A stretch of 64,000 nucleotides of DNA, from the NCBI GenBank assembly GCA_934655755.1, contig CAKUHA010000002.1:248001-312000 (forward strand), written 5' to 3'. Below the pieces are notes generated by a model, which was given only the letters and a program-made list of their open reading frames with translations, made no database searches and was not told where the DNA came from. Position 1 is the first letter of the stretch. Every line of letters starts with the position of its first letter. Both the position numbers and the translations under genes were made by a program. Shown here one piece after another: positions 1 to 64,000 of this stretch. Source of the stretch: an uncultured Collinsella sp. (lineage in GTDB: Bacteria; Actinomycetota; Coriobacteriia; Coriobacteriales; Coriobacteriaceae).

Positions 1-17
1 TGAGAACGATGAGGCCC

Positions 18-1034
18 ATGACAAAGAAACTGCTGTTAGGAATTCCCACTGTGACGCTTTCGGCCGTGCTGGCTTGTACGGTGGCAGGCTGCGGCAGTAG
101 CGCTCCGAGCGGTTCGGCTGGCAGCTCGGGCGGGAGCGCACCTGTGCAGGAGAAGTCCAAGAAGGCCAAGGCCTATGAGTCGCAGACGGTCGAGGTGGCA
201 GGCATTACCTATGAGTCGGTGGCTCACGGTACGTTCTATCGCGGTGATGCCAAGAAGCAGGACGGCTTTTACCTGCACATCAAGATTACCAACAACAACA
301 CAAAGAACAGAACGTTCAGTTCCTTTAACGTGCATGCTGCCCAGGGCGATCTTGAGGCAGGCGACCCGTTGTTTACTTCCGGCAAGGCGGCCGTGCTCGA
401 CTACGTTGCAAGCGAGGCTCCCGATGAGCTTCACGAGGGCATCGATCTTTCCAAGAGGCAAGATATCGGTCCGGGCGAGACCGTTGAGTATGTCTACTTC
501 TGGGCGCCCAAGACGGCGTACTACGGGCCCATCACTGTCGAGTTCGTAGACGCTTACGCCCCCGCCAAGAATCATGAGGCTATGCACTTCGACACCACGG
601 GATGCGAGACCAAGGAGTTCAAGGCGGCCGGCGGCGTGGCCGATTCTGGCGAGAAGGCAGATTTAACGGGCATCGATTGCGCATCGTACAGTATCGAGGC
701 CGCCGATGGGTACACGCTGGATTCGTCCAACGAAGAGCACGAAAAGGCGGACTTCTTCCACGACGAGACTGGAGGACGCCTGCACATCAGCATCTTCCCG
801 CGCTCGCCGGAGGAAGAGATTGCAAGCCTAGAGCAGGTCTATGAAGGCAAGGAGACGACAACCGACCAGGTCGAGTACAACGGCATAACGTGGCTGCGCT
901 TTACCGGTCCCGACAACGGCCATACGCTGTTTGCGACGGCTCCCGCAACGGGCGAGACCGTCCGCGTGTCGATTGGCTGGAAGATCGACTGGGATGCTGC
1001 CGTGCCCATGATGGAGGCGCTGAAGCTCAAGTAA
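18..1034 (+). CDS. Predicted lipoprotein, DUF4352/DUF5067-like
   Basis: A 338-residue secreted lipoprotein. Residues 1-25 form a lipoprotein signal with lysines at 3-4, a hydrophobic core, and lipobox VAGC with Cys25 as the likely lipidated residue. A Gly/Ser-rich linker follows. Residues about 50-185 resemble the immunoglobulin-like domain of DUF4352/DUF5067 lipoproteins (aromatic strands, a 'KITNNNTKNRTF' stretch). The last 125 residues form a second domain of unknown function. I chose the ATG at 18 because it gives a compact signal peptide; an in-frame ATG at 9 adds three residues, and the ribosome-binding site is cut by the window edge. A strong terminator follows, so this ends a transcription unit. 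The role is unknown. Confidence 0.75.
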   Translation: MTKKLLLGIPTVTLSAVLACTVAGCGSSAPSGSAGSSGGSAPVQEKSKKAKAYESQTVEVAGITYESVAHGTFYRGDAKKQDGFYLHIKITNNNTKNRTFSSFNVHAAQGDLEAGDPLFTSGKAAVLDYVASEAPDELHEGIDLSKRQDIGPGETVEYVYFWAPKTAYYGPITVEFVDAYAPAKNHEAMHFDTTGCETKEFKAAGGVADSGEKADLTGIDCASYSIEAADGYTLDSSNEEHEKADFFHDETGGRLHISIFPRSPEEEIASLEQVYEGKETTTDQVEYNGITWLRFTGPDNGHTLFATAPATGETVRVSIGWKIDWDAAVPMMEALKLK

Positions 1035-1063
1035 CGGATTGCGATTCCCACGTCAGGCGACTC

Positions 1064-1099
1064 AGGGCTGGCTCCGAGTTATCGGGGCCAGCCCTTTTT
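1064..1099 (+). terminator. Rho-independent terminator after the lipoprotein gene
   Basis: A 9-bp perfect stem (AGGGCTGGC at 1064-1072 with GCCAGCCCT at 1087-1095) is followed by a T run. Confidence 0.85.
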
Positions 1100-1163
1100 G
1101 GTGCTCGATGAGCAGGGCCAGCGCCTCGCGCAGCTTCGGGTACAGCTGGGCACCCTGCATGCA

Positions 1164-1256
1164 ATGACAGACATGATTTTCATAATGACAGATATAGTTG
1201 ACATTGGTTGATAGATGCAATATATTTCTGTCATGTTGCAACGGATATCTGTCCAT
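1164..1256. promoter_or_regulatory. Cluster of ATGACAGA-type half-sites upstream of the XRE gene
   Basis: Four related octamers lie just before the XRE gene: ATGACAGA at 1164-1171 and 1185-1192, and the reverse complement TCTGTCAT at 1227-1234 with a variant at about 1248-1256. GACAGATAT (1187-1195) and ATATCTGTC (1245-1253) form a perfect 9-bp inverted repeat. The position suggests an operator for the regulator encoded downstream (autoregulation); this is inference. Confidence 0.45.
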
Positions 1257-1274
1257 TACTTCGGAAGGAACTCC

Positions 1275-1505
1275 ATGCCGGGCAAAAAGAACCTACGCAT
1301 GAAGGCGGCGCGTGCGGCGGCTGGCCTTTCGCAAGCTGACTTGGCCGGGGCCGTGGGCGTTACGCGCCAAACCATCGGCCTGATTGAGGCGGGCGGCTAT
1401 AACCCCACGCTCAACTTGTGCGTGGCAATTTGCAAAGCGCTGCGCGTCACGTTGAACGACTTGTTTTGGGAAGACGAGACCGACGTCGACCCTAACGCTC
1501 TTTAG
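1275..1505 (+). CDS. Small XRE/Cro-type transcriptional regulator
   Basis: A 76-residue single-domain helix-turn-helix protein of the YgzD/Xre-like group. The HTH_3 fold spans about residues 7-65, with the recognition segment 'LAGAVGVTRQTIGLIEAGGYNP', and there is a short acidic C-terminus. The ATG at 1275 is chosen because GGAAGG lies about 6 bases upstream; an ATG at 1215 would add 20 residues and would run through the operator-like repeats. The stop is 8 bases before the next ATG, so it is co-transcribed with the membrane protein that follows, an arrangement common for this regulator family. It probably represses its own operon through the repeats upstream. Confidence 0.85.
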   Translation: MPGKKNLRMKAARAAAGLSQADLAGAVGVTRQTIGLIEAGGYNPTLNLCVAICKALRVTLNDLFWEDETDVDPNAL

Positions 1506-1513
1506 GAGTCGCT

Positions 1514-2098
1514 ATGAAATTTGAAGATTTAAAGCTCGTGCAAAAGTGGCGCGAATATGCCGGTCCAAAGGATGAACGTCTGGAGGCTGAGAACGCGAAG
1601 ATCTACAAGATTGGTTTCGTGCTGCTTTCGTTTGGCATGCTGATGATCTTTTTCTACCAGTTTATAGCTCGACAGGTTGCGTGGGTTCACAGCGACGCCA
1701 GTGAAATGCCGCATGGCTTTGCAACGCCGTTCGAGGCAGCCATGTATGTGTGGCTCGTTCTCGTGATGTTGATTTGTGCAGGACTGCAAACGCGGAAGGG
1801 CTATGTCGATACCAATCGTTTTGGGCAAACCGAGCATCTTCCTGTTGGATATTTCCTGCTTGTCAGCGGTCTTAGCGGCGCCGCGTTCGCGCTTGTTATT
1901 GCCGCAATGCGCTGTATCGCTGAGGCGCAGATCGTACCGCTCGAAAGCGTCTTTTGGTTGGCAAACCTGGCCACGGGCGTGTTCTGTGGTGCGACGATTT
2001 TCGCGGCCACATTTGCTGTCCTGTGCGCGACGTTTTTCACGGCGAAAAAACGCCGCGCCAAGATCGAGGCAGAGCTCGACGACGCCGGCGACATCTAA
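1514..2098 (+). CDS. Four-helix membrane protein next to XRE regulator (DUF6773-like)
   Basis: A 194-residue integral membrane protein with four predicted helices (about residues 30-50, 75-95, 113-135 and 145-172), a charged N-terminal cytosolic segment and a basic-then-acidic C-terminus. The length and the pairing with a small XRE regulator fit the family of membrane proteins often annotated DUF6773/DUF3796. The exact family is not certain. The ribosome-binding site TAGGAG precedes the ATG, and the gene is tightly coupled to the XRE gene. Function unknown. Confidence 0.7.
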   Translation: MKFEDLKLVQKWREYAGPKDERLEAENAKIYKIGFVLLSFGMLMIFFYQFIARQVAWVHSDASEMPHGFATPFEAAMYVWLVLVMLICAGLQTRKGYVDTNRFGQTEHLPVGYFLLVSGLSGAAFALVIAAMRCIAEAQIVPLESVFWLANLATGVFCGATIFAATFAVLCATFFTAKKRRAKIEAELDDAGDI

Positions 2099-2103
2099 TG
2101 CGT

Positions 2104-2141
2104 AAGGGGCTGACTCTGGGTTATCAGAGCCAGCCCCTTTT
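2104..2141. terminator. Bidirectional terminator between convergent genes
   Basis: A long near-perfect stem (AAGGGGCTGACTCTG at 2104-2118 with CAGAGCCAGCCCCTT at 2125-2139) with T residues on the plus side. It lies between convergent transcription units. Confidence 0.8.
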
Positions 2142-2186
2142 GTGTTCGACGAACAAGCTCAGCGTCGCTCACGAAAGCGCTGAGAG

Positions 2187-5100
2187 TTAGCAAGACCCAT
2201 CCGTATCGGCTTCATCGTCGCTCCTACGCTCGAGTGCGGTGCGGCGGGCGCTGTAGGCGACGAGGCCGGCTCCGGCTGCGGCGAGTGCTGCTGCGGCTGC
2301 GGTCAGGGGGACGTTGCTGTCGCCCGTGCCAGCGAGCATGCCTGATTTACCGGAGCGCTTGTTATCGTCGTGACCCTTGCCGCTGCCAGAGCCGCTTCCG
2401 CCGGAGCTGCCTCCCGTGCCAGAACCGCCGCTGCTCGAGCCGCCATCGCTGTCCACGGTCATCGGGGCGTCGTAGAGCCCCGCCGTATCCGCGTTGCTGC
2501 TTACGCCCACCAGCACCTCTGCGCGTTCGCATGCCGCGTCGGGAATGTGGAGCTCGTGCAGTACGGCGCCCAGCGTGGAGTTTGCGCCCGGTCGAATCTC
2601 TTCGAGCGTTACGGGGTCGAGCGCCACCAGGTCACGCGCCTTTGCGTAGAGCGTGACGCGTTTGCCCACCTCGTCGCTCCAGCTCTCCGGGATGGCAAAG
2701 TTCATGCGGAACTGTGCCGTGCAGCCCGGTGCCAGCACGGCGTTGCCGTTGTCGGCTACCAGCGGGTGCGTGGCAAAGCGCTCGCCCAGTGTCTCGAGCG
2801 TGTACTTCACATGCGCTATGTCGTTGGCCGATGCATCCTCGGCAAGCTCCGGGTCGTAGATCGATGCCATGCGTGCGTTTGCGCCGAATCCGATGGATGC
2901 GCTGGAGAACGCTTGGTTGGAGCCCTCTCGGTACAGATCGACTGTTCCTGCGGTCAGCAGCGTGTTGCCGTCGTTTCGCACCGTTACCGTAAACGACTCG
3001 CTTGCCGCTCCGGGTACCACAGCGCCCAGGTTGGCTATCGCGCCCAGTGGCGTGGCGCACGCCACCAGGGGCACTTCGATGCCGTGAAGTTCTGCCTTGC
3101 TTTGCTCGGCGCTCACGATGTGCGTGGCAAGCGCCGAGAGCATGCCGCCCGAGGTCAAAAACGTCGTTATCTGATCAATGGGGTGCTCCAGCTCGCAGAG
3201 CACGAACGGCTCCGTGAACAGATCGTCGATCAGGGTGCTGGCGAAGATGCGGAAATGCTTGCCCATTACCGCCACCGGCTCGCCTTCTTCGTCGTAGGTT
3301 TGCCCCACTTTGCCGTCGGTGTTCTCGACGTATAGCACGCACCTGCCGTTGTTGCTCATGCTAAACGACGCCGGGCCGCAGCCAGCTGCGCCCATGGGTG
3401 TCGTTGCAAATGCCGTCGCGCCTCGCGTCCAGGTAACATGCTGCAGCTGCTCGTCGACGGTTGCCAAAAAGCCCGTATGCTGCGGCCACGGTACCACGCG
3501 CGGCACCGAGGCATCTGGCGACATAACGCCCCAACCCGCGATAGACTGACCGATCACGGCGTACGATGCGCAGCCACAACCGTTTGCAGTCTCGTATGCA
3601 ACGGGCACCACCATTTTGCCGTTGATATTCTCGGGCGCGCCCAGCTCGATGCTCGACGGTGCCTGAGAAAAGCGGAGGACCTGACGGAACGTGAGGCTGT
3701 CGCCCAAATCATCCGACCACAGGGTAAAGCACTCGAGCGCGACCTCTGCCTCGCTGCCGAGTGCCTTCTCTGCGGTGGCTCCGCGGCGGTGGAGATAGGC
3801 GCCCGACAGGCGTCCGTCGACAAGTGTCTTGCCCACCGTGATGCGTGGACATTGCAGGCAATGGTAACCATCCTCCTGAAGGCGGCCACGCGAGATGCTG
3901 CGCCACGATGTGTGCGATATCACGCGAACTCCGTCGTTGCTTATGCGCAGGCGCACAACGGACAGTATGCCGGATGTGCTCGCCGTATCGAAACGGGTAC
4001 CGTCGCCATCGGGGCGCTCGCCCGAGACCAACAGCACGTAGGCGTTCTGGTTTCCCTTCCCGTCTGTATATTCCACCACGTCGAAGTCGTAATCGAATAT
4101 GCCGTTGCGCTCCACGTCGCCCTCGCCAAACCCAAGGGGGAAGTCGACCGGCATAGGTGCGGACCACGCGCCGTTTGCCTTCGTGTGTACCACCAGACGC
4201 GAACGGCCATCCTCGCCGTAGCGAACCGAAGCGATGCGGAACAGGCATTCCACGCCGGCGATCTCCGCAAACTTCATGTGGGCTTCGCTGAGTACGCCGG
4301 TGAAGAGTACGTTGTCGCTCGAGGGCTTTATGCCGCCGCGTTCGTCCTCCGACACGCCGGCAGAATTGGCGTTCGGGTCCGCAATGGCGTCCCTCGCCTG
4401 CCTGATGTAGGCGTACCCATACATCGGCGCGGCATTTTCGTCATCTTCCATCAGGGCGTGGACGAAATGCTCGACCTGTCCCGTGTCATCGCTCTCTGCA
4501 TCCGCGTCGAGCTCAATGCGCGTGACCGCTTGCTCCCAATCGCGCACGACCGGCGCGACGTTTACGGCGGTGGCTGCAACTTCGGCGCATGCGAGCAGCT
4601 CGGCATTGGTGACGATGGTGGCTGACGCGATAAACTGCGGCACATCACCTGCCTCGGCATTGCCGGTCGCGCCAAAGCAGGCATCCGGCGTATAAGGCGC
4701 ATCTCCATCCAAGGCCAGCTCAGAGCGCTGGAGTACATACTGGTCGCCGTTGTTGACCGACATGTTCCACGAATCGAGAAGTGTGGGCCACGACCCCGAC
4801 CAGGCCTTGGTGGTCCACTTGAACATGATGAACTGGAGTATCACGTCGACATCGACGTCGGCACCCACGCGCAGCCGCGGAAGCTGGTGGCCGTCCGCCT
4901 TCTCGTACCCAATGAACAGTGTGAGGGATGCGGCACCGCGCACGGCGGACGAAGCGACGCCTGCAACGCCGGCTCCAAAGGTGACGGCAAGCCCGATCTG
5001 GATGGTGAATGATCCCGACGTATTGGAATAGTCGAGCGAAATGTTTTTGAAGAACGCCGCGCCGCCGCCGTGCGTGTGGGCGCCTACAGCGAGCGCCAGC

Positions 5101-6554
5101 TTTGCCAGCACCCAAGGATTGACGTTTAGGAAAAACGGCACCGGGCCCAAGGTGAACTGCTCGGTCCAGTTGAGGTCGGTTTTTACTTGGAAGAGGGCCT
5201 TAATATTGCCAAACGCCGGATCGTTGTTATCGCCCCAAGTTTTGCCTACCCAGTCGTAGGCGAGCGATCCGTACACCTGTGTTGCGATATCCATCGTGAA
5301 CAGCAGCGTGCAATGGTGACGAAGGAGCTTGGTGTTTCTTGGATCGGTGCCCGAACCGGCACTCATACTCTTGTACTGATTCCACTTCCCCTCCATCTCG
5401 TCGAGGTAGCGGTTTGCCTGCTTGGCGCCCGACTCGCGCGGCGACTTCTTCCAGTATTCCGGATCCGGATTGCCCGAATCGTTCATGTAGCTGACTGGTT
5501 TGTATCCGCCGCCAAACAACACGTACCCGGCAAACGAGAAATCGAAGAGAATCGGAAACGTGGGTATCCAGCAGGTGAACTTGTTGCCGCCGATGCCGGG
5601 AAATGCCGCAGGGAAATCAAACGGAGTGACCTCTTGATCCATGGTGGTGGGGACGATGGTCGTCGAGCCCGATTCCGCCTTGGAAGCCGGTGCGGTGGCA
5701 ACGGCCATGGGGGAGGAGAGCGTGTAGGTTTTGCCCTGATAGTCGAGCGCAAAGCGCAGCTTGCACCCTTCTTCCAGAAGGCCCGACGCCGCATCGAGGA
5801 ACTTGTCTTCGAGCGTGAACATCGCCAGATTATCCGCACCCGTTGCACTGGCCTTGACCTGGCCAATCTGCGTGACGGTTTCGGATGAGCTGCCCGCGGC
5901 AGGCATCACTTTGTTGATGCGCAGCGTCGCCTGCCCGCCCAGCGGCAGGTGGGCCTGTACAGTGAAGGCGTGCGTGTCGGGCTGCGCATTCGCTGCATCG
6001 TCTTTGGGCGTCGCCATGAATGTGGCGTCGGCGTACTGGATGTCCCACTCGTCGAACGTAAGCTGGCGAAAGTACGGCTCACCATCGGAGAGCGGACGCG
6101 TGGGAGCGGTAATGGCGGTACCGCCCTGGATGCGCGCGAGGGGGATCTCGACATCGCGGTAGCCCGGCATGCTGATGGAGATGCCGCCGTTGAAGTCATA
6201 CGCGTCGAGAAGCGTTGCCTCGTCCACGTAGCCTTCCGAAAGCGGGGCAACCTCAAAGATGGCCGTGCCTTCGTCATCGGTGGTGGCGGTGAGCTGCTTG
6301 CCTGCGGCATAGCGCGACGTTAGTGTGACCTGGGCACCCGTGATGGGCGTATTCTTGTTGGCGACGTCGACCACGACCACGCCGAACATGGTGCGCGAGA
6401 GAACGAGCACCTTGAAGGGGTCTTCTTCGTCGGCATAGGCTTCGGTGGGCGCGAACGGCAATATGAAGGCGTTTGCGCTTCCCGGCACGTGCGGCAACAT
6501 AATGCTCGCTAGCGAGGACGCTCCGGCAACAAGTAACGAACGGCGATCAAGCAT
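2187..6554 (-). CDS. Very large secreted, probably wall-anchored surface protein
   Basis: A 1455-residue exported protein. The N-terminus has a twin-arginine-like signal (D-R-R-S-L-L-V at residues 3-9, then a hydrophobic stretch and an Ala-X-Ala-type cleavage region near 38-42). About residues 50-140 look like a carboxypeptidase-regulatory/Ig-like 'prealbumin' domain. The long middle has no repeats or enzymatic motif I recognise; several stretches look beta-rich. The C-terminus is a Gly/Ser spacer, a LAGTGD motif, a 20-residue Ala/Leu/Gly helix, ARR and an acidic tail. That resembles a variant sortase signal (LAXTG instead of LPXTG). The ribosome-binding site GGGAG precedes the ATG. It is a monocistronic gene. 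An adhesin-type or carbohydrate-facing role is a guess. Confidence 0.75.
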   Translation of the reverse strand: MLDRRSLLVAGASSLASIMLPHVPGSANAFILPFAPTEAYADEEDPFKVLVLSRTMFGVVVVDVANKNTPITGAQVTLTSRYAAGKQLTATTDDEGTAIFEVAPLSEGYVDEATLLDAYDFNGGISISMPGYRDVEIPLARIQGGTAITAPTRPLSDGEPYFRQLTFDEWDIQYADATFMATPKDDAANAQPDTHAFTVQAHLPLGGQATLRINKVMPAAGSSSETVTQIGQVKASATGADNLAMFTLEDKFLDAASGLLEEGCKLRFALDYQGKTYTLSSPMAVATAPASKAESGSTTIVPTTMDQEVTPFDFPAAFPGIGGNKFTCWIPTFPILFDFSFAGYVLFGGGYKPVSYMNDSGNPDPEYWKKSPRESGAKQANRYLDEMEGKWNQYKSMSAGSGTDPRNTKLLRHHCTLLFTMDIATQVYGSLAYDWVGKTWGDNNDPAFGNIKALFQVKTDLNWTEQFTLGPVPFFLNVNPWVLAKLALAVGAHTHGGGAAFFKNISLDYSNTSGSFTIQIGLAVTFGAGVAGVASSAVRGAASLTLFIGYEKADGHQLPRLRVGADVDVDVILQFIMFKWTTKAWSGSWPTLLDSWNMSVNNGDQYVLQRSELALDGDAPYTPDACFGATGNAEAGDVPQFIASATIVTNAELLACAEVAATAVNVAPVVRDWEQAVTRIELDADAESDDTGQVEHFVHALMEDDENAAPMYGYAYIRQARDAIADPNANSAGVSEDERGGIKPSSDNVLFTGVLSEAHMKFAEIAGVECLFRIASVRYGEDGRSRLVVHTKANGAWSAPMPVDFPLGFGEGDVERNGIFDYDFDVVEYTDGKGNQNAYVLLVSGERPDGDGTRFDTASTSGILSVVRLRISNDGVRVISHTSWRSISRGRLQEDGYHCLQCPRITVGKTLVDGRLSGAYLHRRGATAEKALGSEAEVALECFTLWSDDLGDSLTFRQVLRFSQAPSSIELGAPENINGKMVVPVAYETANGCGCASYAVIGQSIAGWGVMSPDASVPRVVPWPQHTGFLATVDEQLQHVTWTRGATAFATTPMGAAGCGPASFSMSNNGRCVLYVENTDGKVGQTYDEEGEPVAVMGKHFRIFASTLIDDLFTEPFVLCELEHPIDQITTFLTSGGMLSALATHIVSAEQSKAELHGIEVPLVACATPLGAIANLGAVVPGAASESFTVTVRNDGNTLLTAGTVDLYREGSNQAFSSASIGFGANARMASIYDPELAEDASANDIAHVKYTLETLGERFATHPLVADNGNAVLAPGCTAQFRMNFAIPESWSDEVGKRVTLYAKARDLVALDPVTLEEIRPGANSTLGAVLHELHIPDAACERAEVLVGVSSNADTAGLYDAPMTVDSDGGSSSGGSGTGGSSGGSGSGSGKGHDDNKRSGKSGMLAGTGDSNVPLTAAAAALAAAGAGLVAYSARRTALERRSDDEADTDGSC

Positions 6555-6710
6555 CTTGGGCTCCCATCCCGCAAATATCGGTGGAAATAATCAAATTTTG
6601 CGAGAAAGAGCCCTGCGGCGGTAGTGCCGTTCGAGGGCCAAAATGTCCAATTTGAGCATGCGAAAACGGGCAGTGCTGGAACGCGTTCGATACGCTTGGT
6701 AGCTTGGCTG

Positions 6711-7715
6711 CTAGCGCAGCATATGTGCGACCAACTCGGCGCGAGTTCCGATGCCAAGCTTTGCATACACGCCGGATAGGCGGTTTTTGACGGTGCCCGG
6801 CGATACTCCCATATGGCGTGCGATTTCGGCGTTGGTCCACCCACGACAGGCGAGCATGGCCATGGTGAATTCCGTGGTCGTTAGATCGTCGGCCACGTCC
6901 TCGCCTGAATCGGGGTTGTGGATGCGCCGCCAGCCGTAGCTGAAGCGGTACGTGATCTCGATGATGCGAGCGAAATCGTCGGGGTATTGCGATTTTAAGC
7001 ATGCCTCGATAAGCCCCTGCAAAAGGCCGTGGTGCTCGCCGATGAGCTCGATAAGGCCGTCGGGGCGCGCAATGTCCCAAGCGGTTCCGAAATGCGTCCT
7101 TGCAGCGTCGACGTCTTTGAGACTCATGCATGCCATGGAAGCTGCCAGGTGCAGGAACAGTTCCGAGATGGGATAGCTTCCCTGTTTCATAATTAGGGCG
7201 TTTTCCGCCATGCCCAGACTGCGGCCGTATTCTCCGCGCAGATACAAGGCGTGCGCCATCACGTAGCTGGCGAACAGGCGCAGGCCTTCGGGCAGATGCG
7301 CCGCAAGTGGATAAAACTCTTCGGCGGAATACGGGGAAGGCAAGTGCAGCAGGACGCTCGCGGCGGAGGCGAACAGGATATGCATGGCGTGGACGGCGGG
7401 CGATTCCTCGTCAGCCGGCGTGTCGAGGATGCCCGCAAGGCAACGGCGGGCATCGGCGATACGGTTGAGCGACAGGCTGGCATATCCGCAGATAAAGCAT
7501 GCGGAATAGCGCAGTGCGGGGTCGGTGGCGTCAAGATAGGGGTGCGCTGTCTCGGCGGCGAGGGTGGCCTGTCCGCGAAAGTACAGCGCTTCTGCCGTGG
7601 CGATGGTGCGTGAATCGGGGTCGGAAATGCTTGCAACCGCAGCGTCAATCTGCCCCGGCACAAAGGCGGTGCACATCAACGGCATGGGAACGCATGGGTA
7701 GCCATCGCAGTCCAT
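6711..7715 (-). CDS. LuxR-type transcriptional regulator
   Basis: A 334-residue regulator. The C-terminal 60 residues are a GerE/LuxR helix-turn-helix ('LTTTEFTMAMLACRG', 'NAEIARHMGVSPGTVKNRLS', then a TRAELVAHML helix). The N-terminal 260 residues are helical and Ala/Leu-rich with TPR-like spacing; I see no receiver aspartate or PAS signature, so this is not a classical response regulator. The ATG at 7715 is preferred because GGGAGATGG lies upstream; longer in-frame extensions start in non-coding sequence. It is transcribed in the same direction as the giant surface-protein gene, 156 bp upstream of it, so control of that gene is possible but unproven. Confidence 0.75.
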   Translation of the reverse strand: MDCDGYPCVPMPLMCTAFVPGQIDAAVASISDPDSRTIATAEALYFRGQATLAAETAHPYLDATDPALRYSACFICGYASLSLNRIADARRCLAGILDTPADEESPAVHAMHILFASAASVLLHLPSPYSAEEFYPLAAHLPEGLRLFASYVMAHALYLRGEYGRSLGMAENALIMKQGSYPISELFLHLAASMACMSLKDVDAARTHFGTAWDIARPDGLIELIGEHHGLLQGLIEACLKSQYPDDFARIIEITYRFSYGWRRIHNPDSGEDVADDLTTTEFTMAMLACRGWTNAEIARHMGVSPGTVKNRLSGVYAKLGIGTRAELVAHMLR

Positions 7716-7751
7716 TTTCCATCTCCCAACAGCTGGCAACACTAGCAGCAA

Positions 7752-7862
7752 TTGTACTCCTGTTGCTCGGGACTGGAATTTGTGGGTATCGCCTACGATT
7801 ATGCGGAACGTATAAAGGAAGAGTCTATTGGTGATGCTCCCGAAGTGGTTATCGAAACCTAG
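7752..7862 (+). pseudogene. Possible decayed tail of a lost gene
   Basis: Between the divergent LuxR and guaA genes, one plus frame reads without a stop from about 7746 to a TAG at 7860. Its last 30 codons give a protein-like acidic segment (FVGIAYDYAERIKEES, then IGDAPEVVIET). There is no good start codon or ribosome-binding site. It may be the 3' end of a truncated gene. The family is not recognised, and chance cannot be excluded. Confidence 0.25.
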
Positions 7863-7940
7863 CTGACCTTGGGATATAGAAAAACTACCGCCCCTGCAAA
7901 AAGCTCCATGGGAGCGATGAGAAATGGGCCTCGTTCTGCA

Positions 7941-7946
7941 TATAAT
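7941..7946 (+). promoter_or_regulatory. Candidate -10 box for guaA
   Basis: A perfect TATAAT lies 66 bases upstream of the guaA ATG. No convincing -35 box is at the expected distance. Confidence 0.3.
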
Positions 7947-8012
7947 GAGGTCATATGACGGTGCGTTTGCATATACGCAACGCATTTCCATCGAACCGAA
8001 AAGGAGCTCTGC

Positions 8013-8993
8013 ATGGATCCCAACAAGCGTCCCGACGACATGGTGCGTATCACCACTCCCGAACTTGCCCAGGCGTTCATCGATGAGCAGGTCACCGCAA
8101 TCCGTGAGCAGATCGGTGACAAGAAGGTCCTGCTGGCCCTTTCCGGCGGCGTTGACAGCTCAGTTGTCGCGGCGTTGCTCATTAAGGCCATCGGCAAGCA
8201 GCTTATCTGCGTGCATGTGAACCACGGCCTCATGCGCAAGGGCGAGAGCGAGCAGGTTGTCGACGTCTTTAAGAACCAGATGGATGCCAACCTGGTCTAC
8301 GTGGACGCTTCCGATCGCTTCCTGGACAAGCTCGTGGATGTTGAGGAACCCGAGGCCAAGCGCAAGATTATCGGCGCCGAGTTCATTCGCGTGTTCGAGG
8401 AGGAGGCCCGCAAGGTGGGCGACGAGGTCAGCTTCCTCGCCCAGGGCACCATCTATCCCGACATTCTGGAGTCCCAGGACGGTGTAAAGGCTCATCACAA
8501 CGTGGGCGGCTTGCCCGAGGACCTGCAGTTTGAGCTCTGCGAGCCCGTCAAGCTGCTGTACAAGGACGAGGTCCGCGTTGTCGGTCGCGAGCTCGGCCTG
8601 CCCGAGAACATGGTCGAGCGCCAGCCGTTCCCCGGCCCCGGCCTGGGCGTTCGCTGCCTGGGTGCCATCACCCGCGACCGTCTTGAGGCGCTGCGCGAGG
8701 CAGATGCCATCGTGCGCGAGGAAATCGACAATGCCGGTCTGACCATTTGGCAGTACTTTGTCGTCGTGCCCGATTTCCGCGCTACCGGCGTGCGCGAGGG
8801 CAAGCGCGCCTACGATTGGCCCTGCATCATCCGTTGCATCAACACCGTTGACGTCATGACCGCCGAGGTGCCCGAGCTCGACTGGGCGCTGCTCAAGCGC
8901 ATTACCGCCCGCGTCACCGCCGAGGTCCCCGGCATCTGCCGCGTCTGCTACGACCTGACCCCCAAGCCCGTCGGCACGGTGGAATGGGAGTAA
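8013..8993 (+). CDS. guaA: GMP synthetase, ATP-pyrophosphatase subunit only
   Basis: A 326-residue protein that covers only the synthetase half of GMP synthetase. It adenylates XMP and aminates it to GMP. The ATP-pyrophosphatase loop SGGVDSS is near residue 45, and the C-terminal dimerisation domain includes 'RQPFPGPGLGVRC' and 'KPVGTVEWE' at the extreme C-terminus. Typical bacterial GuaA is about 510-525 residues with an N-terminal glutamine amidotransferase domain. Here that domain is absent and no amidotransferase gene is next door. The ATG has a good AAGGAG, so the short form is not a mis-called start. The protein resembles the two-subunit (archaeal-type) arrangement. It must use ammonia directly or a glutaminase encoded elsewhere. 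Confidence 0.92.
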   Translation: MDPNKRPDDMVRITTPELAQAFIDEQVTAIREQIGDKKVLLALSGGVDSSVVAALLIKAIGKQLICVHVNHGLMRKGESEQVVDVFKNQMDANLVYVDASDRFLDKLVDVEEPEAKRKIIGAEFIRVFEEEARKVGDEVSFLAQGTIYPDILESQDGVKAHHNVGGLPEDLQFELCEPVKLLYKDEVRVVGRELGLPENMVERQPFPGPGLGVRCLGAITRDRLEALREADAIVREEIDNAGLTIWQYFVVVPDFRATGVREGKRAYDWPCIIRCINTVDVMTAEVPELDWALLKRITARVTAEVPGICRVCYDLTPKPVGTVEWE

Positions 8994-9028
8994 GCTTCTA
9001 CTCTTTTGGGCGAATTGCATTGACAGAG

Positions 9029-9066
9029 AGGGGTCCCGCGCAAACGTGTGCGGGACCCCTTTCGTT
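9029..9066. terminator. Bidirectional terminator between guaA and the sensor kinase
   Basis: An 11-bp perfect stem (AGGGGTCCCGC at 9029-9039, GCGGGACCCCT at 9050-9060) with a T-rich tail, between two convergent genes. Confidence 0.85.
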
Positions 9067-9078
9067 TTACTGTTCGGT

Positions 9079-10218
9079 TTACGCTGCGGTCCGTTTTGGA
9101 AGGGTCGTGAGCATGGTAGTCCCGTTCTTGGAACTCGCTTCGACCTCGACCGTGCCGTCGTGCAGCGCTGCAATCTCCCAAACAAGCGCTAGCCCGAGTC
9201 CTGCGCCGCCGTATGCCCTGCTGCGGGATTTATCCAGGCGAAAGAACGGCTGGAAGATGCTCTCACGGTACTGCTTGGGTATTCCCGGGCCCCGATCCTC
9301 GACTCGCAGGAACACGTGGCTGTCGTCGCCGCAGATGGAGACGTTGACAGTCGAGCTGGGGCGGCTGTAACGGATGGCATTTTCGACCAAGTTAAACACC
9401 AACCGATAGAGGAGCGTATCGCTTCCGATTATCAAAGCGCCTCCACTGCAATTGAGGACGATGTCTTTATGCTCGGCAAGTGGCGCAAGGTCGGTGAGGA
9501 CTTCTTCGGACAAGGGGCCAAGTTCGACATGGTCCTCGCAAGGAACGCTGCGGAGCTCACTCATCTCGAGCAACACCTTGGTCATCCGCGACATCCGCTC
9601 AGTTTGTTCTTGTAGCAGGCCGAGTAGCTCGGCTGTTTCGGGTTGCAAACCGGAGTGCTCGGAGATGAATAGTTCAATCTGTGCCTGCATAAGGGCGAGC
9701 GGGGTGCGCAGCTCGTGTGCGGCGTTGCCGGTAAACTGACGCTGTGCAGAGAACCCTTCGCCAAGACGGGCGATCATGTCGTTGAATGAGGCGCTGCATC
9801 GCTGTAGCTCGGTGGGTACATCTTTGCTGAGCTTAATTTCGCTTAGGTTGTCAGGCTGCACGCGCTCAACCTGGGCTGCAAAAGCCCGTAGCGGTTTAAG
9901 TGCACGGCCGCTCACAAAGTATGCCAGCACGCCGCCAAGTAGCGTGACTCCAGCCGTGATGCACCAGGCTGTTGCGCTAAAAGATTCCTGTGCGTCGTTT
10001 ACGACGATCGTGACCTCGTCATCGAGGGCTGTTTTTGTTGGGTCAAACGCCTGGGGCGAATCCACACCGGCAGCGTTAAAGGCCGAGATGTCGCTGCCGA
10101 TGGCATCCATGTAGCGCATGCCCGTATAGCCGACCAAGCAGTTCGTTAGCACGCACGCCGCGCACGTTAGCAGTGCCGTCATGATCGTTATGCGCCATTG
10201 CAGCGAAAGCCTTTTCAT
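9079..10218 (-). CDS. Membrane sensor histidine kinase
   Basis: A 379-residue two-component kinase. Two transmembrane helices (about residues 12-33 and 84-102) enclose a short extracytoplasmic sensor of about 50 residues. A HAMP segment (103-155) follows, then a HisKA domain with the phosphorylated His168 in AHELRTPL. The HATPase domain has N-box 'NLVENAIRYS', G1 'EDRGPGIP' and G2 'GGAGLGLAL'. Its start overlaps the stop of the response-regulator gene by 4 bp, which indicates translational coupling. The pair is divergent from the CXXC/polyferredoxin/TlpA operon and probably controls it in response to a redox or envelope thiol signal; that link is inference. Confidence 0.93.
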   Translation of the reverse strand: MKRLSLQWRITIMTALLTCAACVLTNCLVGYTGMRYMDAIGSDISAFNAAGVDSPQAFDPTKTALDDEVTIVVNDAQESFSATAWCITAGVTLLGGVLAYFVSGRALKPLRAFAAQVERVQPDNLSEIKLSKDVPTELQRCSASFNDMIARLGEGFSAQRQFTGNAAHELRTPLALMQAQIELFISEHSGLQPETAELLGLLQEQTERMSRMTKVLLEMSELRSVPCEDHVELGPLSEEVLTDLAPLAEHKDIVLNCSGGALIIGSDTLLYRLVFNLVENAIRYSRPSSTVNVSICGDDSHVFLRVEDRGPGIPKQYRESIFQPFFRLDKSRSRAYGGAGLGLALVWEIAALHDGTVEVEASSKNGTTMLTTLPKRTAA

Positions 10219-10889
10219 TCGCTGTCCTCCATAACGTAGCCCTCTCCAATCCGATTGCGAATCGGGTCGTATCCCAAAGCACTGCGCAACTTTTTTCGGA
10301 GCGACGAGATGTGAACGCGGGTCGCGTTGCTAAAGCTGTTCACGGTGCTATCCCAGACGTGTTCGATAAGCTCCTCTTGGCTTACCGGTCGCCCCTGATT
10401 AAGCATCAAGTATTCCAGGATTCCCGTTTCCTTGCGTGTAAGAGATAGAGCCTCGCTGTCCACGGAAGCGATGCGCGCCTTGGTGTCAAAGCGGAGCTTT
10501 CCGCAGGTTAAAACTATGTCGCTTTGTGTAAAGCGTCTGAGGGTAAGGCTGCGAATCCTTGCCGCAAGCTCGTCCAGATGGAACGGCTTGGTGAGGTAAT
10601 CGTTGGCGCCGGCATCGAGTCCGGCGACTTTATCGGATACTTCGCCACGCGCGGACAGAATCAGTACCTTAGTCTCGCAGTCAGTTTTCCTAAGTTCCCT
10701 GAGTACGGTCATGCCGTCGATACGGGGAAGGTTGAGGTCGAGTACCACGAGGTCGAAGGCCTCAACGTTCAGTAGGTCGAGCGCCTCCTGTCCGTCGTGA
10801 CAGCAGTCGACGCTGTACGCCAAGTTTCGCAAACTGCGCGCGATTGCATCGCACAGCGCCCGCTCGTCCTCGACGATCAAAATTCGCAT
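10215..10889 (-). CDS. OmpR/PhoB-family response regulator
   Basis: A 224-residue regulator. The receiver domain (1-115) has acidic pocket residues in VEDE (7-9), phosphoacceptor Asp51 in 'VVLDLNLPRIDGM', and the conserved Lys in 'LTKPF'. The C-terminal winged-helix DNA-binding domain (about 128-222) carries the 'TRVHISSLRKKL' recognition-helix region and an 'RIGEGYVME' wing. The ATG at 10889 is chosen because AAGGAG lies 6-7 bases upstream; an upstream in-frame ATG at 10907 lacks one. It forms an operon with the kinase (4-bp overlap). Confidence 0.93.
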   Translation of the reverse strand: MRILIVEDERALCDAIARSLRNLAYSVDCCHDGQEALDLLNVEAFDLVVLDLNLPRIDGMTVLRELRKTDCETKVLILSARGEVSDKVAGLDAGANDYLTKPFHLDELAARIRSLTLRRFTQSDIVLTCGKLRFDTKARIASVDSEALSLTRKETGILEYLMLNQGRPVSQEELIEHVWDSTVNSFSNATRVHISSLRKKLRSALGYDPIRNRIGEGYVMEDSE

Positions 10890-10979
10890 AACAGTCTCCT
10901 TGCACATTCCAAATCGCGCTTAACACGGATTTTATAGTCGATATGGTCCAATGGTCGCGTAACGAAAGGAGTGGTCAGG

Positions 10980-11126
10980 TTGTTCAAAGCGGTAAAACCC
11001 GTGGTACAGGTCGCTTTGTTGATCGTCGGAATTGCCATGGTGTGCTTTGGCGTTATGCGTGGCGAGGCGGATGCCGTGCTGGCCAAAGCGATTAGGCTGT
11101 GCTTGGAGTGTATCGGAATTGGATAA
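10980..11126 (+). CDS. CD1871A-type CXXC microprotein (TTG start)
   Basis: A 48-residue single-helix membrane peptide that ends in RLCLECIGIG and so carries a CXXC dithiol right after the helix. The TTG at 10980 has AAAGGAG 8 bases upstream, which decides the start. The sequence matches what is known as the CD1871A-family CXXC-motif protein, which typically precedes a 4Fe-4S membrane protein and a TlpA-like redoxin, as here. The 3' end overlaps the next gene by 8 bp. The likely role is carrying thiol electrons across or at the membrane for the partner proteins; this is inferred from context. Confidence 0.75.
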   Translation: MFKAVKPVVQVALLIVGIAMVCFGVMRGEADAVLAKAIRLCLECIGIG

Positions 11127-12021
11127 AAGAGAAAACACTGCGTCGCATGTTTTGGCCCGATTTCGCGGATTGATTCAGGCGGCGGCGACGCTCATCACCA
11201 ACATTCACCTGCCAAACTTTGCCAAAGGCGGCATCTATCAGGGCGCGGGAAAAACAGTCTGCGTACCTGGGCTTAATTGCTATTCGTGCCCCGCGGCAAC
11301 GGGTGCGTGCCCCATCGGGTCGTTCCAGTCGGTGGTAGGTTCATCCAAGTTCAACTTTTCTTACTATGTTACCGGTACGCTCATTTTGCTCGGTGTGCTG
11401 ATGGGACGCTTTGTATGCGGCTTTCTGTGCCCGTTTGGCTGGCTGCAGGAGCTGCTTCATAAGATTCCCGGCAAAAAGCTTTCCACGAAAAAGCTTAAGC
11501 CGCTCACGTACATCAAATACGTTGTGCTGCTGTTTGCCGTGGTGCTGCTGCCCGTCTTGGTGGTTAACGACGTGGGCATGGGCGACCCACTCTTTTGCAA
11601 GTACATCTGTCCGCAGGGTGTGCTCGAGGGTGCCATTCCGCTGGCAATTGCCAACGCCGGCATTCGATCTGCGCTGGGGCAGCTCTTTACCTGGAAACTT
11701 GCCGTTCTCATTGCCGTGGTAGTGCTGAGCGTTTTGTTCTACCGCCCTTTCTGCAAATGGATTTGTCCACTCGGCGCATTCTATGCGCTCATGAATAGGG
11801 TGTCCTTGTTGGGGATTCAGGTTGACGCGTGCAAATGCGTCTCGTGCGGCAAGTGCTCAAAGGTTTGTCAGATGGACGTTGATGTGGTCCGCGCGCCCAA
11901 TCATACCGAATGTATCCGGTGCGGAAAGTGCATCGGGGCCTGTCCCGTTGATGCCATCAGCTATCGCTATGGCCTGGATGTGTCGGCGGAAAAGCTTCCC
12001 TTGACCGCCGATAAAAAGTAA
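11119..12021 (+). CDS. Membrane polyferredoxin, 4Fe-4S (NapH/CcoG-like)
   Basis: About 300 residues with several membrane helices and many Cys motifs. Near the N-terminus are 'CVPGLNCYSCPAATGACP' and the membrane-associated pairs 'CGFLCPFGW', 'CKYICPQG' and 'CKWICPLG' of the Fer4_5/NapH family. Two ferredoxin clusters lie near the C-terminus ('CKCVSCGKCSKVC' and 'CIRCGKCIGACP'). I place the start at the TTG at 11119, which overlaps the CXXC gene's stop (TTGGATAA) and has GGAG upstream; no ATG fits. It probably moves electrons from a cytosolic donor to the external TlpA-like protein. It is the middle gene of a three-gene operon. Confidence 0.85.
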   Translation: MDKRENTASHVLARFRGLIQAAATLITNIHLPNFAKGGIYQGAGKTVCVPGLNCYSCPAATGACPIGSFQSVVGSSKFNFSYYVTGTLILLGVLMGRFVCGFLCPFGWLQELLHKIPGKKLSTKKLKPLTYIKYVVLLFAVVLLPVLVVNDVGMGDPLFCKYICPQGVLEGAIPLAIANAGIRSALGQLFTWKLAVLIAVVVLSVLFYRPFCKWICPLGAFYALMNRVSLLGIQVDACKCVSCGKCSKVCQMDVDVVRAPNHTECIRCGKCIGACPVDAISYRYGLDVSAEKLPLTADKK

Positions 12022-12051
12022 AACAAGCTTCGACAAAACGGAGGAATGACC

Positions 12052-13014
12052 ATGAAGCTTTCTAAGATTGCGGCCCTGTTTATGGTGCCGGTGCTGGCTC
12101 TGTGTCTTGTGGCGTGTTCGGCGCCCGGTGGCAACGCGAGCGAATCTACGGGCTCCGATCCTAAGATCGCGGAGCTCATTGCGCAAGAGCCGGCCAACGC
12201 CGACGAGGCCGCCGAGCTGTATGCGAAGCTCATGCAGAAGGAGAACGATATCCTTTCGAGCGATAATGCGCTGTGGGAAAAGGTATTCAATGCAGCAAAT
12301 AAAGAGTCGACAATGATTGAGGACGGCAGCAATTACGGCGATTTCCTGCTCAAGACCATCGACGGCGCCAAGGACGAGTTCACGGCGGATGAGCTTAAGA
12401 CGCTCAAGGCTGGTGCGCAGCAGATCAAGGAGATCGAGGACAAGCTCGAGAGCTTGGAGAAGGAGTTTCCCGGATGCGGCAGCACGCCCGGCGAGGGGGA
12501 GAGCGTCGATGCCTCGACCGCAGGCATGACCAACGGCGAGAGCGGGGAGACGAAGTTCCCCAGCTTTAAGGGCAAAGACCTGGACGGCAACGATGTAAGC
12601 AGCGACGAGCTGTTCTCCAAAAACAAGGTGACCGTCATGAACTTTTGGTTTACCACCTGCAAGCCCTGCGTGGGCGAGCTGGGCGATCTGGAAGAGCTCA
12701 ACAAAGAGCTCGCCGCAAAGGGCGGTCAGGTCGTGGGCGTTAATTCCTTTACGCTCGATGGCAACAAAGACGAGGTGGCAGACGCCAAGGACGTACTTTC
12801 CAAGAAGGGCGTGACGTACAAGAACATCTGGTTCAAGTCGGATAGCGAGGCCGGCAAGTTCACCTCCAACTTGTACTCGTTCCCGACCACCTACGTGATC
12901 GACCAGAACGGCAACATCGTTGGAGAGCCAATCATGGGCGGCATCAACTCCGCCGAGCAGCGAGAGGCGCTCAACAAGCTGATCGATCAGGCGCTTGCTA
13001 AGAGCGAGCAGTAA
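12052..13014 (+). CDS. TlpA/ResA-like thioredoxin-fold lipoprotein
   Basis: A 320-residue lipoprotein. The signal peptide has lipobox LVAC with Cys22. Residues about 35-150 are a helical, Lys/Glu-rich spacer, and the C-terminal 150 residues are a redoxin domain with active site 'FWFTTCKPCVGEL' (CKPC) and the cis-Pro region 'FPTTYVIDQNG'. The second ATG of the pair at 12046/12052 is used because GGAGGA at 12040-12045 touches the first. The protein faces outside and should exchange disulfides, reduced through the membrane polyferredoxin and CXXC peptide encoded just upstream. The operon ends at the terminator at 13068. Confidence 0.88.
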   Translation: MKLSKIAALFMVPVLALCLVACSAPGGNASESTGSDPKIAELIAQEPANADEAAELYAKLMQKENDILSSDNALWEKVFNAANKESTMIEDGSNYGDFLLKTIDGAKDEFTADELKTLKAGAQQIKEIEDKLESLEKEFPGCGSTPGEGESVDASTAGMTNGESGETKFPSFKGKDLDGNDVSSDELFSKNKVTVMNFWFTTCKPCVGELGDLEELNKELAAKGGQVVGVNSFTLDGNKDEVADAKDVLSKKGVTYKNIWFKSDSEAGKFTSNLYSFPTTYVIDQNGNIVGEPIMGGINSAEQREALNKLIDQALAKSEQ

Positions 13015-13021
13015 GTCCGAA

Positions 13022-13050
13022 TGTGACAAAGGGACAGTCCCTTTGTCACA
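13022..13050. repeat. TGTGACAAAGGGAC-type hairpin repeat, copy 1
   Basis: A perfect 14-bp inverted repeat: TGTGACAAAGGGAC then, after one base, GTCCCTTTGTCACA. It lies just after the tlpA-like stop codon. Other copies in this window start at 16487, 17871, 54655 and 55910. Confidence 0.85.
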
Positions 13051-13067
13051 CCGTCGATGTTATGTGC

Positions 13068-13108
13068 GGGATGGTGCGCCACGTGGCGTGCCATCCCGTT
13101 CGTTTTTT
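13068..13108 (+). terminator. Terminator of the TlpA operon
   Basis: A strong stem GGGATGGTGCGCC/GGCGTGCCATCCC with a 4-base loop, followed by a run of six T. Confidence 0.85.
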
Positions 13109-13231
13109 GGCGCGCTTCGTTACATTCCTCACTGGTGCCGGCAAAAAATGGGGATAGAGTAGGACAAACGCGTCGAATACGAACGGCGGGGGAGAGCGGG
13201 CAGGGTGCCTGCGCGGGAGAGGTTGCCGTCC

Positions 13232-16200
13232 ATGCTGGAGCTCAAAGGAATTTGCAAAAGGTACACTACGCAGTCGTTTACGCAGGTGGCGCTCGACAAC
13301 GTAAGCCTGTCTTTTCGCGATAACGAGTTCGTGGCCATTCTGGGTCCCTCGGGCTCGGGTAAAACTACGATGCTCAACGTTATTGGCGGACTCGACCACT
13401 TTGACTCGGGTGATCTGCTCATCGACGGCATTTCGACCAAGGACTTTCGCGATCGCGATTGGGATGCCTATCGCAACAACCGCATCGGCTTTGTGTTCCA
13501 GAGCTATAACCTCATTCCGCATCAGACTATTTTGGAAAACGTGGAGCTGGCGCTTACGCTCACGGGCGTGGGTCATGCCGAGCGCCGCCAGCGTGCGCGC
13601 GAGGCGTTGGAGAAAGTCGGCCTGGGCGAGCACATTAACAAGCGCCCGAGCCAGCTATCGGGCGGACAGATGCAGCGCGTGGCTATTGCCCGTGCCCTGA
13701 TCAACGATCCCGAGATTGTGCTGGCTGACGAGCCGACCGGTGCTTTGGATTCAACGACATCCGTACAGGTCATGGATCTGCTCAAGGACGTTGCGCGCGA
13801 CCGTCTGGTCATCATGGTCACGCACAATCCTGAGTTGGCGTACCAGTACGCCACGCGCATCGTCAACTTGGCGGACGGCAAGATCACCGACGATTCCGAC
13901 CCCTTTGATGTAGTAAAGGCCGCACGTCGCGAGGCTAAGCCTACGCGCAAAACCTCGATGAGCTTTGTGACAGCGCTGGGGCTTTCTGCCCGAAACCTCA
14001 TGACCAAAAAGGGTCGCACGGCCATGACGGCCTTTGCGGGCTCGATTGGCATTATCGGTATCGCGGCGATTCTGGCGCTGTCCAACGGCGTAAACGACTA
14101 CATCAAAAAGGTCGAGGAGGATACGCTTTCGAGCTATCCGCTCACCATTTCCAAGCAGGATTACGACCTGTCGTCCATGATGGGCGGAGAGGGGGCCACG
14201 GACGTCGATGCGTCCAAGAACGAGGGTTCGTCCGACGACGGTGCCGACGGCAAGGCCCAGGGGACCGATAAGATCCCTGTGGTCACGGCCGTAAAGGATA
14301 TGTTTGCGAGCGTTAAGTCCAACGACATGACGAGCTTTAAGGCATGGCTCGATGCCGGTGGCGACGGCATCGATAAAGAGGTCAATGCCATTCAGTACAG
14401 CTACGGCGTGACGCCAGTTGTGTATCGCGCGGGCAAGGGAGACGAGAAGCCCGTGCGCCTGGTGCCCAATGCGATGACCGAGGCTATGAGCGGCGGCGCG
14501 AGCTCGGCGGCGACGGTGAGTATGGACTCTATGGGCACTTCGGTCTTTAACGAGATGATTGACGACCAGAGCTTGCTCGACAGTCAGTATGACGTGGTCG
14601 CTGGCCATTGGCCTACGTCTGCCAACGAGGCGGTGATGGTGCTTTCGAGCCGCGGCACGGTGGGCGACTACACGCTCTACAGCATTGGCGCGCTGGATAT
14701 CGATGAGCTCAACGACCTGGTCAACAGTGCCATGACGGCCGACGGCGAGGTCAAAACGCCGCAGGCCACTGCCGACTTTACGTACGAGGACGCGCTGTCA
14801 ACGACGTTTAAGGTGCTGTCGCCGGTCGATGCGTATCGCAAAAACGAAGAGACCGGCATGTGGACTGACATGTCTGGCGACGCCGACTTTATGACGGCCA
14901 AGGTTGCCGACGGCATTGACGTGCGTATTGTGGGCGTGGTGCGACCTAACGAGACGGCCAATGCGAGTGCATTGTCTCCGGGCATTGCCTATACGCATGC
15001 ACTGACTCGCCAGCTTATGGAGCGTGCCGCCGATTCGCAGATTGTGCAAGAGCAACTTGCCCATCCCGAGACGGATGTCTTTACGGGCAAGTCTTTCGAT
15101 GAACTGCAGGGCGAGGCAAAACAGGGCGTGGATCTGGGCAGCATGTTCAGTGTGGACGAGGCGGCGCTCAAGAGCGCGTTCTCGTTTGATACGTCTGCAC
15201 TCTCGGGTGCGGCTGGCGGTATGGACTTGTCGGGTATCGACTTATCCGGGCTGGACATTGACCTTTCGGGCGTTGGTAAGGACATCGACTTCAGCGACAT
15301 CATGGCCAAAGCGCCAACCCCAGATTTCTCGGGCATCTTTGACGGTCTGGAACTCACACCCGAGCAAATGCAGCAGGTGGGAACACTAGCCAACCAGCTG
15401 TTTGAGGGCTTTATGCAGTCCGATCAGTTTAAGGCCCTGACGCCCGAGGACCTTAAGGACGCATCGAAGCTCGCCTCCGCGTTCTCGGCATATCTCGAAA
15501 ACGATACCGCGGCGCAGCAGTGCTTGGCCCAGCTCAAGGCGCTGGGTGGCGACGCTCTTGCCGAGCGCCTGCAGCAAGCCATGACCGATTACGTGCAAAA
15601 GCAGCTGGCTCCTTACTTGCAGCAGGCTATGGACCAGGTAATGAAGACAATTAGCGACCAGATCGCGACGACCGTGTCGTCACAGCTCAAAGCGGGCGCG
15701 GCGGGACTCATGGCCCAGATGGCCACTCAGATGTCTTCGAGCTTCGCCAACTTGGCAAGCGCCATGCGTGTGGACGCCAGCGCCTTTGCCAATGCCATTC
15801 ACTTCAACATGGATGCCGAGGACCTGAGCTCGCTCATGATGAGCTATGCCAAGGCGTCGCAGCTCACCTACGACAACAACCTGACCACGTTGGGTTACGC
15901 CGATGAGGCCGACCCCATCTCGGTCAAAATCTTCCCGCGCGACTTTGAGGCCAAGGAACGCGTGCTCGACCATATCGATGCGTACAACGAGCAGGTTAAG
16001 GCTGCCGGGCACGATGAACAGGCCATCTCGTATACCGACTACATGGGCATCATCATGGGCTCGGTGACCGATATCGTAAACACTATCAGCTTGGTGCTCA
16101 TCGCGTTCGTGAGCATCAGCCTGGTCGTGAGCTCCATCATGATCGGTATCATCACCTACATCAGCGTGCTGGAGCGCAAAAAGGAGATCGGCATCCTGCG

Positions 16201-16486
16201 CGCGATTGGTGCATCGAAGCGCAACGTGGCAAACGTGTTCAATGCCGAGACCTTTATCGAAGGTCTTATCGCTGGTGTTTTTGCCATCGTTGTCGTGGTG
16301 CTCGTGAGCTTCCCGGTCAATGCTTGGGCTCTTGCGACCAAGCAAGTACCCAACCTGATGAGCCTTCCAGTGCAAGATGCACTGGTGCTCATCGCGATCT
16401 CGGTGGTGCTGACGGTCGTCGCCGGCCTGCTGCCAGCCCGCAGCGCATCCAAGAAAGACCCCGTGGAGGCCCTGCGCTCGGAATAA
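13232..16486 (+). CDS. ABC transporter ATPase-permease fusion, MacB/FtsX type
   Basis: A 1084-residue fusion. Residues 1-235 are an ABC ATPase (Walker A GPSGSGKTT at 38-46, signature 'LSGGQMQRVAIARAL', Walker B 'IVLADEPTGALD', H-loop 'MVTHN'). A first membrane helix sits near 275-295, then a very large extracytoplasmic domain of about 640 residues, then the three-helix FtsX/MacB_PCD core in the last 160 residues ('ERKKEIGILRAIGASKRNV'). The outer domain is Ala/Gln-rich, probably partly coiled coil, and contains a short Asp-Leu-Ser-Gly repeat around residues 665-690. The ATG at 13232 is preferred for its upstream GGAGAGG; a GTG at 13205 is possible. Family members export peptides or drive envelope machinery. 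The substrate is unknown. Confidence 0.9.
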   Translation: MLELKGICKRYTTQSFTQVALDNVSLSFRDNEFVAILGPSGSGKTTMLNVIGGLDHFDSGDLLIDGISTKDFRDRDWDAYRNNRIGFVFQSYNLIPHQTILENVELALTLTGVGHAERRQRAREALEKVGLGEHINKRPSQLSGGQMQRVAIARALINDPEIVLADEPTGALDSTTSVQVMDLLKDVARDRLVIMVTHNPELAYQYATRIVNLADGKITDDSDPFDVVKAARREAKPTRKTSMSFVTALGLSARNLMTKKGRTAMTAFAGSIGIIGIAAILALSNGVNDYIKKVEEDTLSSYPLTISKQDYDLSSMMGGEGATDVDASKNEGSSDDGADGKAQGTDKIPVVTAVKDMFASVKSNDMTSFKAWLDAGGDGIDKEVNAIQYSYGVTPVVYRAGKGDEKPVRLVPNAMTEAMSGGASSAATVSMDSMGTSVFNEMIDDQSLLDSQYDVVAGHWPTSANEAVMVLSSRGTVGDYTLYSIGALDIDELNDLVNSAMTADGEVKTPQATADFTYEDALSTTFKVLSPVDAYRKNEETGMWTDMSGDADFMTAKVADGIDVRIVGVVRPNETANASALSPGIAYTHALTRQLMERAADSQIVQEQLAHPETDVFTGKSFDELQGEAKQGVDLGSMFSVDEAALKSAFSFDTSALSGAAGGMDLSGIDLSGLDIDLSGVGKDIDFSDIMAKAPTPDFSGIFDGLELTPEQMQQVGTLANQLFEGFMQSDQFKALTPEDLKDASKLASAFSAYLENDTAAQQCLAQLKALGGDALAERLQQAMTDYVQKQLAPYLQQAMDQVMKTISDQIATTVSSQLKAGAAGLMAQMATQMSSSFANLASAMRVDASAFANAIHFNMDAEDLSSLMMSYAKASQLTYDNNLTTLGYADEADPISVKIFPRDFEAKERVLDHIDAYNEQVKAAGHDEQAISYTDYMGIIMGSVTDIVNTISLVLIAFVSISLVVSSIMIGIITYISVLERKKEIGILRAIGASKRNVANVFNAETFIEGLIAGVFAIVVVVLVSFPVNAWALATKQVPNLMSLPVQDALVLIAISVVLTVVAGLLPARSASKKDPVEALRSE

Positions 16487-16515
16487 TGTGACAGAGGGAC
16501 AGTTTCTTTGGCACA
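16487..16515. repeat. TGTGACA-type hairpin repeat, degenerate copy
   Basis: TGTGACAGAGGGAC followed by AGTTTCTTTGGCACA. It is a decayed version of the copy at 13022 and begins within 1 base of the ABC gene's stop codon. Confidence 0.65.
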
Positions 16516-16530
16516 TTCATCTCCCTACAC

Positions 16531-17664
16531 CTAGTTCGTTTTGCCCATCAGCGTGATGCGGATGGTTGGATGGGTGTACTCGTCAAACTCGTCCTCGGGA
16601 TCCGTGTCAAACGAGTAATACGCTTTGATAGGGTCGTCACTCGTCCTGATAGAGATTCTCTCGTAGAGCGAGCCGTTCAAAAAAGCCTGCCTGAACTCTT
16701 CGGGGAGCTTCTGCGGTGCTAGGAGCTCGGGGCTTGCGGTCTTGACGTCTATGGTTTGGACGACAGAGGAAAGCTCGCCAAGGTCGAGCTCGATACGGGC
16801 GAGGTTGTCCTCGAGGCTCGCATCGGGGTCGACCTCTGCCGCGTAACTCACTTCCGTGAGCGTCCCCTTGTTGTCAAAATCCAGGTACGTATAGGTCTTC
16901 TGGGCATCGGAGTCGCCGTCGTGCAGATAGCCGCGGACGTGGTAGCCGTAATCTTGATATCGCTCGCAGGGGTCATCGGCGGACACGTACTCGCATGAGG
17001 GCTCGAGCGCCTTGCGAGCGATGGCGATCTGCTCGGCCGCGGCCGCGGCGTTTTCTTGCATCTCGATGTTTCCCTGCGCCAGCTGTGGGATATAGGCACC
17101 GCACACGATTGCGAGGGGTAGCGCCACAAGCGCGACGATCCACTTTTTTGCACGGGGGATGGGCACGCCACAGGCCTCTGCCATGGCCTTCGCGTTGGCA
17201 AAGCTCTCGGCAAGCACGTCTGCCGCGGTGGCGACGGCGCCTGCGGCAGCGGCGACTTCTGCCGCGCCGCCCAGGTTGCGTGCAGCCTCGTTGTCGCTGT
17301 TCTTGAGCAGGCGTGCGGCGGCCTGCGTGCCAACAACGCCTGCGATCTGTGCCGAGCGGTCTTTCTCGCTCTGCTCGACGGCGAGCCGGTACTGCATTTC
17401 CTTCCACTGCTTGCCACGCATGCCAAAGCGCGGGGCGAGAGCGCAATAACAGAATATGACGAGCTCGATGGCGGTGAGCACCAAGGCGGTCATCATGCCC
17501 GTCTCTTGGAAGCCTTCGTGATGGAAGACGATGTCGTCGATCATTTCGAAGGGAATAATCGATAAGGGCAGCACGAATGCCATGGCAAGCGCCGCTCCGG
17601 CAACCTTGGGGCAGATGCAGTATCGCTGGATGCGCTTACGTTCTTGTTCGGAGAGTGCTGCCAT
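16531..17664 (-). CDS. Membrane protein of unknown function
   Basis: A 377-residue protein. Two helices near the N-terminus (about residues 22-42 and 58-80) are followed by an Ala-rich cytosolic helical region (about 110-165), a third helix (about 172-192), and a soluble C-terminal domain of about 170 residues that ends in a beta-rich 'THPTIRITLMGK' segment. The ribosome-binding site AAGGACC fits the ATG. It is transcribed alone and converges on the ABC gene. I do not recognise the family. The layout suggests a sensor or envelope protein with an exposed C-terminal domain. Confidence 0.65.
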   Translation of the reverse strand: MAALSEQERKRIQRYCICPKVAGAALAMAFVLPLSIIPFEMIDDIVFHHEGFQETGMMTALVLTAIELVIFCYCALAPRFGMRGKQWKEMQYRLAVEQSEKDRSAQIAGVVGTQAAARLLKNSDNEAARNLGGAAEVAAAAGAVATAADVLAESFANAKAMAEACGVPIPRAKKWIVALVALPLAIVCGAYIPQLAQGNIEMQENAAAAAEQIAIARKALEPSCEYVSADDPCERYQDYGYHVRGYLHDGDSDAQKTYTYLDFDNKGTLTEVSYAAEVDPDASLEDNLARIELDLGELSSVVQTIDVKTASPELLAPQKLPEEFRQAFLNGSLYERISIRTSDDPIKAYYSFDTDPEDEFDEYTHPTIRITLMGKTN

Positions 17665-17785
17665 GGCTGGTCCTTGGTGTCGTGGCGGTCGTTGTGGCGC
17701 GATGCCGTCATATGTGACTTAGTATAGAGAATCCCGTCATCGGTGAGCGCAGGTCATACGGCAAAAGTGCCACGACTGCCCTGGT

Positions 17786-17835
17786 TTAGAGCGGGTGCTC
17801 CTGCGCCCACGCGATGATGCCGCCCGATACGTATG
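17786..17835 (-). pseudogene. Remnant of a glutaredoxin C-terminus
   Basis: Read on the minus strand this gives YVSGGIIAWAQEHPL and a stop. It closely matches the C-terminus of the intact glutaredoxin gene at 24366-24611 (YESSDIIAWAQENLL-stop). Upstream sequence no longer reads as glutaredoxin; a hairpin repeat (17871) lies 36 bp away. It is therefore the tail of a deleted paralogue. Confidence 0.6.
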
Positions 17836-17870
17836 TGTGCCAAAATAAGCACTCGTATGATGATTTGCAA

Positions 17871-17899
17871 TGTGACAAAGGGACTGTCCCTTTGTCACA
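17871..17899. repeat. TGTGACAAAGGGAC-type hairpin repeat, copy 3
   Basis: A perfect inverted repeat of the same family as 13022, with T as the central base. It ends about 20 bases before the dus start and would form a stem in that 5' untranslated region. Confidence 0.8.
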
Positions 17900-17920
17900 T
17901 TGAGTTGAGAGTGGATGTTG

Positions 17921-18874
17921 ATGTATTTATCGCTGGCCCCTATGGAGGGGATTACCGGGCATGTGTTCCGTCGCGTGCATGCGGAGTGCTTCGGTGCGCT
18001 CGATTGTTATTACACGCCGTTTTTGCCGCCGCCACGGGTGGGCAACCGCTTTGGCGGTAAGGCGTTTAAAGAGGTCGATCCCGCCAATAACCAGGGGCTT
18101 AACGTGGTGCCTCAGCTGATGTCCAAAAACGCGGACGAGTTTGTGTGGGCGGCGCAGGTGTTCGCCGACATGGGTTACCGCGAGGTCAATCTCAACCTTG
18201 GCTGCCCCTCGGGCACGGTTGTCGCCAAGGGGAAGGGTTCGGGCTTTCTGCGCAACTTGGATGAGCTCGAGGTGTTCTTGAGCGACGTGTGCGAGCGCTC
18301 GCCATTGCCGGTGTCGGTCAAGACCAGGCTGGGACTGGAGAGCGACGATGAGTACGAGCGCGTGCTCGACCTCTATTGCCGCATGCCGCTGGCAGAGCTG
18401 ATCGTGCATCCGCGCGTGCAAAAGGACCGCTATACGGGCTCGCCGCGCAAAGAGTTTTACGGTGAGACGCTGGAGCGGGCGCCGTTCCCGGTGGCCTATA
18501 ACGGCGACATCTTTGATCTTGAGGACATGGATACGCTGGTGGAGGCCTATCCCGGGACGCGCCACGTAATGTTGGGGCGCGGCTTACTTGCGAACCCTGC
18601 GCTGGCTCGCATGGTTACCGGCGGTCCCGCTGCCACGGCAGCTGAACTGCAGCGCTTCCACGACATGTTGTTTGCGGCGTATGCAGAAGAGATTGGCGGC
18701 AACGCGGTCTTTCGCATGAAGGAGTGGTGGTTCTACGCCAAGTGCGCCTTCGCCGATCCCGCTACCGTTCACAAGATCGTGCGCAAGACCAAAAAGGTCG
18801 ACGAATACCGCGCCGCCGTCGACCGCGTCTTTCGCGAGCAACCGCTCGCGCCCACAGCCCGCTTTTGCGGCTAA
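17921..18874 (+). CDS. dus: tRNA-dihydrouridine synthase
   Basis: A 317-residue FMN enzyme that reduces uridine to dihydrouridine in the tRNA D-loop. The TIM barrel begins 'LSLAPMEGITGHVFRR'. The catalytic Cys lies in 'VNLNLGCPSGTV', followed by the 'KTRLG' strand and the flavin phosphate site 'VMLGRGLLANP' near residue 220. I favour the ATG at 17921 because GAGAG then sits about 9 bases upstream; ATG 17915 would leave 3. It is monocistronic. The assignment to Dus is firm; which Dus subfamily (hence which uridine) is not. Confidence 0.92.
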   Translation: MYLSLAPMEGITGHVFRRVHAECFGALDCYYTPFLPPPRVGNRFGGKAFKEVDPANNQGLNVVPQLMSKNADEFVWAAQVFADMGYREVNLNLGCPSGTVVAKGKGSGFLRNLDELEVFLSDVCERSPLPVSVKTRLGLESDDEYERVLDLYCRMPLAELIVHPRVQKDRYTGSPRKEFYGETLERAPFPVAYNGDIFDLEDMDTLVEAYPGTRHVMLGRGLLANPALARMVTGGPAATAAELQRFHDMLFAAYAEEIGGNAVFRMKEWWFYAKCAFADPATVHKIVRKTKKVDEYRAAVDRVFREQPLAPTARFCG

Positions 18875-18884
18875 CTAGTCATCG

Positions 18885-19769
18885 CTATCTGACGGCCTGG
18901 ACGGCAAGTGCTTCTATTACGCGCTCGGCACCGGCGTCGATCAGAATGCTGCGATTGGCGATTTCTGTCGGAGCGACTGCCTCGCCAAGGTTGACGCATG
19001 CATACATGGCGCGCTCGTTTTTGGCTGTCATCTGCCAAAACGGATACTTGATGATGACGGGCGTGTTGCCGCCTACGCCGAGTTCCAAGAACAGAACGCG
19101 CATGTTGTTGTGGCGGCGCAGAAAATCCTGGTAGCGATCGGCGGCAGCGTACCACCCCTTGTCCTGGACAAACGTATCGTCGGAGCGCAAGTTCATCGTA
19201 AGCGGGGCGCCACAGTGGGGGCAGTGGGGCACGAATGCAGATGGAATTCGCAGATTCCGCTGGTCGGCGACCATATGGCGTACGAGCCCTTCGTTGTCCC
19301 ATGTCTCCTGGCAGCAGGGCTTGCTGCACTGGAACAGGCCGTAGTCTCCTTGCGTATAAAAGAGCCGCTGCTTGTCAAAGCCGGCGCGCTGGAAACAATG
19401 GTCCACATTCGTGGTCAGCACAAAGTAGTCGCGCCCGCGCACTATGCTCAAGAGCTGTTCGTAGAGCGGCGTCGGTACGGGGTCATATCGGTTGCACATG
19501 ATGTAGCGGCTCCAAAACGCCCAGTACTCCTCGAGCGAATCATAGGGATAGAAACCGCCGGAATACATATCGGTAAAGCCGTAGCGTGCAGCGAAGTCAC
19601 CAAAGAGCTTCTCGAAACGCTTGCCCGAATAGGTGTATCCGGCGGCGGTCGAGAGCCCTGCTCCGGCACCGATTACCACGGCGTCAGATGCATCGAGTGC
19701 GACTCGGAGCTTATCGATTTGTTTGGAGAAGGCTGCGGTAGATTGCCTCGTCAGACGCGAGAAATACAT
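18885..19769 (-). CDS. SirTM-type (class M) sirtuin, probable protein ADP-ribosyltransferase
   Basis: A 294-residue Sir2-fold protein. NAD-binding motif GAGAGLS is at residues 34-40, and a class-M-like 'RFEKLFGDFAARYGFTDMYSGGFYP' region spans about 51-75. TTNVD is at 119-123. The catalytic His of deacetylating sirtuins is replaced by Gln140 (FYTQGDYG). Structural zinc Cys lie in 'FQCSKPCC' and 'CPHCG'. This matches the known SirTM group, which ADP-ribosylates lipoylated GcvH-like carriers in some pathogens. The gene starts inside the 3' end of the macrodomain gene (59-bp overlap), so the two are translated together. The usual GcvH-L and LplA2 partner genes are not adjacent. The AAGGTGATC upstream supports the start. 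Confidence 0.85.
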   Translation of the reverse strand: MYFSRLTRQSTAAFSKQIDKLRVALDASDAVVIGAGAGLSTAAGYTYSGKRFEKLFGDFAARYGFTDMYSGGFYPYDSLEEYWAFWSRYIMCNRYDPVPTPLYEQLLSIVRGRDYFVLTTNVDHCFQRAGFDKQRLFYTQGDYGLFQCSKPCCQETWDNEGLVRHMVADQRNLRIPSAFVPHCPHCGAPLTMNLRSDDTFVQDKGWYAAADRYQDFLRRHNNMRVLFLELGVGGNTPVIIKYPFWQMTAKNERAMYACVNLGEAVAPTEIANRSILIDAGAERVIEALAVQAVR

Positions 19770-20496
19770 TGAAGATCACCTTAAGGTTGGGGTCGTTATG
19801 GTCTAGATGATGACGAACGGTATCGATGGCCACGCGCGCGGCGGCATCTTGCGGATAACCAAACACACCCGTCGAGATGCAGCAGAATGCAAGCGTGCCG
19901 AGTCCTCGGCGTGTCGCTTCTTCCAGGCAGCTGGTGTAGCAACGGCGTAGCAGCAATTCCTCGCGCGGGCCAGGCTTATGGCTGGGCACGATGGGGCCGA
20001 CGGTGTGGAAAACGTAGCTGCTGGGCAGGTTGAACGCCGGTGTGACCTTGACACGCGCCGTTGGTTCCTCGTGCCCCTGTTCGTCCATGAGGTTGGCGCA
20101 CGCCAAACGCAGCTGCATGCCGGCGTAGGTGTGGATGGCGTTGTCGATGCAGCTATGCCCTGGCACAAAGCAGCCGAGCATTTGGCTGTTGGCTGCATTG
20201 ACGATGGCATCGGTCTTAAGCAGCGTAATGTCGCCGCGCCAGATGGCAACGCGATCGCGGTAGGGGAGCGTGCTGGCATCGGTCGCTCCGCCGCGCTCAA
20301 GAAGGCGTTGCTGCAAGTAGGTGTCTTGTATGTCGAGCGTCTCGGCCGCAAGCGCCTCGGGCGGGCGTACGTTCATGAGGGCTCGAAGCAAATCGCGCTG
20401 CTCGCTGGCTCCGGCAGGTACAGCAATGCTGCGCCCGTCTGGTCGCTCATCGAGCAATGCCTTGATAAGCCAAACACGGCGCTCTGCCTGATTCAT
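19711..20496 (-). CDS. Zinc-type macrodomain protein, probable protein-ADP-ribose hydrolase
   Basis: A 261-residue macrodomain protein. An N-terminal helical region of about 80 residues precedes the macro fold, with ADP-ribose loop 'DAIVNAANSQMLGCF' at about 96-110. A Cys109/His114/Cys116 cluster (GCFVPGHSCIDNAIH) is typical of the zinc-dependent macrodomains found next to SirTM. The second loop is 'ISTGVFGYP'. The ATG at 20496 is chosen because AGGAGG lies 7 bases upstream. It should remove the ADP-ribose that the sirtuin encoded by the overlapping downstream gene adds. The gene pair is a known reversible-modification module. Confidence 0.88.
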   Translation of the reverse strand: MNQAERRVWLIKALLDERPDGRSIAVPAGASEQRDLLRALMNVRPPEALAAETLDIQDTYLQQRLLERGGATDASTLPYRDRVAIWRGDITLLKTDAIVNAANSQMLGCFVPGHSCIDNAIHTYAGMQLRLACANLMDEQGHEEPTARVKVTPAFNLPSSYVFHTVGPIVPSHKPGPREELLLRRCYTSCLEEATRRGLGTLAFCCISTGVFGYPQDAAARVAIDTVRHHLDHNDPNLKVIFNVFLASDEAIYRSLLQTNR

Positions 20497-20575
20497 GGCC
20501 GACCTCCTGTTCGATTGAGATGGTTTCATTCGACAGTAGTGTGCGGCCTAACTCGTTTCTTCAAAAGAAGGCACA

Positions 20576-20614
20576 AAAAGGTAAGCGCCGTGGAGCGATA
20601 TGCCCCACGGCGCT
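20576..20614 (-). terminator. Terminator after the HxlR gene
   Basis: A 10-bp stem (AGCGCCGTGG at 20584-20593, CCACGGCGCT at 20605-20614). Read on the minus strand, a T run follows (from 20580 downwards). It ends HxlR transcription. Confidence 0.75.
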
Positions 20615-20637
20615 CAATTTGCAGAAGCCCGCCGCTG

Positions 20638-20970
20638 TTAGGAGTTTCGCACGAGCTGCTGATAGTCGGTACCCCATTCCACAAGGGAATCGATGATGGG
20701 CATAAGGCTGTGGCCCAGCTCGCTGAGTGCGTATTCGGTGCGGATGGGTGTCTCGGGGATGACGGTGCGCGTGATGAGGCCCGCGGCATCCATTTCCTTA
20801 AGGTTGGACGAGAGCACCTTTTGGCTAATGCCGGGGATAGCGCGATGCAGCGCGTTGAAGCCCATGGGATGGTCTATGAGCTGTTGGATGATATAGATCT
20901 TCCACTTGTTGCCAAAGAGTTGAAAACACGTGGCAACAGGGCAGGGAGGCAGTTCTTCTTTGGTAAGCAT
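20638..20970 (-). CDS. HxlR-family transcriptional regulator
   Basis: A 110-residue winged-helix regulator. It shows the hallmarks of the family: 'CPVATCFQLFGNKWKIYIIQQL' at the N-terminus with Cys14 and Cys19, the recognition region 'RAIPGISQKVLSSNLKEMDAAGLI', then the 'YALSELGHSLMPI' helix. HxlR proteins often sense electrophiles or oxidants through an N-terminal Cys. The gene is divergent from the Cys-rich peptide operon, and the intergenic region contains a perfect HxlR-like palindrome (21034-21047). The ribosome-binding site GAGGAG fits. It probably regulates the RiPP operon; this is inferred from position. Confidence 0.9.
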   Translation of the reverse strand: MLTKEELPPCPVATCFQLFGNKWKIYIIQQLIDHPMGFNALHRAIPGISQKVLSSNLKEMDAAGLITRTVIPETPIRTEYALSELGHSLMPIIDSLVEWGTDYQQLVRNS

Positions 20971-21033
20971 GGAGACTCCTCAATCGTGTGGACAGCTTTC
21001 ATTATCGCAGCCGCTGTCGTTTGCGGCTACTAC

Positions 21034-21047
21034 TTACCTTTTGGTAA
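21034..21047. promoter_or_regulatory. Candidate HxlR operator
   Basis: The perfect palindrome TTACCTTTTGGTAA sits between the divergent hxlR and Cys-rich-peptide genes. It resembles known HxlR/QorR-type sites (TTAC-N4-6-GTAA). Confidence 0.6.
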
Positions 21048-21079
21048 CTGGATAATAGATTGGTGCCTTCTTTTGGTCG

Positions 21080-21108
21080 TTGCGCGCTTTTTGCATGATG
21101 CATATAGA
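21080..21108 (+). promoter_or_regulatory. Candidate promoter of the Cys-rich peptide operon
   Basis: TTGCGC (21080-21085), a 17-base spacer and TATAGA (21103-21108) lie 61 bases before the peptide's ATG and downstream of the palindromic operator. Confidence 0.4.
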
Positions 21109-21169
21109 CGCAAAGAGCGTCAAAAACTGGATGGCTTCGCCCGGCCATCCTCGACCGAAAGGAAATACC

Positions 21170-21403
21170 ATGTCCGAGAATCTCGAGAACGTCGCCGCTT
21201 TCGCCTCCTGCGGTACTGCCGATCCTGCGCCCGCTTGCGGCTCCGCCGACCCCAAGGCCGCTCCCGCTTGCGGCTCCGCCGACCCCAAGGCCGCTCCTGC
21301 CTGCGGCTCTGCTGACCCGGCTGCTGCCCCTGCCTGCGGCTCCGCTGATCCGGCTGCTGCTCCTGCCTGCGGCACCGCTTGCGGCGCTGCCGACGCTCAG
21401 TAA
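21170..21403 (+). CDS. ACGX-repeat Cys-rich RiPP precursor peptide
   Basis: A 77-residue peptide with a 13-residue leader-like start (MSENLENVAAFAS) and then a repeat of about 11 residues of the form ACGSADPxAAP. The seven Cys are at 14, 23, 34, 45, 56, 67 and 71. Six of them sit in CxxxD units (C14-D18, C23-D27, C34-D38, C45-D49, C56-D60, C71-D75); the exception is CGTAC at 67-71. The ATG at 21170 has AAAGGA upstream. The next genes encode a PPOX/ferredoxin fusion and a radical SAM/SPASM enzyme, so this matches the named but poorly characterised ACGX-repeat peptide systems. CxxxD is also the motif that some radical SAM ranthipeptide enzymes cross-link through Cys to Asp. There is no visible protease or exporter next to it. 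Confidence 0.85.
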   Translation: MSENLENVAAFASCGTADPAPACGSADPKAAPACGSADPKAAPACGSADPAAAPACGSADPAAAPACGTACGAADAQ

Positions 21404-21427
21404 GCAATCGCTAAGAAGGGACTCGTA

Positions 21428-22048
21428 ATGGATGCTCAGACTTGCCTCAAAAAGATGCAGCTTGCCGGGACGCTCTCCCTGGCAACCGTGGACGAGAGTG
21501 GCGCGCCGCAAATTCGCTGCGTAAGCGCCGTCCATTACGAGCCCCGTGCTATCTACTTTCTCACGGCACGTGGCAAGGAGATGGCCCGTCAGCTTATGGC
21601 CGACGGGCGTGTCCAAACGCTCGTCCACACGCGATTTAACGAGATGATCCGCATGTCCGGCGTTGCCACCCCCGTTTCGGATTCCGAGCAAGTTCACTGG
21701 CGCGACGTGATTTACGCCGAGCAGCCGTATCTTGCTAACGTTTATCCCGGTGATACGCGCGAGATCAACATCATCTTTAAGGTTGAGAACATAGTGCTCG
21801 ACTACTTTAACCTGGGAGTTCATCCCATCGAGCGCGCGGTCTTTACCTTGGACGAGAGCATGGCACCTGCGCCCGCCAAGGGCTTCTGCATCGATGCCGA
21901 TGCGTGTATCGGTTGCGGCGCCTGCCTTGAGCACTGCCCGCAGAAGTGCATCGAGCCGGGAGACTCATATCGCATAGAGCCCGAGCACTGCCTGCATTGC
22001 GGTGCCTGTGTCGAGAATTGCCCCGTCGGCGCCGTTGCGCGCCTGTAG
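21428..22048 (+). CDS. PPOX-fold/2x4Fe-4S ferredoxin fusion in RiPP cluster
   Basis: A 206-residue protein. Residues 1-140 look like a pyridoxamine-phosphate-oxidase (split-barrel flavin) domain ('GTLSLATVDESGAPQIRCVSAVHYE'), and residues 148-206 are a two-cluster ferredoxin (CIGCGACLEHC, then CLHCGACVENC). It lies between the precursor and the radical SAM gene, 24 bp after the precursor stop. It may supply electrons from a flavin to the radical SAM enzyme or reduce the peptide thiols; this is inference. The ribosome-binding site AAGGG precedes the ATG. Confidence 0.85.
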   Translation: MDAQTCLKKMQLAGTLSLATVDESGAPQIRCVSAVHYEPRAIYFLTARGKEMARQLMADGRVQTLVHTRFNEMIRMSGVATPVSDSEQVHWRDVIYAEQPYLANVYPGDTREINIIFKVENIVLDYFNLGVHPIERAVFTLDESMAPAPAKGFCIDADACIGCGACLEHCPQKCIEPGDSYRIEPEHCLHCGACVENCPVGAVARL

Positions 22049-22094
22049 CCCAAATACCGTCATCAGCCTCAACATCGACCAAGGGAGTCCCACG

Positions 22095-23141
22095 ATGCAA
22101 AAGCCTGCGTTTGCCTTCCAATGGCATATTACGGATGAATGCGATCAGCGCTGCAAACATTGCTATATCTTTGCCAACGGTGCCTGCGCCGGTTTTAAGC
22201 GCATGCCGTGGGAGCAAATGGTCCAGGTCGTCGATCAGGCCCAGGCGCTTTGCGAGCGTATCGGTCGTCAGCCGTACTTTTACGTTACGGGCGGCGACCC
22301 TATTCTTCATCCCGATTTTTGGCACCTGGCCGAGCTTTTGCACGAGCGCGGTTTTATGTGGTGCGTGATGGGCAATCCGTTCCATCTGACCGATGAGGTC
22401 TGCGCCCGCATGAAAGAGCTGGGGTGTCGCAAGTACCAGCTCTCGCTCGACGGACTCGAGAAGACGCACGACTACTTCCGCAAGCCTGGTTCGTTTGCCG
22501 AGACCCTGCGTGCGATCGGATGTCTTAAGCGCGCGGGTATCTGGGTTGCCGTCATGAACACGGTTTCGAGCATGAATGCTGCCGAGTTGCCGCAGCTCAT
22601 CGATCTGGTGGCAAGCCTCGAGGTCGACGTGTTCGCCTTTGGTCGGTACTGCCCCACGTCGGGCCAAAAGCGTGACGAGTTCCATTTGGAACCGCTGGAG
22701 TATCGCGATGTGCTGCTGGCCGCGCAGGATCGCATGGAGTTCCATCAGGCGGCCGGCTGCAAAACGTTCTTCCAGCTCAAGGACCATCTGTGGACGCTGC
22801 TTTTGTGGGAGCAGGGTAAGTTCACCATTCCTGAGGATGCTAAGCCCGGCATGATCTATGACGGCTGCCACTGCGGTACGGGACACATGACGGTGCTGCC
22901 TACGGGCGATGTCTATGCATGTCGCCGCATGGAGAGCAAGGTGGGCAACGTTGCCGAAAACTCGCTGGAGGAGCTCTTCTTCTCTCCACAAATGGAAGCC
23001 AAACGCGATTTTAAGAAGTTCAAGAAATGCTCTAAATGTGAGCTCTTTGGCTGGTGCCGCGGCTGCCCCGCGGTGACCTATGGCTACACGGGCGATATGT
23101 ACGACGCCGACCCCCAGTGCTGGAAAGAGATTGAGGAATAG
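22095..23141 (+). CDS. Radical SAM/SPASM enzyme, ACGX-peptide maturase
   Basis: A 348-residue enzyme. The radical SAM motif CxxxCxxC is at Cys16, Cys20 and Cys23 (DECDQRCKHCYIF). A 'YVTGGDPILHPDFW' loop and an SPASM domain follow, with Cys in 'CHCGTGHMTVLPTGDVYACRR' and 'CSKCELFGWCRGC', then a last Cys near the end. SPASM enzymes modify peptides, often forming thioether bonds. The genetic link to the Cys-rich repeat peptide makes that peptide the likely substrate. The ATG at 22095 has AAGGGAG 7 bases upstream. It is the last gene of the operon; a repeat block follows within 10 bp. Confidence 0.92.
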   Translation: MQKPAFAFQWHITDECDQRCKHCYIFANGACAGFKRMPWEQMVQVVDQAQALCERIGRQPYFYVTGGDPILHPDFWHLAELLHERGFMWCVMGNPFHLTDEVCARMKELGCRKYQLSLDGLEKTHDYFRKPGSFAETLRAIGCLKRAGIWVAVMNTVSSMNAAELPQLIDLVASLEVDVFAFGRYCPTSGQKRDEFHLEPLEYRDVLLAAQDRMEFHQAAGCKTFFQLKDHLWTLLLWEQGKFTIPEDAKPGMIYDGCHCGTGHMTVLPTGDVYACRRMESKVGNVAENSLEELFFSPQMEAKRDFKKFKKCSKCELFGWCRGCPAVTYGYTGDMYDADPQCWKEIEE

Positions 23142-23150
23142 GATTGTCGT

Positions 23151-23273
23151 CTAGTCATCGGGGAGGGGTCTTTAACGAGCAGTCATTTAAGAACGTTCCC
23201 AATGACTACCTAAAAAGTTGTACACCAGCATCCAAAGATGTCGAAAATGGTCGACTTTGGATGCTGGTGTACA
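23151..23273. repeat. Compound repeat block: TAGTCAT element plus long palindrome, copy 1
   Basis: A TAGTCAT...GGGGA...AATGACTA inverted element (23151-23209) is followed by a 19-bp perfect palindrome arm (TGTACACCAGCATCCAAAG at 23219-23237, reverse complement at 23255-23273) with an ATGTCGA/GTCGA loop. The same two elements occur in the same order at 24236-24333. The hairpin may also terminate the radical SAM transcript. Confidence 0.8.
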
Positions 23274-23300
23274 TGTTTTGGGCTGGCGGGGGAGTGGGGC

Positions 23301-23567
23301 CTAGGCAATCACTGCATCAAGTGTAATGAGTTCTCTGAGCCGCTCCGTGCGTGTTTGCCCATGGCGTTTGGCTTTTTCGTCAAACGCTTCAAGAACTGAC
23401 TCGCCCACACGTGCTGATAAAACGACGCTCGGCTCATCAGAGATTGGCGGCCTTCCCAGCTTGATAGTGCGACCTTTCGGCCATTCATCTTTTTCGTACG
23501 CCTCTGCGGCTTTCTCAAGCTCTCCAGGGGCAAATCCCATCATCTTTTCGAGCTGCTTAGCATCCAT
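23301..23567 (-). CDS. RHH-type antitoxin-like protein (orphan)
   Basis: An 88-residue protein. The last 45 residues look like a ribbon-helix-helix DNA-binding domain ('PSVVLSARVGESVLEAFDEKAKRHGQTRTERLRELI'). The N-terminus is a charged helical segment. The ATG at 23567 is chosen because AGGAGG lies 5 bases upstream. Such proteins commonly act as antitoxins, but no toxin gene is adjacent on either side; the gene is isolated between repeat blocks. It may be a stand-alone regulator or a remnant of a toxin-antitoxin pair. Confidence 0.7.
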   Translation of the reverse strand: MDAKQLEKMMGFAPGELEKAAEAYEKDEWPKGRTIKLGRPPISDEPSVVLSARVGESVLEAFDEKAKRHGQTRTERLRELITLDAVIA

Positions 23568-23831
23568 TGTGCCTCCTATCGATTGGCATAATGTCGAGCG
23601 CTGGTTCGTGGTCTTTCTTTTTGTATACAGTTTCGTAGACAAAAATACAAGCAGATTATCGGGCCAATTACTTGTCTTGACTGGACTTTTCGATAGGTAA
23701 TGAGCATCGATAGCTCTTTGCTTTGCAGCTTGGAATTTGAACGTTCGTTGAACTTCCGAAGAGGGCGCGATTTAAAACTATCGAGATTCTGACTAAGGGC
23801 CTTTACTGGTCTTCGATAGTGAGATCAACTT
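23568..23831. other. Gene-free stretch before the hairpins
   Basis: About 260 bases, AT-richer than its surroundings. I see no credible gene here, only the likely promoter region of the RHH gene on the minus strand. Confidence 0.4.
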
Positions 23832-23858
23832 AATTCGCGACACAGTGTGTCGCGAATT
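23832..23858. repeat. 12-bp perfect hairpin
   Basis: AATTCGCGACAC and GTGTCGCGAATT are separated by 3 bases. A TAGCCATTGGGGACGTATT element related to the TAGTCAT family follows at about 23862. Confidence 0.7.
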
Positions 23859-23952
23859 GAAGTAGCCATTGGGGACGTATTAACGGCCAGTCATTTAAGA
23901 ACGTCAAAATGCTGGATTTGTCATTTAGAGCCATTCTCCAACGACTATTTTG

Positions 23953-24196
23953 GAGGGCCGTGTTCAAAAAAGGGCAAATATGAGTACTGTTGCCATTATG
24001 GTTACATTTATATTGCTCAAAAAAGAGGTCACTGATGAGATTTAGTCCCATTAGAAGTATCTTTTATTGAACATATGGGGAGAAATACCGCCCTCTGTGG
24101 ACGAGTGAACCGTTGAATAGTCCTTGAATTGATCAAAATCGCTGCTACTAAACAGGTAGCAGTACTCATATTTGCCATTTTTTGAACACGGCCCTC
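23953..24196. mobile_element. MITE-like element with ~42-bp inverted ends
   Basis: The left end (23953-23993) and right end (24155-24196) are inverted copies with only a few mismatches, starting GAGGGCCGTGTTC and running through CAAATATGAGTACTG. The 161-bp interior is AT-rich, unlike the host, and has only a short ORF on each strand (ATG AGT ACT..., about 21 and 46-49 codons), probably not genes. It looks like a non-autonomous transposable element or a folded RNA. The family is not recognised. Confidence 0.6.
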
Positions 24197-24235
24197 TCAG
24201 AAACTTTTCCGGAGGCGTCAGGCTGTCTCAAGCGG

Positions 24236-24333
24236 CTAGTCATTTTAGGACGTCCCCAATGACTAGGCTGCAAAAAGCTGTACACCAGCATCCAAAGATG
24301 TCGAAATATGTCGACTTTGGATGCTGGTGTACA
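24236..24333. repeat. Compound repeat block, copy 2
   Basis: CTAGTCATT/AATGACTAG (24236-24267) around a GACGTCCCC centre, then the same 55-bp palindrome as at 23219 (24279-24333) with a two-base difference in the loop. Together with copy 1 it brackets the RHH gene and the MITE-like element as direct repeats. Confidence 0.8.
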
Positions 24334-24365
24334 TGTTTGGGTCGTTAGCTTTGGCGTTAGACGTG

Positions 24366-24611
24366 CTAGAGCAGATTCTCTTGCGCCCATGCGATGATGT
24401 CGCTTGACTCGTAGAGCGGTTTGCCGTCAATGAACAGGCAGGGAACCTGGCGCTTTCCGCCGACGGCGATGAGCGTCTGCTCGGCATCGGGGTCGGTCGA
24501 GATGTTGCGCTCGGGGATGGTGACGCCGTTATCCGTCAGGAAGCGCTTCACCTTAATGCAATACGGGCATCCGGTCATAACGTACAGCACGAGCTCGTGA
24601 TTAGTAGCCAT
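24366..24611 (-). CDS. Glutaredoxin
   Basis: An 81-residue GrxC-type protein with active site CPYC in 'YVMTGCPYCIKVKRFL', the cis-Pro in 'RQVPCLFIDGKPL', and the C-terminal 'SSDIIAWAQENLL'. The ATG at 24611 is used because GGAGACC lies just upstream; the longer form would start in non-coding sequence. It reduces cytosolic disulfides. The C-terminus has a decayed copy at 17786. The compound repeat block lies 30 bp downstream. Confidence 0.92.
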   Translation of the reverse strand: MATNHELVLYVMTGCPYCIKVKRFLTDNGVTIPERNISTDPDAEQTLIAVGGKRQVPCLFIDGKPLYESSDIIAWAQENLL

Positions 24612-24662
24612 AGGTCTCCAATCGGTTGGTATTTTGATTGAGATACCCAAAGCCGCTGCAAT

Positions 24663-25490
24663 CTAAGCACGAGTCAGCGACGACTCGATGGCCTGGACCA
24701 GGAATGCTGTAGCTCCATCTCCGCAAGGCTTGTCGTAGTAGTCTACAAAGCGCTGGTCGGCAAGATAGCCGCGTGCGAGGCCCCGGTACGGTTCATCTTG
24801 GGGTTCGCTGCCCCAGTTGAGGCCAATCCAGCGACGGTGCATTACGACAAGCTTGCGAGCCTCGCTGCCTTCCGGTTCGCCATCGCCCATGGCAATCGAG
24901 AGCTGGCCCAAAATGGCACGTTCAAGCTCCTTCATGTCGTTCCATGTCTGAGGGTCCATGTCCAGCAGCGCGTCGTTTGCCGCATCGACGGCTTCATCGC
25001 CATAGTGAGCTCGAGCTTCGGCACCGTAGCGCTCCTCGTTTTCCTGAACGGTGCGCCAGCGCTCCAGTTGCGGCAGGACGGCGCCCATGAGTGAGACGGC
25101 TTCGTCGAGCGACATGCCGGTGTTTTGCGCCAGGCGTGGGGCACAATCCTCGATCATTGCCTCCATGGTGGTCTCGTAGGTGTACTTGCCGTGGTCGTAG
25201 CACCATTTGCAGTAATGATCGGTCGTGGCGCCCGTAGCGTCGGTGCCGCAGTCATCGGGCGTGAGCAGCATGCCGCAGCTCTCGCAGTAGTGTTCGGGCA
25301 TTTCGAGCAGGTGAGACAGTGGCTCTCCGGTTACGGCGGCAATGAGCTTCATCATATCGATGCCCGGCGTGACCTCGCCGCGCTCCCAGCGGCTGACGGC
25401 TTGGCGCGTTACATAGAGCTTGGCGGCGAGCTGCTCTTGGGTGAGATTGTTGGCGCGCCGGACAGCGATGAGTTTTTCTGCAAAGGCCAT
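24663..25490 (-). CDS. XRE-type regulator with zinc ribbon and TipAS domain
   Basis: A 275-residue regulator with three parts. Residues 1-60 are an XRE helix-turn-helix ('LTQEQLAAKLYVTRQAVSRWERG'). Residues 68-101 form a zinc ribbon (CESCGMLL...CKWC). Residues about 105-272 match the TipAS drug-binding domain (ligand-induced helices, 'YRGLARGYLADQRFVDYYDKP'). TipA-type regulators normally pair TipAS with a MerR DNA-binding domain; here the DNA-binding part is XRE. It probably senses a hydrophobic peptide or drug. The gene is 52 bp upstream of the glutaredoxin on the same strand. Confidence 0.85.
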   Translation of the reverse strand: MAFAEKLIAVRRANNLTQEQLAAKLYVTRQAVSRWERGEVTPGIDMMKLIAAVTGEPLSHLLEMPEHYCESCGMLLTPDDCGTDATGATTDHYCKWCYDHGKYTYETTMEAMIEDCAPRLAQNTGMSLDEAVSLMGAVLPQLERWRTVQENEERYGAEARAHYGDEAVDAANDALLDMDPQTWNDMKELERAILGQLSIAMGDGEPEGSEARKLVVMHRRWIGLNWGSEPQDEPYRGLARGYLADQRFVDYYDKPCGDGATAFLVQAIESSLTRA

Positions 25491-25630
25491 GACGGCTCCT
25501 CTCTGCTGGTTGATGACTTAAGCATACGCGGCGGTAGGCACCCTTCCAAGCAACCGTTGGTTGCACGACGGGCGCCGCGGTGGGGGATTGCGCGCAGCGC
25601 CTCGTGCGCCCATGCCGTACAATGACCGGC

Positions 25631-26368
25631 ATGGAACCTATTGCACACATACATACCGACCTGCCGCAGAAGTTCGGCATTCCGCGCAACAGCTTTTTGG
25701 CACCCCATCTACAGGGCCGTATTGTCTTTGAGCCGGAGTTTGCCTCTAACGCCGCGGTTGCAGGGCTCGAATCCTTCTCGCACTTATGGCTGCTTTGGCG
25801 TTTTGAAAATGGAACGCCCGGCGGCACGGCCAAAGACATTGCTGCCGATGCCAAAATACAGAACAAAGCCGGTACCAATGCCAAGTGGTCAAAGACCGTG
25901 CGTCCGCCACGCCTGGGCGGCGCCGAGCGCGTGGGCGTCTTTGCCACGCGTAGTCCGTTTCGCCCCAATCCTATCGGCCTCACCTGCGTAAAGCTTGACC
26001 GTGTTGAGCTCACCGATAACGGTCCCATCATCTATGTGTTGGGCGCCGACTTGCGCGACGGCACGCCCATCTATGACATCAAGCCCTACATTCCGTTTGC
26101 GGATTGTCATTCGGACGCGACGGGCGGCTGGATCGAGGACAACCCGTGGCAAGAGCTCGACGTCGAGTTTACACAAGCGCTGCAAGACAAGGTCCCGCCC
26201 ACAAAGTTGCCCGGCCTGATCGAGATTCTTCGCCAAGATCCGCGCCGTGCTGGAAGCAAGCGCGAGCCCAATCGCGTCTACCACTTGGCCTACGCCGGGC
26301 TCGATATCTCGTTTACGGTCGACGGGACGCAGCTTTTCGTGACGGACGTCAGCAAGGCGCAAAACTAG
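25631..26368 (+). CDS. trmO: tRNA m6t6A37 methyltransferase TrmO
   Basis: A 245-residue TsaA/TrmO protein that methylates the threonylcarbamoyl group at A37 in certain tRNAs. The SAM-binding beta-barrel motif is 'VGVFATRSPFRPNPIGLTCVKL', with 'DGTPIYDIKPYIPFADC' after it; the C-terminal extension contains the second conserved domain. I picked the ATG at 25631 ('MEPIAHIHTD'); an ATG at 25622 adds three residues. No strong Shine-Dalgarno is visible. Apparently monocistronic. Confidence 0.9.
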   Translation: MEPIAHIHTDLPQKFGIPRNSFLAPHLQGRIVFEPEFASNAAVAGLESFSHLWLLWRFENGTPGGTAKDIAADAKIQNKAGTNAKWSKTVRPPRLGGAERVGVFATRSPFRPNPIGLTCVKLDRVELTDNGPIIYVLGADLRDGTPIYDIKPYIPFADCHSDATGGWIEDNPWQELDVEFTQALQDKVPPTKLPGLIEILRQDPRRAGSKREPNRVYHLAYAGLDISFTVDGTQLFVTDVSKAQN

Positions 26369-26482
26369 CCACTGCGGCGTTTGCGCTCCTGCCAAATTCA
26401 ACCCCAAAACCCGTGCCAAAGCCGTCCATCCTGGTGGACAATAACGCCTACCGAACCAATCCACTTTGCACGGGAGCCCAGC

Positions 26483-27694
26483 ATGAAATACGACTTCACC
26501 TCGCTTATCGACCGCCACGGTATGGATGCCATCGCCGTTGACTCCTGGGGCGAGATCCCCGGTATGGCGCCAAACGCACCCGATGAGGGCTTCGGCCGCA
26601 TCCCCATGTGGGTGGCGGATATGAACTTTGCTACGGTGCCGACGGTTCAGGAGCACATCATTCAGCGTGCCCAGCACCCTATGTTTGGCTACTTTGATCC
26701 GCGCGCCGAGTACTTCGATCGCATCATCGAATGGCAGAGCCGCCGCAATGACGTCGAGGGCCTGCTTCCCGAGCACATTGGCTATGAAAACGGCGTGCTG
26801 GGCGGCGTCGTGTCGACGCTTCGCGCCTATGTGCAGCCCGGTGATGCGGTGCTGGTCCACAGCCCCACCTACATCGGTTTTACCAAGTCCATCGAGGCCG
26901 CGGGCTACCGCATTGTCCATAGCCCGCTTAAGCTCGACGGCCAGGGCATATGGCGCATGGACTTTGAGGACATGGAGCACAAGCTCGAGCAAAATCACAT
27001 CCATGCTGCCGTTTTCTGCTCGCCGCATAATCCCTGCGGCCGCGTATGGGAGCGCGACGAGATCGAGCGCGCCATGGACATCTATCGCCAGCACGATTGC
27101 GTGGTGATCTCGGACGAGATCTGGTCCGACATCATCCGTCCTGGGCACAAGCACATCCCGACGCAGTCGGTGAGCGAGGACGCCCGCATGCGCACGGTCG
27201 CCCTTTATGCGCCCAGCAAGACCTTCAACCTCGCGGGCCTAGTCGGCAGCTATCACATCATCTACAACGAGACGCTTCGCGACCGCGTGTGTGCCGTGTC
27301 CAACAAGACTCACTACAACGAGATGAACGTCCTCTCCATGCACGCGCTCATCGGTGCCTACCAGCCGCAGGGCTACGAGTGGGTGGACGAGCTCAACGAG
27401 GTCATCAAGGACAACGTTGACTACTTCTGCGATTACGTGGACGAGCATTTCGAAGGTGTGGCCTATTCGCGTCCGCAGGGCACGTACATGGTGTTCCTGG
27501 ACTGCACGGAGTGGTGCCGCGAGCATGGCCGCGACATTCAGTGGCTGCTCGACGAGGGTGCGCGCGTGGGCGTGGGCTATCAAGACGGCCGTCCGTTCCA
27601 TGGCCCCTGCCACATTCGCGTGAACTTGGCCCTGCCGCTTTCGCGCGTAAAGGAGGCGTGCGAACGCCTGGATCGTTACGTTTTTAATGCATAG
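26483..27694 (+). CDS. PatB/MalY-type aminotransferase, C-S lyase
   Basis: A 403-residue fold-type I PLP enzyme. The PLP lysine lies in 'YAPSKTFNLAGLVGSY', the Asp/Tyr pair in 'DCVVISDEIWSDI', and the N-terminal 'PMWVADMNFATVP' is characteristic of PatB/MalY proteins. These are cystathionine beta-lyase-like enzymes that cleave C-S bonds; some also regulate. The ATG at 26483 has GGGAG upstream. It is not obviously in an operon. The assignment to the family is firm; the substrate is not. Confidence 0.9.
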   Translation: MKYDFTSLIDRHGMDAIAVDSWGEIPGMAPNAPDEGFGRIPMWVADMNFATVPTVQEHIIQRAQHPMFGYFDPRAEYFDRIIEWQSRRNDVEGLLPEHIGYENGVLGGVVSTLRAYVQPGDAVLVHSPTYIGFTKSIEAAGYRIVHSPLKLDGQGIWRMDFEDMEHKLEQNHIHAAVFCSPHNPCGRVWERDEIERAMDIYRQHDCVVISDEIWSDIIRPGHKHIPTQSVSEDARMRTVALYAPSKTFNLAGLVGSYHIIYNETLRDRVCAVSNKTHYNEMNVLSMHALIGAYQPQGYEWVDELNEVIKDNVDYFCDYVDEHFEGVAYSRPQGTYMVFLDCTEWCREHGRDIQWLLDEGARVGVGYQDGRPFHGPCHIRVNLALPLSRVKEACERLDRYVFNA

Positions 27695-27768
27695 CAAGCC
27701 GTAACGAACGGACGACATGCGCGGGGTCTTCTGGCTTGATTGTTATGCGGGGGTCTGATCCCAGCCCC

Positions 27769-28248
27769 CTACTTTTCGTGAATCTGCTTGCCGCAGAGAT
27801 GCTCAATCGTAATTTCGTACAGCTGAACGCCCTTGATGTCCTTGGCGATTTCCTCCTCGACCTCTTCGGCGGTGGGGTAGTACTTGAGCGCGAGCTCGCG
27901 GACCTTGTCCTCGATAAATGCGGGGGTGTCATTCGCCAGGCGGCAACGGCCAAAGACAACGGTGCTCTGCACGTAGGGCGCCCAGTCGTCGTCCTTGTAC
28001 CAGTCGTTGCCGTAGACGGTAAAACAGACCTTGTCGTCATGCTTGAGAGCGTCGACCTTGTGGCCCGCCTTGGCGCCGTGGAAGTAAATCTTGTCGTTCT
28101 CAGCGTCAAAGAAGTAGTTGACGGGAATGGCGTACGGGTAGCCATCGTCGCCGTTGACGGCAAAGACGCCGCGCTTGCAGGTGGCGAGCAGCTCGCGCGC
28201 CGCCTCGTCGGTAATGGCGCGCTTCTTTCGGCGTAGAGGCCTAAACAT
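27769..28248 (-). CDS. PPOX-family flavoprotein, NimA-like
   Basis: A 159-residue split-barrel protein of the pyridoxamine-phosphate-oxidase-like family, near the 5-nitroimidazole-resistance group ('RGVFAVNGDDGYPYAIPVNYFFDAENDKIYFHGA', then 'STVVFGRCRLA'). The ATG at 28248 is used because GGAAAGG lies about 10 bases upstream; a TTG at 28266 would add six residues. Its resemblance to NimA does not show drug resistance. No operon partner is visible; the histidine kinase upstream is on the same strand, 42 bp away. Confidence 0.85.
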   Translation of the reverse strand: MFRPLRRKKRAITDEAARELLATCKRGVFAVNGDDGYPYAIPVNYFFDAENDKIYFHGAKAGHKVDALKHDDKVCFTVYGNDWYKDDDWAPYVQSTVVFGRCRLANDTPAFIEDKVRELALKYYPTAEEVEEEIAKDIKGVQLYEITIEHLCGKQIHEK

Positions 28249-28290
28249 CGCGGGATTCCTTTCCAATCGGGCATGGTTCTTGGGGAGAGA

Positions 28291-31095
28291 CTATAGCGAA
28301 CTGGGGCCGTGCTGCTTGATGCGGGCGAGAATGTTTTTGAGTTTTTCAAAATCGAGCGGCTTGGGCAGATGGGCGTTCATGCCGGCGTCGCGTGCGGCCT
28401 TGGCGTCCTCGGCAAAAGCGTTGGCGGTCAGCGCGATGATGGGGATGTCGGCAGCGTCGGGCTTGCCGCTCAGACGAATCGCGCGCGTTGCCTCATAACC
28501 GTCCATACCGGGCATCATGATGTCCATGAGGATGGCGTCGAAGCTGCCGGCGGGATGCGACAGGTACAGGTCGACAACCTCGTTGCCGTTGGCCGCGCGG
28601 GTCACCACAACGTCCTCGGATTCCAGCAGCGCCTGGGCAATTTCGGCATTCAGGTCGTTGTCTTCGGCGAGCAGGACGTTCATGCCGGCGAGCGAGCAGC
28701 TGGGCGTTGCCTCGGCTGGCTTTATGTGGGCCCGAGGGTTCTTGTCGATATCGAGCGGAATCTGGACAGTGAACGTGCTGCCCACGCCGAGTTCGCTTGA
28801 AATCTCGATGGTGCCGCCCATCATGTCGATGAGCGATTTGACAATGGGCATGCCCATGCCGGTTCCCTGGAACTTGCTGCGGGCGTCGTCGCCCTCTTGG
28901 GCGAACGGCTCGTAGATATGCTTCAAAAACTCGGGCGTCATGCCAATGCCGGTGTCTTCGATGGTGAAGCAAAAGAGCGCGCGTGAGTCGTTGAGCGGTT
29001 TGACGTTGGACAAGAAGGTGACGGTGCCGCCATGCTTGTTGTATTTGATGCTGTTGTCGAGCAGGTTGATGATGATTCGGCGGATATGAGTGGGGCTGCC
29101 GATCATGCTCTGGTCGACAGCATAGGGCTCGCTGGCGTTGAGCAGCGTAATGCCGCGGTCCGATGCGCGGAGTTTGCACAGCACCAAGGCATCGTCACAG
29201 AGCTCCTTGAGGTTGAACGATTCGTGCTCGAGTGTCACTTTGCGCTCCTCGATCCTGCCCATTTCGAGGATGTCGTTGATGAGTGAAAGCAGGTGGTTGG
29301 CAGCGACACGCGCCTTGGCGCGGCTTTCGCGAGCGACCTTTATATCGCCCTCTTTCAATTCCTCAATCTCAATAAGGCCCAAGATGCCGTTGAGCGGTGT
29401 GCGGATGTCGTGGCTCATACGCGTGAGGAACGCGGTCTTGGCGACGTTGGCGGCGTCGGCTTTCCGCCGCTCTTTCCGCGCGCGTTGAAGCGACCAGACA
29501 AGGATGGCGATGCCGGTCAGCAAAATGCAGATGATAACGGTGGCAATGGCGGTGCGGTTGCGATAGAGGAATCGAAGTGTATCGGATTCTTGAGCCGAAT
29601 ACGATGTGGGGGAATAACTGTTCGCGGAGAGCGATTCGCCGGCATTGACGATACCCTTATTAATGATTCCTAGGAGTTGGGGATTGCCGCGCGAGATCAA
29701 GCACGATAGTTCTGCTGTGTCGGTGAGTTCCTTCGTTTCGAAATCCTCGATGTCGTAGGTGTCGCGGATGGTTTCCAAGCGCGTGCTGGGGACGATGATG
29801 CAACTGGCCTCTCCTTTATTGAGGGCTTTGAGCATCTCGCTGCCGCTTGGGTACTCGGTTACCGTCGCGTCGGGGAACAGGCTCTCGAGCTCAAAGCGGT
29901 TGACGATAGCGCTCTTTGTGCAAGCGATGTTCTTGAGGTCCTTGCTCAGGTCGTTGCTGCTGTGGATAGCGGTCAGGGAGACCGTTCCCGTCGAGTTTGA
30001 CTGGATGACCCCCACCTGTTCGGCGAGCCAGTAGTCACGAAAGAATGGCAGGGCGACATCGATGGTGCCTTTTGAAAGGGCTTTGATCATTTGTTTGGTG
30101 TCTGCGATTGCGACTGTTTTAACGTTAATGCCAAACTTGTCGTGCAACGTCGTCGCGAGCGAGGCAAGCGACCCCTCCATTTCGCCATCGTCATTTTGCG
30201 TGCAGTAGGGGAGCTGGTTTGTAAGATAGCCGAGCGTGATGGTGTTGCCGTTTGCTTTGAGCCAGGAGGCCTCGGCGCTGTCAAGTGATGATGACCCGCT
30301 GTTTTGGGCCGAGTAATTTGCTTTGACCTCGTCATTGTAGCGGGGGTTGAATCGGGCGATTGCCGCCATGGCGGCATTGATATCGTCCATAAGGTCGGGG
30401 CGGCTTTTGGGGACGGCGAAATAGTAGTCGCTTGAGCCTACGTAGAACATGGGGGAGGCGCTAGGCGATGAGATCGTGTCGTTCATGATGATGGCGTCGA
30501 CCTCGCCGTTTGCCAACGCATCGAAGAGACCGCCGCCACTGGCTATTTCTTTATAGGTGCAGGTAATGCCTTCGTCGGCAAGCCACTGCTGGCCGACGAA
30601 GGTCTGCATAACGCCGGGATTGCAGCCAATGGTGAGGCCCTGGAGCGCCTGGAGGTCGCCCGTAGCCAAGTCGTCTCGGTCGGGCCTGGCATAGATGTAG
30701 TAGCGCTCGGTGCCCTCGGGGTTCGATGAGAAAAGCAGCTTTTGGGCGCGTTCCTCGGAGTAGGAGATATTGGGCATGAGGTCGATCTCGCCCGCCTCGA
30801 GCTTGTCCATGAGCTCGGTGAACGTACCGGAGACATATTCGTATTTCCATCCGGGGGTGTAGTACGAGAGGGTTTGGAGGTATTCGTAACCCCAGCCCGA
30901 AAGGCGTTCGCCCGGCGTGCCTTCCTGGAAACCCTCGCTGCTGACGAGCCAGCCAACGCGTACCGTTTTGACCTGCTGCTCGGACTGGTCGGCAAGGGCC
31001 GGCACGGGTGCGGCGGCACTCAGCGCGGTAAGTGCGGTGAGCACGATGGCGAGGGTGCGATATATAGTTGAGCGAAGGACAGCGGCAGCTCTCAC
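28291..31095 (-). CDS. Hybrid sensor histidine kinase with two solute-binding domains
   Basis: A protein of about 934 residues. A signal peptide precedes two tandem bacterial extracellular solute-binding (SBP_bac_3) domains (about 40-275 and 285-510), as in BvgS/EvgS-type kinases. One membrane helix lies near 520-545, then HisKA with His in 'SHDIRTPLNGILGL', a HATPase ('NLLDNSIKYN', 'EDTGIGM', 'GTGMGMPIV') and a C-terminal receiver domain with phosphoacceptor Asp in 'FDAILMDIMMPGMDG'. I see no Hpt domain at the C-terminus. The GTG at 31095 is preferred for its AGGA 7 bases upstream; a TTG at 31110 is possible. The kinase probably senses an amino acid or similar ligand outside the cell. No obvious cognate regulator is next door. 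Confidence 0.9.
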   Translation of the reverse strand: MRAAAVLRSTIYRTLAIVLTALTALSAAAPVPALADQSEQQVKTVRVGWLVSSEGFQEGTPGERLSGWGYEYLQTLSYYTPGWKYEYVSGTFTELMDKLEAGEIDLMPNISYSEERAQKLLFSSNPEGTERYYIYARPDRDDLATGDLQALQGLTIGCNPGVMQTFVGQQWLADEGITCTYKEIASGGGLFDALANGEVDAIIMNDTISSPSASPMFYVGSSDYYFAVPKSRPDLMDDINAAMAAIARFNPRYNDEVKANYSAQNSGSSSLDSAEASWLKANGNTITLGYLTNQLPYCTQNDDGEMEGSLASLATTLHDKFGINVKTVAIADTKQMIKALSKGTIDVALPFFRDYWLAEQVGVIQSNSTGTVSLTAIHSSNDLSKDLKNIACTKSAIVNRFELESLFPDATVTEYPSGSEMLKALNKGEASCIIVPSTRLETIRDTYDIEDFETKELTDTAELSCLISRGNPQLLGIINKGIVNAGESLSANSYSPTSYSAQESDTLRFLYRNRTAIATVIICILLTGIAILVWSLQRARKERRKADAANVAKTAFLTRMSHDIRTPLNGILGLIEIEELKEGDIKVARESRAKARVAANHLLSLINDILEMGRIEERKVTLEHESFNLKELCDDALVLCKLRASDRGITLLNASEPYAVDQSMIGSPTHIRRIIINLLDNSIKYNKHGGTVTFLSNVKPLNDSRALFCFTIEDTGIGMTPEFLKHIYEPFAQEGDDARSKFQGTGMGMPIVKSLIDMMGGTIEISSELGVGSTFTVQIPLDIDKNPRAHIKPAEATPSCSLAGMNVLLAEDNDLNAEIAQALLESEDVVVTRAANGNEVVDLYLSHPAGSFDAILMDIMMPGMDGYEATRAIRLSGKPDAADIPIIALTANAFAEDAKAARDAGMNAHLPKPLDFEKLKNILARIKQHGPSSL

Positions 31096-31190
31096 ATGCA
31101 ATCCTAACAAATCGAGGCAGTACCACGTAAGGATACCAGCTCAGGTGCCCCGTTTGACCCACCTGCCGTTAAACGGTCATCCAGCAGATG

Positions 31191-31273
31191 TAGTCGTTGG
31201 GGACGTTCTTAAACGACTAGTCATCGGGGACGTTCTTGAATGACTAGTCGTTTAAGAACGTCCCCAATGACTA
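31191..31273. repeat. 28-bp perfect inverted repeat, TAGTCAT/GGGGACG type
   Basis: TTGGGGACGTTCTTAAACGA begins the left arm (31197-31224), and the right arm (31240-31267) is its exact reverse complement; the 15-base loop holds a third GGGGACGTTCTTGA. The arms are bordered by further TAGTC/GACTA sequence. The same family occurs at 23151, 23862 and 24236. Confidence 0.85.
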
Positions 31274-31343
31274 GTTCCGTTTGCGAGGGAGGCGTGGGAC
31301 AATACCGAGCGAATGTGATTGATTGCTCGCGGAAGGGGTCGCG

Positions 31344-31769
31344 ATGAAAAAGCTGAGGACACTTGCCGATGTGTTGCGTCAGGCCGGCTTCGTGCGCATC
31401 ACGGGCCTGTTCCTTCTCTTCTATCTGCTCTGCTCAACGGCTGTCTGGCTGTCCGAGCCCACGACCCTCACCTTTGGTGACGGGCTCTGGTTTAGCTTTG
31501 AGACCGTGTCGACCATCGGCTTTGGCGACATTCCGGCCGAGACGCCGGTTGCCCGCGCCATCACCGTCATCTTGAGCGTCATCAGCATCTTCTACATCGC
31601 TATGCTCACGGGTGTTGCGGTGAACTACTGCAACACGCTCATCAAGATGCGCCAAAAGGACACCATGGCGCGCTTTATGGACGACTTGGAGCATTTGGAA
31701 GAGCTCGACCGCGATGAGCTCGCCGACCTGTCGCGTCGCGTACGTGAGTACCGCCGTCGGCAGCGCTAG
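31344..31769 (+). CDS. Two-helix ion channel, potassium channel-like
   Basis: A 141-residue protein with two membrane helices (about 18-37 and 68-92) around a pore loop with selectivity-filter-like TIGFGD at 57-62 (TVSTIGFGDIPAE). The C-terminal 45 residues are charged and probably cytosolic. This is the Ion_trans_2 fold; TIGFGD rather than TVGYGD still fits potassium selectivity. The ATG at 31344 has GGAAGGGG upstream. It is probably co-transcribed with the LOG-like gene 33 bp downstream. Confidence 0.85.
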   Translation: MKKLRTLADVLRQAGFVRITGLFLLFYLLCSTAVWLSEPTTLTFGDGLWFSFETVSTIGFGDIPAETPVARAITVILSVISIFYIAMLTGVAVNYCNTLIKMRQKDTMARFMDDLEHLEELDRDELADLSRRVREYRRRQR

Positions 31770-31802
31770 GGCAAGCGTATCGCGCAGCAAGGGGGATTGC
31801 AT

Positions 31803-32336
31803 ATGAACATCACGGTGTACCTGGGCGCGAGCGTCGGCAACGATCCGGCGTTTTTGCCTGCGGCACAAGAGCTCGGCGCTTGGATTGGCGCTAACGGTCA
31901 CGCGCTGGTATACGGCGGATCCAAGTCGGGCCTGATGGGCGCGCTTGCCGACAGCGTGCTCGATGCCGGCGGGCGCGTGGCGGGTGTGGAACCGAGCTTT
32001 TTTATCGAGGCCGAGTTCCAGCACGACGGCATCGACGACCTCATCGTGACGAGCGATATGGCCGAGCGCAAGGCCAAGATGATCGAACTCGGTGACGCGT
32101 TTATTGCCTTTCCCGGCGGCACGGGTACGCTCGAGGAGATCGCCGAGATCATGTCTGCGGTGTCGCTGGGGCATCTCAACGCACCGTGCATCCTGTACAA
32201 CCTGGACGGCTACTACAACGACCTGAAGGCTCTGCTCGGCCACATGATTGAAAAGGGATTGTCGAGTCCGCAGCGCCAGCGGGGGATTTACTTTGCCGAA
32301 GATTTGCACGAGATTGCCTCGATCATCAATGGTTAA
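31803..32336 (+). CDS. LOG/TIGR00730-family Rossmann protein
   Basis: A 177-residue protein of the cytokinin-riboside-phosphate phosphoribohydrolase (LOG) family, also annotated 'lysine decarboxylase-like'. Signatures are 'VYGGSKSGLMG' and 'IAFPGGTGTLEEI' (PGGxGTxxE). The ATG at 31803 has AAGGGGG 7 bases upstream; a TTG at 31797 is the alternative. It likely hydrolyses nucleoside monophosphates; its bacterial role is open. It shares an operon with the channel gene. Confidence 0.9.
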   Translation: MNITVYLGASVGNDPAFLPAAQELGAWIGANGHALVYGGSKSGLMGALADSVLDAGGRVAGVEPSFFIEAEFQHDGIDDLIVTSDMAERKAKMIELGDAFIAFPGGTGTLEEIAEIMSAVSLGHLNAPCILYNLDGYYNDLKALLGHMIEKGLSSPQRQRGIYFAEDLHEIASIING

Positions 32337-32460
32337 GTTCTAGATTGGGTGCGCATTGCGCCCAATGGTGCCGTTTGGGGTGCAGATGGTTGGCTCGTCT
32401 GGGCAGCGCTCGCTCTACAATAAAACGTATTTCTATCGACTTTGACCACGGGAGGACCCG

Positions 32461-33747
32461 ATGGATAACCTTGCCAAACCTAAAAACCGTGCGCTGTTCC
32501 TTATCAGCGTAGCCTTGACGGGCGCGCTCGCCGGCGCTGCGGTCTGGCTGTTCTTCTTTGCGATGGAGCATGGTATCGACTTCTTTTGGACCGAGGTCCC
32601 GCACATGCTGGGTGCTGCTTCGCCCGAGCTTGCCAGCGGTCCCTTCGGTTGCCTGCCGTATCCGTTTTTCGTTTGCCTGGCGGGCGGTCTACTCATCGGT
32701 CTGTACGAAAAGCTGACCGGCGCCAAGACCGACGACCTCAACCAGGTGATGGCCAAGGTCAAGCAAGACGGACGCTACCCGTACGATAGCCTGGGCAAGC
32801 TGTCGATTGCGGCATTACTGCCGCTGCTGTTTGGCGGAAGCATTGGTCCCGAGGCCGGCCTGACCGGCGTTATCGCGGGTCTATGCAGCTGGGTCGGCGA
32901 CCGCATGCGTCGCTTTGGTGCCGAGTTTAGGGAGCTCACGCTGCTGGGCACCCAGGCTGCCCTGACAGCGCTCTTTACCGCACCCGTCTTTGGCTTTGTG
33001 GCACCGCTCGCCGGCAGCGCCGACGGCCAGGATGATTCGTCTGACGAGGTTACGATCAAGCTGCCCAAGGCGCAAAAAACCGTGGTCTACGGCATCGCCA
33101 TTGCGGGCGGTTTGGGCACTTACCTGCTGCTCGGTCAGCTCATGGGCGGCGGCATGGGTATGCCGCGGTTCGAGGCTGCCGAGATGGGCAGCTTGGAACT
33201 GACGTGGCTCATTCCTCTGACGCTGGTCGGCACGGTCTGCGGTTGGCTGTTCTTTGTCTCGGAGCATGCAAGCGAGGCGTTGGCCCATGCCATTGGGGAG
33301 CGCCCCGTCGTCAAGGCCATGCTGGCTGGTCTGGTGCTCGCGGCTTGTGGCACGGTTCTGCCCTTCACCATGTTTGCCGGCGAGACGCAGGCAGATGTGC
33401 TCATGGAGACCTACCTCACCATCCCCGCCGGCGTCCTTATCGCGACCGGCCTGGTCAAGGCTATGCTGACGCCCGCCCTTATCAACCTGGGCTGGCGCGG
33501 CGGCCATTTCTTCCCCGTGATCTTCTCGGGCGTGAGCCTGGGCTACGGTTTCGCGCTGCTCACGGGTGCCGATCCGGTCTTTTGCGTCGCCGTCTGCACT
33601 GCCTCGACGATGGGCGCCGTTATGCGTCAGCCCGTCATGGTCGTGGGCCTGCTGCTTATGTGCTTCCCGCTCAAGGGCATCGTCGCCATGATTATCGCCG
33701 CCGTTATCGCCGCCGGCATTCCGCTGCCCAAGCCGCTGCGCAAGTAG
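32461..33747 (+). CDS. ClC-family chloride channel/antiporter
   Basis: A 428-residue membrane protein of the voltage-gated ClC family with about ten helices. The GxxGPE motif (GSIGPE at 126-131) supplies a gating glutamate (Glu131), and 'GWRGGHFFPVIFSG' supplies the GxFxP motif of the anion path. The protein ends right after the last helix, with no CBS domains. ClC transporters exchange or conduct Cl-, or F- in some groups. Canonical GSGIP is not obvious near the N-terminus. GGGAGG stands before the ATG. A terminator-like hairpin follows at 33794. Confidence 0.88.
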   Translation: MDNLAKPKNRALFLISVALTGALAGAAVWLFFFAMEHGIDFFWTEVPHMLGAASPELASGPFGCLPYPFFVCLAGGLLIGLYEKLTGAKTDDLNQVMAKVKQDGRYPYDSLGKLSIAALLPLLFGGSIGPEAGLTGVIAGLCSWVGDRMRRFGAEFRELTLLGTQAALTALFTAPVFGFVAPLAGSADGQDDSSDEVTIKLPKAQKTVVYGIAIAGGLGTYLLLGQLMGGGMGMPRFEAAEMGSLELTWLIPLTLVGTVCGWLFFVSEHASEALAHAIGERPVVKAMLAGLVLAACGTVLPFTMFAGETQADVLMETYLTIPAGVLIATGLVKAMLTPALINLGWRGGHFFPVIFSGVSLGYGFALLTGADPVFCVAVCTASTMGAVMRQPVMVVGLLLMCFPLKGIVAMIIAAVIAAGIPLPKPLRK

Positions 33748-33793
33748 CGGGCCGCCCGTTTGAGGCTGATTCATAATCCATTTTGAAAGAAGT

Positions 33794-33825
33794 CGCGCGA
33801 GGCCGTATGTCTTCGGTCTCGCGCG
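33794..33825. terminator. Hairpin between convergent clc and methyltransferase genes
   Basis: CGCGCGAG at 33794-33801 pairs with CTCGCGCG at 33818-33825; T-rich sequence follows on both strands, weakly. Confidence 0.55.
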
Positions 33826-33833
33826 GCTGTTGT

Positions 33834-34571
33834 TTAGAGCTTCCTCAGCACGCTGGCGATGGTGTTGAGATACTCGAGTGCGCCCGCGTTAACGGCAGCG
33901 CGGTCGCCCGCTGCGTATTCATTGTCGCAAGCGAGCCAGTCTGCCCATGCCTCGTTGGTGCAGAGCATGGGTTGCATCGAGACTATCTCGACGCCGGGGG
34001 TCGGCTCGATCATGGCGCGCCACCAGGCTATGTCGTGCATATAGTCGAGCTGCTCGGGTGTCCAGGATTTGAGCAGACAATCGGGCAGATTGTCGTGGCA
34101 GTCGCGGACCATGCCGGGAATGCTCAGGTAAAGCATGCCCTCGCGCTTGACGTGGGGGAGCAGGCGCTCGCCCAGATAACGCGGGTCGCGACCGTAGTAG
34201 TTGTACGAGTCGATGCTCACGACCGCATCAAAAAAGTCATGCTCAAATGGCAGCCCTTGCGAGGCGTCCGCTTTAACAGGGTGAATGGTGTTGCGGGAAA
34301 TACCGAGTGAATCGAAGAACACGCGGTTCTCGACGGGGTCGCTCCACAGATCGACGGCGTAGGTGTCAAACCCGTATTCGCGGGAAAGCAGGGCGCTGGT
34401 GATACCGGTGCCCGATCCAAGGTCGCAGACGCGGGCGCCGCGGGGGATACTTGCATCGCGAAGCAGCTCCTCACAGAGCTTGAGGGGATTCGGCCCCATG
34501 ATTTTAGAGCGCACGAGTGCCGTATCGAAGCTGTTGGCTTTTGGGAAGGATTGAGATTCCTGGGATTGCAT
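33834..34571 (-). CDS. SAM-dependent methyltransferase
   Basis: A 245-residue class I methyltransferase. The SAM motif is 'ARVCDLGSGTGITSALL', followed by 'TYAVDLWSDP' and 'DAVVSIDSYNYYGRDP'. The 'HDIAWWRAMIEPTP' segment and the C-terminal helices resemble the UbiE/COQ5-like group (COG2226). The substrate is unknown. The gene is alone, between a convergent ClC gene and a 275-bp gap. Confidence 0.8.
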   Translation of the reverse strand: MQSQESQSFPKANSFDTALVRSKIMGPNPLKLCEELLRDASIPRGARVCDLGSGTGITSALLSREYGFDTYAVDLWSDPVENRVFFDSLGISRNTIHPVKADASQGLPFEHDFFDAVVSIDSYNYYGRDPRYLGERLLPHVKREGMLYLSIPGMVRDCHDNLPDCLLKSWTPEQLDYMHDIAWWRAMIEPTPGVEIVSMQPMLCTNEAWADWLACDNEYAAGDRAAVNAGALEYLNTIASVLRKL

Positions 34572-34732
34572 TGTTCTTTCCTATCAGGTGCAAATTGGCA
34601 AATGACGGAGGCGGAACGGCGCAACAAACCACGGCCGTTGGACGGCCGTTTTCATGGTTCTATGCGATTGACCGTTCCCTAAAGAACAATGACCAAAAAG
34701 ACATCCCCTTGGATGATCGAGATTGGGCCAAG

Positions 34733-34766
34733 GCCCGTGACGCCTCTATTGTAAAACGTCACGGGC
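34733..34766. repeat. 10-bp perfect inverted repeat in an intergenic region
   Basis: GCCCGTGACG and CGTCACGGGC are separated by 14 AT-rich bases. Possible operator or terminator of the ABC permease operon. Rest of 34572-34846: a small ACGGCCGT stem at about 34632, nothing else seen. Confidence 0.45.
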
Positions 34767-34846
34767 GTGCCGGGGACATGTCGTTTGTCATGTATTCGTA
34801 TTCGCTGACGACCGATTGTGGCCTTGCGCGGCCGAGGCGCGTCTGG

Positions 34847-35545
34847 CTACAGGTCGCGTGCTCGATAGACCTTGGTGCTGACGGCGCAGCTGATCATGAA
34901 TAGCACGAACGCCACGACGGCAATGCCCGCGCACAGGAAACTGATGACGGCGGGGTCGGGGTTCGCTCCGGCAAATGACATGAGCCAGTTGCTGATGGGA
35001 TTGGAGGAGCTCAGCATTGCCATGGTGCCGCAGCCAAGCAGGGCAAACAGGCCGACGGACAGGCGCAGCGCCTCCATGTGTCCAAATCGGAAGAATATCG
35101 GCTGTGCCAAAAACACCATCATGAGGGAGATAAGCATCGACGCCGCCGAGGCTGTTGCGATTTCAAAGACCGTCTGGCCTGTCGAAGGGATGCCCATGTG
35201 GTCGAAGAACGGAAGGGCGAGGATGTTCAGAAGCGTAGCCGCGCATGCCATAACGGCCGAGAAGGCAATAATGCACAGGTAGCGTGCACAGACGATGTCT
35301 TTGCGCGAAAACGGCAGCGTTGCCCGATAGCGCTCCCAGCCGTTTTGGTTATCGTAGCCAGCTAGCGAGTTCATGATTATGATGGGCGACATGGCGCTGA
35401 CTGCACAGGTGCCGGCGCTCATGCCGGAGTCGCCGTCCGTCGCGTTGGCAAGGGTCAGCACGACGAAGATGAACAGGCCGACGCCGGCGATGCTCGGGAG
35501 AAACGAGCGCATGATAGCGGTCTCGGACATAAAGGCGCGTTTCAT
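34847..35545 (-). CDS. ABC-2 type permease
   Basis: A 232-residue membrane protein with six predicted helices, of the ABC-2/YtrC-type permease group. An early 'PIIIMNSLAGYDNQNGWERYRATLPFSRKDIVCARYL' segment is typical. Its start overlaps the ATPase gene's end by 4 bp. It is the membrane half of the transporter; the substrate is unknown. Confidence 0.85.
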   Translation of the reverse strand: MKRAFMSETAIMRSFLPSIAGVGLFIFVVLTLANATDGDSGMSAGTCAVSAMSPIIIMNSLAGYDNQNGWERYRATLPFSRKDIVCARYLCIIAFSAVMACAATLLNILALPFFDHMGIPSTGQTVFEIATASAASMLISLMMVFLAQPIFFRFGHMEALRLSVGLFALLGCGTMAMLSSSNPISNWLMSFAGANPDPAVISFLCAGIAVVAFVLFMISCAVSTKVYRARDL

Positions 35546-36423
35546 TTGGAGGCTCCTTTCAGCGTAAGGCGCAGGTAGTCATCGATGGAAATTCGATCAC
35601 AGAGAATCTCGGGAAATGCCTCGAGCGCTTCGCGGCGATTGGGCACGAGCACGTCAACGCTGTAGGCATGACGGGTGGCGCGGGCGCCATCGACACAATC
35701 CATGAGCTCGGCGGCTTGTGCCTGGGTACAGTGAGCGATGCCGGCGCGGTCGGTAATGTCCTCGCGCGGCAGGTCGAACACAATTGAGCCGTTATCGATG
35801 CAGACGACACGGTCTGCCGCGCGTTCAAGATCGGATGTAATGTGGCTCGAGAACAACACGCTGCGCTGTCCGTCGGCGACAAAGGAGAGCAGCTCGTCGA
35901 GCAGTTCCTCGCGTGCCATGGGATCGAGGCCGGCTGTGGCTTCGTCCAAGATGAGCAGCTCGGCCTTGTGACTGAGTGCGCACGCGAGCTGCAGCTTCAT
36001 ACCCATGCCGCGGGAGAGGTCTTTGACCTTTGCCTTGGGGTCGAGGCCAAATCGATCGATGAGGCCGGTGAACGTGTCATGGTTCCAGGTGGGGTACGCT
36101 GAGCCTACGAGCGCCTCGACCTCGGCCACCTTGAGCGTGGAAGGGAAGGGGCACGTGTCCAGCACGAGTCCGATGCGCGAGCGCGTGCGGCGCTGCTGTT
36201 CATCGGGTGCGTTGACATCGCAGCTCTGCCCAAACAAGTTCACCTCGCCGGAATCGAGCTTTATAAGCCCGAGCGCGGCGCGAATGGTCGTTGTCTTGCC
36301 GGCGCCGTTTGCGCCCACAAAGCCAACAATCTGGCCGGGCTCCACGGCAAACGTGACGTTGCGCAGCGAAAAGCGGTCGCTTACACGGCGTGAGGCACCT
36401 TTGAGTTCTAGCAAGTTTTGCAT
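35542..36423 (-). CDS. ABC transporter ATP-binding protein
   Basis: A 293-residue ATPase with Walker A 'VGANGAGKTTTIRAAL', a divergent signature 'DLSRGMGMKLQLACAL' (LSxGM rather than LSGGQ), Walker B 'ELLILDEATAGLD' and an H-loop 'VLFSSHI'. The C-terminal 75 residues are a soluble tail. This looks like the YtrB/BcrA class. It forms an operon with the GntR regulator (24 bp upstream) and the permease. Such modules often respond to antimicrobial peptides; that role is inference. Confidence 0.9.
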   Translation of the reverse strand: MQNLLELKGASRRVSDRFSLRNVTFAVEPGQIVGFVGANGAGKTTTIRAALGLIKLDSGEVNLFGQSCDVNAPDEQQRRTRSRIGLVLDTCPFPSTLKVAEVEALVGSAYPTWNHDTFTGLIDRFGLDPKAKVKDLSRGMGMKLQLACALSHKAELLILDEATAGLDPMAREELLDELLSFVADGQRSVLFSSHITSDLERAADRVVCIDNGSIVFDLPREDITDRAGIAHCTQAQAAELMDCVDGARATRHAYSVDVLVPNRREALEAFPEILCDRISIDDYLRLTLKGASK

Positions 36424-36446
36424 GGTATAGCCTTTCTTGCAGATGG

Positions 36447-36827
36447 CTACTGCATGGTTTCGGGGGCAACAAGGTCGAGCATTTCGTGCAGCTTGTCACG
36501 CGTGATGCCCAGGGCTTCGGCTTGTTCTGCCGCCTGCGTAAGCAGCTCCTCGATATGGCAGAGCTGGTTTTCGCGAAAGAGCTCTTGGTTGCCCTCGGCG
36601 ACAAAGCAGCCTTTGCCTTGCACAGTGCATATAAAGCCGAGCTGCTCTAGGTCGGCGTAGGCACGCTTGGTGGTGATGACGCTCACGCCGAGGTCGCTTG
36701 CGAGCGCGCGGATGCTGGGGAGTTTGGCTCCCGCGGCGAGTGCACCCGAAAGGATCTGGGACTTGACCTGCGAGGATATCTGCTCGTAGATGGGCTTGTC
36801 ACTCGAATTGGATAGGATGATGTCCAC
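36447..36827 (-). CDS. GntR-family regulator, YtrA type (GTG start)
   Basis: A 126-residue regulator. The GntR winged helix ('KPIYEQISSQVKSQILSGALAAGAKLPSIRALASDLGVSVITTKRAY') is followed by a short helical C-terminus (about 45 residues), as in YtrA-type repressors of ABC operons. GTG is the start, with AAGGAG 9 bases upstream. A GTGTATATA inverted repeat 28 bases further upstream is its likely operator. Confidence 0.9.
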   Translation of the reverse strand: MDIILSNSSDKPIYEQISSQVKSQILSGALAAGAKLPSIRALASDLGVSVITTKRAYADLEQLGFICTVQGKGCFVAEGNQELFRENQLCHIEELLTQAAEQAEALGITRDKLHEMLDLVAPETMQ

Positions 36828-36854
36828 AGCGGCTCCTTAGCTGATGGGCTACAC

Positions 36855-36888
36855 GTGTATATAACCGGTAAGCACAGTATATATACAC
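36855..36888. promoter_or_regulatory. Candidate GntR/YtrA operator
   Basis: GTGTATATA (36855-36863) and TATATACAC (36880-36888) form a 9-bp inverted repeat with a 16-base spacer just upstream of the GTG start. This spacing and sequence fit YtrA-type sites. Confidence 0.55.
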
Positions 36889-36932
36889 TATGCACGGTTA
36901 CGCAAGAGGGAAATCAGGATGGCCGGCGACCT

Positions 36933-37075
36933 TTTGTCTCGATCTGTAACATCTGGAGCCGTTTTGGGCGGCTAACTGTTACAGATTGAGATTTTGGCGG
37001 CAGGCCCATCCGTTTGTCTCAATCTGTAACGGGTAGAGGTTCAAAACCCGTCTAGATGTTACAGATCGAGACAAA
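36933..37075. repeat. Two tandem hairpins with shared TTGTCTCRATCTGTAAC arms
   Basis: Hairpin 1 (36933-36991) has TTTGTCTCGATCTGTAACA then TGTTACAGATTGAGA; hairpin 2 (37013-37075) has TTTGTCTCAATCTGTAAC then TGTTACAGATCGAGACAAA. The four arms are copies of one motif in alternating orientation. The organisation matches REPIN-like elements. It fills most of the gap between the GntR operon and prfC. Confidence 0.8.
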
Positions 37076-37215
37076 CTGCTGCGGAGCGCCGCCGCCGACT
37101 GGTATCCAAGCCCCAACTGATGAATTTGTCCTGATAGGCGCTCTGTCGCAGCATTTCGCGGCTACAATAGTCGGGTTACAACGACGTAATGCACTCAATG
37201 CAAGAAAGGATCCGC

Positions 37216-38829
<1,614 letters not shown>

Positions 38830-38834
38830 CGCAT

Positions 38835-38869
38835 CGGCGCGGTGGCCCTGCGGGGCTGCCGCGCCGTTT
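38835..38869 (+). terminator. Terminator after prfC
   Basis: CGGCGCGG (38835-38842) pairs with CCGCGCCG (38859-38866), with TTT after it. Confidence 0.65.
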
Positions 38870-38929
38870 GCTTGCCTGATGCCGCGCGAGCGGCTATCAT
38901 ACCCACCGTCGTCTCAAGACCGGGGCGTC

Positions 38930-38979
38930 CGAGCAGTTCGGGTCCGATATCCTGCTCGTTAAACCTAAAACCAAAGGAG
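38930..38979 (+). promoter_or_regulatory. Candidate pseudoknot leader RNA, possibly preQ1-like
   Basis: A 7-bp stem (CGAGCAG at 38930-38936, CTGCTCG at 38952-38958) is followed by an A-rich tail TTAAACCTAAAACCAAAGG that runs into the Shine-Dalgarno. ACC in the tail can pair with GGGT (38940-38943) in the loop, which gives an H-type pseudoknot like preQ1-I riboswitches. The gene is a VUT/YhhQ-family transporter, for which queuosine precursors are a known cargo. The loop is longer than usual, so this is a hypothesis. Confidence 0.3.
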
Positions 38980-38985
38980 TACATA

Positions 38986-39708
38986 ATGATCAAGAAGGTC
39001 ATGGAGGACTATAAGGTCCTGTTGCGGAGCATTCCCGCGGCAACGGTTTCGCTGTTTTTCGTGAGCGTCATCATGATGAACCTGCTGGCCAACAAAGAGC
39101 TTATCAGCCTGCCGTATCTGGCACTCGATTGCGGCTTTGTGGTGAGCTGGGTTTCGTTTTTGTGCCAGGACATGATCTGCAAGCGCTTTGGCGCCAAGGC
39201 ATCCATCAAAATCTCTATCCTCGCGCTGCTGGTCAACCTGGCCGTGAGCCTGTGCTTTTGGGCATGCTCGCTCACGCCCGGCATGTGGGGCGCCTACTAC
39301 GACACGGGCATGATCGAGGTCAACACTGCCCTTAACGCCACCATCGGCGGCACCTGGTACGTGGTGCTTGGCTCTTCGCTGGCAATGCTCGTTTCTGCCG
39401 TGGTTAACTCCACGCTCAACCAGTCGCTCGGCCGTATGCTCAAAAAGAATAACTTTGCGAGCTTTGCCTTCCGCTCCTATGTGTCCACGGGCGTTGGCCA
39501 GTTTATCGACAACCTGGTCTTTGCCATCGTGGTGAGCCACACGTTCTTTGGTTGGACCTGGGTGCAGGTCCTTATGTGCTCGCTGACCGGCGCTGTTGCC
39601 GAGCTGCTGTGCGAGGTCTTCCTGAGCCCCGTGGGCTACAAGGTCGTGCGCAGCTGGGAGCGCGAGAACGTGGGTTCCGAGTATCTCGAGCGTCACGCAA
39701 CCGCCTAA
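38986..39708 (+). CDS. VUT/YhhQ-family transporter
   Basis: A 240-residue membrane protein of the DUF165/VUT family, about six helices ('VSVIMMNLLANKELISLPYLALDCGFVVSWVSFL', 'GQFIDNLVFAIVV'). E. coli YhhQ imports queuosine precursors; the group is thought to do the same. AAAGGAGT precedes the ATG. A possible pseudoknot RNA lies directly upstream. It may share a transcript with the SDR gene 9 bp after its stop. Confidence 0.85.
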   Translation: MIKKVMEDYKVLLRSIPAATVSLFFVSVIMMNLLANKELISLPYLALDCGFVVSWVSFLCQDMICKRFGAKASIKISILALLVNLAVSLCFWACSLTPGMWGAYYDTGMIEVNTALNATIGGTWYVVLGSSLAMLVSAVVNSTLNQSLGRMLKKNNFASFAFRSYVSTGVGQFIDNLVFAIVVSHTFFGWTWVQVLMCSLTGAVAELLCEVFLSPVGYKVVRSWERENVGSEYLERHATA

Positions 39709-39717
39709 GGAGCAAGT

Positions 39718-40398
39718 ATGCGGGTTTTGATCACGGGCGCTTCGGGCGGTATCGGAGCCGCGTGCGTGCAGCGTTTTTTGGACGAGGGCCATGAGGTCGT
39801 GGGTTTCGATTTGCTGCCGGCCGCGGTCGAGCATGAGCGCTACCGCCACTTGATCGTTGATGTGCGTGAGCCGGACGCGTTTCCGGACGACCTGGAGCCC
39901 CAGGTAATCGTGAACGTCGCCGGCACACAGGACTCGGCCGACGATATCGCGGCCAACCTGACGGGCACCATTAACGTGACCGAGCGCTATGCCTTTGTGG
40001 GGGAGGGCCTTGCCGCCAAACCGGCACCGAGCATTCGCTCTGTGGTCAATGTGGGCTCGGCGAGCGGACACACGGGATCGGAGTTCCCTGCATACGCGGC
40101 TAGCAAGGGTGGCATTATCGCCTACACCAAGAACCTCGCAAATCGTCTGGCGCCGCAGGCCATTGCCAACAGCGTGGACCCGGGCGGCGTCATCACGCCG
40201 CTCAACCGTTGCGTGATGGAAGACGAGCACCTGTGGGCTCAGATTATGGAGCTCACGCCGCTCAAACGCTGGGCCACGGCGCAAGAAATCGCCGAGTGGA
40301 TCTATTTTGTGGGCGTGACCAACCGGTTTATGACCGGGCAGAGCCTGCTGATCGATGGCGGCGAGGCCGGCCGCACACAGTTTATTTGGCCCGAGTAA
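39718..40398 (+). CDS. SDR-family oxidoreductase
   Basis: A 226-residue short-chain dehydrogenase. The NAD(P) motif is 'TGASGGIGAAC' at 7-17, the catalytic Ser lies in 'VNVGSASG', and the Tyr/Lys pair lies in 'YAASKGG'. The protein is shorter than a typical SDR, and the usual NNAG is 'VNVAGTQ'. The substrate is unknown. It is 9 bp from the VUT transporter gene. It ends at a bidirectional terminator. Confidence 0.88.
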   Translation: MRVLITGASGGIGAACVQRFLDEGHEVVGFDLLPAAVEHERYRHLIVDVREPDAFPDDLEPQVIVNVAGTQDSADDIAANLTGTINVTERYAFVGEGLAAKPAPSIRSVVNVGSASGHTGSEFPAYAASKGGIIAYTKNLANRLAPQAIANSVDPGGVITPLNRCVMEDEHLWAQIMELTPLKRWATAQEIAEWIYFVGVTNRFMTGQSLLIDGGEAGRTQFIWPE

Positions 40399-40400
40399 TA

Positions 40401-40434
40401 AACGCGCCCGATGGCAAAAGCCGTCGGGCGCGTT
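40401..40434. terminator. Bidirectional terminator between SDR and ung
   Basis: AACGCGCCCGATGGC pairs with GCCGTCGGGCGCGTT (one mismatch) around a 4-base loop, with T-rich ends on both strands. Confidence 0.8.
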
Positions 40435-40455
40435 ATTGTTTGGAAGTTCCTGCGC

Positions 40456-41181
40456 CTAGTCGAGGCAACCCCAATTGATGGCGGTCGAGCCGTTTTGCTC
40501 GAGCAATTCGTTGGCGGCCGAGAAGGGGCGCGACCCCATAAAAGCTGGGAGTTCCGCCGTTGCCCGGTTCGCCGAAAGCGGCGAGGGGTGCGTGGATGCC
40601 AGGCAGAACTTGCCGGTCGCCTCGCCTGCGCTGGTTGCGGCGAGCTTGCCCTCGACCATCTGCTGGGCAAACCGTCCCCATGCCAAAAAGACCACGGGCT
40701 GCGGCAGTAGGCAGCAGCGCTCGATGACGTAGTCGGTCAGGACGCTCCAGCCAAGCTTGGCGTGCGAGTTGGCGGCGTGCTCGCGCACGGTGAGCGTGGT
40801 GTTTAGGAGTAGGATGCCCTGCTGCGCCCATGGCGTGAGGTCGCCCGTGGCGGGGATGGGACAGCCAAGATCGGCGTTGAGTTCCTTATAGATGTTGCGC
40901 AGGCTCGGCGGCAGCTTGGTTTGCGTCGCGGGAACCGAGAACGATAGTCCCATGGCCTGGTTGGGTCCGTGATACGGGTCTTGACCCAAGATGACGACCT
41001 TGACCTGGTCGACCGGCGTGTAGGCGAGCGCGTTGAGGATGTCGTCTTGTGCCGGGTAGATCGTCTGCTCGACACGCAAAAGGGCGATGCGCTCGAGCAG
41101 CTGGTTCGTGGTGTCACGTACCGGCTGCGGCGCATCGCCCAACCAAGTTGCTATGTTGCGGTCGCGAGTTGCGGTGTCCAT
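40456..41181 (-). CDS. ung: Uracil-DNA glycosylase
   Basis: A 241-residue family 1 UDG that removes uracil from DNA. The water-activating motif is 'VVILGQDPYHGPNQAMGLSFS', the second is 'GILLLNTTLTVREHAANSH', and the His loop is 'STHPSPLSANRA' (HPSPLS). I chose the ATG at 41181 because GAGGAG lies 6 bases upstream; two upstream ATGs give longer forms without a site. Monocistronic. Confidence 0.96.
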   Translation of the reverse strand: MDTATRDRNIATWLGDAPQPVRDTTNQLLERIALLRVEQTIYPAQDDILNALAYTPVDQVKVVILGQDPYHGPNQAMGLSFSVPATQTKLPPSLRNIYKELNADLGCPIPATGDLTPWAQQGILLLNTTLTVREHAANSHAKLGWSVLTDYVIERCCLLPQPVVFLAWGRFAQQMVEGKLAATSAGEATGKFCLASTHPSPLSANRATAELPAFMGSRPFSAANELLEQNGSTAINWGCLD

Positions 41182-41268
41182 GGAGCTCCTCATACGTAGA
41201 TGCTTTGCTGGCATCTATTGTAAGGGCGTCCGGAGACCTTTACGCTGCGACTGCGCGAGGAGCGGGGA

Positions 41269-42171
41269 TTACGAGACGCGCTCGGGCGTTCCTGCCATTG
41301 GAGCATGACTGCGTGCGCGAAGGCGCGGAAGCTCGACGGTTGCCACCATGACGCCGGTGAGGATGAGGGCAGCGCCAAAGAAGGCGATGGGGCTCAGGAT
41401 CTCGCCAACCAGGAAAAACGAGAAGACGGCGGAGCAAACCGGCTCGAGCGAGAAGGCAAAGCCCGTGGTCTCGGCGGGCACGTGGGGCTGCACGAGCGTC
41501 TGCGTGATGAAGCCGTAGGCAGAGCAGATGAGTGCGAGTGCAACGACGACCACGATCTCGCCAGGCGTGCTGGGGAGCGTGAAGCCGCCAAAGACAAACG
41601 CGGCGATGCCCGAGAACAGGCCGCCGAAGCCGAGCTGCCAAACGCCCAGAGCCAGCGGGTCGACTTCCTCGACAAAGCGCTTGGCCACGATGATATGGCC
41701 GGCATAGACAAAGGCGGAGAGCAGCATAATGAGCGCGCCGGGGTTGAGGCTGGTAAAGTCGGCGCCCGAAAGCAGCAACATGCCGCAGGTGACGATGGCA
41801 GTGCCGACGAGCACCTTGCGCTCCGGGGCGCGACGCAGCAGGGCGGCGTTGGCAAACGGTACGATCACGACCGTCAGACTCTGCAAAAAGCCGGCGGTTG
41901 AGGCAGAGGTGAGGCTGGAGCCCAGGCACATGCAGGTGAGCTCGGTTGCCATGATGGCGCCGATAATGGCGGCGCGGACCATCAGGTCGCGGTTGATGCG
42001 AAACGCGTGCTTGTGGAAGAGCAGCAGGCAGGCCGCGAAGGCGATGAGGCAGCGTAGTGCGACGATGCTCGTGGCGTTCATGCTGTCCATGCCGATTTTC
42101 ATGAGGGGATACGAAAAGCCCCATGCGACGGGAACGGAAAATGAGAGCGCGATTGCTTTTTTGCGATCCAT
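41269..42171 (-). CDS. DMT-superfamily (EamA) transporter
   Basis: A 300-residue membrane protein with ten predicted helices in two EamA repeats ('SVPVAWGFSYPLMKIGMDSM', 'ALRCLIAFAACLLLF', 'EPVCSAVFSFFLVGEILSPIAFFGAALILTGV'). Such carriers export amino acids or metabolites. It is divergent from a LysR gene, a common regulator/exporter arrangement, so LysR probably controls it. AAGGAGT fits the start. Confidence 0.88.
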   Translation of the reverse strand: MDRKKAIALSFSVPVAWGFSYPLMKIGMDSMNATSIVALRCLIAFAACLLLFHKHAFRINRDLMVRAAIIGAIMATELTCMCLGSSLTSASTAGFLQSLTVVIVPFANAALLRRAPERKVLVGTAIVTCGMLLLSGADFTSLNPGALIMLLSAFVYAGHIIVAKRFVEEVDPLALGVWQLGFGGLFSGIAAFVFGGFTLPSTPGEIVVVVALALICSAYGFITQTLVQPHVPAETTGFAFSLEPVCSAVFSFFLVGEILSPIAFFGAALILTGVMVATVELPRLRARSHAPMAGTPERVS

Positions 42172-42329
42172 GGGACTCCTTTTGTTACAGAACGGTTTCG
42201 CAAAAAGGATTCTGCTCCCAGATATGGATGTAGTAAAGCGAATGTATCTTCAGTATGATTAAGCAAAGCTAAAGTAGGTGCGAAAAGCGCTGGCAAAACG
42301 TTTTACGACTGCATCGGTGTGGAGGCAAA

Positions 42330-43196
42330 ATGGCATCGCGGTATCAGATTGTTTGCATGGTGGTCGATCGCGGCAGCCTGAAACGCGCGGCCGACGAGCT
42401 AGGCTATACGCAAAGTGCGGTGAGCCAGGCCGTCAAGGCGCTCGAGCGCGAGCTGGGTACCACGCTTATCGAGCGCGGTAAGCAAGGTGTCTCGCTTACG
42501 CGCGACGGCAAGCAGTACCTGCCGTATCTGCGCCAAATCGTAACTGCCGAGGCCGAGCTTGAGGGCAAGCGTCAGGAGTTGCTGGGACTCTCCTCGACTG
42601 ATATTCGAATCGCGACGTTTACTAACGTGAGCCGCACCGTATTGCCGCGCGTGATTCGCGACTTTGGGGCTCTGCATCCGGGCGTGCACTTTACCCTCAA
42701 GCAGGGCGATTACACGCGCAACGCCCAGTGGGTGCACGATGGCGTGGTTGACTTTTGCTTTACGGCGCGCGGATTTACCGCCGGGCTCGAGAAGCGCGTG
42801 GTCTATCACGACGAGTTGGTGGCGCTTTTGCCGGCCGCGCATCCGCTGACGGCAAAGGAAAAGGTGACGCTTGCCGACCTGGCGTCCGAACCGTTTGTGC
42901 TGTTGGACGAGGGCGAGCAGAGCCTGGTGCTCGATGCGTTTGCCGCGCATGGGCTTTCGCCGCACGTGACGAGCGAGGTGACCGACGACTACACCATCAT
43001 GGCGATGGTGGAGGAGGGCCTAGGCGTGAGCATGCTGTATCGCCGTACCGTCGAGGGCATGCGGGCCGATATTCGCGTACGTCCCATCGTGCATGCTCCC
43101 TCGCGCGACGTGGTGGCAGCTTGGCGCAGCTGGGACACCATGCCTATCGCAACGAGGCGTTTTATCGACTATATGAGCTCGCATATTGTCAATTAA
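42330..43196 (+). CDS. LysR-family transcriptional regulator
   Basis: A 288-residue regulator. The N-terminal helix-turn-helix ('GSLKRAADELGYTQSAVSQAVKALERELGTTLIER') is followed by a co-inducer-binding domain from about residue 88 ('DIRIATFTNVSRTVLPRVIRDF'). It is divergent from the EamA transporter; the 158-bp gap is AT-rich and should hold the operator. It converges with the MATE gene. Confidence 0.92.
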   Translation: MASRYQIVCMVVDRGSLKRAADELGYTQSAVSQAVKALERELGTTLIERGKQGVSLTRDGKQYLPYLRQIVTAEAELEGKRQELLGLSSTDIRIATFTNVSRTVLPRVIRDFGALHPGVHFTLKQGDYTRNAQWVHDGVVDFCFTARGFTAGLEKRVVYHDELVALLPAAHPLTAKEKVTLADLASEPFVLLDEGEQSLVLDAFAAHGLSPHVTSEVTDDYTIMAMVEEGLGVSMLYRRTVEGMRADIRVRPIVHAPSRDVVAAWRSWDTMPIATRRFIDYMSSHIVN

Positions 43197-43223
43197 TGAC
43201 TGGCGTGACGTTGAACGCGGTGT

Positions 43224-44606
43224 TTAGCGGGCTGTCGCTTTGGCTTGGGCGGCGCGATAGGTGCGTGCCGGGTGGCAGAGTAGTACCGCCACGACCATAA
43301 AGAACGCCGTGGTGCCCAGGCTGATGGGGTAGACCATCATGATGTTCGCAAAGGTGCGGAAGTGCGGGAACACGCAGAATACCCAATAGAAGCGAATGCC
43401 GCAGACGCAGATCATGGTGATGAGGGCGGGCATGAGCGAGATGCCAAAGCCGCGCAGGTAGCCGGACATGTTTTCGTAGAACATGCTAAAGGCGTAGGCA
43501 GGGAAGATCGAGCACACGCGGATATAGCCGATCGAGACGATGTTGGGGTCGCTGTTGAACAGCGCCAGGATTTCGCGTCCCAAGCCTACGATGATGACGA
43601 TGGTGGTGAGCGCGACGATACCGCCTTCGACCAGGCAGACCTTGAGCGTCTTGGTGCAGCGGTCGATTTGGCGGGCACCGTGGTTTTGTCCCACAAAGGT
43701 GGTGCAGGCCTGGCTAAAGCTGTTGAGCAGGTTGTAGCACACGTACTCCAGGCTCATGGCGGCGCTCGATGCCGCCATGACCTCGGTGCCCAGGCTGTTG
43801 ATGGCAGACTGGATGATGATGTTGGCGACGGCAAAGACGGCGCTTTGGATGCCGGCGGGAAGGCCAATCTTGACGATGCGCTTGAGGGCGACGGGGTCGA
43901 TAGCCAGGTCGCGTGGGGTGACGCGGACGACGGAGTCGGTCTTGAGCAGGTGGACAAAGAGTGTGGCGGCGCTGACGGTGTAGGCGATGGCGGTGGCGAT
44001 GGCGACGCCCGCGACGCCCCAGTGGAGCACGGGGACAAAGATGAGGTCCAGACAGATGTTGAGGACGGTGGACACGGCGAGCGCCTGCAGCGGCATGCGG
44101 GTGATGCCGACAGAGCGGAAGATCGCGGCCTCAAAGTTGTAGAGCAGGATCGAGGGCATGCTGAGCAAAAAGACGCGCAGGTAGAGCGAAGCGAGCGGCA
44201 TGGTCTCGGCAGGCACGTTGAGCGCGGCGAGCATGGGCTCGGCAAAGATCTCGCCTAGCGCGATGACGACAAAGCCCACAAGCGCCATGAGAATCGAGGT
44301 GTGGACGGCGCGTTTGACCATGTTCTGATCGTTGCGGCCGATAGCGTTGGCGATAACCACGTTGGAGCCAAGCGACATGCCAATAAACAGGTTGAGCATA
44401 AGACTGGTAAGCGGAACGTTGGAGCCGACCGCTGCCATGGCGAGGGTTCCCTGGTCGCCCGAGAAATTACCGATGATGACCGTGGCGATGAGGTTCGACA
44501 GCTGCTCCAAGATACTCGTGGCGGCTACGGGGAAGGCAAACAGGGGAATATTGCGCCACAGCGAGCCGGTGGTCATGTCAATGTGCTTAGATGCGGTGTC
44601 TGCCAT
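43224..44606 (-). CDS. MATE-family efflux transporter
   Basis: A 460-residue multidrug exporter with 12 helices in two MatE repeats ('FPVAATSILEQLSNLIATVIIGNFSG', 'GLPAGIQSAVFAVANIIIQSAIN'). MATE proteins exchange drugs for Na+ or H+. GAGAG precedes the ATG. It is single. Confidence 0.92.
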   Translation of the reverse strand: MADTASKHIDMTTGSLWRNIPLFAFPVAATSILEQLSNLIATVIIGNFSGDQGTLAMAAVGSNVPLTSLMLNLFIGMSLGSNVVIANAIGRNDQNMVKRAVHTSILMALVGFVVIALGEIFAEPMLAALNVPAETMPLASLYLRVFLLSMPSILLYNFEAAIFRSVGITRMPLQALAVSTVLNICLDLIFVPVLHWGVAGVAIATAIAYTVSAATLFVHLLKTDSVVRVTPRDLAIDPVALKRIVKIGLPAGIQSAVFAVANIIIQSAINSLGTEVMAASSAAMSLEYVCYNLLNSFSQACTTFVGQNHGARQIDRCTKTLKVCLVEGGIVALTTIVIIVGLGREILALFNSDPNIVSIGYIRVCSIFPAYAFSMFYENMSGYLRGFGISLMPALITMICVCGIRFYWVFCVFPHFRTFANIMMVYPISLGTTAFFMVVAVLLCHPARTYRAAQAKATAR

Positions 44607-44740
44607 ACGCTCTCAATCTCTAATATGCTCTTTCGTGCTTATTTGCGCAGATGATGATACTCCTAATCGACTACCCGCGCCTAAGTGGGGAAGGCGTGCG
44701 ACAATGGTGGGCGTTGTGTTGTTCGCGCTAAGGAGTTGCC

Positions 44741-45556
44741 ATGTTGTTGTGTCCCGTTTGCCATGAGCCGTTGGTGGACGACGAGCGCGGTGCTGCGTGT
44801 GCGGGCGGACACCGGTTTGACCGCGCACGCGAGGGCTATCTGTACCTACTGCGCTCGTCCAAGAGCGGCGACTCCATGGGCGATCCCAAGTCGCAGGCGC
44901 GCAGCCGTCGTGACTTTCTGAACCGCGGTTATTATGCGCCGTTGCGCGATGCGATGGTCGAGCTGGTGCGCGAGCGGGCGTCTGGGCATGTCGCGTCTGC
45001 GAATGGTCCCATGACGCTGCTCGATATTTGCTGCGGCGAGGGCTACTACACGAGCGCCATGGGTGCGGTGCCGGGCGTGGATGCTTACGGTTTCGACCTG
45101 GGTAAAGAGATGGTGCGCCTGGCCGCCAAGCGCGGCGATGCGACGTATTTTGTTGCCAACATGAAGGACATCCCCGTGGCGGATGGCACCTTCGATATGG
45201 TGACTGAGCTCTTTGCTCCTTTTAACGAGCGCGAGTTTGCGCGCGTGCTGGCGTCCGAGGGCTCGCTCTACACCGTGGTGCCGGGCGCCCGTCACCTCTT
45301 TGGACTCAAGGAAGTGCTCTACGACACGCCGTATCTCAATGACGAGAAGCTGCCGCAGACTACTGAGCTCGAGTTGGTCGGAACGCAGCGGGTGTCTGCG
45401 AACATTACGCTTCAGACCCAGGCCGACATCGAGGCAGTGTTCCAGATGACGCCGTACTACTATCGCACGCGCCCTGCCGACAAAGAACGCCTGGCAAACC
45501 TGGACACCCTTCAAACCGATATCGACTTCATCATCGCCGAGTACCGCCACAGCTAA
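44741..45556 (+). CDS. RlmA-like 23S rRNA guanine methyltransferase
   Basis: A 271-residue methyltransferase. A zinc motif at the N-terminus (Cys4, Cys7, Cys20 and His24) is followed by the SAM motif 'TLLDICCGEGYYTSAMGAV', with a 'AYGFDLGKEMVRLAAKR' strand and the 'ELFAPFNEREFARVL' motif. This is the RlmA group, which modifies G745 or G748 of 23S rRNA; the latter gives tylosin resistance in producers. The exact target is not readable here. AAGGAG precedes the ATG. A hairpin repeat begins at its stop codon. Confidence 0.88.
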   Translation: MLLCPVCHEPLVDDERGAACAGGHRFDRAREGYLYLLRSSKSGDSMGDPKSQARSRRDFLNRGYYAPLRDAMVELVRERASGHVASANGPMTLLDICCGEGYYTSAMGAVPGVDAYGFDLGKEMVRLAAKRGDATYFVANMKDIPVADGTFDMVTELFAPFNEREFARVLASEGSLYTVVPGARHLFGLKEVLYDTPYLNDEKLPQTTELELVGTQRVSANITLQTQADIEAVFQMTPYYYRTRPADKERLANLDTLQTDIDFIIAEYRHS

Positions 45557-45557
45557 C

Positions 45558-45594
45558 AACCTGCCAAAAAGGGACAGGTTTATTTTGGCAGGTT
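45558..45594. repeat. AACCTGCC hairpin repeat with GGGACAGG centre
   Basis: AACCTGCCAAAA (45558-45569) pairs with TTTTGGCAGGTT (45583-45594); the loop contains GGGACAGG. It begins one base after the RlmA-like stop. It shares the loop motif with the repeats at 13022 and 56557 but not the stem. Confidence 0.75.
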
Positions 45595-45612
45595 CTATCT
45601 GGGCAAACGTAA

Positions 45613-45648
45613 AGGGCCGACCGCGTTGCGACGCGATCGGCCCTTTTT
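45613..45648. terminator. Terminator between convergent genes
   Basis: AGGGCCGACCGCGT pairs with ACGCGATCGGCCCT (one mismatch), followed by TTTTT. Confidence 0.8.
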
Positions 45649-45684
45649 GGCTGCTTGATAGCAGGGGTTATGGGAGACGGGTGC

Positions 45685-46086
45685 CTACAGGCGATCCTTG
45701 TTCTCGGTCTTAACGGCGTGTGCCTGCTGAACAAAGAACAGGTCGTACACCACGATGACAAAGGCGCCGTAGTTGATGGCGTCGCCGCCAAGTGCGGGAA
45801 GCGTGAGAACGGCCTGCGCAATCGTGGCGATGGCGGCAACGATGCCAAGCTTAAACGCACCGTCTACCTGCGAAGGCTTGTTGGCACCCTTGATGCCCGC
45901 AACGCCTGCGGCAAGATCGACGAGGCCCTTGGCAATGATGATGACTGCGGCGAGCATGGCATTCGAGCCGTAGGTGGACTCGAACTTGCCGGTCGCGATG
46001 CCGGCAATTCCAATGACGAGGCTGGCGATGCCCAAAACAAAATAGATCAGGGCAAGGATTTTGAGTGTCTTGCGGGTGTAGCTCAT
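45685..46086 (-). CDS. Small four-helix membrane protein
   Basis: A 133-residue protein with four predicted helices ('LALIYFVLGIASLVIGIAGIATG', 'NAMLAAVIIIAKGLVDLAAGVAGIKG', 'LGIVAAIATIAQAVLTL', 'GAFVIVVYDLFFVQQAH') and short loops. The first half resembles DUF308-type proteins. The ATG at 46086 has AAAGGA upstream. Function unknown. Confidence 0.75.
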   Translation of the reverse strand: MSYTRKTLKILALIYFVLGIASLVIGIAGIATGKFESTYGSNAMLAAVIIIAKGLVDLAAGVAGIKGANKPSQVDGAFKLGIVAAIATIAQAVLTLPALGGDAINYGAFVIVVYDLFFVQQAHAVKTENKDRL

Positions 46087-46317
46087 AGGCGGTCCTTTCG
46101 ATGCGGGCGCGGTAAATCCAACGCGCCCCGTTTGCTGCACATATGGTGAAGCACATTGTAATTCAACGGGGCGGTGCATGTGTTCGAAAGCGGCTCTTGC
46201 CAGCGCGGCTCAACCTTTCAAAAAGGAAAGCTGGGCGTAAGCCAAATCGATGGCAGCCCACGCGCGGCGCTGCGATGATGGGGCCATGGTAAGAAGTGGA
46301 CCGAAGGAGGAGCCATG

Positions 46318-46458
46318 ATGTACGGAGCCAAGCAGGCGCGCGAGCCGCGGTCGTTGGGAAGGCGCATGAGTGATTCTGTGATCGCTGCCGTGTGCACGGG
46401 ATTGATGGCGGTGCTTTGCATTGGGATGCTGTGGACCTTGTCTCATGTGGGACAATAG
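46318..46458 (+). CDS. 46-residue single-helix membrane protein
   Basis: A short gene with a strong AAGGAGG 7 bases before the ATG at 46318 (another ATG at 46315 is in frame but too close). The peptide has a basic N-terminus (AREPRSLGRRMSD) and one hydrophobic helix (VIAAVCTGLMAVLCIGMLWTL). Its stop is 65 bp before the rsmJ start, so they may be co-transcribed. Not recognised. Confidence 0.55.
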   Translation: MYGAKQAREPRSLGRRMSDSVIAAVCTGLMAVLCIGMLWTLSHVGQ

Positions 46459-46523
46459 CGGACGGTTGGGCGCCGACGTGGACGGCGCCCCGCGTATTCG
46501 TTCTGCTTACTAAAGGAGTGTCC

Positions 46524-47228
46524 ATGGGCGTTGCCGACCCTACTGCTGTTGCTTATGCTGCTGGGCTCGAGCTCGTGCGAACGTCCGAGGGCCTCACGCT
46601 CACCGACGGTACGATGGGGCTGCGCGCCGATTTTGCCCGCATGCTTCCGCGACTCAAGCAAGGCCGCCTGCAGCAGGAGCTGCTGGTGAAGGCCGCGCGC
46701 GCGAAAGGCGTTGAGCATCCGTGGGCAATCGATGCCACGGCGGGTTTTGGCGAGGATTCGCTGCTGCTGGCCGCCGCGGGCTTTACCGTCGATCTGTATG
46801 AGCAGGATTGCGTGATCGCGGCGCTTCTCAAGGATGCCTTGGATCGCGCGGCAGACGATCCGGCGCTTGCGGCCGCCGTGGCGCGCATGCGCTTACATGC
46901 GGGCGGGGACAGCATTGCCGGCCTTCGTCATACAGCCGAGCTGATCGAGCAGGGTGAGCTCGCGGCTCCCGACGTGGTGTATCTGGATCCCATGTTTCCC
47001 GAGCGCACCAAGAGCGCAGCGGTGAAAAAGAAGTTCCAGCTCTTGCACCATTTGGAACAGCCATGTGCCGATGAGGAGGCGCTGGTTAAAGCTGCGCTTG
47101 CGGTGCACCCGCGCAAGGTCGTTATCAAGCGACCGGTGAAGGGGCCGCTGCTTGCCGGCGTTAAGCCGAGCTATCAGCTTGCGGGCAAGGCCGTTCGTTA
47201 CGATGTTTTGGTGCCGCCGCGCCCGTAG
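46524..47228 (+). CDS. rsmJ: 16S rRNA guanine-N2 methyltransferase RsmJ-like
   Basis: A 234-residue class I methyltransferase. The SAM motif is 'AIDATAGFGEDSLLLAAAGF', and the distinctive 'VYLDPMFPERTKSAAVKKKFQ' is the RsmJ signature. RsmJ methylates G1516 of 16S rRNA. The ATG at 46524 has AAAGGAGTG upstream. The 47-residue membrane peptide gene precedes it. Confidence 0.88.
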   Translation: MGVADPTAVAYAAGLELVRTSEGLTLTDGTMGLRADFARMLPRLKQGRLQQELLVKAARAKGVEHPWAIDATAGFGEDSLLLAAAGFTVDLYEQDCVIAALLKDALDRAADDPALAAAVARMRLHAGGDSIAGLRHTAELIEQGELAAPDVVYLDPMFPERTKSAAVKKKFQLLHHLEQPCADEEALVKAALAVHPRKVVIKRPVKGPLLAGVKPSYQLAGKAVRYDVLVPPRP

Positions 47229-47276
47229 CTTGCTTGCGATTGCCGGCGCTTTGCCAGCGCCGTGCCGATGCGGGGT

Positions 47277-47573
47277 CTATTTCCAAGGGTGCGACGTCAG
47301 GTGCCAGCCGCCGCAGTATTCGCATTTGTAGCAGGCCAAACCACGCCGTCCGCGGTTTTCGCAGTCGGCCATAACGGCCTCGGCTTCGGCGCGTGTGTCG
47401 TAACGGTTTTTGCGCTCGCACGACTTATAGCGCCAAGCCTCGTCGCGCTCGGCGTCCAGGGCGTCGCGGCGCTCGTCCTCGCGTGCAAACAGGTCGCTCA
47501 TATCGCCGCCCGTGGCAGCGCCCAAAAACTCGCTTTTGGCCTTTGACCAGGCGGCTCGCTTTTTGCTCCCCAT
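47277..47573 (-). CDS. Small zinc-ribbon-like protein
   Basis: A 98-residue hypothetical protein. The N-terminus is basic and helical; the last 50 residues contain 'SCERKNRYDTRAEAEAVMADC' and 'CYKCEYCGGWHLTSHPWK', which form a CxxC/CxxC-His pattern that could bind zinc. Proteins ending in 'YCGGWHLT' are widespread in phages and bacteria without a known role. The ATG at 47573 and a TTG at 47594 are both possible. Confidence 0.65.
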   Translation of the reverse strand: MGSKKRAAWSKAKSEFLGAATGGDMSDLFAREDERRDALDAERDEAWRYKSCERKNRYDTRAEAEAVMADCENRGRRGLACYKCEYCGGWHLTSHPWK

Positions 47574-47650
47574 CTGCTTCGCGCCCCTCTCCAAACGCTG
47601 GTATCATTGCTCAATCAAAGTGATACCAATAATCGTGAGGTCGCCGCGTG

Positions 47651-48139
47651 ATGATCAGAAAAACCCTCGATACCGACATTCCCGCTGCCATGGCTATCTA
47701 CGACGCTGCCCGCGCTTTTATGCGCGAGCATGGCAATGCTACGCAGTGGCCGGTGGGCACGCCCTCGGCTGAGCAGCTCAAAAGCGATATTGCCGCTGGT
47801 GGCAGCTATGTGTGCGAAGTCGACGGCCGCGTGGTAGCGACGTTTGCCTTTCTGACGGGGCCGGACAGTTCCTATGATGTGATCGAGGGCGGTCAGTGGC
47901 ACAGCGATGCTCCATATGCCGTGCTGCATCGCGTGGCATCCGACGGCACCACGCATGGCGTTGCGGCCGCGATGTTTACTTTTGCCAAGGAGCGCGTCGA
48001 CCATTTGCGCATCGACACGCACCAAGACAACCTGCCCATGCAGGGTGCCATTCTCAAGGCCGGGTTTAAGCGCGCCGGTGTCGTATATGTGTCGGACGGT
48101 ACGCCGCGCGTTGCGTTTGATTGGCTGCGCGAGGCGTAG
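47651..48139 (+). CDS. GNAT-family acetyltransferase
   Basis: A 162-residue N-acetyltransferase. The N-terminus is 'KTLDTDIPAAMAIYDAARAFMREHG', and the fold shows the 'LHRVASDGTTHGVAAAMFTFAKE' region in place of the classical acetyl-CoA loop, then 'LRIDTHQDNLPMQGAILKAGFKRAGV' near the C-terminus, typical of GNATs. Substrate unknown. I used the ATG at 47651; the GTG at 47648 adds one residue. Confidence 0.85.
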   Translation: MIRKTLDTDIPAAMAIYDAARAFMREHGNATQWPVGTPSAEQLKSDIAAGGSYVCEVDGRVVATFAFLTGPDSSYDVIEGGQWHSDAPYAVLHRVASDGTTHGVAAAMFTFAKERVDHLRIDTHQDNLPMQGAILKAGFKRAGVVYVSDGTPRVAFDWLREA

Positions 48140-48172
48140 AGGCCGAGTCGCGTATCAACATCTCGCCTAAAT

Positions 48173-48200
48173 AAAATGGCCCCGGGTGGGGCCATTTTTT
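48173..48200. terminator. Terminator between GNAT and mscL
   Basis: AAAATGGCCCC...GGGGCCATTTTTT forms a short-loop stem with a T run on the plus strand and A/T symmetry on the other. Between convergent genes. Confidence 0.85.
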
Positions 48201-48258
48201 GTCTGCAGGTGATGCTTTGGATGGGCGAGGACCAACGTCCGTCGCGGGCAAATGGTGG

Positions 48259-48684
48259 CTACGCCTTGGGCAGCTCGCTTCCGCAGTGGCAGCACTTGGT
48301 CGCGCCCTCGTTTACCTCTTCCAGGCAATAAGGGCAGACGGGCTTGGGGGCGGCTTCCTCGGCGGGGGCGCCGGCCAACTTGTCGCCAATCTCCTGCGCC
48401 TTGTTAAGCGCCTTGACGATGGCAAAGACAATAGCCGCCACGATCAAAAAGTTGATGCACGCGCCGATGAACGCGCCAAAGTCGATATTGGTGCCCGGCA
48501 CCACCAGCCCCGAGATCTCGGTGGCGCTACCGCCGGCGATGACGGCGATGAGCGGGTTGATGATGCTATCGGTAAGCGAGGTCACGATGGCAGTGAACGC
48601 GCCGCCAATGATGACGCCGACGGCCATGTCCATCACGTTGCCGCGATTGATGAATTCCTTGAACTCGTTGAGCAGTGCCTTCAT
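48259..48684 (-). CDS. mscL: MscL mechanosensitive channel with C-terminal zinc ribbon
   Basis: A 141-residue large-conductance mechanosensitive channel. The N-terminal 'EFKEFINRGNVMDMAVGVIIGGAFTAIVTSL' with the pore glycines is typical, and the second helix is 'FLIVAAIVFAIVKALNK'. After the cytosolic helix is an extra zinc-ribbon-like tail (CPYC...CCHCGSELPKA), which the usual bacterial MscL lacks. GAGGAG precedes the ATG. It releases solutes upon hypo-osmotic shock. Confidence 0.92.
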   Translation of the reverse strand: MKALLNEFKEFINRGNVMDMAVGVIIGGAFTAIVTSLTDSIINPLIAVIAGGSATEISGLVVPGTNIDFGAFIGACINFLIVAAIVFAIVKALNKAQEIGDKLAGAPAEEAAPKPVCPYCLEEVNEGATKCCHCGSELPKA

Positions 48685-48928
48685 GGTGGCTCCTCGTTGT
48701 CGTGGGGCTCGCGTTGTCACCGCCCCAGATGAGCTCGGGCAGACAAAAGGGGAGGTGCCGGCTTTCGCAAGGCGCGAACCTACGAAAATCGCCGCGCGGC
48801 AACGCAGGGCGATGAGCTCGGTCGGGGGATAGGGCCCGCTTCGCCCGCCGGCCCGTAAATTGTATCATCCAGTGTGGAACGAGAATGCCCGTTGCCGTGT
48901 GCGATGGGCTTGCAATAAGAGGAGAGCC

Positions 48929-50932
48929 ATGTCGAAGCAAGCGGTCGTTGGAATCTTGGCGCATGTCGATGCCGGCAAGACCACGTTGGCCGAGGCCATG
49001 CTGTTCAACGCGGGCCGCATTCGCAAGCGCGGCCGCGTGGACGATGGCGATTCGCACCTGGACACTAACGCGATCGAGCGCGAGCGCGGCATTACGATCT
49101 TCTCGTCGCAGGCCGTGCTCGACTACGGCGATACCCACGTTATGCTCGTGGACGCGCCCGGCCACGTCGATTTTTCGGCTGAGGCGGAGCGCACATTGCG
49201 CGCGCTCGACTATGCGATTTTGGTTGTGGGCGCCAACGATGGCGTGCAGGGGCACACCGAAACCCTGTGGCGCCTGCTTGCGCGCTATGACATCCCGACG
49301 TTCATCTTTATCAACAAAATCGATTTGGAGAATCCCGGTCGCGATGTTTTGCTGGCACAGCTGGGGCAGCGTCTGTCCGAAGGCTGCCTGGATGCCAACG
49401 AGCTGCTGACGGGCGGTGCCGTTCAGGAGGATGCTGCTGCGTTGGACGAGGCGGCACTCGAGGAGTTTCTTGAAGCGGGTGAGCTTTCCGTCGCAACGCT
49501 GTCGCGCATGGTTGCCGAGCGCAAGCTCTTCCCCTGCTTTGCCGGCTCGGCGCTCAAGGACCAAGGCGTGGACGAGCTGCTGGATGGCATATGCGCGCTG
49601 ATGTGTGAACAGGCGTGGCTCCCGGAGTTTGCCGCGCGCGTCTATCGTGTCAACCGCGGAGATCGCGGCGAGCGTTTGGCTTGGGTTAAAGTGACCGGCG
49701 GCACGTTGCGTGCAAAACAGATGATCGATGGACACTCCGGTGCCGAGGCATGGGAGCAGAAGGTCGATCAAGTGCGCATCTATAACGGCGAGAAGTATGA
49801 GCTTGCGCAAGAAGTTGCTGCTGGCGGTATTTGTGCCGTGACGGGTCTTGCGCACGTTCGCCCGGGGGACGCCTTGGGCGCGGAGCCCGCGGGCGATGCG
49901 CCCGTCATTGTGCCAGTCCTCACCTATACGGTGCTTTCAGGCGAACACGATGTCCATGCGGTGTTCAAAGCACTGACTGAGCTGGCGGACGAAGATCCCA
50001 TGCTCGGCGTAAGCTGGAATACGCATCTTGAGCAGATTCACCTGCAGTTGATGGGCGCCGTGCAGCTCGAGGTCGTGCAGCGCGTGCTGGCCGATCGTTT
50101 TGGCCTTGCGGTCGAGTTTGAGCCCGGCGGCATTCTCTATAAGGAGACTATCTCGCAGCCGGTCGAGGGTGTGGGCCACTTTGAGCCACTGCGCCACTAT
50201 GCCGAGGTGCATCTGCGCCTGGAGCCGTTGCCAGCGGGTTCGGGCGTGCAGTTTGGCACCGTGACCTCGACCGACGAGCTCGATCTTAACTGGCAGCGTC
50301 TGGCACTCACCAACGCCATGGAGCGCGATCACCTGGGCGTGCTGACCGGCTCGCCCATCACCGATGTGCGCATTACGCTCACGGGCGGCCGTGCGCATGC
50401 CAAACACACCGAGGGCGGCGATTTTCGCCAGGCCACGTACCGCGCGATTCGCCAGGGTTTGATGCAGGCGCGCGAGGCGGGCGCGGCGGTGCTGCTGGAG
50501 CCGTGGTACCACTTTGAGCTCGAGGTGCCGGGGGAGTGTGTGGGCCGGGCGCTCTCGGATGCCACGCGCATGAGTGCCGAGTACGAGCCGCCGGCGATGG
50601 CGGGAGACCGGGCGAAGCTTGTGGGTCGCGTTCCGGCATCCGAGGTACAGGATTATGCGCTGGAGGTGGCTGCCTACACGAGCGGGTGCGGTCATCTGTA
50701 CCTGGAGTTCGCCGGTTATGCGGCTTGCCATGATGCCGAGCGCGTAATCGAGACGGCCGCCTATGAGCCCGAGGCCGATCTGCCCAACACGCCCGATTCG
50801 GTCTTTTGCTCTCACGGCGCCGGTTACACGGTCAAATGGTACGACGTACCCGCCGCGGCGCACGTAAAGGTCGATCCCGCCACCTTCCGCCCCTGGCGAG
50901 CAGCAGACGCCGAGTTTTTCGGTCATAGGTGA
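48929..50932 (+). CDS. EF-G-like translational GTPase, ribosomal-protection-type
   Basis: A 667-residue GTPase related to EF-G and Tet(M/O/W)-type ribosomal protection proteins. G1 'AHVDAGKTTLAEAML', switch 'RERGITIFSSQ', G3 'DAPGHVDFSAEAERTLRALDYAIL' and G4 'FINKIDL' are clear, with the EF-G domain II to V layout (C-terminal 'GGRAHAKHTEGGDFRQATYRAIRQGLMQA'). The size is that of a Tet protein, shorter than EF-G. It does not clearly show the C-terminal motif of known Tet proteins, so I do not call it a resistance gene. The ATG at 48929 has AAGAGGAG upstream. Confidence 0.85.
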   Translation: MSKQAVVGILAHVDAGKTTLAEAMLFNAGRIRKRGRVDDGDSHLDTNAIERERGITIFSSQAVLDYGDTHVMLVDAPGHVDFSAEAERTLRALDYAILVVGANDGVQGHTETLWRLLARYDIPTFIFINKIDLENPGRDVLLAQLGQRLSEGCLDANELLTGGAVQEDAAALDEAALEEFLEAGELSVATLSRMVAERKLFPCFAGSALKDQGVDELLDGICALMCEQAWLPEFAARVYRVNRGDRGERLAWVKVTGGTLRAKQMIDGHSGAEAWEQKVDQVRIYNGEKYELAQEVAAGGICAVTGLAHVRPGDALGAEPAGDAPVIVPVLTYTVLSGEHDVHAVFKALTELADEDPMLGVSWNTHLEQIHLQLMGAVQLEVVQRVLADRFGLAVEFEPGGILYKETISQPVEGVGHFEPLRHYAEVHLRLEPLPAGSGVQFGTVTSTDELDLNWQRLALTNAMERDHLGVLTGSPITDVRITLTGGRAHAKHTEGGDFRQATYRAIRQGLMQAREAGAAVLLEPWYHFELEVPGECVGRALSDATRMSAEYEPPAMAGDRAKLVGRVPASEVQDYALEVAAYTSGCGHLYLEFAGYAACHDAERVIETAAYEPEADLPNTPDSVFCSHGAGYTVKWYDVPAAAHVKVDPATFRPWRAADAEFFGHR

Positions 50933-50960
50933 TAGAGGTTCAGTCTCTTTGTCGCATCCT

Positions 50961-50992
50961 GTTGGTATAACTCGGTATAAGTTGGTATAACT
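50961..50992. promoter_or_regulatory. GGTATAA direct repeats upstream of an ATPase gene
   Basis: GTTGGTATAAC, CGGTATAA and GTTGGTATAAC follow each other at roughly 10-bp spacing, i.e. one helical turn, 34 bp upstream of the ATPase ATG. They overlap a possible promoter (TTGGTA at 50962, TATAAC at 50986). Likely operator. Confidence 0.45.
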
Positions 50993-51025
50993 ATTATCAG
51001 GGTTTGCCAATCCGAGGAGGCCGAT

Positions 51026-52144
51026 ATGAATCCAAATCCCTTTAAGCCCACAGCTGGTAAGCGGCCCCCGATACTCATCGGTCGCGAGTCGGTCATCGAA
51101 GATTTTGAGGAAGGGCTCGACAACGGCGCCGGAGCGCCAGGCAGGCTCATGCTCATTACGGGAAACCGCGGCTGCGGTAAAACGGTTCTCCTGCGGGAGC
51201 TGCAACGTCTAGCCAGCGAGCGCGGATGGGCGGTTGTCTCCGATTCCGCTTCGCTTGGCTTGTGCGATCGCCTGGCCGACGCGCTTCGCTCGAATAAACC
51301 CGTTGTGACGTCAATGGAGTTTGGGCCGTCGTTTGGCCGGATGTCGGTCGAGGCGGCTCGGGCAAAGGGCGAGACGTTGCGGGGGCTGGTCAACGAGCGC
51401 CTCAAGAAGCTCGGTCCAGGCAAGGGCATACTGTTTGCGATTGACGAGGCACAATCTGCGTCAATCGAGGAACTGGCGGCTCTTGCCGTTCTCTATCAGC
51501 AGGTGCTCGGAGATCAGGATGCTACGGGCCTGTCCGATAGCGACCAGTGCGGTCTTGCGCTGGTATTTGCCGGCTTGCCCAGTATGGTTGACGATCTGCT
51601 CGAAGAGCCGAGCGTGACGTTTTTGCGCCGTGCTCAGCAGCGTACGCTGGGGGCGATTTCTTTGCCCAAGGTGCGCGATTCATATATCCAGACGGTCAAA
51701 GACGCAGGCCTTTACGTTGACGCGGAGACGGCGGACCTTGCGGCACGCAAGAGTATGGGGCATCCCTACATGGTCCAGCTGGTGGGATATTACATGTGGC
51801 GCTCTGCTGTCCGGCGTGGCTCGCAGGTCATCGAAAGGCACGATGTCGAGGCTGGCCATGCGGATGCCGTCTCCGAGTTCTACGAAGCGGTTGACGCACC
51901 GTTGTATTACGGGCTGCGCAGCCCTCAGCGTCTCTTTATCGAGGCCATGGCGGTTGACGAGGGCAAGCCGGCGCGCATGGCGGACATCATTGAGCGCTGT
52001 GACCGCACCCAGAGCTGGGCGAGTAAATATCGCGCAAGCCTGATTCGCGAGCGCGTCATCGAGGCCGCCGGATACGGCCTCGTCCGGTTTACCGTGCCCA
52101 TGCTGGGCGAGTACATTCGCGATCGCATTTTATGGCACGAGTAG
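51026..52144 (+). CDS. AAA+ ATPase with C-terminal winged helix, copy 1
   Basis: A 372-residue P-loop ATPase of the ORC1/CDC6-like 'archaeal ATPase' group (COG1672-like). Walker A is 'LITGNRGCGKTVLLREL', Walker B 'KGILFAIDEAQSA', sensor-like 'GLALVFAGLPSMVDDLL', then 'SFLRRAQQRTLGAISLPKVRD'-like helices and a C-terminal winged helix ('MADIIERCDRTQSWASKYRASLIRERVIE'). Its relative at 54691-55791 shares all these blocks. The stop is 1 bp from the start of the UvrA-like gene, so the two genes are probably an operon. GGAGG precedes the ATG. Confidence 0.85.
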   Translation: MNPNPFKPTAGKRPPILIGRESVIEDFEEGLDNGAGAPGRLMLITGNRGCGKTVLLRELQRLASERGWAVVSDSASLGLCDRLADALRSNKPVVTSMEFGPSFGRMSVEAARAKGETLRGLVNERLKKLGPGKGILFAIDEAQSASIEELAALAVLYQQVLGDQDATGLSDSDQCGLALVFAGLPSMVDDLLEEPSVTFLRRAQQRTLGAISLPKVRDSYIQTVKDAGLYVDAETADLAARKSMGHPYMVQLVGYYMWRSAVRRGSQVIERHDVEAGHADAVSEFYEAVDAPLYYGLRSPQRLFIEAMAVDEGKPARMADIIERCDRTQSWASKYRASLIRERVIEAAGYGLVRFTVPMLGEYIRDRILWHE

Positions 52145-52145
52145 G

Positions 52146-54650
52146 GTGATAAAGGTGACGGAACAGAAGATGAGCCCGCAAGCTATCGAGGTGCGCGGCG
52201 CGCGCGTCCATAATCTCAAAGACATCGATATCGATATTCCGCTGGGAAAGCTGGTGGGTATTGCCGGCGTGTCCGGTTCGGGCAAGAGCTCGCTAGCACT
52301 GGGAGTCCTCTATGCCGAGGGCTCGCGCCGTTACCTGGAGGCGCTCAGCACCTATACCCGTCGTCGCCTAACGCAGGCCGAGCACGCCCAGGTGGACGAG
52401 GTGCTGCACGTACCGGCGGCGCTCGCATTGCATCAGCGCCCCAGCGTGCCGGGCGTGCGTTCCACCTTTGGCACCATGACCGAGCTCAACAATAGCCTGC
52501 GTCTGCTCTTTAGCCGCTGTGCCCATCACGTGTGTCCACATTGCGGGGCACGTGTGGAGCCGAGCCTTAACGTGGCCGCAGGCCTGTCGCTCACGTGTTT
52601 GACATGCGGCCGCGAGTTCTACGCGCCGAGTGCCGAGGATTTGGCTTTCAATAGCGGCGGCGCGTGTCCCGCTTGCGGCGGCACCGGCGTCATGCGCGAG
52701 GTGGACAAGGCAAGCTTAGTGCCCGATGAATCCAAGACCATCAACGAGGGCGCAGTGCTTCCCTGGGGCACGCTCATGTGGGACCTGATGAAACAGGTTG
52801 CCGGCGAGATGGGCGTGCGCACCGATGTGCCGTTTAACCAGCTCACGCCCCAGGAGCGCGACATCGTGTTTCACGGTCCGGCGGTTAAGAAGCACATTCT
52901 CTACGTTCCCAAGAACGGTGAGGGAGCTACGCCGCTCGACTTTACGTACTACAACGCCGTCTATACCGTCGAGAACGCGCTCGCCAAGGTTAAGGACGAC
53001 AAGGGCCTCAAGCGCGTGGCGCGCTTTTTGCGCGAGGGACCGTGCCGCGATTGCGACGGCACGCGGCTTTCGGAGACGGCGCGCCGGCCCCAGGTGTGCG
53101 GCATCAATCTGGCGCAGGCGGCTGCCATGACGCTGGGCGATGCAATCGAATGGGTGCGCGGCGTGCCCACATCGCTGCCGACAGAGATGCGGCCCATGGC
53201 AGCAGACATCTGCGATTCGTTTTTGAGTACGGCCCGCCGTCTGGTCGATCTGGGCCTCGACTACCTCTCGCTCGATCGCGCCGGTGCCACGCTTTCCACC
53301 GGTGAGCGCCAGCGCGTGCAGCTTGCCCGCGTGGTGCGCAACCGTTCCACGGGTGTGCTTTACGTCCTAGACGAGCCTTCGATTGGCCTGCATCCGGCAA
53401 ATGTTGATGGCCTGGTAGGTGTGATGCGCGATCTGGTGGGCGATGGCAACACCGTGGTTGTCGTTGATCACGATACGCGCGTGCTGGCGGAAGCTGACTA
53501 TCTGGTCGAGATGGGTCCTGTTGCCGGGGCAGGCGGCGGCAACGTCATTGCGGCCGGCACGGTTGACGAGGTCGAGTGGTCTCAGGGCAGCCGCATCGCG
53601 CCGTTTTTGAGATCGAACTCCAAGCGTTTGCGGCCGCAGGTGGCTGACGACGAAATGTTCGACCAGGGCCATATCCGCATGGCGACCGATACCATTCATA
53701 CCGTCAAGCCGCTCGAAGTCGATATTCCGCGCGGTCGCTTGGTCGCGGTGACGGGCGTTTCGGGTTCGGGCAAGACGACATTGGTGCTTGAGACGCTCAT
53801 CCCGGCGCTTAAGGCGCAGGCGGCCGGCGAGCGCCTGCCAAAACATGTGCGTTGGATCGATGCCGAGGGCATTGCTCGCACAAATCTGATTGACGCTACG
53901 CCCATCGGCGCCAACGTGCGCTCGACGGTGGCAACCTATGCCGACATCCATGACGAGCTGCGTCGCGCCTTCGCCCGTACGCCCGAGGCCAAGGCAGCCG
54001 GCTACAAGGCGGGCGCCTTTAGCTACAACACTGGCACTCTGCGCTGCCCTACGTGCGATGGCACGGGCTCGATATCGCTCGACGTGCAGTTTTTGCCCGA
54101 TGTCGAGATCGTCTGCCCGGCATGTCGCGGCTCGCGTTATGCAGACACTGCTTCGCATATCCATCGCGAGGGCAAGGACGGGAGTCTGCTTACGTTGCCG
54201 CAGCTCATGGATATGAGTGTGGACGAGGCTCTCGACGCCACGCTGGGGCTCAAGAAGGTTCAGACGCGCTTGCAGACTTTGCATGACCTGGGCTTGGGCT
54301 ATCTCACGCTCGGTGAGCCCACACCGGCACTCTCGGGCGGCGAGGCGCAGCGTCTTAAGCTTGCGAGCGAGATGGGCCGCGTGCAGGACGATGCCGTGTT
54401 CGTATTCGACGAGCCAACGATTGGCCTACATCCGCTCGATGTTCAGGTACTGCTGGCTGTGTTTGACGGCCTGGTTGCCAAGGGCGCCACGGTCATCGTG
54501 ATCGAGCATGATCTCGACCTCATCCGCAACGCCGACTACGTGATTGACATGGGTCCAGGCGGCGGCGACGCCGGCGGGCAAATCGTCTGCGCCGGCACGC
54601 CGGTGGATATCGCTGCTTGCTCCAAGAGCATTACCGGTCGTTATCTATAG
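52146..54650 (+). CDS. UvrA2-type ABC ATPase
   Basis: An 834-residue UvrA-like protein, shorter than excision-repair UvrA (about 940). Two ABC modules (Walker A 'GVSGSGKSSLAL' and 'GVSGSGKTTLVL') and zinc fingers are present (CPHCG...CLTCG; CPTCDGTG...CPACRGS). The stretch that holds the UvrB-binding domain in UvrA1 is reduced to about 50 residues, as in UvrA2 proteins, which are linked to DNA damage or antibiotic tolerance. The GTG at 52146 is 1 bp after the upstream stop; GTG 52155 or ATG 52170 are plausible alternatives. The operon partner is an AAA+ ATPase. Confidence 0.85.
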   Translation: MIKVTEQKMSPQAIEVRGARVHNLKDIDIDIPLGKLVGIAGVSGSGKSSLALGVLYAEGSRRYLEALSTYTRRRLTQAEHAQVDEVLHVPAALALHQRPSVPGVRSTFGTMTELNNSLRLLFSRCAHHVCPHCGARVEPSLNVAAGLSLTCLTCGREFYAPSAEDLAFNSGGACPACGGTGVMREVDKASLVPDESKTINEGAVLPWGTLMWDLMKQVAGEMGVRTDVPFNQLTPQERDIVFHGPAVKKHILYVPKNGEGATPLDFTYYNAVYTVENALAKVKDDKGLKRVARFLREGPCRDCDGTRLSETARRPQVCGINLAQAAAMTLGDAIEWVRGVPTSLPTEMRPMAADICDSFLSTARRLVDLGLDYLSLDRAGATLSTGERQRVQLARVVRNRSTGVLYVLDEPSIGLHPANVDGLVGVMRDLVGDGNTVVVVDHDTRVLAEADYLVEMGPVAGAGGGNVIAAGTVDEVEWSQGSRIAPFLRSNSKRLRPQVADDEMFDQGHIRMATDTIHTVKPLEVDIPRGRLVAVTGVSGSGKTTLVLETLIPALKAQAAGERLPKHVRWIDAEGIARTNLIDATPIGANVRSTVATYADIHDELRRAFARTPEAKAAGYKAGAFSYNTGTLRCPTCDGTGSISLDVQFLPDVEIVCPACRGSRYADTASHIHREGKDGSLLTLPQLMDMSVDEALDATLGLKKVQTRLQTLHDLGLGYLTLGEPTPALSGGEAQRLKLASEMGRVQDDAVFVFDEPTIGLHPLDVQVLLAVFDGLVAKGATVIVIEHDLDLIRNADYVIDMGPGGGDAGGQIVCAGTPVDIAACSKSITGRYL

Positions 54651-54654
54651 GCGA

Positions 54655-54683
54655 TGTGACAAAGGGACTGCCCCTTTGTCACA
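54655..54683. repeat. TGTGACAAAGGGAC-type hairpin repeat, copy 4
   Basis: TGTGACAAAGGGAC and its inverted partner, with one central change, begin 5 bases after the UvrA-like stop and end 8 bases before the convergent ATPase's stop. Confidence 0.8.
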
Positions 54684-54690
54684 TTGACTT

Positions 54691-55791
54691 CTATTTCACG
54701 CATTGAGCGGCGAGATAATCGCGGAAGAATGGCAATTCAAAAGCGACGATTCCGCGCCCGCGTTCTCCAATGATGCCGGCATCTATCATGCGGCGTCGGT
54801 AGCGGGAGACCTGCTGCGGCGAACGCTTAAGGCGTTCGACAAGGTCAGCGGTGGTGGACTCTTCCTCGTCATCGAGCATGGCGATGAGGAATCGCTTGTC
54901 CTCTGCAGTGAGTTCCCGATAGGTTGCCGCGAGGATTCGGTCATCCATCTCGTCGCGTGCGATTTTGATTCCTAGGTCAAAGTCGCGTGACGAGATTTCC
55001 TTCGAATCGCTTGTGAGATCCCAAGCACGGTAGCCTACGAGTTGCAATAGGAAGGGAAAACCAGAGATCGAGCGAACGGCTCTATCGATTCCCTCAGCAT
55101 CTGCCAGGCGATCGTTTTCCTGGATTGTGCGAATTAGGGCCTCGCGCACGTCATAGTCGGCAATGCGACCCAGATGATATTGTTGGGCGCGGCGAAGGAA
55201 CGAGACCGTCTTGTGGTTCAGTAGCGTCGATACGTTGTTGGGAAGTCCCGCCATGAGCAGGGCGACGCGTTTCCCATCGGTCACAAAGTGCTGATACGTC
55301 GCTGCGAGCTGAATCATCTCGTCGAGTGTCGGGTCCACCTCGTCAACCGTGACGAGCAGACCGGTGCCCGCCTCGTTGAGCTGGTCGATGATGTCGCTCA
55401 TGCGATAACGCCAGGTTGAGACATCGTGAACGCGATCGACCTCGATGCTGCCGAGCGGTGCAATTCCGAGACCGGTGACTTCGAAGTGACTGGACGAGTC
55501 GATGAGATGGGCTGCGGCGCGTTTCGTCCCGAACTCGATTTCCTCAAGCATTCCAGGGAGTGCGGTCGTCTTTACGGCTATCCAGCCGTGGGATTCCGCC
55601 CTTGTCGCGAGCGACGACATGAGAGCGGTTTTGCCGGTTCCACGCGCGCCTGAGAAGATCGAGGTCAATTCTGGGCGCCTGCGCTGGCTCAAGAAGGCAC
55701 GGTCCAAATCCCGAATAATCTGTTGTCTGCCAGCGAGATGAGCAGGAACCTCACCAAAACTGGGGGTAAACGGGTTCTCGAGATATTCCAC
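54691..55791 (-). CDS. AAA+ ATPase with C-terminal winged helix, copy 2 (GTG start)
   Basis: A 366-residue relative of the gene at 51026. Walker A 'SIFSGARGTGKTALMSSLA', Walker B 'TGLLVTVDEVDPT', 'RVALLMAGLPNNVSTLL', 'VSFLRRAQQYHLGRIADYDVREAL' and a winged helix ('TADLVERLKRSPQQVSRYRRRMIDAGII'). It starts with GTG, with AAAGGAG upstream. Its gene is convergent to the UvrA-like gene. AT-rich repeats AGTTAA lie upstream (about 55810-55850) and could be its operator. The paralogous pair brackets the uvrA-like gene. Confidence 0.85.
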   Translation of the reverse strand: MEYLENPFTPSFGEVPAHLAGRQQIIRDLDRAFLSQRRRPELTSIFSGARGTGKTALMSSLATRAESHGWIAVKTTALPGMLEEIEFGTKRAAAHLIDSSSHFEVTGLGIAPLGSIEVDRVHDVSTWRYRMSDIIDQLNEAGTGLLVTVDEVDPTLDEMIQLAATYQHFVTDGKRVALLMAGLPNNVSTLLNHKTVSFLRRAQQYHLGRIADYDVREALIRTIQENDRLADAEGIDRAVRSISGFPFLLQLVGYRAWDLTSDSKEISSRDFDLGIKIARDEMDDRILAATYRELTAEDKRFLIAMLDDEEESTTADLVERLKRSPQQVSRYRRRMIDAGIIGERGRGIVAFELPFFRDYLAAQCVK

Positions 55792-55909
55792 AAGGCTCTC
55801 CTTTCACACCGCCGTTTAACTTCATTTTATTCTAGTTAATTCTGATTAAAAGCGATGGTCCGTTATTTAGGGCATCAATTAGGTGTGTGTCATCGACATG
55901 GTGCTTGAA

Positions 55910-55938
55910 TGTGAAAAAGGGGCAGTCCCTTTGTCACA
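55910..55938. repeat. TGTGACA-type hairpin repeat, copy 5, overlapping trmL stop
   Basis: TGTGAAAAAGGGGCA with TGTCACA. The trmL stop codon (TGA on the minus strand at 55934) lies inside it. Confidence 0.7.
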
Positions 55939-56533
55939 TTCCCGGAAAGCCTGTTTGGCGCAGAGCCTCGTAGAGGACGATGGCGGCGCTGTTGGAGAGG
56001 TTGAGTGCGCTGATGCGGTAGTCGTCCGGATTGACGAAGTTGCCGCAGATATCCTGCCGAAGGATGGACTCATGGCCGTCCTCGGTATGCCCGAGCGATT
56101 CCTCGTGGGCTTCCCAGGCCTCGGCGTTGTCAAGCGAATCGCAATCGCGCAGCATCGGGATGCGTTCGCAGCGCTCGGGCGCCGCGGCGAGCAACTCCTC
56201 GGGAATGCCCGAGCTCTCGCTGCCAAAGACCAAATACTCACCGTCGCGGTAGGTACTCTGCGCATAGGTGCGGCGTGCCTTTTTGGTCAGCAGATGTAGG
56301 CGCTCGTCGGCGGGGGAGAGGCCGTTGCGCGCAAGGAAATCCTCCCAGCCGGCATAGGTCGTCACGTCCAAATTCTGCCAGTAGCCCAGGCCGGCGCGAC
56401 GCACCGTCTTGTCGTCGAGCGAAAACCCCAGCGGCTCCACCAGATGCAGGCGGGCACCGGTAACCACGCAAGTACGGCCGATATTGCCCGTATTGGCCGG
56501 AATCTCGGGCGCATACAGCACAATGTTGAACAT
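55934..56533 (-). CDS. trmL: tRNA cytidine/uridine-34 2'-O-methyltransferase TrmL
   Basis: A 199-residue SPOUT methyltransferase. The N-terminus is 'MFNIVLYAPEIPANTGNIGRTCVVTGARLHLVEPLGF', followed by 'YLVFGSESSGIPEELL' and 'YRISALNLSNSAAIVLYEAL' in the knot. A charged insertion of about 15-20 residues (around SLGHTEDGHESILRQ) separates the last blocks, so the protein is longer than usual (about 155). The true start is the ATG at 56533 with AAGGAG upstream. TrmL modifies the wobble base of tRNA-Leu. The stop codon is embedded in a hairpin repeat. Confidence 0.9.
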   Translation of the reverse strand: MFNIVLYAPEIPANTGNIGRTCVVTGARLHLVEPLGFSLDDKTVRRAGLGYWQNLDVTTYAGWEDFLARNGLSPADERLHLLTKKARRTYAQSTYRDGEYLVFGSESSGIPEELLAAAPERCERIPMLRDCDSLDNAEAWEAHEESLGHTEDGHESILRQDICGNFVNPDDYRISALNLSNSAAIVLYEALRQTGFPGM

Positions 56534-56556
56534 GAATCTCCTTGGCTCAGAACGAA

Positions 56557-56595
56557 AAACCACCACGAAGGGGACAGGCACCTTCGTGGTGGTTT
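56557..56595. repeat. AAACCACC hairpin repeat with GGGACAGG centre
   Basis: AAACCACCACGAAGG (56557-56571) and CCTTCGTGGTGGTTT (56581-56595) form a perfect 15-bp stem, with the loop GGACAGGCA. It lies between the trmL start and the CobW gene's stop. Confidence 0.8.
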
Positions 56596-56634
56596 GGCGG
56601 TTACGTGGGCGGAAAAATGCCCGCTTGGATAAAC

Positions 56635-57765
56635 CTAGGCGCGGTGCCAGTCGGTCAGGCAGGCATCGAGGGCGGCGATGAGCGCGTCCTTGTCCATGTG
56701 ACGGCCGATGATGCACAGGCTCGTCATGCGGTCGCCCGTCTCGTCGTCCCAAATCTGCATGATCTCGGGGTTCTCGTCGATGATCTTCTGCTTCTCGCCC
56801 TCGGGCGCGGAGTCGACGAACAGGCCGTTCTCCATCAGGCGCATCTGGTGGCCGGCCTGCTCAAACATGTAGCACATGTCCGGATCGCCGGTCTGCCACA
56901 GCGGGCCCTTGACGCGAATGACCTCGTCGGGCCACTCCTGCTCAACAAAATCGGTGAACTTCTGCAGGTCAAACGGCTTGCGGCGCGAGTACACAAAGGT
57001 CTCGATGTCGTACTCCAGCACCTCGGGGTCGTCGTGCTCCTCGGGATGCTCCATGGCCTCGATCCAGGCAGCGGAGTTGTAGGCGCGCATAAAGTCGAAG
57101 CGGTCGGTGTCGAGCAGCTCCTCCATGGGGACCTCGCCGTTTTGGGCCTCGACGATCACGGCATCCTTCTGCAGGCTGCGCACGATGGCCTTGAGCTCGG
57201 CAATCTGCTCGGGCGTGACGGTGTCGGTCTTGTTGAGGATCAGCGTAGAGCAGAACTCGATCTGCTGGATCAGCAGGCTCTCGATATCGTCCTCGTCGAT
57301 ATCCTCGGCCAGCAGGTCGCGGCCGCCGTTGAACTCGTCGTACATGCGGGCGCAGTCGACCACGGCAACGATGTTGTCGAGCGCGAGCTTGGGCTCGCCA
57401 CCCACCTTGGCCTCGTCGCAGAAGCTCGAGATGGTGTAGGCGATGGGGATAGGCTCGCAGATGCCCGAGGCCTCGATGATGATGTAGTCGAAGTCGCCCG
57501 AATCGGCGATGCCCTGCAGCTGGTTGGCGAGGTCATCCGAAAGCGTGCAGCAGATGCAGCCGTTGGTAAGCGGGATGAGGTCGTCGGTCTCGGAAAGGCC
57601 GCCGTCGGCGATAAGGCTGGCGTCGACGTTGATCTCGCCGATATCGTTGACGATGACGGCAGCGCGGATGCCGCCGTCGTTGGCGAGGATGTGGTTGAGC
57701 AGCGTGGTCTTGCCGGCACCGAGGTATCCGGTAAGCATGATGATCTTCACGGGTTTGTTGGGCAT
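56635..57765 (-). CDS. CobW/COG0523-family G3E GTPase metallochaperone
   Basis: A 376-residue GTPase of the COG0523 family. Walker A 'MLTGYLGAGKTTLLNHIL', the metal-binding CxCC in 'LTNGCICCTLSDDL', 'IIIEASGICEPIPI' and G4 'LILNKTDTV'. A CobW_C domain follows from about residue 250. These proteins deliver Zn or other metals. The ATG at 57765 has AAAGGAGGG upstream. It is on the same strand as the ArsC-like gene, 86 bp away. Confidence 0.9.
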   Translation of the reverse strand: MPNKPVKIIMLTGYLGAGKTTLLNHILANDGGIRAAVIVNDIGEINVDASLIADGGLSETDDLIPLTNGCICCTLSDDLANQLQGIADSGDFDYIIIEASGICEPIPIAYTISSFCDEAKVGGEPKLALDNIVAVVDCARMYDEFNGGRDLLAEDIDEDDIESLLIQQIEFCSTLILNKTDTVTPEQIAELKAIVRSLQKDAVIVEAQNGEVPMEELLDTDRFDFMRAYNSAAWIEAMEHPEEHDDPEVLEYDIETFVYSRRKPFDLQKFTDFVEQEWPDEVIRVKGPLWQTGDPDMCYMFEQAGHQMRLMENGLFVDSAPEGEKQKIIDENPEIMQIWDDETGDRMTSLCIIGRHMDKDALIAALDACLTDWHRA

Positions 57766-57851
57766 GTGCCCTCCTTTGTTAGACATGGCTTACAGTTAAA
57801 TCTTATGCCAAACGCCTGCTCTTATACCCACGCGCCGGCAAATAACACAGG

Positions 57852-58190
57852 CTACTCCCAGGCTCCCCATACATCGGGGCAATAACCGACGGTGGCCTTT
57901 TTGCCGTTGCGCACGATGGGCTCGGCTAGAACCTGCTGATTCTCGAGCAGTTTATCGAAGCGCTGGCTAGGGGTGAGGTGCTGGATGAGCGCGAGCGTCT
58001 CCTCGTCCTTGGCCTTGGGGTTGAGCAGCTTGTCGATGCCGCCGACCGCCTGCATCACGCTCGTGAGCTCGCCCTTGCTCATCTCCTTTTCCTTAAGGTC
58101 AATAAACTGCACCTTAATGCGGCGCTCTTTGAAGAAGCGCTGGGCCTTCTTGGTATCAAAGGACTTCTTGGTGCCGAAGATTTGAATCAT
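57852..58190 (-). CDS. ArsC/Spx-like protein lacking the N-terminal Cys
   Basis: A 112-residue ArsC-family thioredoxin-fold protein. 'IQIFGTKKSFDTKKAQRFFKERRIKVQFIDLKEKEMSKGEL' aligns with the ArsC/Spx start, but the position that should be Cys (CxxC or CxTS) is Ser-Phe (KSFD). The C-terminus has 'QVLAEPIVRNGKKATVGYCPDVWGAW'. Without the N-terminal Cys it cannot act as a classical arsenate reductase. Probably a structural or regulatory homologue. Start ATG at 58190. Confidence 0.8.
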   Translation of the reverse strand: MIQIFGTKKSFDTKKAQRFFKERRIKVQFIDLKEKEMSKGELTSVMQAVGGIDKLLNPKAKDEETLALIQHLTPSQRFDKLLENQQVLAEPIVRNGKKATVGYCPDVWGAWE

Positions 58191-58372
58191 TTAGTTCCGC
58201 CGTTCTAACGAACGGCGGTCACCTCGACGCTGCAAAGCCATCTGATGGGCAATCTGCCTTTCAATCGTCGGGCGCGGGCAAAAGCCCAGCGCCCTCCTCT
58301 TTCAAGGCACCTTACCTCATCAGCTGGCTTTTCGCTGACTTTGATGGAACATCGAGGCGACCGCCGCTGGAC

Positions 58373-58996
58373 TTAACGAATAAAGTTGGTGCGCTCGCGA
58401 TCGGCCGTAGGGGCTTCGATGCCGGCGGCCTTGCCTGCCTCGATGCAGCGCAGGAGCCAAGCCATGTTCTTGCCGATGTTGCGCATGGTGGCCAGACCCT
58501 CGGCGTCCTGGGCGGCCTCGCCCGGCATGGCACCAAAGACGTTGTTCCAGTACGTGGAGGCGACCACGGGCATCTGGTTGATGGTGAAGTACTTGTTGAG
58601 CACATCGAAGGTGGTCGACGTGCCGCCTCGACGGGCGACGGCGACCGCAGCGCCCGGCTTGTGCGCGAAGGCCTTGCTGCCAGCATAAAACGCGCGGTCG
58701 AGGGCCGAGAGGATGCGGCCGCTGGGGTGCGCGTAATAGACGGGCGAGCCAAAGACAAAGCCGTCTGCCTGCTCGGCGGCGGCAATGAGCTCGTTGACCA
58801 CGTCGTCGTCAAAGGTGCAGCGGTAATCGAGCTTGCCGCACTGACCACAGCCAATGCAGTCGCGAATGGGCTTGGTGCCCAGCTGAAACACCTTGGTATC
58901 AATGCCTTCGGCATTGAGTTGCTCGGCGACCTCGGCGAGTGCGCGGGCGGTGTTGCCGTTTGCCTTGGGGCTGCCGTTGACTAAAAGAACCTTCAT
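58373..58996 (-). CDS. Flavodoxin-fold NADPH-dependent FMN reductase with Cys cluster
   Basis: A 207-residue protein of the iron-sulfur-flavoprotein-like group. FMN phosphate loop 'VNGSPKANGNTARAL', then 'CIGCGQCGKLDYRC' (CxxCxxC...C), a compact Fe-S-like motif, and 'VFGSPVYYAHPSGRILSALDR'. The ATG at 58996 is used because GAGGGAG lies upstream. It would reduce quinones, nitro groups or metal; the exact role is unknown. Single gene. Confidence 0.87.
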   Translation of the reverse strand: MKVLLVNGSPKANGNTARALAEVAEQLNAEGIDTKVFQLGTKPIRDCIGCGQCGKLDYRCTFDDDVVNELIAAAEQADGFVFGSPVYYAHPSGRILSALDRAFYAGSKAFAHKPGAAVAVARRGGTSTTFDVLNKYFTINQMPVVASTYWNNVFGAMPGEAAQDAEGLATMRNIGKNMAWLLRCIEAGKAAGIEAPTADRERTNFIR

Positions 58997-59330
58997 CACA
59001 AACTCCCTCTGCTGTCGATGACTTATGCAGAGGATTATCGCATGAGCGGGCGGATGGCGTGGGGCGCGATGCCGGCTCCGAGGGCCCACGGCAGGCTCGC
59101 TCACCAGGTACGTGCGGGATACGGTCCAGAGGATGTTGGAGTGCGGGGCCTCGTGCGAGCAGATTGTAAGGGGTCTGGGCGGGTCGCCCTCGATGGTGAG
59201 CTTTGAGGTCTTGGAAGGCGGGCTGCTGCGGAGGCTATGATTTATACTAAGGCGGTTGCTATCGAGTAATTCACACTTGGTTTGATTCGATTGTGAACGC
59301 GCAGCTAGGACGGAAAGCAAAGGAAGTTCT
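58997..59330. other. Intergenic stretch without a gene
   Basis: 334 bases. I see no ORF with coding character and no repeat family member. It should contain the promoters of the two divergent genes; the right part (from about 59240) is AT-rich. Confidence 0.5.
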
Positions 59331-59651
59331 ATGGAAACAGAGGATGCTGTCTGTTTGATAACTTCGATTGCCCTGATTCTTCTTTCAATCCAATACAGAA
59401 GAGGAAGATGGCTCAGCTCAATTGCTGGATATGATGTCACAAAAAGGGAGAGCGGGATTGATATATGCCCTTACGCAAAGTTGATTTCTTCTGTGACGTT
59501 ATGGATGGGGCTGCTGTTTTTCTTGTGGGCGGTAGAGGACTGGGTACGCGATTGGAATACCAGTGTTTTTGAAGTTTTGGTTCTACTTCTGTTCAGCTTG
59601 GCCTCTTTGTCGTTCATGCGGCTCGTTAGGTTTGTGTTTATGAGGCGATAG
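59331..59651 (+). CDS. Small membrane protein
   Basis: A 106-residue protein with AAAGGAAG before its ATG and three hydrophobic helices (about 6-20, 51-66 and 79-102). The 'SSIAGYDVTKRESG' loop faintly resembles DUF3784. Base composition is lower in GC than its neighbours, which may indicate recent acquisition. Function unknown. Confidence 0.55.
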   Translation: METEDAVCLITSIALILLSIQYRRGRWLSSIAGYDVTKRESGIDICPYAKLISSVTLWMGLLFFLWAVEDWVRDWNTSVFEVLVLLLFSLASLSFMRLVRFVFMRR

Positions 59652-59665
59652 CCAGCGGAAGCGGG

Positions 59666-59902
59666 ATGGACGACAAAATGGACCAATACAGCCAATTGTC
59701 AAAAGAATTTGATAGGGTTGGCTTAACAGATTTACTCGACGGCATATCCGTGGCGGGGGATAGGTTTTATGTTGTTGAGCACTTATTTGCATCGGGTAAA
59801 GGAAACCAAGAGTATCGAAAACGGTGCCCCGGGCCCGGGAGGGACTGCAGGGGCGTTCGGCTAACTGTGGGTACGACCTATTTGCTCAATGTGTTCGCCT
59901 GA
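59666..59902 (+). CDS. Short ORF after the small membrane protein
   Basis: A 78-codon ORF 14 bp after the previous stop, with 'KEFDRVGLTDLLDGISVAGDRFYVVEHLFASGK' looking protein-like, then a low-complexity tail. A possible frameshifted or truncated gene; the start has only a weak ribosome-binding site. Low confidence. Confidence 0.25.
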   Translation: MDDKMDQYSQLSKEFDRVGLTDLLDGISVAGDRFYVVEHLFASGKGNQEYRKRCPGPGRDCRGVRLTVGTTYLLNVFA

Positions 59903-59935
59903 GATCGGAAAATAACCATCATGCGCCCCACGACG

Positions 59936-61465
59936 CTAGTCCAGCTTGGTGCCCGGTACTTGCGGCGCCTCTATAAGCCGCGCTTTGAGCTCGTTCAAAA
60001 TGGAAACGGGCTGACGGTCGACGCCGTCCAGATGGAGCGTGGCCACGCGAATGGGTGGCTGATATTCAAGCGAGCCGATGAGCACGGGAGAACCCAGGAA
60101 CCGTTCGATTTCGTCTGCGATCGCGTCGGTCTCTTCGGGATCAAAGTCGTCGAAAAGCGCCACGAATGTCGGCCCCGTTGAGCGGAACAGGCGGCCCTTG
60201 CCGCGTGAGCATTCCATAAGGCAGGCGGCGCTTTCGGCGAGCACGCGGTCGCCTGCATCGAATCCAAAGCGGGCATTGACCTCGGCGATATCGTCGACCT
60301 TAATGGCAATAAAGCCTGCCTCGCGCGCCACGCGACGCATTTCGCCAATGGCGTTGACCAGGGCATGGACATCGCCCAGGCCCGTTACCGAGTCGGTCGT
60401 ATCAGCTAGGCTTCGGTTGACGATAATGCCCACATACATGCTGGGCTCGGTATCGGTGCCGTCCAAGCGGTAGCCCGTGCAGTCGCACAGCACGTATTTT
60501 CCGGTGGCATCCATTACGCGATACTGCATGTAGTGGAAGTGCCATGTGCTGTTTATCACCATGTCGAGCTCGGCGCGTACGTTGTCGCGGTCCTCGGGAT
60601 GAACGCGGGCGAGCCACATGTCGAGTGAGTTAAAAGGGTGCTGGGAGGGCAGGTCAAAATCGCGCACGGCGTTAACCGACCATTGCGATTCTCCAGTATC
60701 GAGGTTAAGGATGAACGGATAACGCGTCTCGGAGCTCATGGAGATCGCTTGGAACACCCGGTCGTTGCAGGGAAGCTGATTGACGATTGGGCGTTGCGGC
60801 GCGTCATCGTCTTTCGGTTGTTGCACACGATGCATAAGCTTATAGCGATACATCTTGCGATCGGCATCCATCGTCATCTGGCGACGCGTGTCGCCGGCAA
60901 GTGGATCGACGCGCGAGCAGCCAAAGCTAAAGCTGCCGATCATGGGCGCCTTGCCACCTGAGCTCGCCTCGATCAGTCCGGTACGTACCTGCTCCAAGCG
61001 CTGCTCGAGTTCAGTCTCGTTTGCGGAGAGCGAGATGAGCACAAACTCGTCTCCACCGATACGGAACAGCATCTCATCGTGCTCCATGGTTTCGGAGAGC
61101 GTGCGGCAGATGCTCAGAATATAGCGATTGCCTTCGGCGTGGCCAAACCTATCATTGCAATGCTTGAGATGGTCGATGTCAATATAGGCGCAGGTGAAGG
61201 GGTCGCCTTTGCGCCAGAGCTGCTCGACGTGACGGTCGAGTCCGCCGCGGTTGCCCAAGTTGGTGAGCGGATCGATATAGGCGTTGCACTCAAGCAGCTG
61301 GCGCTCTTGTTGCAGGATGGCATGCGTCTTTTGCAGTTGCTCACCAACGGCGCGTAGCTCAGCAGGCAGCGCGGAAACATCGAGTTCGGCGGTCGAGACA
61401 CCATTCGCAAGTCGCTGAAGATAGGCAATAATCGATTGCTCGCCCAAGCGGTATGACTCGTTCAT
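59936..61465 (-). CDS. Diguanylate cyclase-like protein with PAS and degenerate second GGDEF
   Basis: A 509-residue protein. A coiled-coil-like start (residues 1-70), then an intact GGDEF domain (about 75-225, motif RIGGDEFVL), a PAS-like fold (about 250-360: 'RVHPEDRDNVRAELDMVINSTWHFHYMQYRVMDATGKYVLC'), and a second GGDEF-like domain (365-500) whose motif is TGPTF and so is probably inactive. The first domain should make c-di-GMP. The ATG at 61465 has AAGGAGG 10 bases upstream. It shares architecture with the next gene. Confidence 0.88.
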   Translation of the reverse strand: MNESYRLGEQSIIAYLQRLANGVSTAELDVSALPAELRAVGEQLQKTHAILQQERQLLECNAYIDPLTNLGNRGGLDRHVEQLWRKGDPFTCAYIDIDHLKHCNDRFGHAEGNRYILSICRTLSETMEHDEMLFRIGGDEFVLISLSANETELEQRLEQVRTGLIEASSGGKAPMIGSFSFGCSRVDPLAGDTRRQMTMDADRKMYRYKLMHRVQQPKDDDAPQRPIVNQLPCNDRVFQAISMSSETRYPFILNLDTGESQWSVNAVRDFDLPSQHPFNSLDMWLARVHPEDRDNVRAELDMVINSTWHFHYMQYRVMDATGKYVLCDCTGYRLDGTDTEPSMYVGIIVNRSLADTTDSVTGLGDVHALVNAIGEMRRVAREAGFIAIKVDDIAEVNARFGFDAGDRVLAESAACLMECSRGKGRLFRSTGPTFVALFDDFDPEETDAIADEIERFLGSPVLIGSLEYQPPIRVATLHLDGVDRQPVSILNELKARLIEAPQVPGTKLD

Positions 61466-61503
61466 GATGAATAACCTCCTTGGGCAGAACAACGGTTTGT
61501 ATC

Positions 61504-61534
61504 ATATCCCCAATTCGGTTTGAATTGGGGATAT
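61504..61534. repeat. 13-bp perfect hairpin upstream of the GGDEF gene
   Basis: ATATCCCCAATTC (61504-61516) and GAATTGGGGATAT (61522-61534) with a 5-base loop, in the 127-bp gap between two same-strand GGDEF genes. It is not followed by a T run. Operator, attenuator or RNA stem. Confidence 0.65.
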
Positions 61535-61592
61535 AAGTTAGCTAATGGAGACAAATGCCCCCTTCGGCGGTGGCGTTTTGCGCGCGAGCGTA

Positions 61593-64000
61593 TCAGTTGT
61601 TATTGTCACCATCGAGCAATGCCTCAAAATCATTCGCCGGCATGGGGCGGTAGTAGAGGAAGCCCTGAGCGTAGCGGGCGCCCATCTGTCGTAGCATGTT
61701 CGCCTGCTCATTTGTCTCGACGCCTTCGACCACGACGGGCAGATGGAGCGACTGCGCCATATCGAGCATTGATGTAATGATTTGCGCGCTGCGGCCTTGA
61801 TCTCCGTCGGCGGGAACAAACGTGCGGTCAAGCTTGATGACGTCGACGTTGACGTTCTTGAGCATCGCGAGCGTGGACTGGCCGGTGCCAAAGTCGTCCA
61901 TATAGGTTGAGAAGCCGCGGGTGTGCAGGTCGGCAGTCAGTTTATCCACGGCCTCGGATTCTCCCGTATAGGCTGTCTCGGTGATCTCGATGCGCATAAG
62001 TTCGGGCGGTAGGTTGTATTGGGCGGCAAGTGCTCCCATATGTTCGGCAACGTCGCAGGCAAGGATATCCACGCGCGACACATTGAGCGAGATCGGAACC
62101 ACGCGAAGCCCCCGGTCGATGCGCTCGCGCAGCCACGAGGCGACGCCCTGCCAAATGTACTTGTCGAGCGTCACTACAAAGCCGCTTTCCTCGAGTGCGG
62201 GGATAAACGTTACAGGCGAAATGAGGGAACCGTCCTTGCCAATCCAGCGCGTGAGCGCCTCGGCGCCAACGATCTCGCCAGTTTCCATGTCGACTTGGGG
62301 CTGCAGGTAGTAGGTAATGCGGCCGTTTGAGAACGCATACTGGAATTCAGTCAGCGTGCGGTGGAACGCGGTTTCGCGCTCGTACTCCTCGGGGCGGAAA
62401 ATGGCGACGCGCTCCTTAAAGTCGTTTTTTGCGCGCCGATTGGTAAACATGGCCTTGGCCTGCGCGTCGATGGTGATTTCCTCGTTGGGGTCGATGGGGC
62501 AAACGCCCATGGACGGCCAGAAACCCACGCCGTCATCATGCTTGGCCACGGCGGCGCGAACGCGGTTATAGATTTGATGGACGGTGTCGTGCTCAAAGGG
62601 GATGAGAATGCAAAAGTCGTCTTGGCCCCAGTATCCTGCGACGCCCATCTCGGCATTCTCGATGTCTTTGAGGACCGTGCCCACATCGGCGAGCACGCGG
62701 TCGCCCTCGGCCTGTCCGTGCCATTCGTTAAACAGTCGCATATGACCCATGTCGACGGTGGCGATACACCAAGCGCCGTCGCGCCCTGTCCTCAGAAATG
62801 CGTTGGCGCGCCGCATAAACTCGCTGGGTCGATAGAGGCCCGTGAGCGTATCGATGCGTTCGGCGACGGCGCTTTTACGCTCAATCTCGGGTATGGGGAG
62901 GCTGTCGTTGGGGGCAAGCCCGCCGGCGGCGCGAAGACGACGGTCGAGTTCGCCTAAAACAGCGGTCGCTTGATTGATTAAGCGCTCGTAAAAGGCCGGG
63001 ACGACAAGACAGACGGGGGTAATGGTGTCGTTCGCGATTCGAACAGGAGCGAAAACGGCCTCTTTAAGATGATGGGTCAGTTGCTCGAATGCCTCGTGGT
63101 CCAGATCGTTGCTGAGCACGACGAACTGGGCGTTTCGCGAGCGGAAGACGCGACTTCTGCCGCGGGTGATCGATAACATGCGGCCTGCGTATTCGGCGAG
63201 CATGTTGTCGACAGCCTCGGCCCCGTAGAGCTCGTTGAACTTTGCCGTGCCACAAACGCGGACCGCTATAAGCCCCGTCTCGCAACGGTCGCGACGGCAG
63301 GCATCGATAGCGTTGATCAGCATACGCTGCGTTCCGAGGCCCGTGGCGGCGTCGACGGTCTCGGCGAGTGAGTGGTTAACAAGTTCGCCGACATAGAGCG
63401 AGGGGGTATTTCCGTCGCCGTCGATGCGAAACCCGCGAGCGCGGCAGAGGACGTAGTCGCCCGCGGCATTGCGCATGCGGTACTGCATGACGCGGCGGTG
63501 TTTGGAGCCATTATAGATTTGGTCGATGTCGTTGATGTAGGCCTCGAGGTCATCGGGGTGGACGCGCGTTTTCCAGTAATCGTGGCAGTTGTCTACATGC
63601 TCAGAAGGAAGACCGAGATCGCGCAGGGCGCCTTGTGACCAAAGGGTGCGATGTTTGTCCAAGTTCTCGATAAAGCAATAACGGCCTTCGTTGAGCATCG
63701 AAAAGGCGTCAAAAACGCGATCGCTTATTTCGAAGTCGTCGGTGTGGACTTGCGCGATATTGCGTCGATCAAGATGCATGGCATGGCGTAGCTTGTAGTC
63801 GTACATGCGATGGTCGGCATCGAGTGTCATGCGATTGGAGACTTCACCCAGGGCGGGGTCGGCGTGCGACACTCCGTAGCTAAACGAGTGAGGCATCTCG
63901 GAATCGTTGTTTTTGAGTAGGACCGTTCGGCAGTGTTCCAGGCGCTCGGCGAGGTCGTCCTCGGTCGCAATCGTAGACAGGATGGCAAACTCGTCGCCGC
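61593..64000 (-). CDS. GGDEF-PAS-GGDEF-GGDEF-EAL protein (5' part outside the window)
   Basis: At least 802 residues; the reading frame continues to the window edge, where GDEFAILST (the second half of a first GGDEF motif) is visible, so the start lies beyond 64000. In order: first GGDEF (partial), PAS-like ('RVHPDDLEAYINDIDQIYNGSKHRRVMQYRMRNAAGDYVLC'), degenerate GGDEF ('RSRNAQFVVLS'), a third GGDEF-like domain ('GYWGQDDFCILIPF', GQDDF), and an EAL domain ('GAEALTRW', 'EITETAY', 'MDDFGTGQSTLAML', 'VVEGVET'). The EAL residues are intact, so it probably hydrolyses c-di-GMP. The stop is at 61593. Confidence 0.88.
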   Translation of the reverse strand, partial: GDEFAILSTIATEDDLAERLEHCRTVLLKNNDSEMPHSFSYGVSHADPALGEVSNRMTLDADHRMYDYKLRHAMHLDRRNIAQVHTDDFEISDRVFDAFSMLNEGRYCFIENLDKHRTLWSQGALRDLGLPSEHVDNCHDYWKTRVHPDDLEAYINDIDQIYNGSKHRRVMQYRMRNAAGDYVLCRARGFRIDGDGNTPSLYVGELVNHSLAETVDAATGLGTQRMLINAIDACRRDRCETGLIAVRVCGTAKFNELYGAEAVDNMLAEYAGRMLSITRGRSRVFRSRNAQFVVLSNDLDHEAFEQLTHHLKEAVFAPVRIANDTITPVCLVVPAFYERLINQATAVLGELDRRLRAAGGLAPNDSLPIPEIERKSAVAERIDTLTGLYRPSEFMRRANAFLRTGRDGAWCIATVDMGHMRLFNEWHGQAEGDRVLADVGTVLKDIENAEMGVAGYWGQDDFCILIPFEHDTVHQIYNRVRAAVAKHDDGVGFWPSMGVCPIDPNEEITIDAQAKAMFTNRRAKNDFKERVAIFRPEEYERETAFHRTLTEFQYAFSNGRITYYLQPQVDMETGEIVGAEALTRWIGKDGSLISPVTFIPALEESGFVVTLDKYIWQGVASWLRERIDRGLRVVPISLNVSRVDILACDVAEHMGALAAQYNLPPELMRIEITETAYTGESEAVDKLTADLHTRGFSTYMDDFGTGQSTLAMLKNVNVDVIKLDRTFVPADGDQGRSAQIITSMLDMAQSLHLPVVVEGVETNEQANMLRQMGARYAQGFLYYRPMPANDFEALLDGDNNN

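What the first reader, a model, noticed from the sequence alone, without database searches (positions are those of the whole stretch)
20638..23141. RiPP-like cluster with a seven-Cys ACGX/CxxxD repeat precursor, PPOX-ferredoxin and radical SAM/SPASM enzyme under an HxlR regulator
The precursor (21170-21403) has five near-identical ~11-residue units and a terminal variant; six of its seven Cys lie in C-x3-D spacing. The same spacing is used for Cys-to-Asp thioether bonds by some radical SAM ranthipeptide enzymes, and the precursor type is known only as ACGX-repeat peptide, with little or no chemistry described. The operon also carries a PPOX/two-cluster ferredoxin fusion that could feed electrons, and an HxlR gene with a perfect palindrome (21034-21047) between the divergent promoters. 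No exporter or protease is adjacent, so the product may stay inside or use general machinery. HxlR proteins often sense electrophiles or oxidants, which suggests a redox- or metal-related role.
Basis: partly seen in the sequence, partly recalled or inferred. Interest (0 to 1): 0.88.

Follow-up and report, generated by a model that had tools for sequence, protein, structure and literature searches.

The report
Cysteine-repeat peptide operon with ADP-ribosylating sirtuin
A gut bacterium carries genes for a small cysteine-rich repeat peptide and the radical enzyme that probably cross-links it, and in many relatives these genes sit beside the two enzymes that attach and remove ADP-ribose, which suggests a new oxidative-stress module and a testable target for a sirtuin class with only one known target.

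Summary
In detail: a divergent HxlR gene, a 77-aa seven-Cys repeat peptide, a PPOX/two-cluster ferredoxin and a radical SAM/SPASM enzyme. The enzyme belongs to an in-silico family (TIGR04340, 534 bits, cut-off 400) for which I found no chemistry in print. In 63 distinct precursors 320 of 333 Cys have Asp, Cys or Glu exactly four residues on, the spacing that PapB cross-links. In two class-wide samples 25 of 27 genomes with a close ACGX enzyme also have a SirTM (130 of 660 others do), 17 of 27 within 5 kb. HxlR Cys10 is invariant (41 of 41); TTAC-N5/6-GTAA recurs at its promoter (22 of 41; 0.57 expected). Best reading: an intracellular, redox-induced RiPP module, analogous to the SirTM/GcvH-L lipoyl operon, whose peptide is a candidate second SirTM target. 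Cross-linking and ADP-ribosylation are inferred, not shown. HxlR, PPOX-ferredoxin and SirTM also occur together without the ACGX enzyme, so the target could be another protein.

The parts
18885..19769 (-). class M sirtuin (SirTM-like, 294 aa)
   Evidence: best PDB match S. pyogenes SirTM 5a3a, E 1.6e-71; QG in place of catalytic HG; N121, Q140, R195 invariant in 17 aligned
19711..20529 (-). zinc macrodomain (Zn-Macro, 272 aa), overlaps the sirtuin gene
   Evidence: NF003163 324.8 bits over cut-off 272; best PDB 8rsi E 1.3e-68; Cx4HxC Zn-loop C120/H125/C127
20582..20616 (-). terminator-like hairpin between HxlR and the macrodomain gene
   Evidence: 15 pairs, 10 GC, T-rich tail; consensus match only, and the region has no more such sites than its shuffles
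20638..20970 (-). HxlR-family regulator (110 aa)
   Evidence: PF01638 94.5 bits; Cys10 invariant in 41 of 41 aligned
21034..21047 (.). likely HxlR operator TTAC-N6-GTAA between the divergent promoters
   Evidence: phylogenetic footprint 22 of 41, shuffle mean 0.57
21170..21403 (+). ACGX-type repeat precursor, 77 aa, leader MSENLENVAAFAS, 7 Cys
   Evidence: homologous peptides at the same place in relatives
21225..21379 (+). 33-bp tandem repeat encoding the 11-residue units
21428..22048 (+). PPOX (PNPOx-like) domain fused to a 2x[4Fe-4S] ferredoxin (206 aa)
   Evidence: PF01243 43 bits, PF00037 two stretches
22095..23141 (+). radical SAM/SPASM maturase, ACGX system (348 aa)
   Evidence: TIGR04340 534.2 bits, cut-off 400; 3 radical SAM and 7 SPASM Cys invariant in 14 aligned; AF2 model nearest to anSME, CteB, ChlB, SkfB, SuiB

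Best explanation
A redox/electrophile-responsive, probably intracellular RiPP module joined to reversible ADP-ribosylation. (1) HxlR represses from TTAC-N6-GTAA and is released when Cys10 is oxidised or alkylated (inferred). (2) The 77-aa peptide is made; its 13-residue leader guides it to the SPASM maturase, which has no room for an N-terminal RRE domain (inferred). (3) The maturase, given electrons by the PPOX-ferredoxin (and in relatives a flavin nitroreductase), couples each Cys to the residue four positions on: mainly Cys-to-Asp-beta-carbon thioethers as in PapB, leaving the Asp carboxylate free; C-x3-C-x3-D units would be nested or left with a free thiol (inferred from spacing). (4) The SirTM puts ADP-ribose on an operon product, most likely the Asp (or Cys) of the peptide, and the Zn-macrodomain removes it, as the same enzyme pair does on Asp27 of lipoylated GcvH-L. 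The peptide would then be a sulfur-based redox or metal buffer switched by ADP-ribosylation. Shown here: gene families, conserved motifs, operator footprint, co-occurrence and linkage. Not shown: any reaction, the SirTM target, the physiological role.
For: Maturase is a TIGR04340 member with a SPASM peptide-maturase fold and all 10 cluster Cys invariant in 14 aligned. 320 of 333 Cys have D/C/E at +4 while the acid-to-next-Cys distance varies from 5 to 11; PapB joins Cys to Asp/Glu in CX3D and can use flavin/NADPH electrons (PMC9413430, PMC10470005; passages). Operon: of 36 loci with at least 4.9 kb downstream, HxlR 30, nitroreductase 26, PPOX-Fd 25, SirTM 21, macrodomain 17 (partial genes counted); same-strand gaps mostly under 60 bp. 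Genome level: class of G059 (Clostridia by its record title) 16 of 16 close ACGX genomes have SirTM against 50 of 375 others, 12 of 16 on the same strand 1.3-3.6 kb away (Fisher 8e-14); class of G001 (Coriobacteriia) 9 of 11 against 80 of 285, 5 of 11 within 2.6 kb (5e-4). The linkage changed several times: the ACGX label needs 10 changes on the SirTM tree, at least 7 forced by well-supported branches, 27 when shuffled, and gene order differs. QG motif 31 of 31 sirtuins, Zn-loop 18 of 19 macrodomains. The published pair acts on Asp of a sulfur-carrying protein and is tied to oxidative stress, and Zn-Macros also cleave Cys-linked ADP-ribose (PMC4518038, PMC11490716; passages).
Against: HxlR (20 of 49 regions) and a PPOX-Fd just upstream (11 of 49) also accompany SirTM where no ACGX maturase is near, so the peptide is not needed for SirTM's role and the target may be another protein. 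In the window a terminator-like hairpin separates HxlR from macrodomain/SirTM, which lie on the other strand from the peptide, so co-expression is not evident here. No SirTM was found in 2 of 11 ACGX genomes of class G001 (G037, G572), in G044 of the relatives set, where only 2 of 4 ACGX genomes have one, nor in 7 of 19 further ACGX genomes; many are incomplete. The three remote ACGX-like genomes (E about 1e-100) lack it. Of 46 loci where SirTM was seen or 4.9 kb downstream was held, 15 lack it there, and 13 SirTM-positive loci show no macrodomain in the held stretch. Some units lack an acceptor at +4 (L067 three units, L066 three). The maturase is not in the PapB family (57 against 340 bits). 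Genomes are not independent, so the Fisher values overstate the case.
Confidence: 0.45

Rival explanations
1. The SirTM/Zn-macrodomain pair targets another operon or house-keeping protein (PPOX-ferredoxin, nitroreductase or HxlR); the ACGX peptide is a parallel effector in the same stress regulon and is never ADP-ribosylated.
For: SirTM with HxlR and PPOX-Fd occurs without the ACGX maturase: HxlR 20 of 49, PPOX-Fd within 1.5 kb upstream 11 of 49. One such locus (L160) keeps HxlR, PPOX-Fd, macrodomain and SirTM with no maturase or nitroreductase and a truncated peptide.
Against: Two class samples show SirTM in 25 of 27 ACGX genomes, far above background; in the published S. aureus operon, among the purified operon proteins tested only GcvH-L was modified (PMC4518038 passage).
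Confidence: 0.3
2. The peptide is a thiol- or metal-buffering peptide (Cys largely free, or modified to chelate), comparable in role with bufferins or metallothioneins; the maturase makes a different Cys- or carbon-centred modification and the Asp at +4 is a metal ligand or helix partner.
For: Repeat number varies freely (4, 7 and 8 Cys in L031, window and L032), as expected of a buffer; C at +4 of 101 of 333 Cys; second-best maturase model is the thio(seleno)oxazole one, TIGR04082 183 bits; bufferins are RiPPs that chelate copper (PMC12452194, start of abstract).
Against: No metal transporter or metalloregulator was recognised among the recurring neighbour clusters (by eye); HxlR is not a typical metal sensor (recalled); near-fixed acid at +4 matches a known cross-link geometry.
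Confidence: 0.3
3. An exported ranthipeptide signal or antimicrobial with its exporter and protease elsewhere in the genome.
For: Other ranthipeptides are proposed signals (recalled, not looked up). Some relatives (L001, L002, L034, L226) have Gly-Gly just before the first CG unit.
Against: No exporter or protease recurs among neighbour clusters of 55 ACGX rows; ABC-transporter-like ORFs in 5 at scattered places (clusters read by eye, not by a library). The window leader has no Gly-Gly; linked genes are cytosolic redox and ADP-ribosylation enzymes.
Confidence: 0.1

Closest known systems
ACGX system, NCBIfam TIGR04340 (maturase) / TIGR04341 (peptide)
   Same: maturase over the curated cut-off; Cys-Gly repeat peptide next to it
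   Different: peptide is below the TIGR04341 cut-off; I found no paper describing its chemistry or a SirTM/Zn-Macro link
PapA/PapB (freyrasin), CX3D ranthipeptide
   Same: repeated C-x3-D units, Glu in some members, SPASM maturase
   Different: enzyme outside the PapB model, no N-terminal RRE-sized extension, CG in nearly every unit (327 of 333 Cys followed by Gly)
Extended SirTM operon (GcvH-L, LplA2, Zn-Macro, SirTM, OYE, LLM) of Staphylococcus/Streptococcus
   Same: SirTM plus Zn-Macro with flavin oxidoreductases and a sulfur-bearing candidate target that has conserved Asp
   Different: RiPP and radical SAM enzyme instead of lipoyl carrier and ligase; HxlR control; a GcvH-type gene lay beside SirTM in 1 of 66 SirTM-bearing genomes of class G059 (G446), not an ACGX genome
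HypR/YodB-type HxlR redox regulators
   Same: HxlR domain; Cys10 aligns with the CPV Cys of HypR/YybR, PDB 4a5m
   Different: sensing not tested; operator TTAC-N5/6-GTAA inferred here

Membership tests
TIGR04340 ACGX radical SAM | score over curated cut-off 400 | tested here: met
   534.2 bits
TIGR04341 ACGX-repeat peptide | score over curated cut-off 28 | tested here: not met
   10.9 bits, E 0.54; so called ACGX-type, not a member by the model
PapB ranthipeptide maturase (NF047865) | score over curated cut-off 340 | tested here: not met
   57.4 bits
Ranthipeptide (works like) | Cys-x3-Asp/Glu units in the precursor | tested here: met
   window 6 of 7 Cys; family 219 of 333 D/E and 101 C at +4
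Ranthipeptide | thioether from Cys S to a non-alpha carbon | not testable with these tools
   needs MS/MS or NMR
Class M sirtuin (SirTM) | QG instead of catalytic HG; nearest to SpySirTM | tested here: met
   QG 31 of 31
Class M sirtuin (SirTM) | genetic linkage to a macrodomain | tested here: met
   window genes overlap by 59 bp
Class M sirtuin (SirTM) | ADP-ribosyltransferase activity | not testable with these tools
   needs NAD+ assay
Zn-Macro | Cx4HxC Zn-loop | tested here: met
   C120-x4-H125-x-C127; 18 of 19 loci, L032 lacks the last Cys
Extended SirTM operon, lipoyl type | GcvH-L gene beside SirTM | tested here: not met
   no GcvH hit beside SirTM in the 16 ACGX genomes among the 66 searched; none among the window neighbours scanned
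HxlR redox sensor | HxlR domain and conserved N-terminal Cys | tested here: met
   PF01638 94.5 bits; Cys10 41 of 41
HxlR redox sensor | thiol-dependent DNA release | not testable with these tools
   needs EMSA

The most novel reading that the evidence does not exclude
The ACGX peptide is the second known kind of SirTM substrate and the first RiPP under reversible ADP-ribosylation: the radical SAM enzyme installs a Cys-Asp thioether, which, like lipoylation of GcvH-L, licenses ADP-ribosylation at the neighbouring Asp (or Cys), and the Zn-macrodomain reverses it, making a tunable multi-site redox buffer whose capacity is set by repeat number.
Probability: 0.3. Interest if true: 0.93.

Novelty: new variant of a known kind. 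Interest (0 to 1): 0.77.

Why it matters
A 2024 paper states that GcvH-L is the only known SirTM target and that targets of other SirTM/Zn-Macro systems are unknown (PMC11490716 passage). This locus gives a concrete candidate set for such a system in gut Clostridia and Coriobacteriia, and a context for an uncharacterised RiPP family. The prediction (peptide, NAD+, SirTM, macrodomain, with or without maturase) can be tested with recombinant parts. If true, it would join two fields that my searches found unconnected, RiPP chemistry and SirTM ADP-ribosylation.

Tried and rejected
Rejected: exported antimicrobial (no exporter or protease recurs); GcvH-L type operon; PapB membership; known RNA element at 18000-26000 (no Rfam match at gathering score). 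Dead ends: 'ACGX' in papers gave 28 papers, 20 listed, whose titles concern unrelated subjects; SirTM with radical SAM 0 papers; TIGR04340/TIGR04341/ACGX-repeat/ACGX system 0 papers; Collinsella with radical SAM and 'ribosomally synthesized' 0 papers; one search listed 12 of 73 papers and none of these links SirTM with a RiPP cluster by title or abstract start. Subscription papers are mostly not held, so 'not in print' is limited to these searches. Papers were seen as passages (PMC11490716, PMC4518038, PMC9413430, PMC10470005) or listing only (PMC12452194); none was read whole. The structure look gives the fold only. Structure of the PPOX-ferredoxin was not predicted; the nitroreductase of relatives was not sought elsewhere in the window's genome, which is not held.

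Dropped before counts: one search left out the false hits L040 and L079 and replaced the false hit of L077; L037, L059 and the cut L230, found only, are not in its 84. Searches left out L062 and L073 and count L003 and L032, one locus, twice. One search left out L003; its HxlR count includes a fragment (L062) and a distant gene (L073), and its PPOX-Fd count includes broken or cut genes (L044, L061, L069, L078). One search left out sirtuins of 240 aa or less, one with an inner stop (L062) and one of each identical pair. Hits with an inner stop (L062 sirtuin, L036 macrodomain) are counted as present. Of the 54 SirTM genomes without an adjacent ACGX maturase, 48 were fetched as 49 SirTM regions (G393 twice; G059, G357, G377 and G393 are ACGX genomes whose SirTM lies elsewhere); six with weaker or partial hits (G109, G226, G327, G343, G356, G421) were not. 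G059, centre of that survey, was chosen because it has the ACGX enzyme, so it is one ascertained genome of the 16. SirTM thresholds were 1e-60 and 1e-40.
Full report
What is there. Searches confirm all four genes at the stated places. The 77-aa peptide has seven Cys; six have Asp at +4 and Cys67 has Cys71 at +4. The DNA shows a 33-bp tandem repeat. The enzyme scores 534 bits against the TIGR04340 model (cut-off 400), while the peptide itself scores only 10.9 bits against TIGR04341 (cut-off 28).

Relatives. A scan of GTDB contigs with the enzyme gave 50 loci (L031-L080), and the genome search gave four over the cut-off in relatives (L001-L004, L003 being the same contig as L032). Record titles name Collinsella, Eggerthellaceae, Ruminococcus/Oscillospiraceae, Lachnospiraceae and others (MAG names may be wrong). 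Of 98 locus entries looked at, with repeats, 87 carry a CG-repeat peptide near the enzyme, most with leaders like MSExLxNVAAF or MALSNLxxW; three of the other 11 are cut within about 160 bases of the enzyme. Cys number differs between C. aerofaciens strains and the window: 4 (L031), 7 (window), 8 (L032).

The missed neighbours. On the minus strand lie a macrodomain (19711-20529) and a sirtuin (18885-19769) that overlap. The sirtuin's PDB matches at E <= 0.01 are only the S. pyogenes SirTM (E 1.6e-71) and a macrodomain-sirtuin fusion (8rsn), and it carries QG for the catalytic HG, the mark of class M (PMC4518038 passage). The macrodomain's best matches are the Zn-Macro structures (8rsi, 5kiv, 8rsl, 8rsm) and it has their Cx4HxC loop (PMC11490716 passage).

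Linkage. In 54 ACGX loci, SirTM is seen in 31, the macrodomain in 19, nitroreductase in 36, PPOX-ferredoxin in 33, HxlR in 42, partial genes included; where at least 4.9 kb downstream is held (36 loci) the counts are 21, 17, 26, 25 and 30. A common order in the Bacillota loci is HxlR | peptide - maturase - nitroreductase - PPOX-Fd - macrodomain - SirTM, with gaps mostly under 60 bp. The Eggerthella MAG L033 has peptide - PPOX-Fd - maturase - nitroreductase - SirTM - macrodomain; the window and C. aerofaciens have macrodomain/SirTM beyond HxlR on the other strand and no adjacent nitroreductase, and the window has a terminator-like hairpin between HxlR and the macrodomain.

Controls. In one sample of 391 genomes (class of G059), SirTM (E <= 1e-60) was found in 66 and the ACGX enzyme (E <= 1e-70) in 19; 16 of the 19 are close relatives (E < 1e-160), and all 16 have SirTM (50 of the other 375 do), 12 on the same strand 1.3-3.6 kb away; the three remote ones have none. 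In 296 genomes of the class of G001 the ACGX enzyme is in 11 and SirTM (E <= 1e-40) in 89; 9 of the 11 have SirTM (80 of 285 others), 5 of 11 within 2.6 kb, one more at 6.9 kb. In the 58 nearest relatives 2 of 4 ACGX genomes have SirTM (G018, G050, both adjacent; not G037, G044) and 14 of 54 others. Fisher values 8e-14 and 5e-4 for the two class samples ignore kinship. Of 19 ACGX genomes picked mainly because SirTM was not seen beside the maturase (L049, included, does have it beside), 12 have one somewhere. In a tree of 83 sirtuins the ACGX label needs 10 changes (at least 7 forced by well-supported branches; 27 when shuffled), so the link was formed, lost or re-formed repeatedly; some long branches make single placements unsure.

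Results against a special peptide-SirTM bond. Among 49 SirTM regions without an adjacent ACGX maturase (L136-L184), HxlR is present in 20 and a PPOX-Fd within 1.5 kb upstream in 11. The wider theme is therefore HxlR + redox protein + Zn-Macro + SirTM, and the ACGX peptide/maturase/nitroreductase set is one elaboration of it. A GcvH-type gene was beside SirTM in 1 of 66 SirTM genomes (G446), so the lipoyl type is rarer in this sample than the ACGX type (12 of 66).

Regulation. HxlR Cys10 in the CPVAT motif is invariant in 41 of 41 and aligns with the CPV Cys of HypR/YybR; that this Cys senses hypochlorite or disulfide stress in HypR is recalled. TTAC-N5/6-GTAA is in 22 of 41 HxlR/peptide intergenic regions (mean 0.57, maximum 3 in 100 shuffles).

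Interpretation. The published SirTM/Zn-Macro pair modifies GcvH-L, most likely at Asp27, and prior lipoylation greatly stimulates this; the operon has two flavin oxidoreductases and is tied to oxidative stress; Zn-Macros can also cleave Cys-linked ADP-ribose (passages). The ACGX operon has the same logic: a sulfur-bearing carrier with regularly placed Cys and Asp, an enzyme that modifies it, flavin/iron-sulfur redox proteins, and the writer/eraser pair. A Cys-Asp thioether at the beta-carbon leaves the carboxylate free to be ADP-ribosylated. I put the peptide being a SirTM target at about 0.3, Cys-acid cross-linking by the maturase at about 0.55, and a real functional tie of the cassette with SirTM/Zn-Macro at about 0.85. 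These are judgements.

Verdict. The family of the maturase is known in silico; the coupling to SirTM/Zn-Macro looks unreported within the papers I could search, and makes an open question testable: new variant of a known kind.

Noticed in passing
window 23220-23244 and 24280-24304 (+ flanks to about 23280 and 24335): Two copies, 1.06 kb apart, of a long hairpin repeat (GTACACCAGCATCCAAAG...CTTTGGATGCTGGTGTAC) around a CopG-like RHH gene; 0 expected by chance. Possibly a mobile miniature element or terminator repeat.
   Followed up: partly
window 24366-24650 (-) and 24663-25490 (-): Glutaredoxin-like gene and an HTH + zinc ribbon + TipAS-domain regulator downstream of the cluster.
   Followed up: no
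L160 (G258): HxlR, truncated ACGX peptide, PPOX-Fd, macrodomain and SirTM present without maturase and nitroreductase: looks like a decaying version of the operon.
   Followed up: no
G061 and G717: Genomes with four SirTM-like hits each, three in tandem in G717.
   Followed up: no
G005, G007, G008, G010, G019 (same genus as G001): Tandem pair of diverged SirTM-like genes (E about 1e-67) in genomes without an over-cut-off ACGX enzyme.
   Followed up: no
L228 (G698): Peptide whose units mostly carry Glu instead of Asp at +4 (ACGAAE), a natural swap that PapB is reported to tolerate.
   Followed up: partly
L036, L038, L054, L056 and L039, L040, L046: Extra genes in the downstream run: a further protein of about 310 aa, or a quinone-oxidoreductase-like alcohol dehydrogenase (names by eye, not by a library).
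   Followed up: no
L079, L132-L134: Remote ACGX-like maturases without a recognised ACGX peptide; the three genomes of L132-L134 lack SirTM and so does that of L079. L079 has a small CGGSPSGCGCGC peptide downstream.
   Followed up: no
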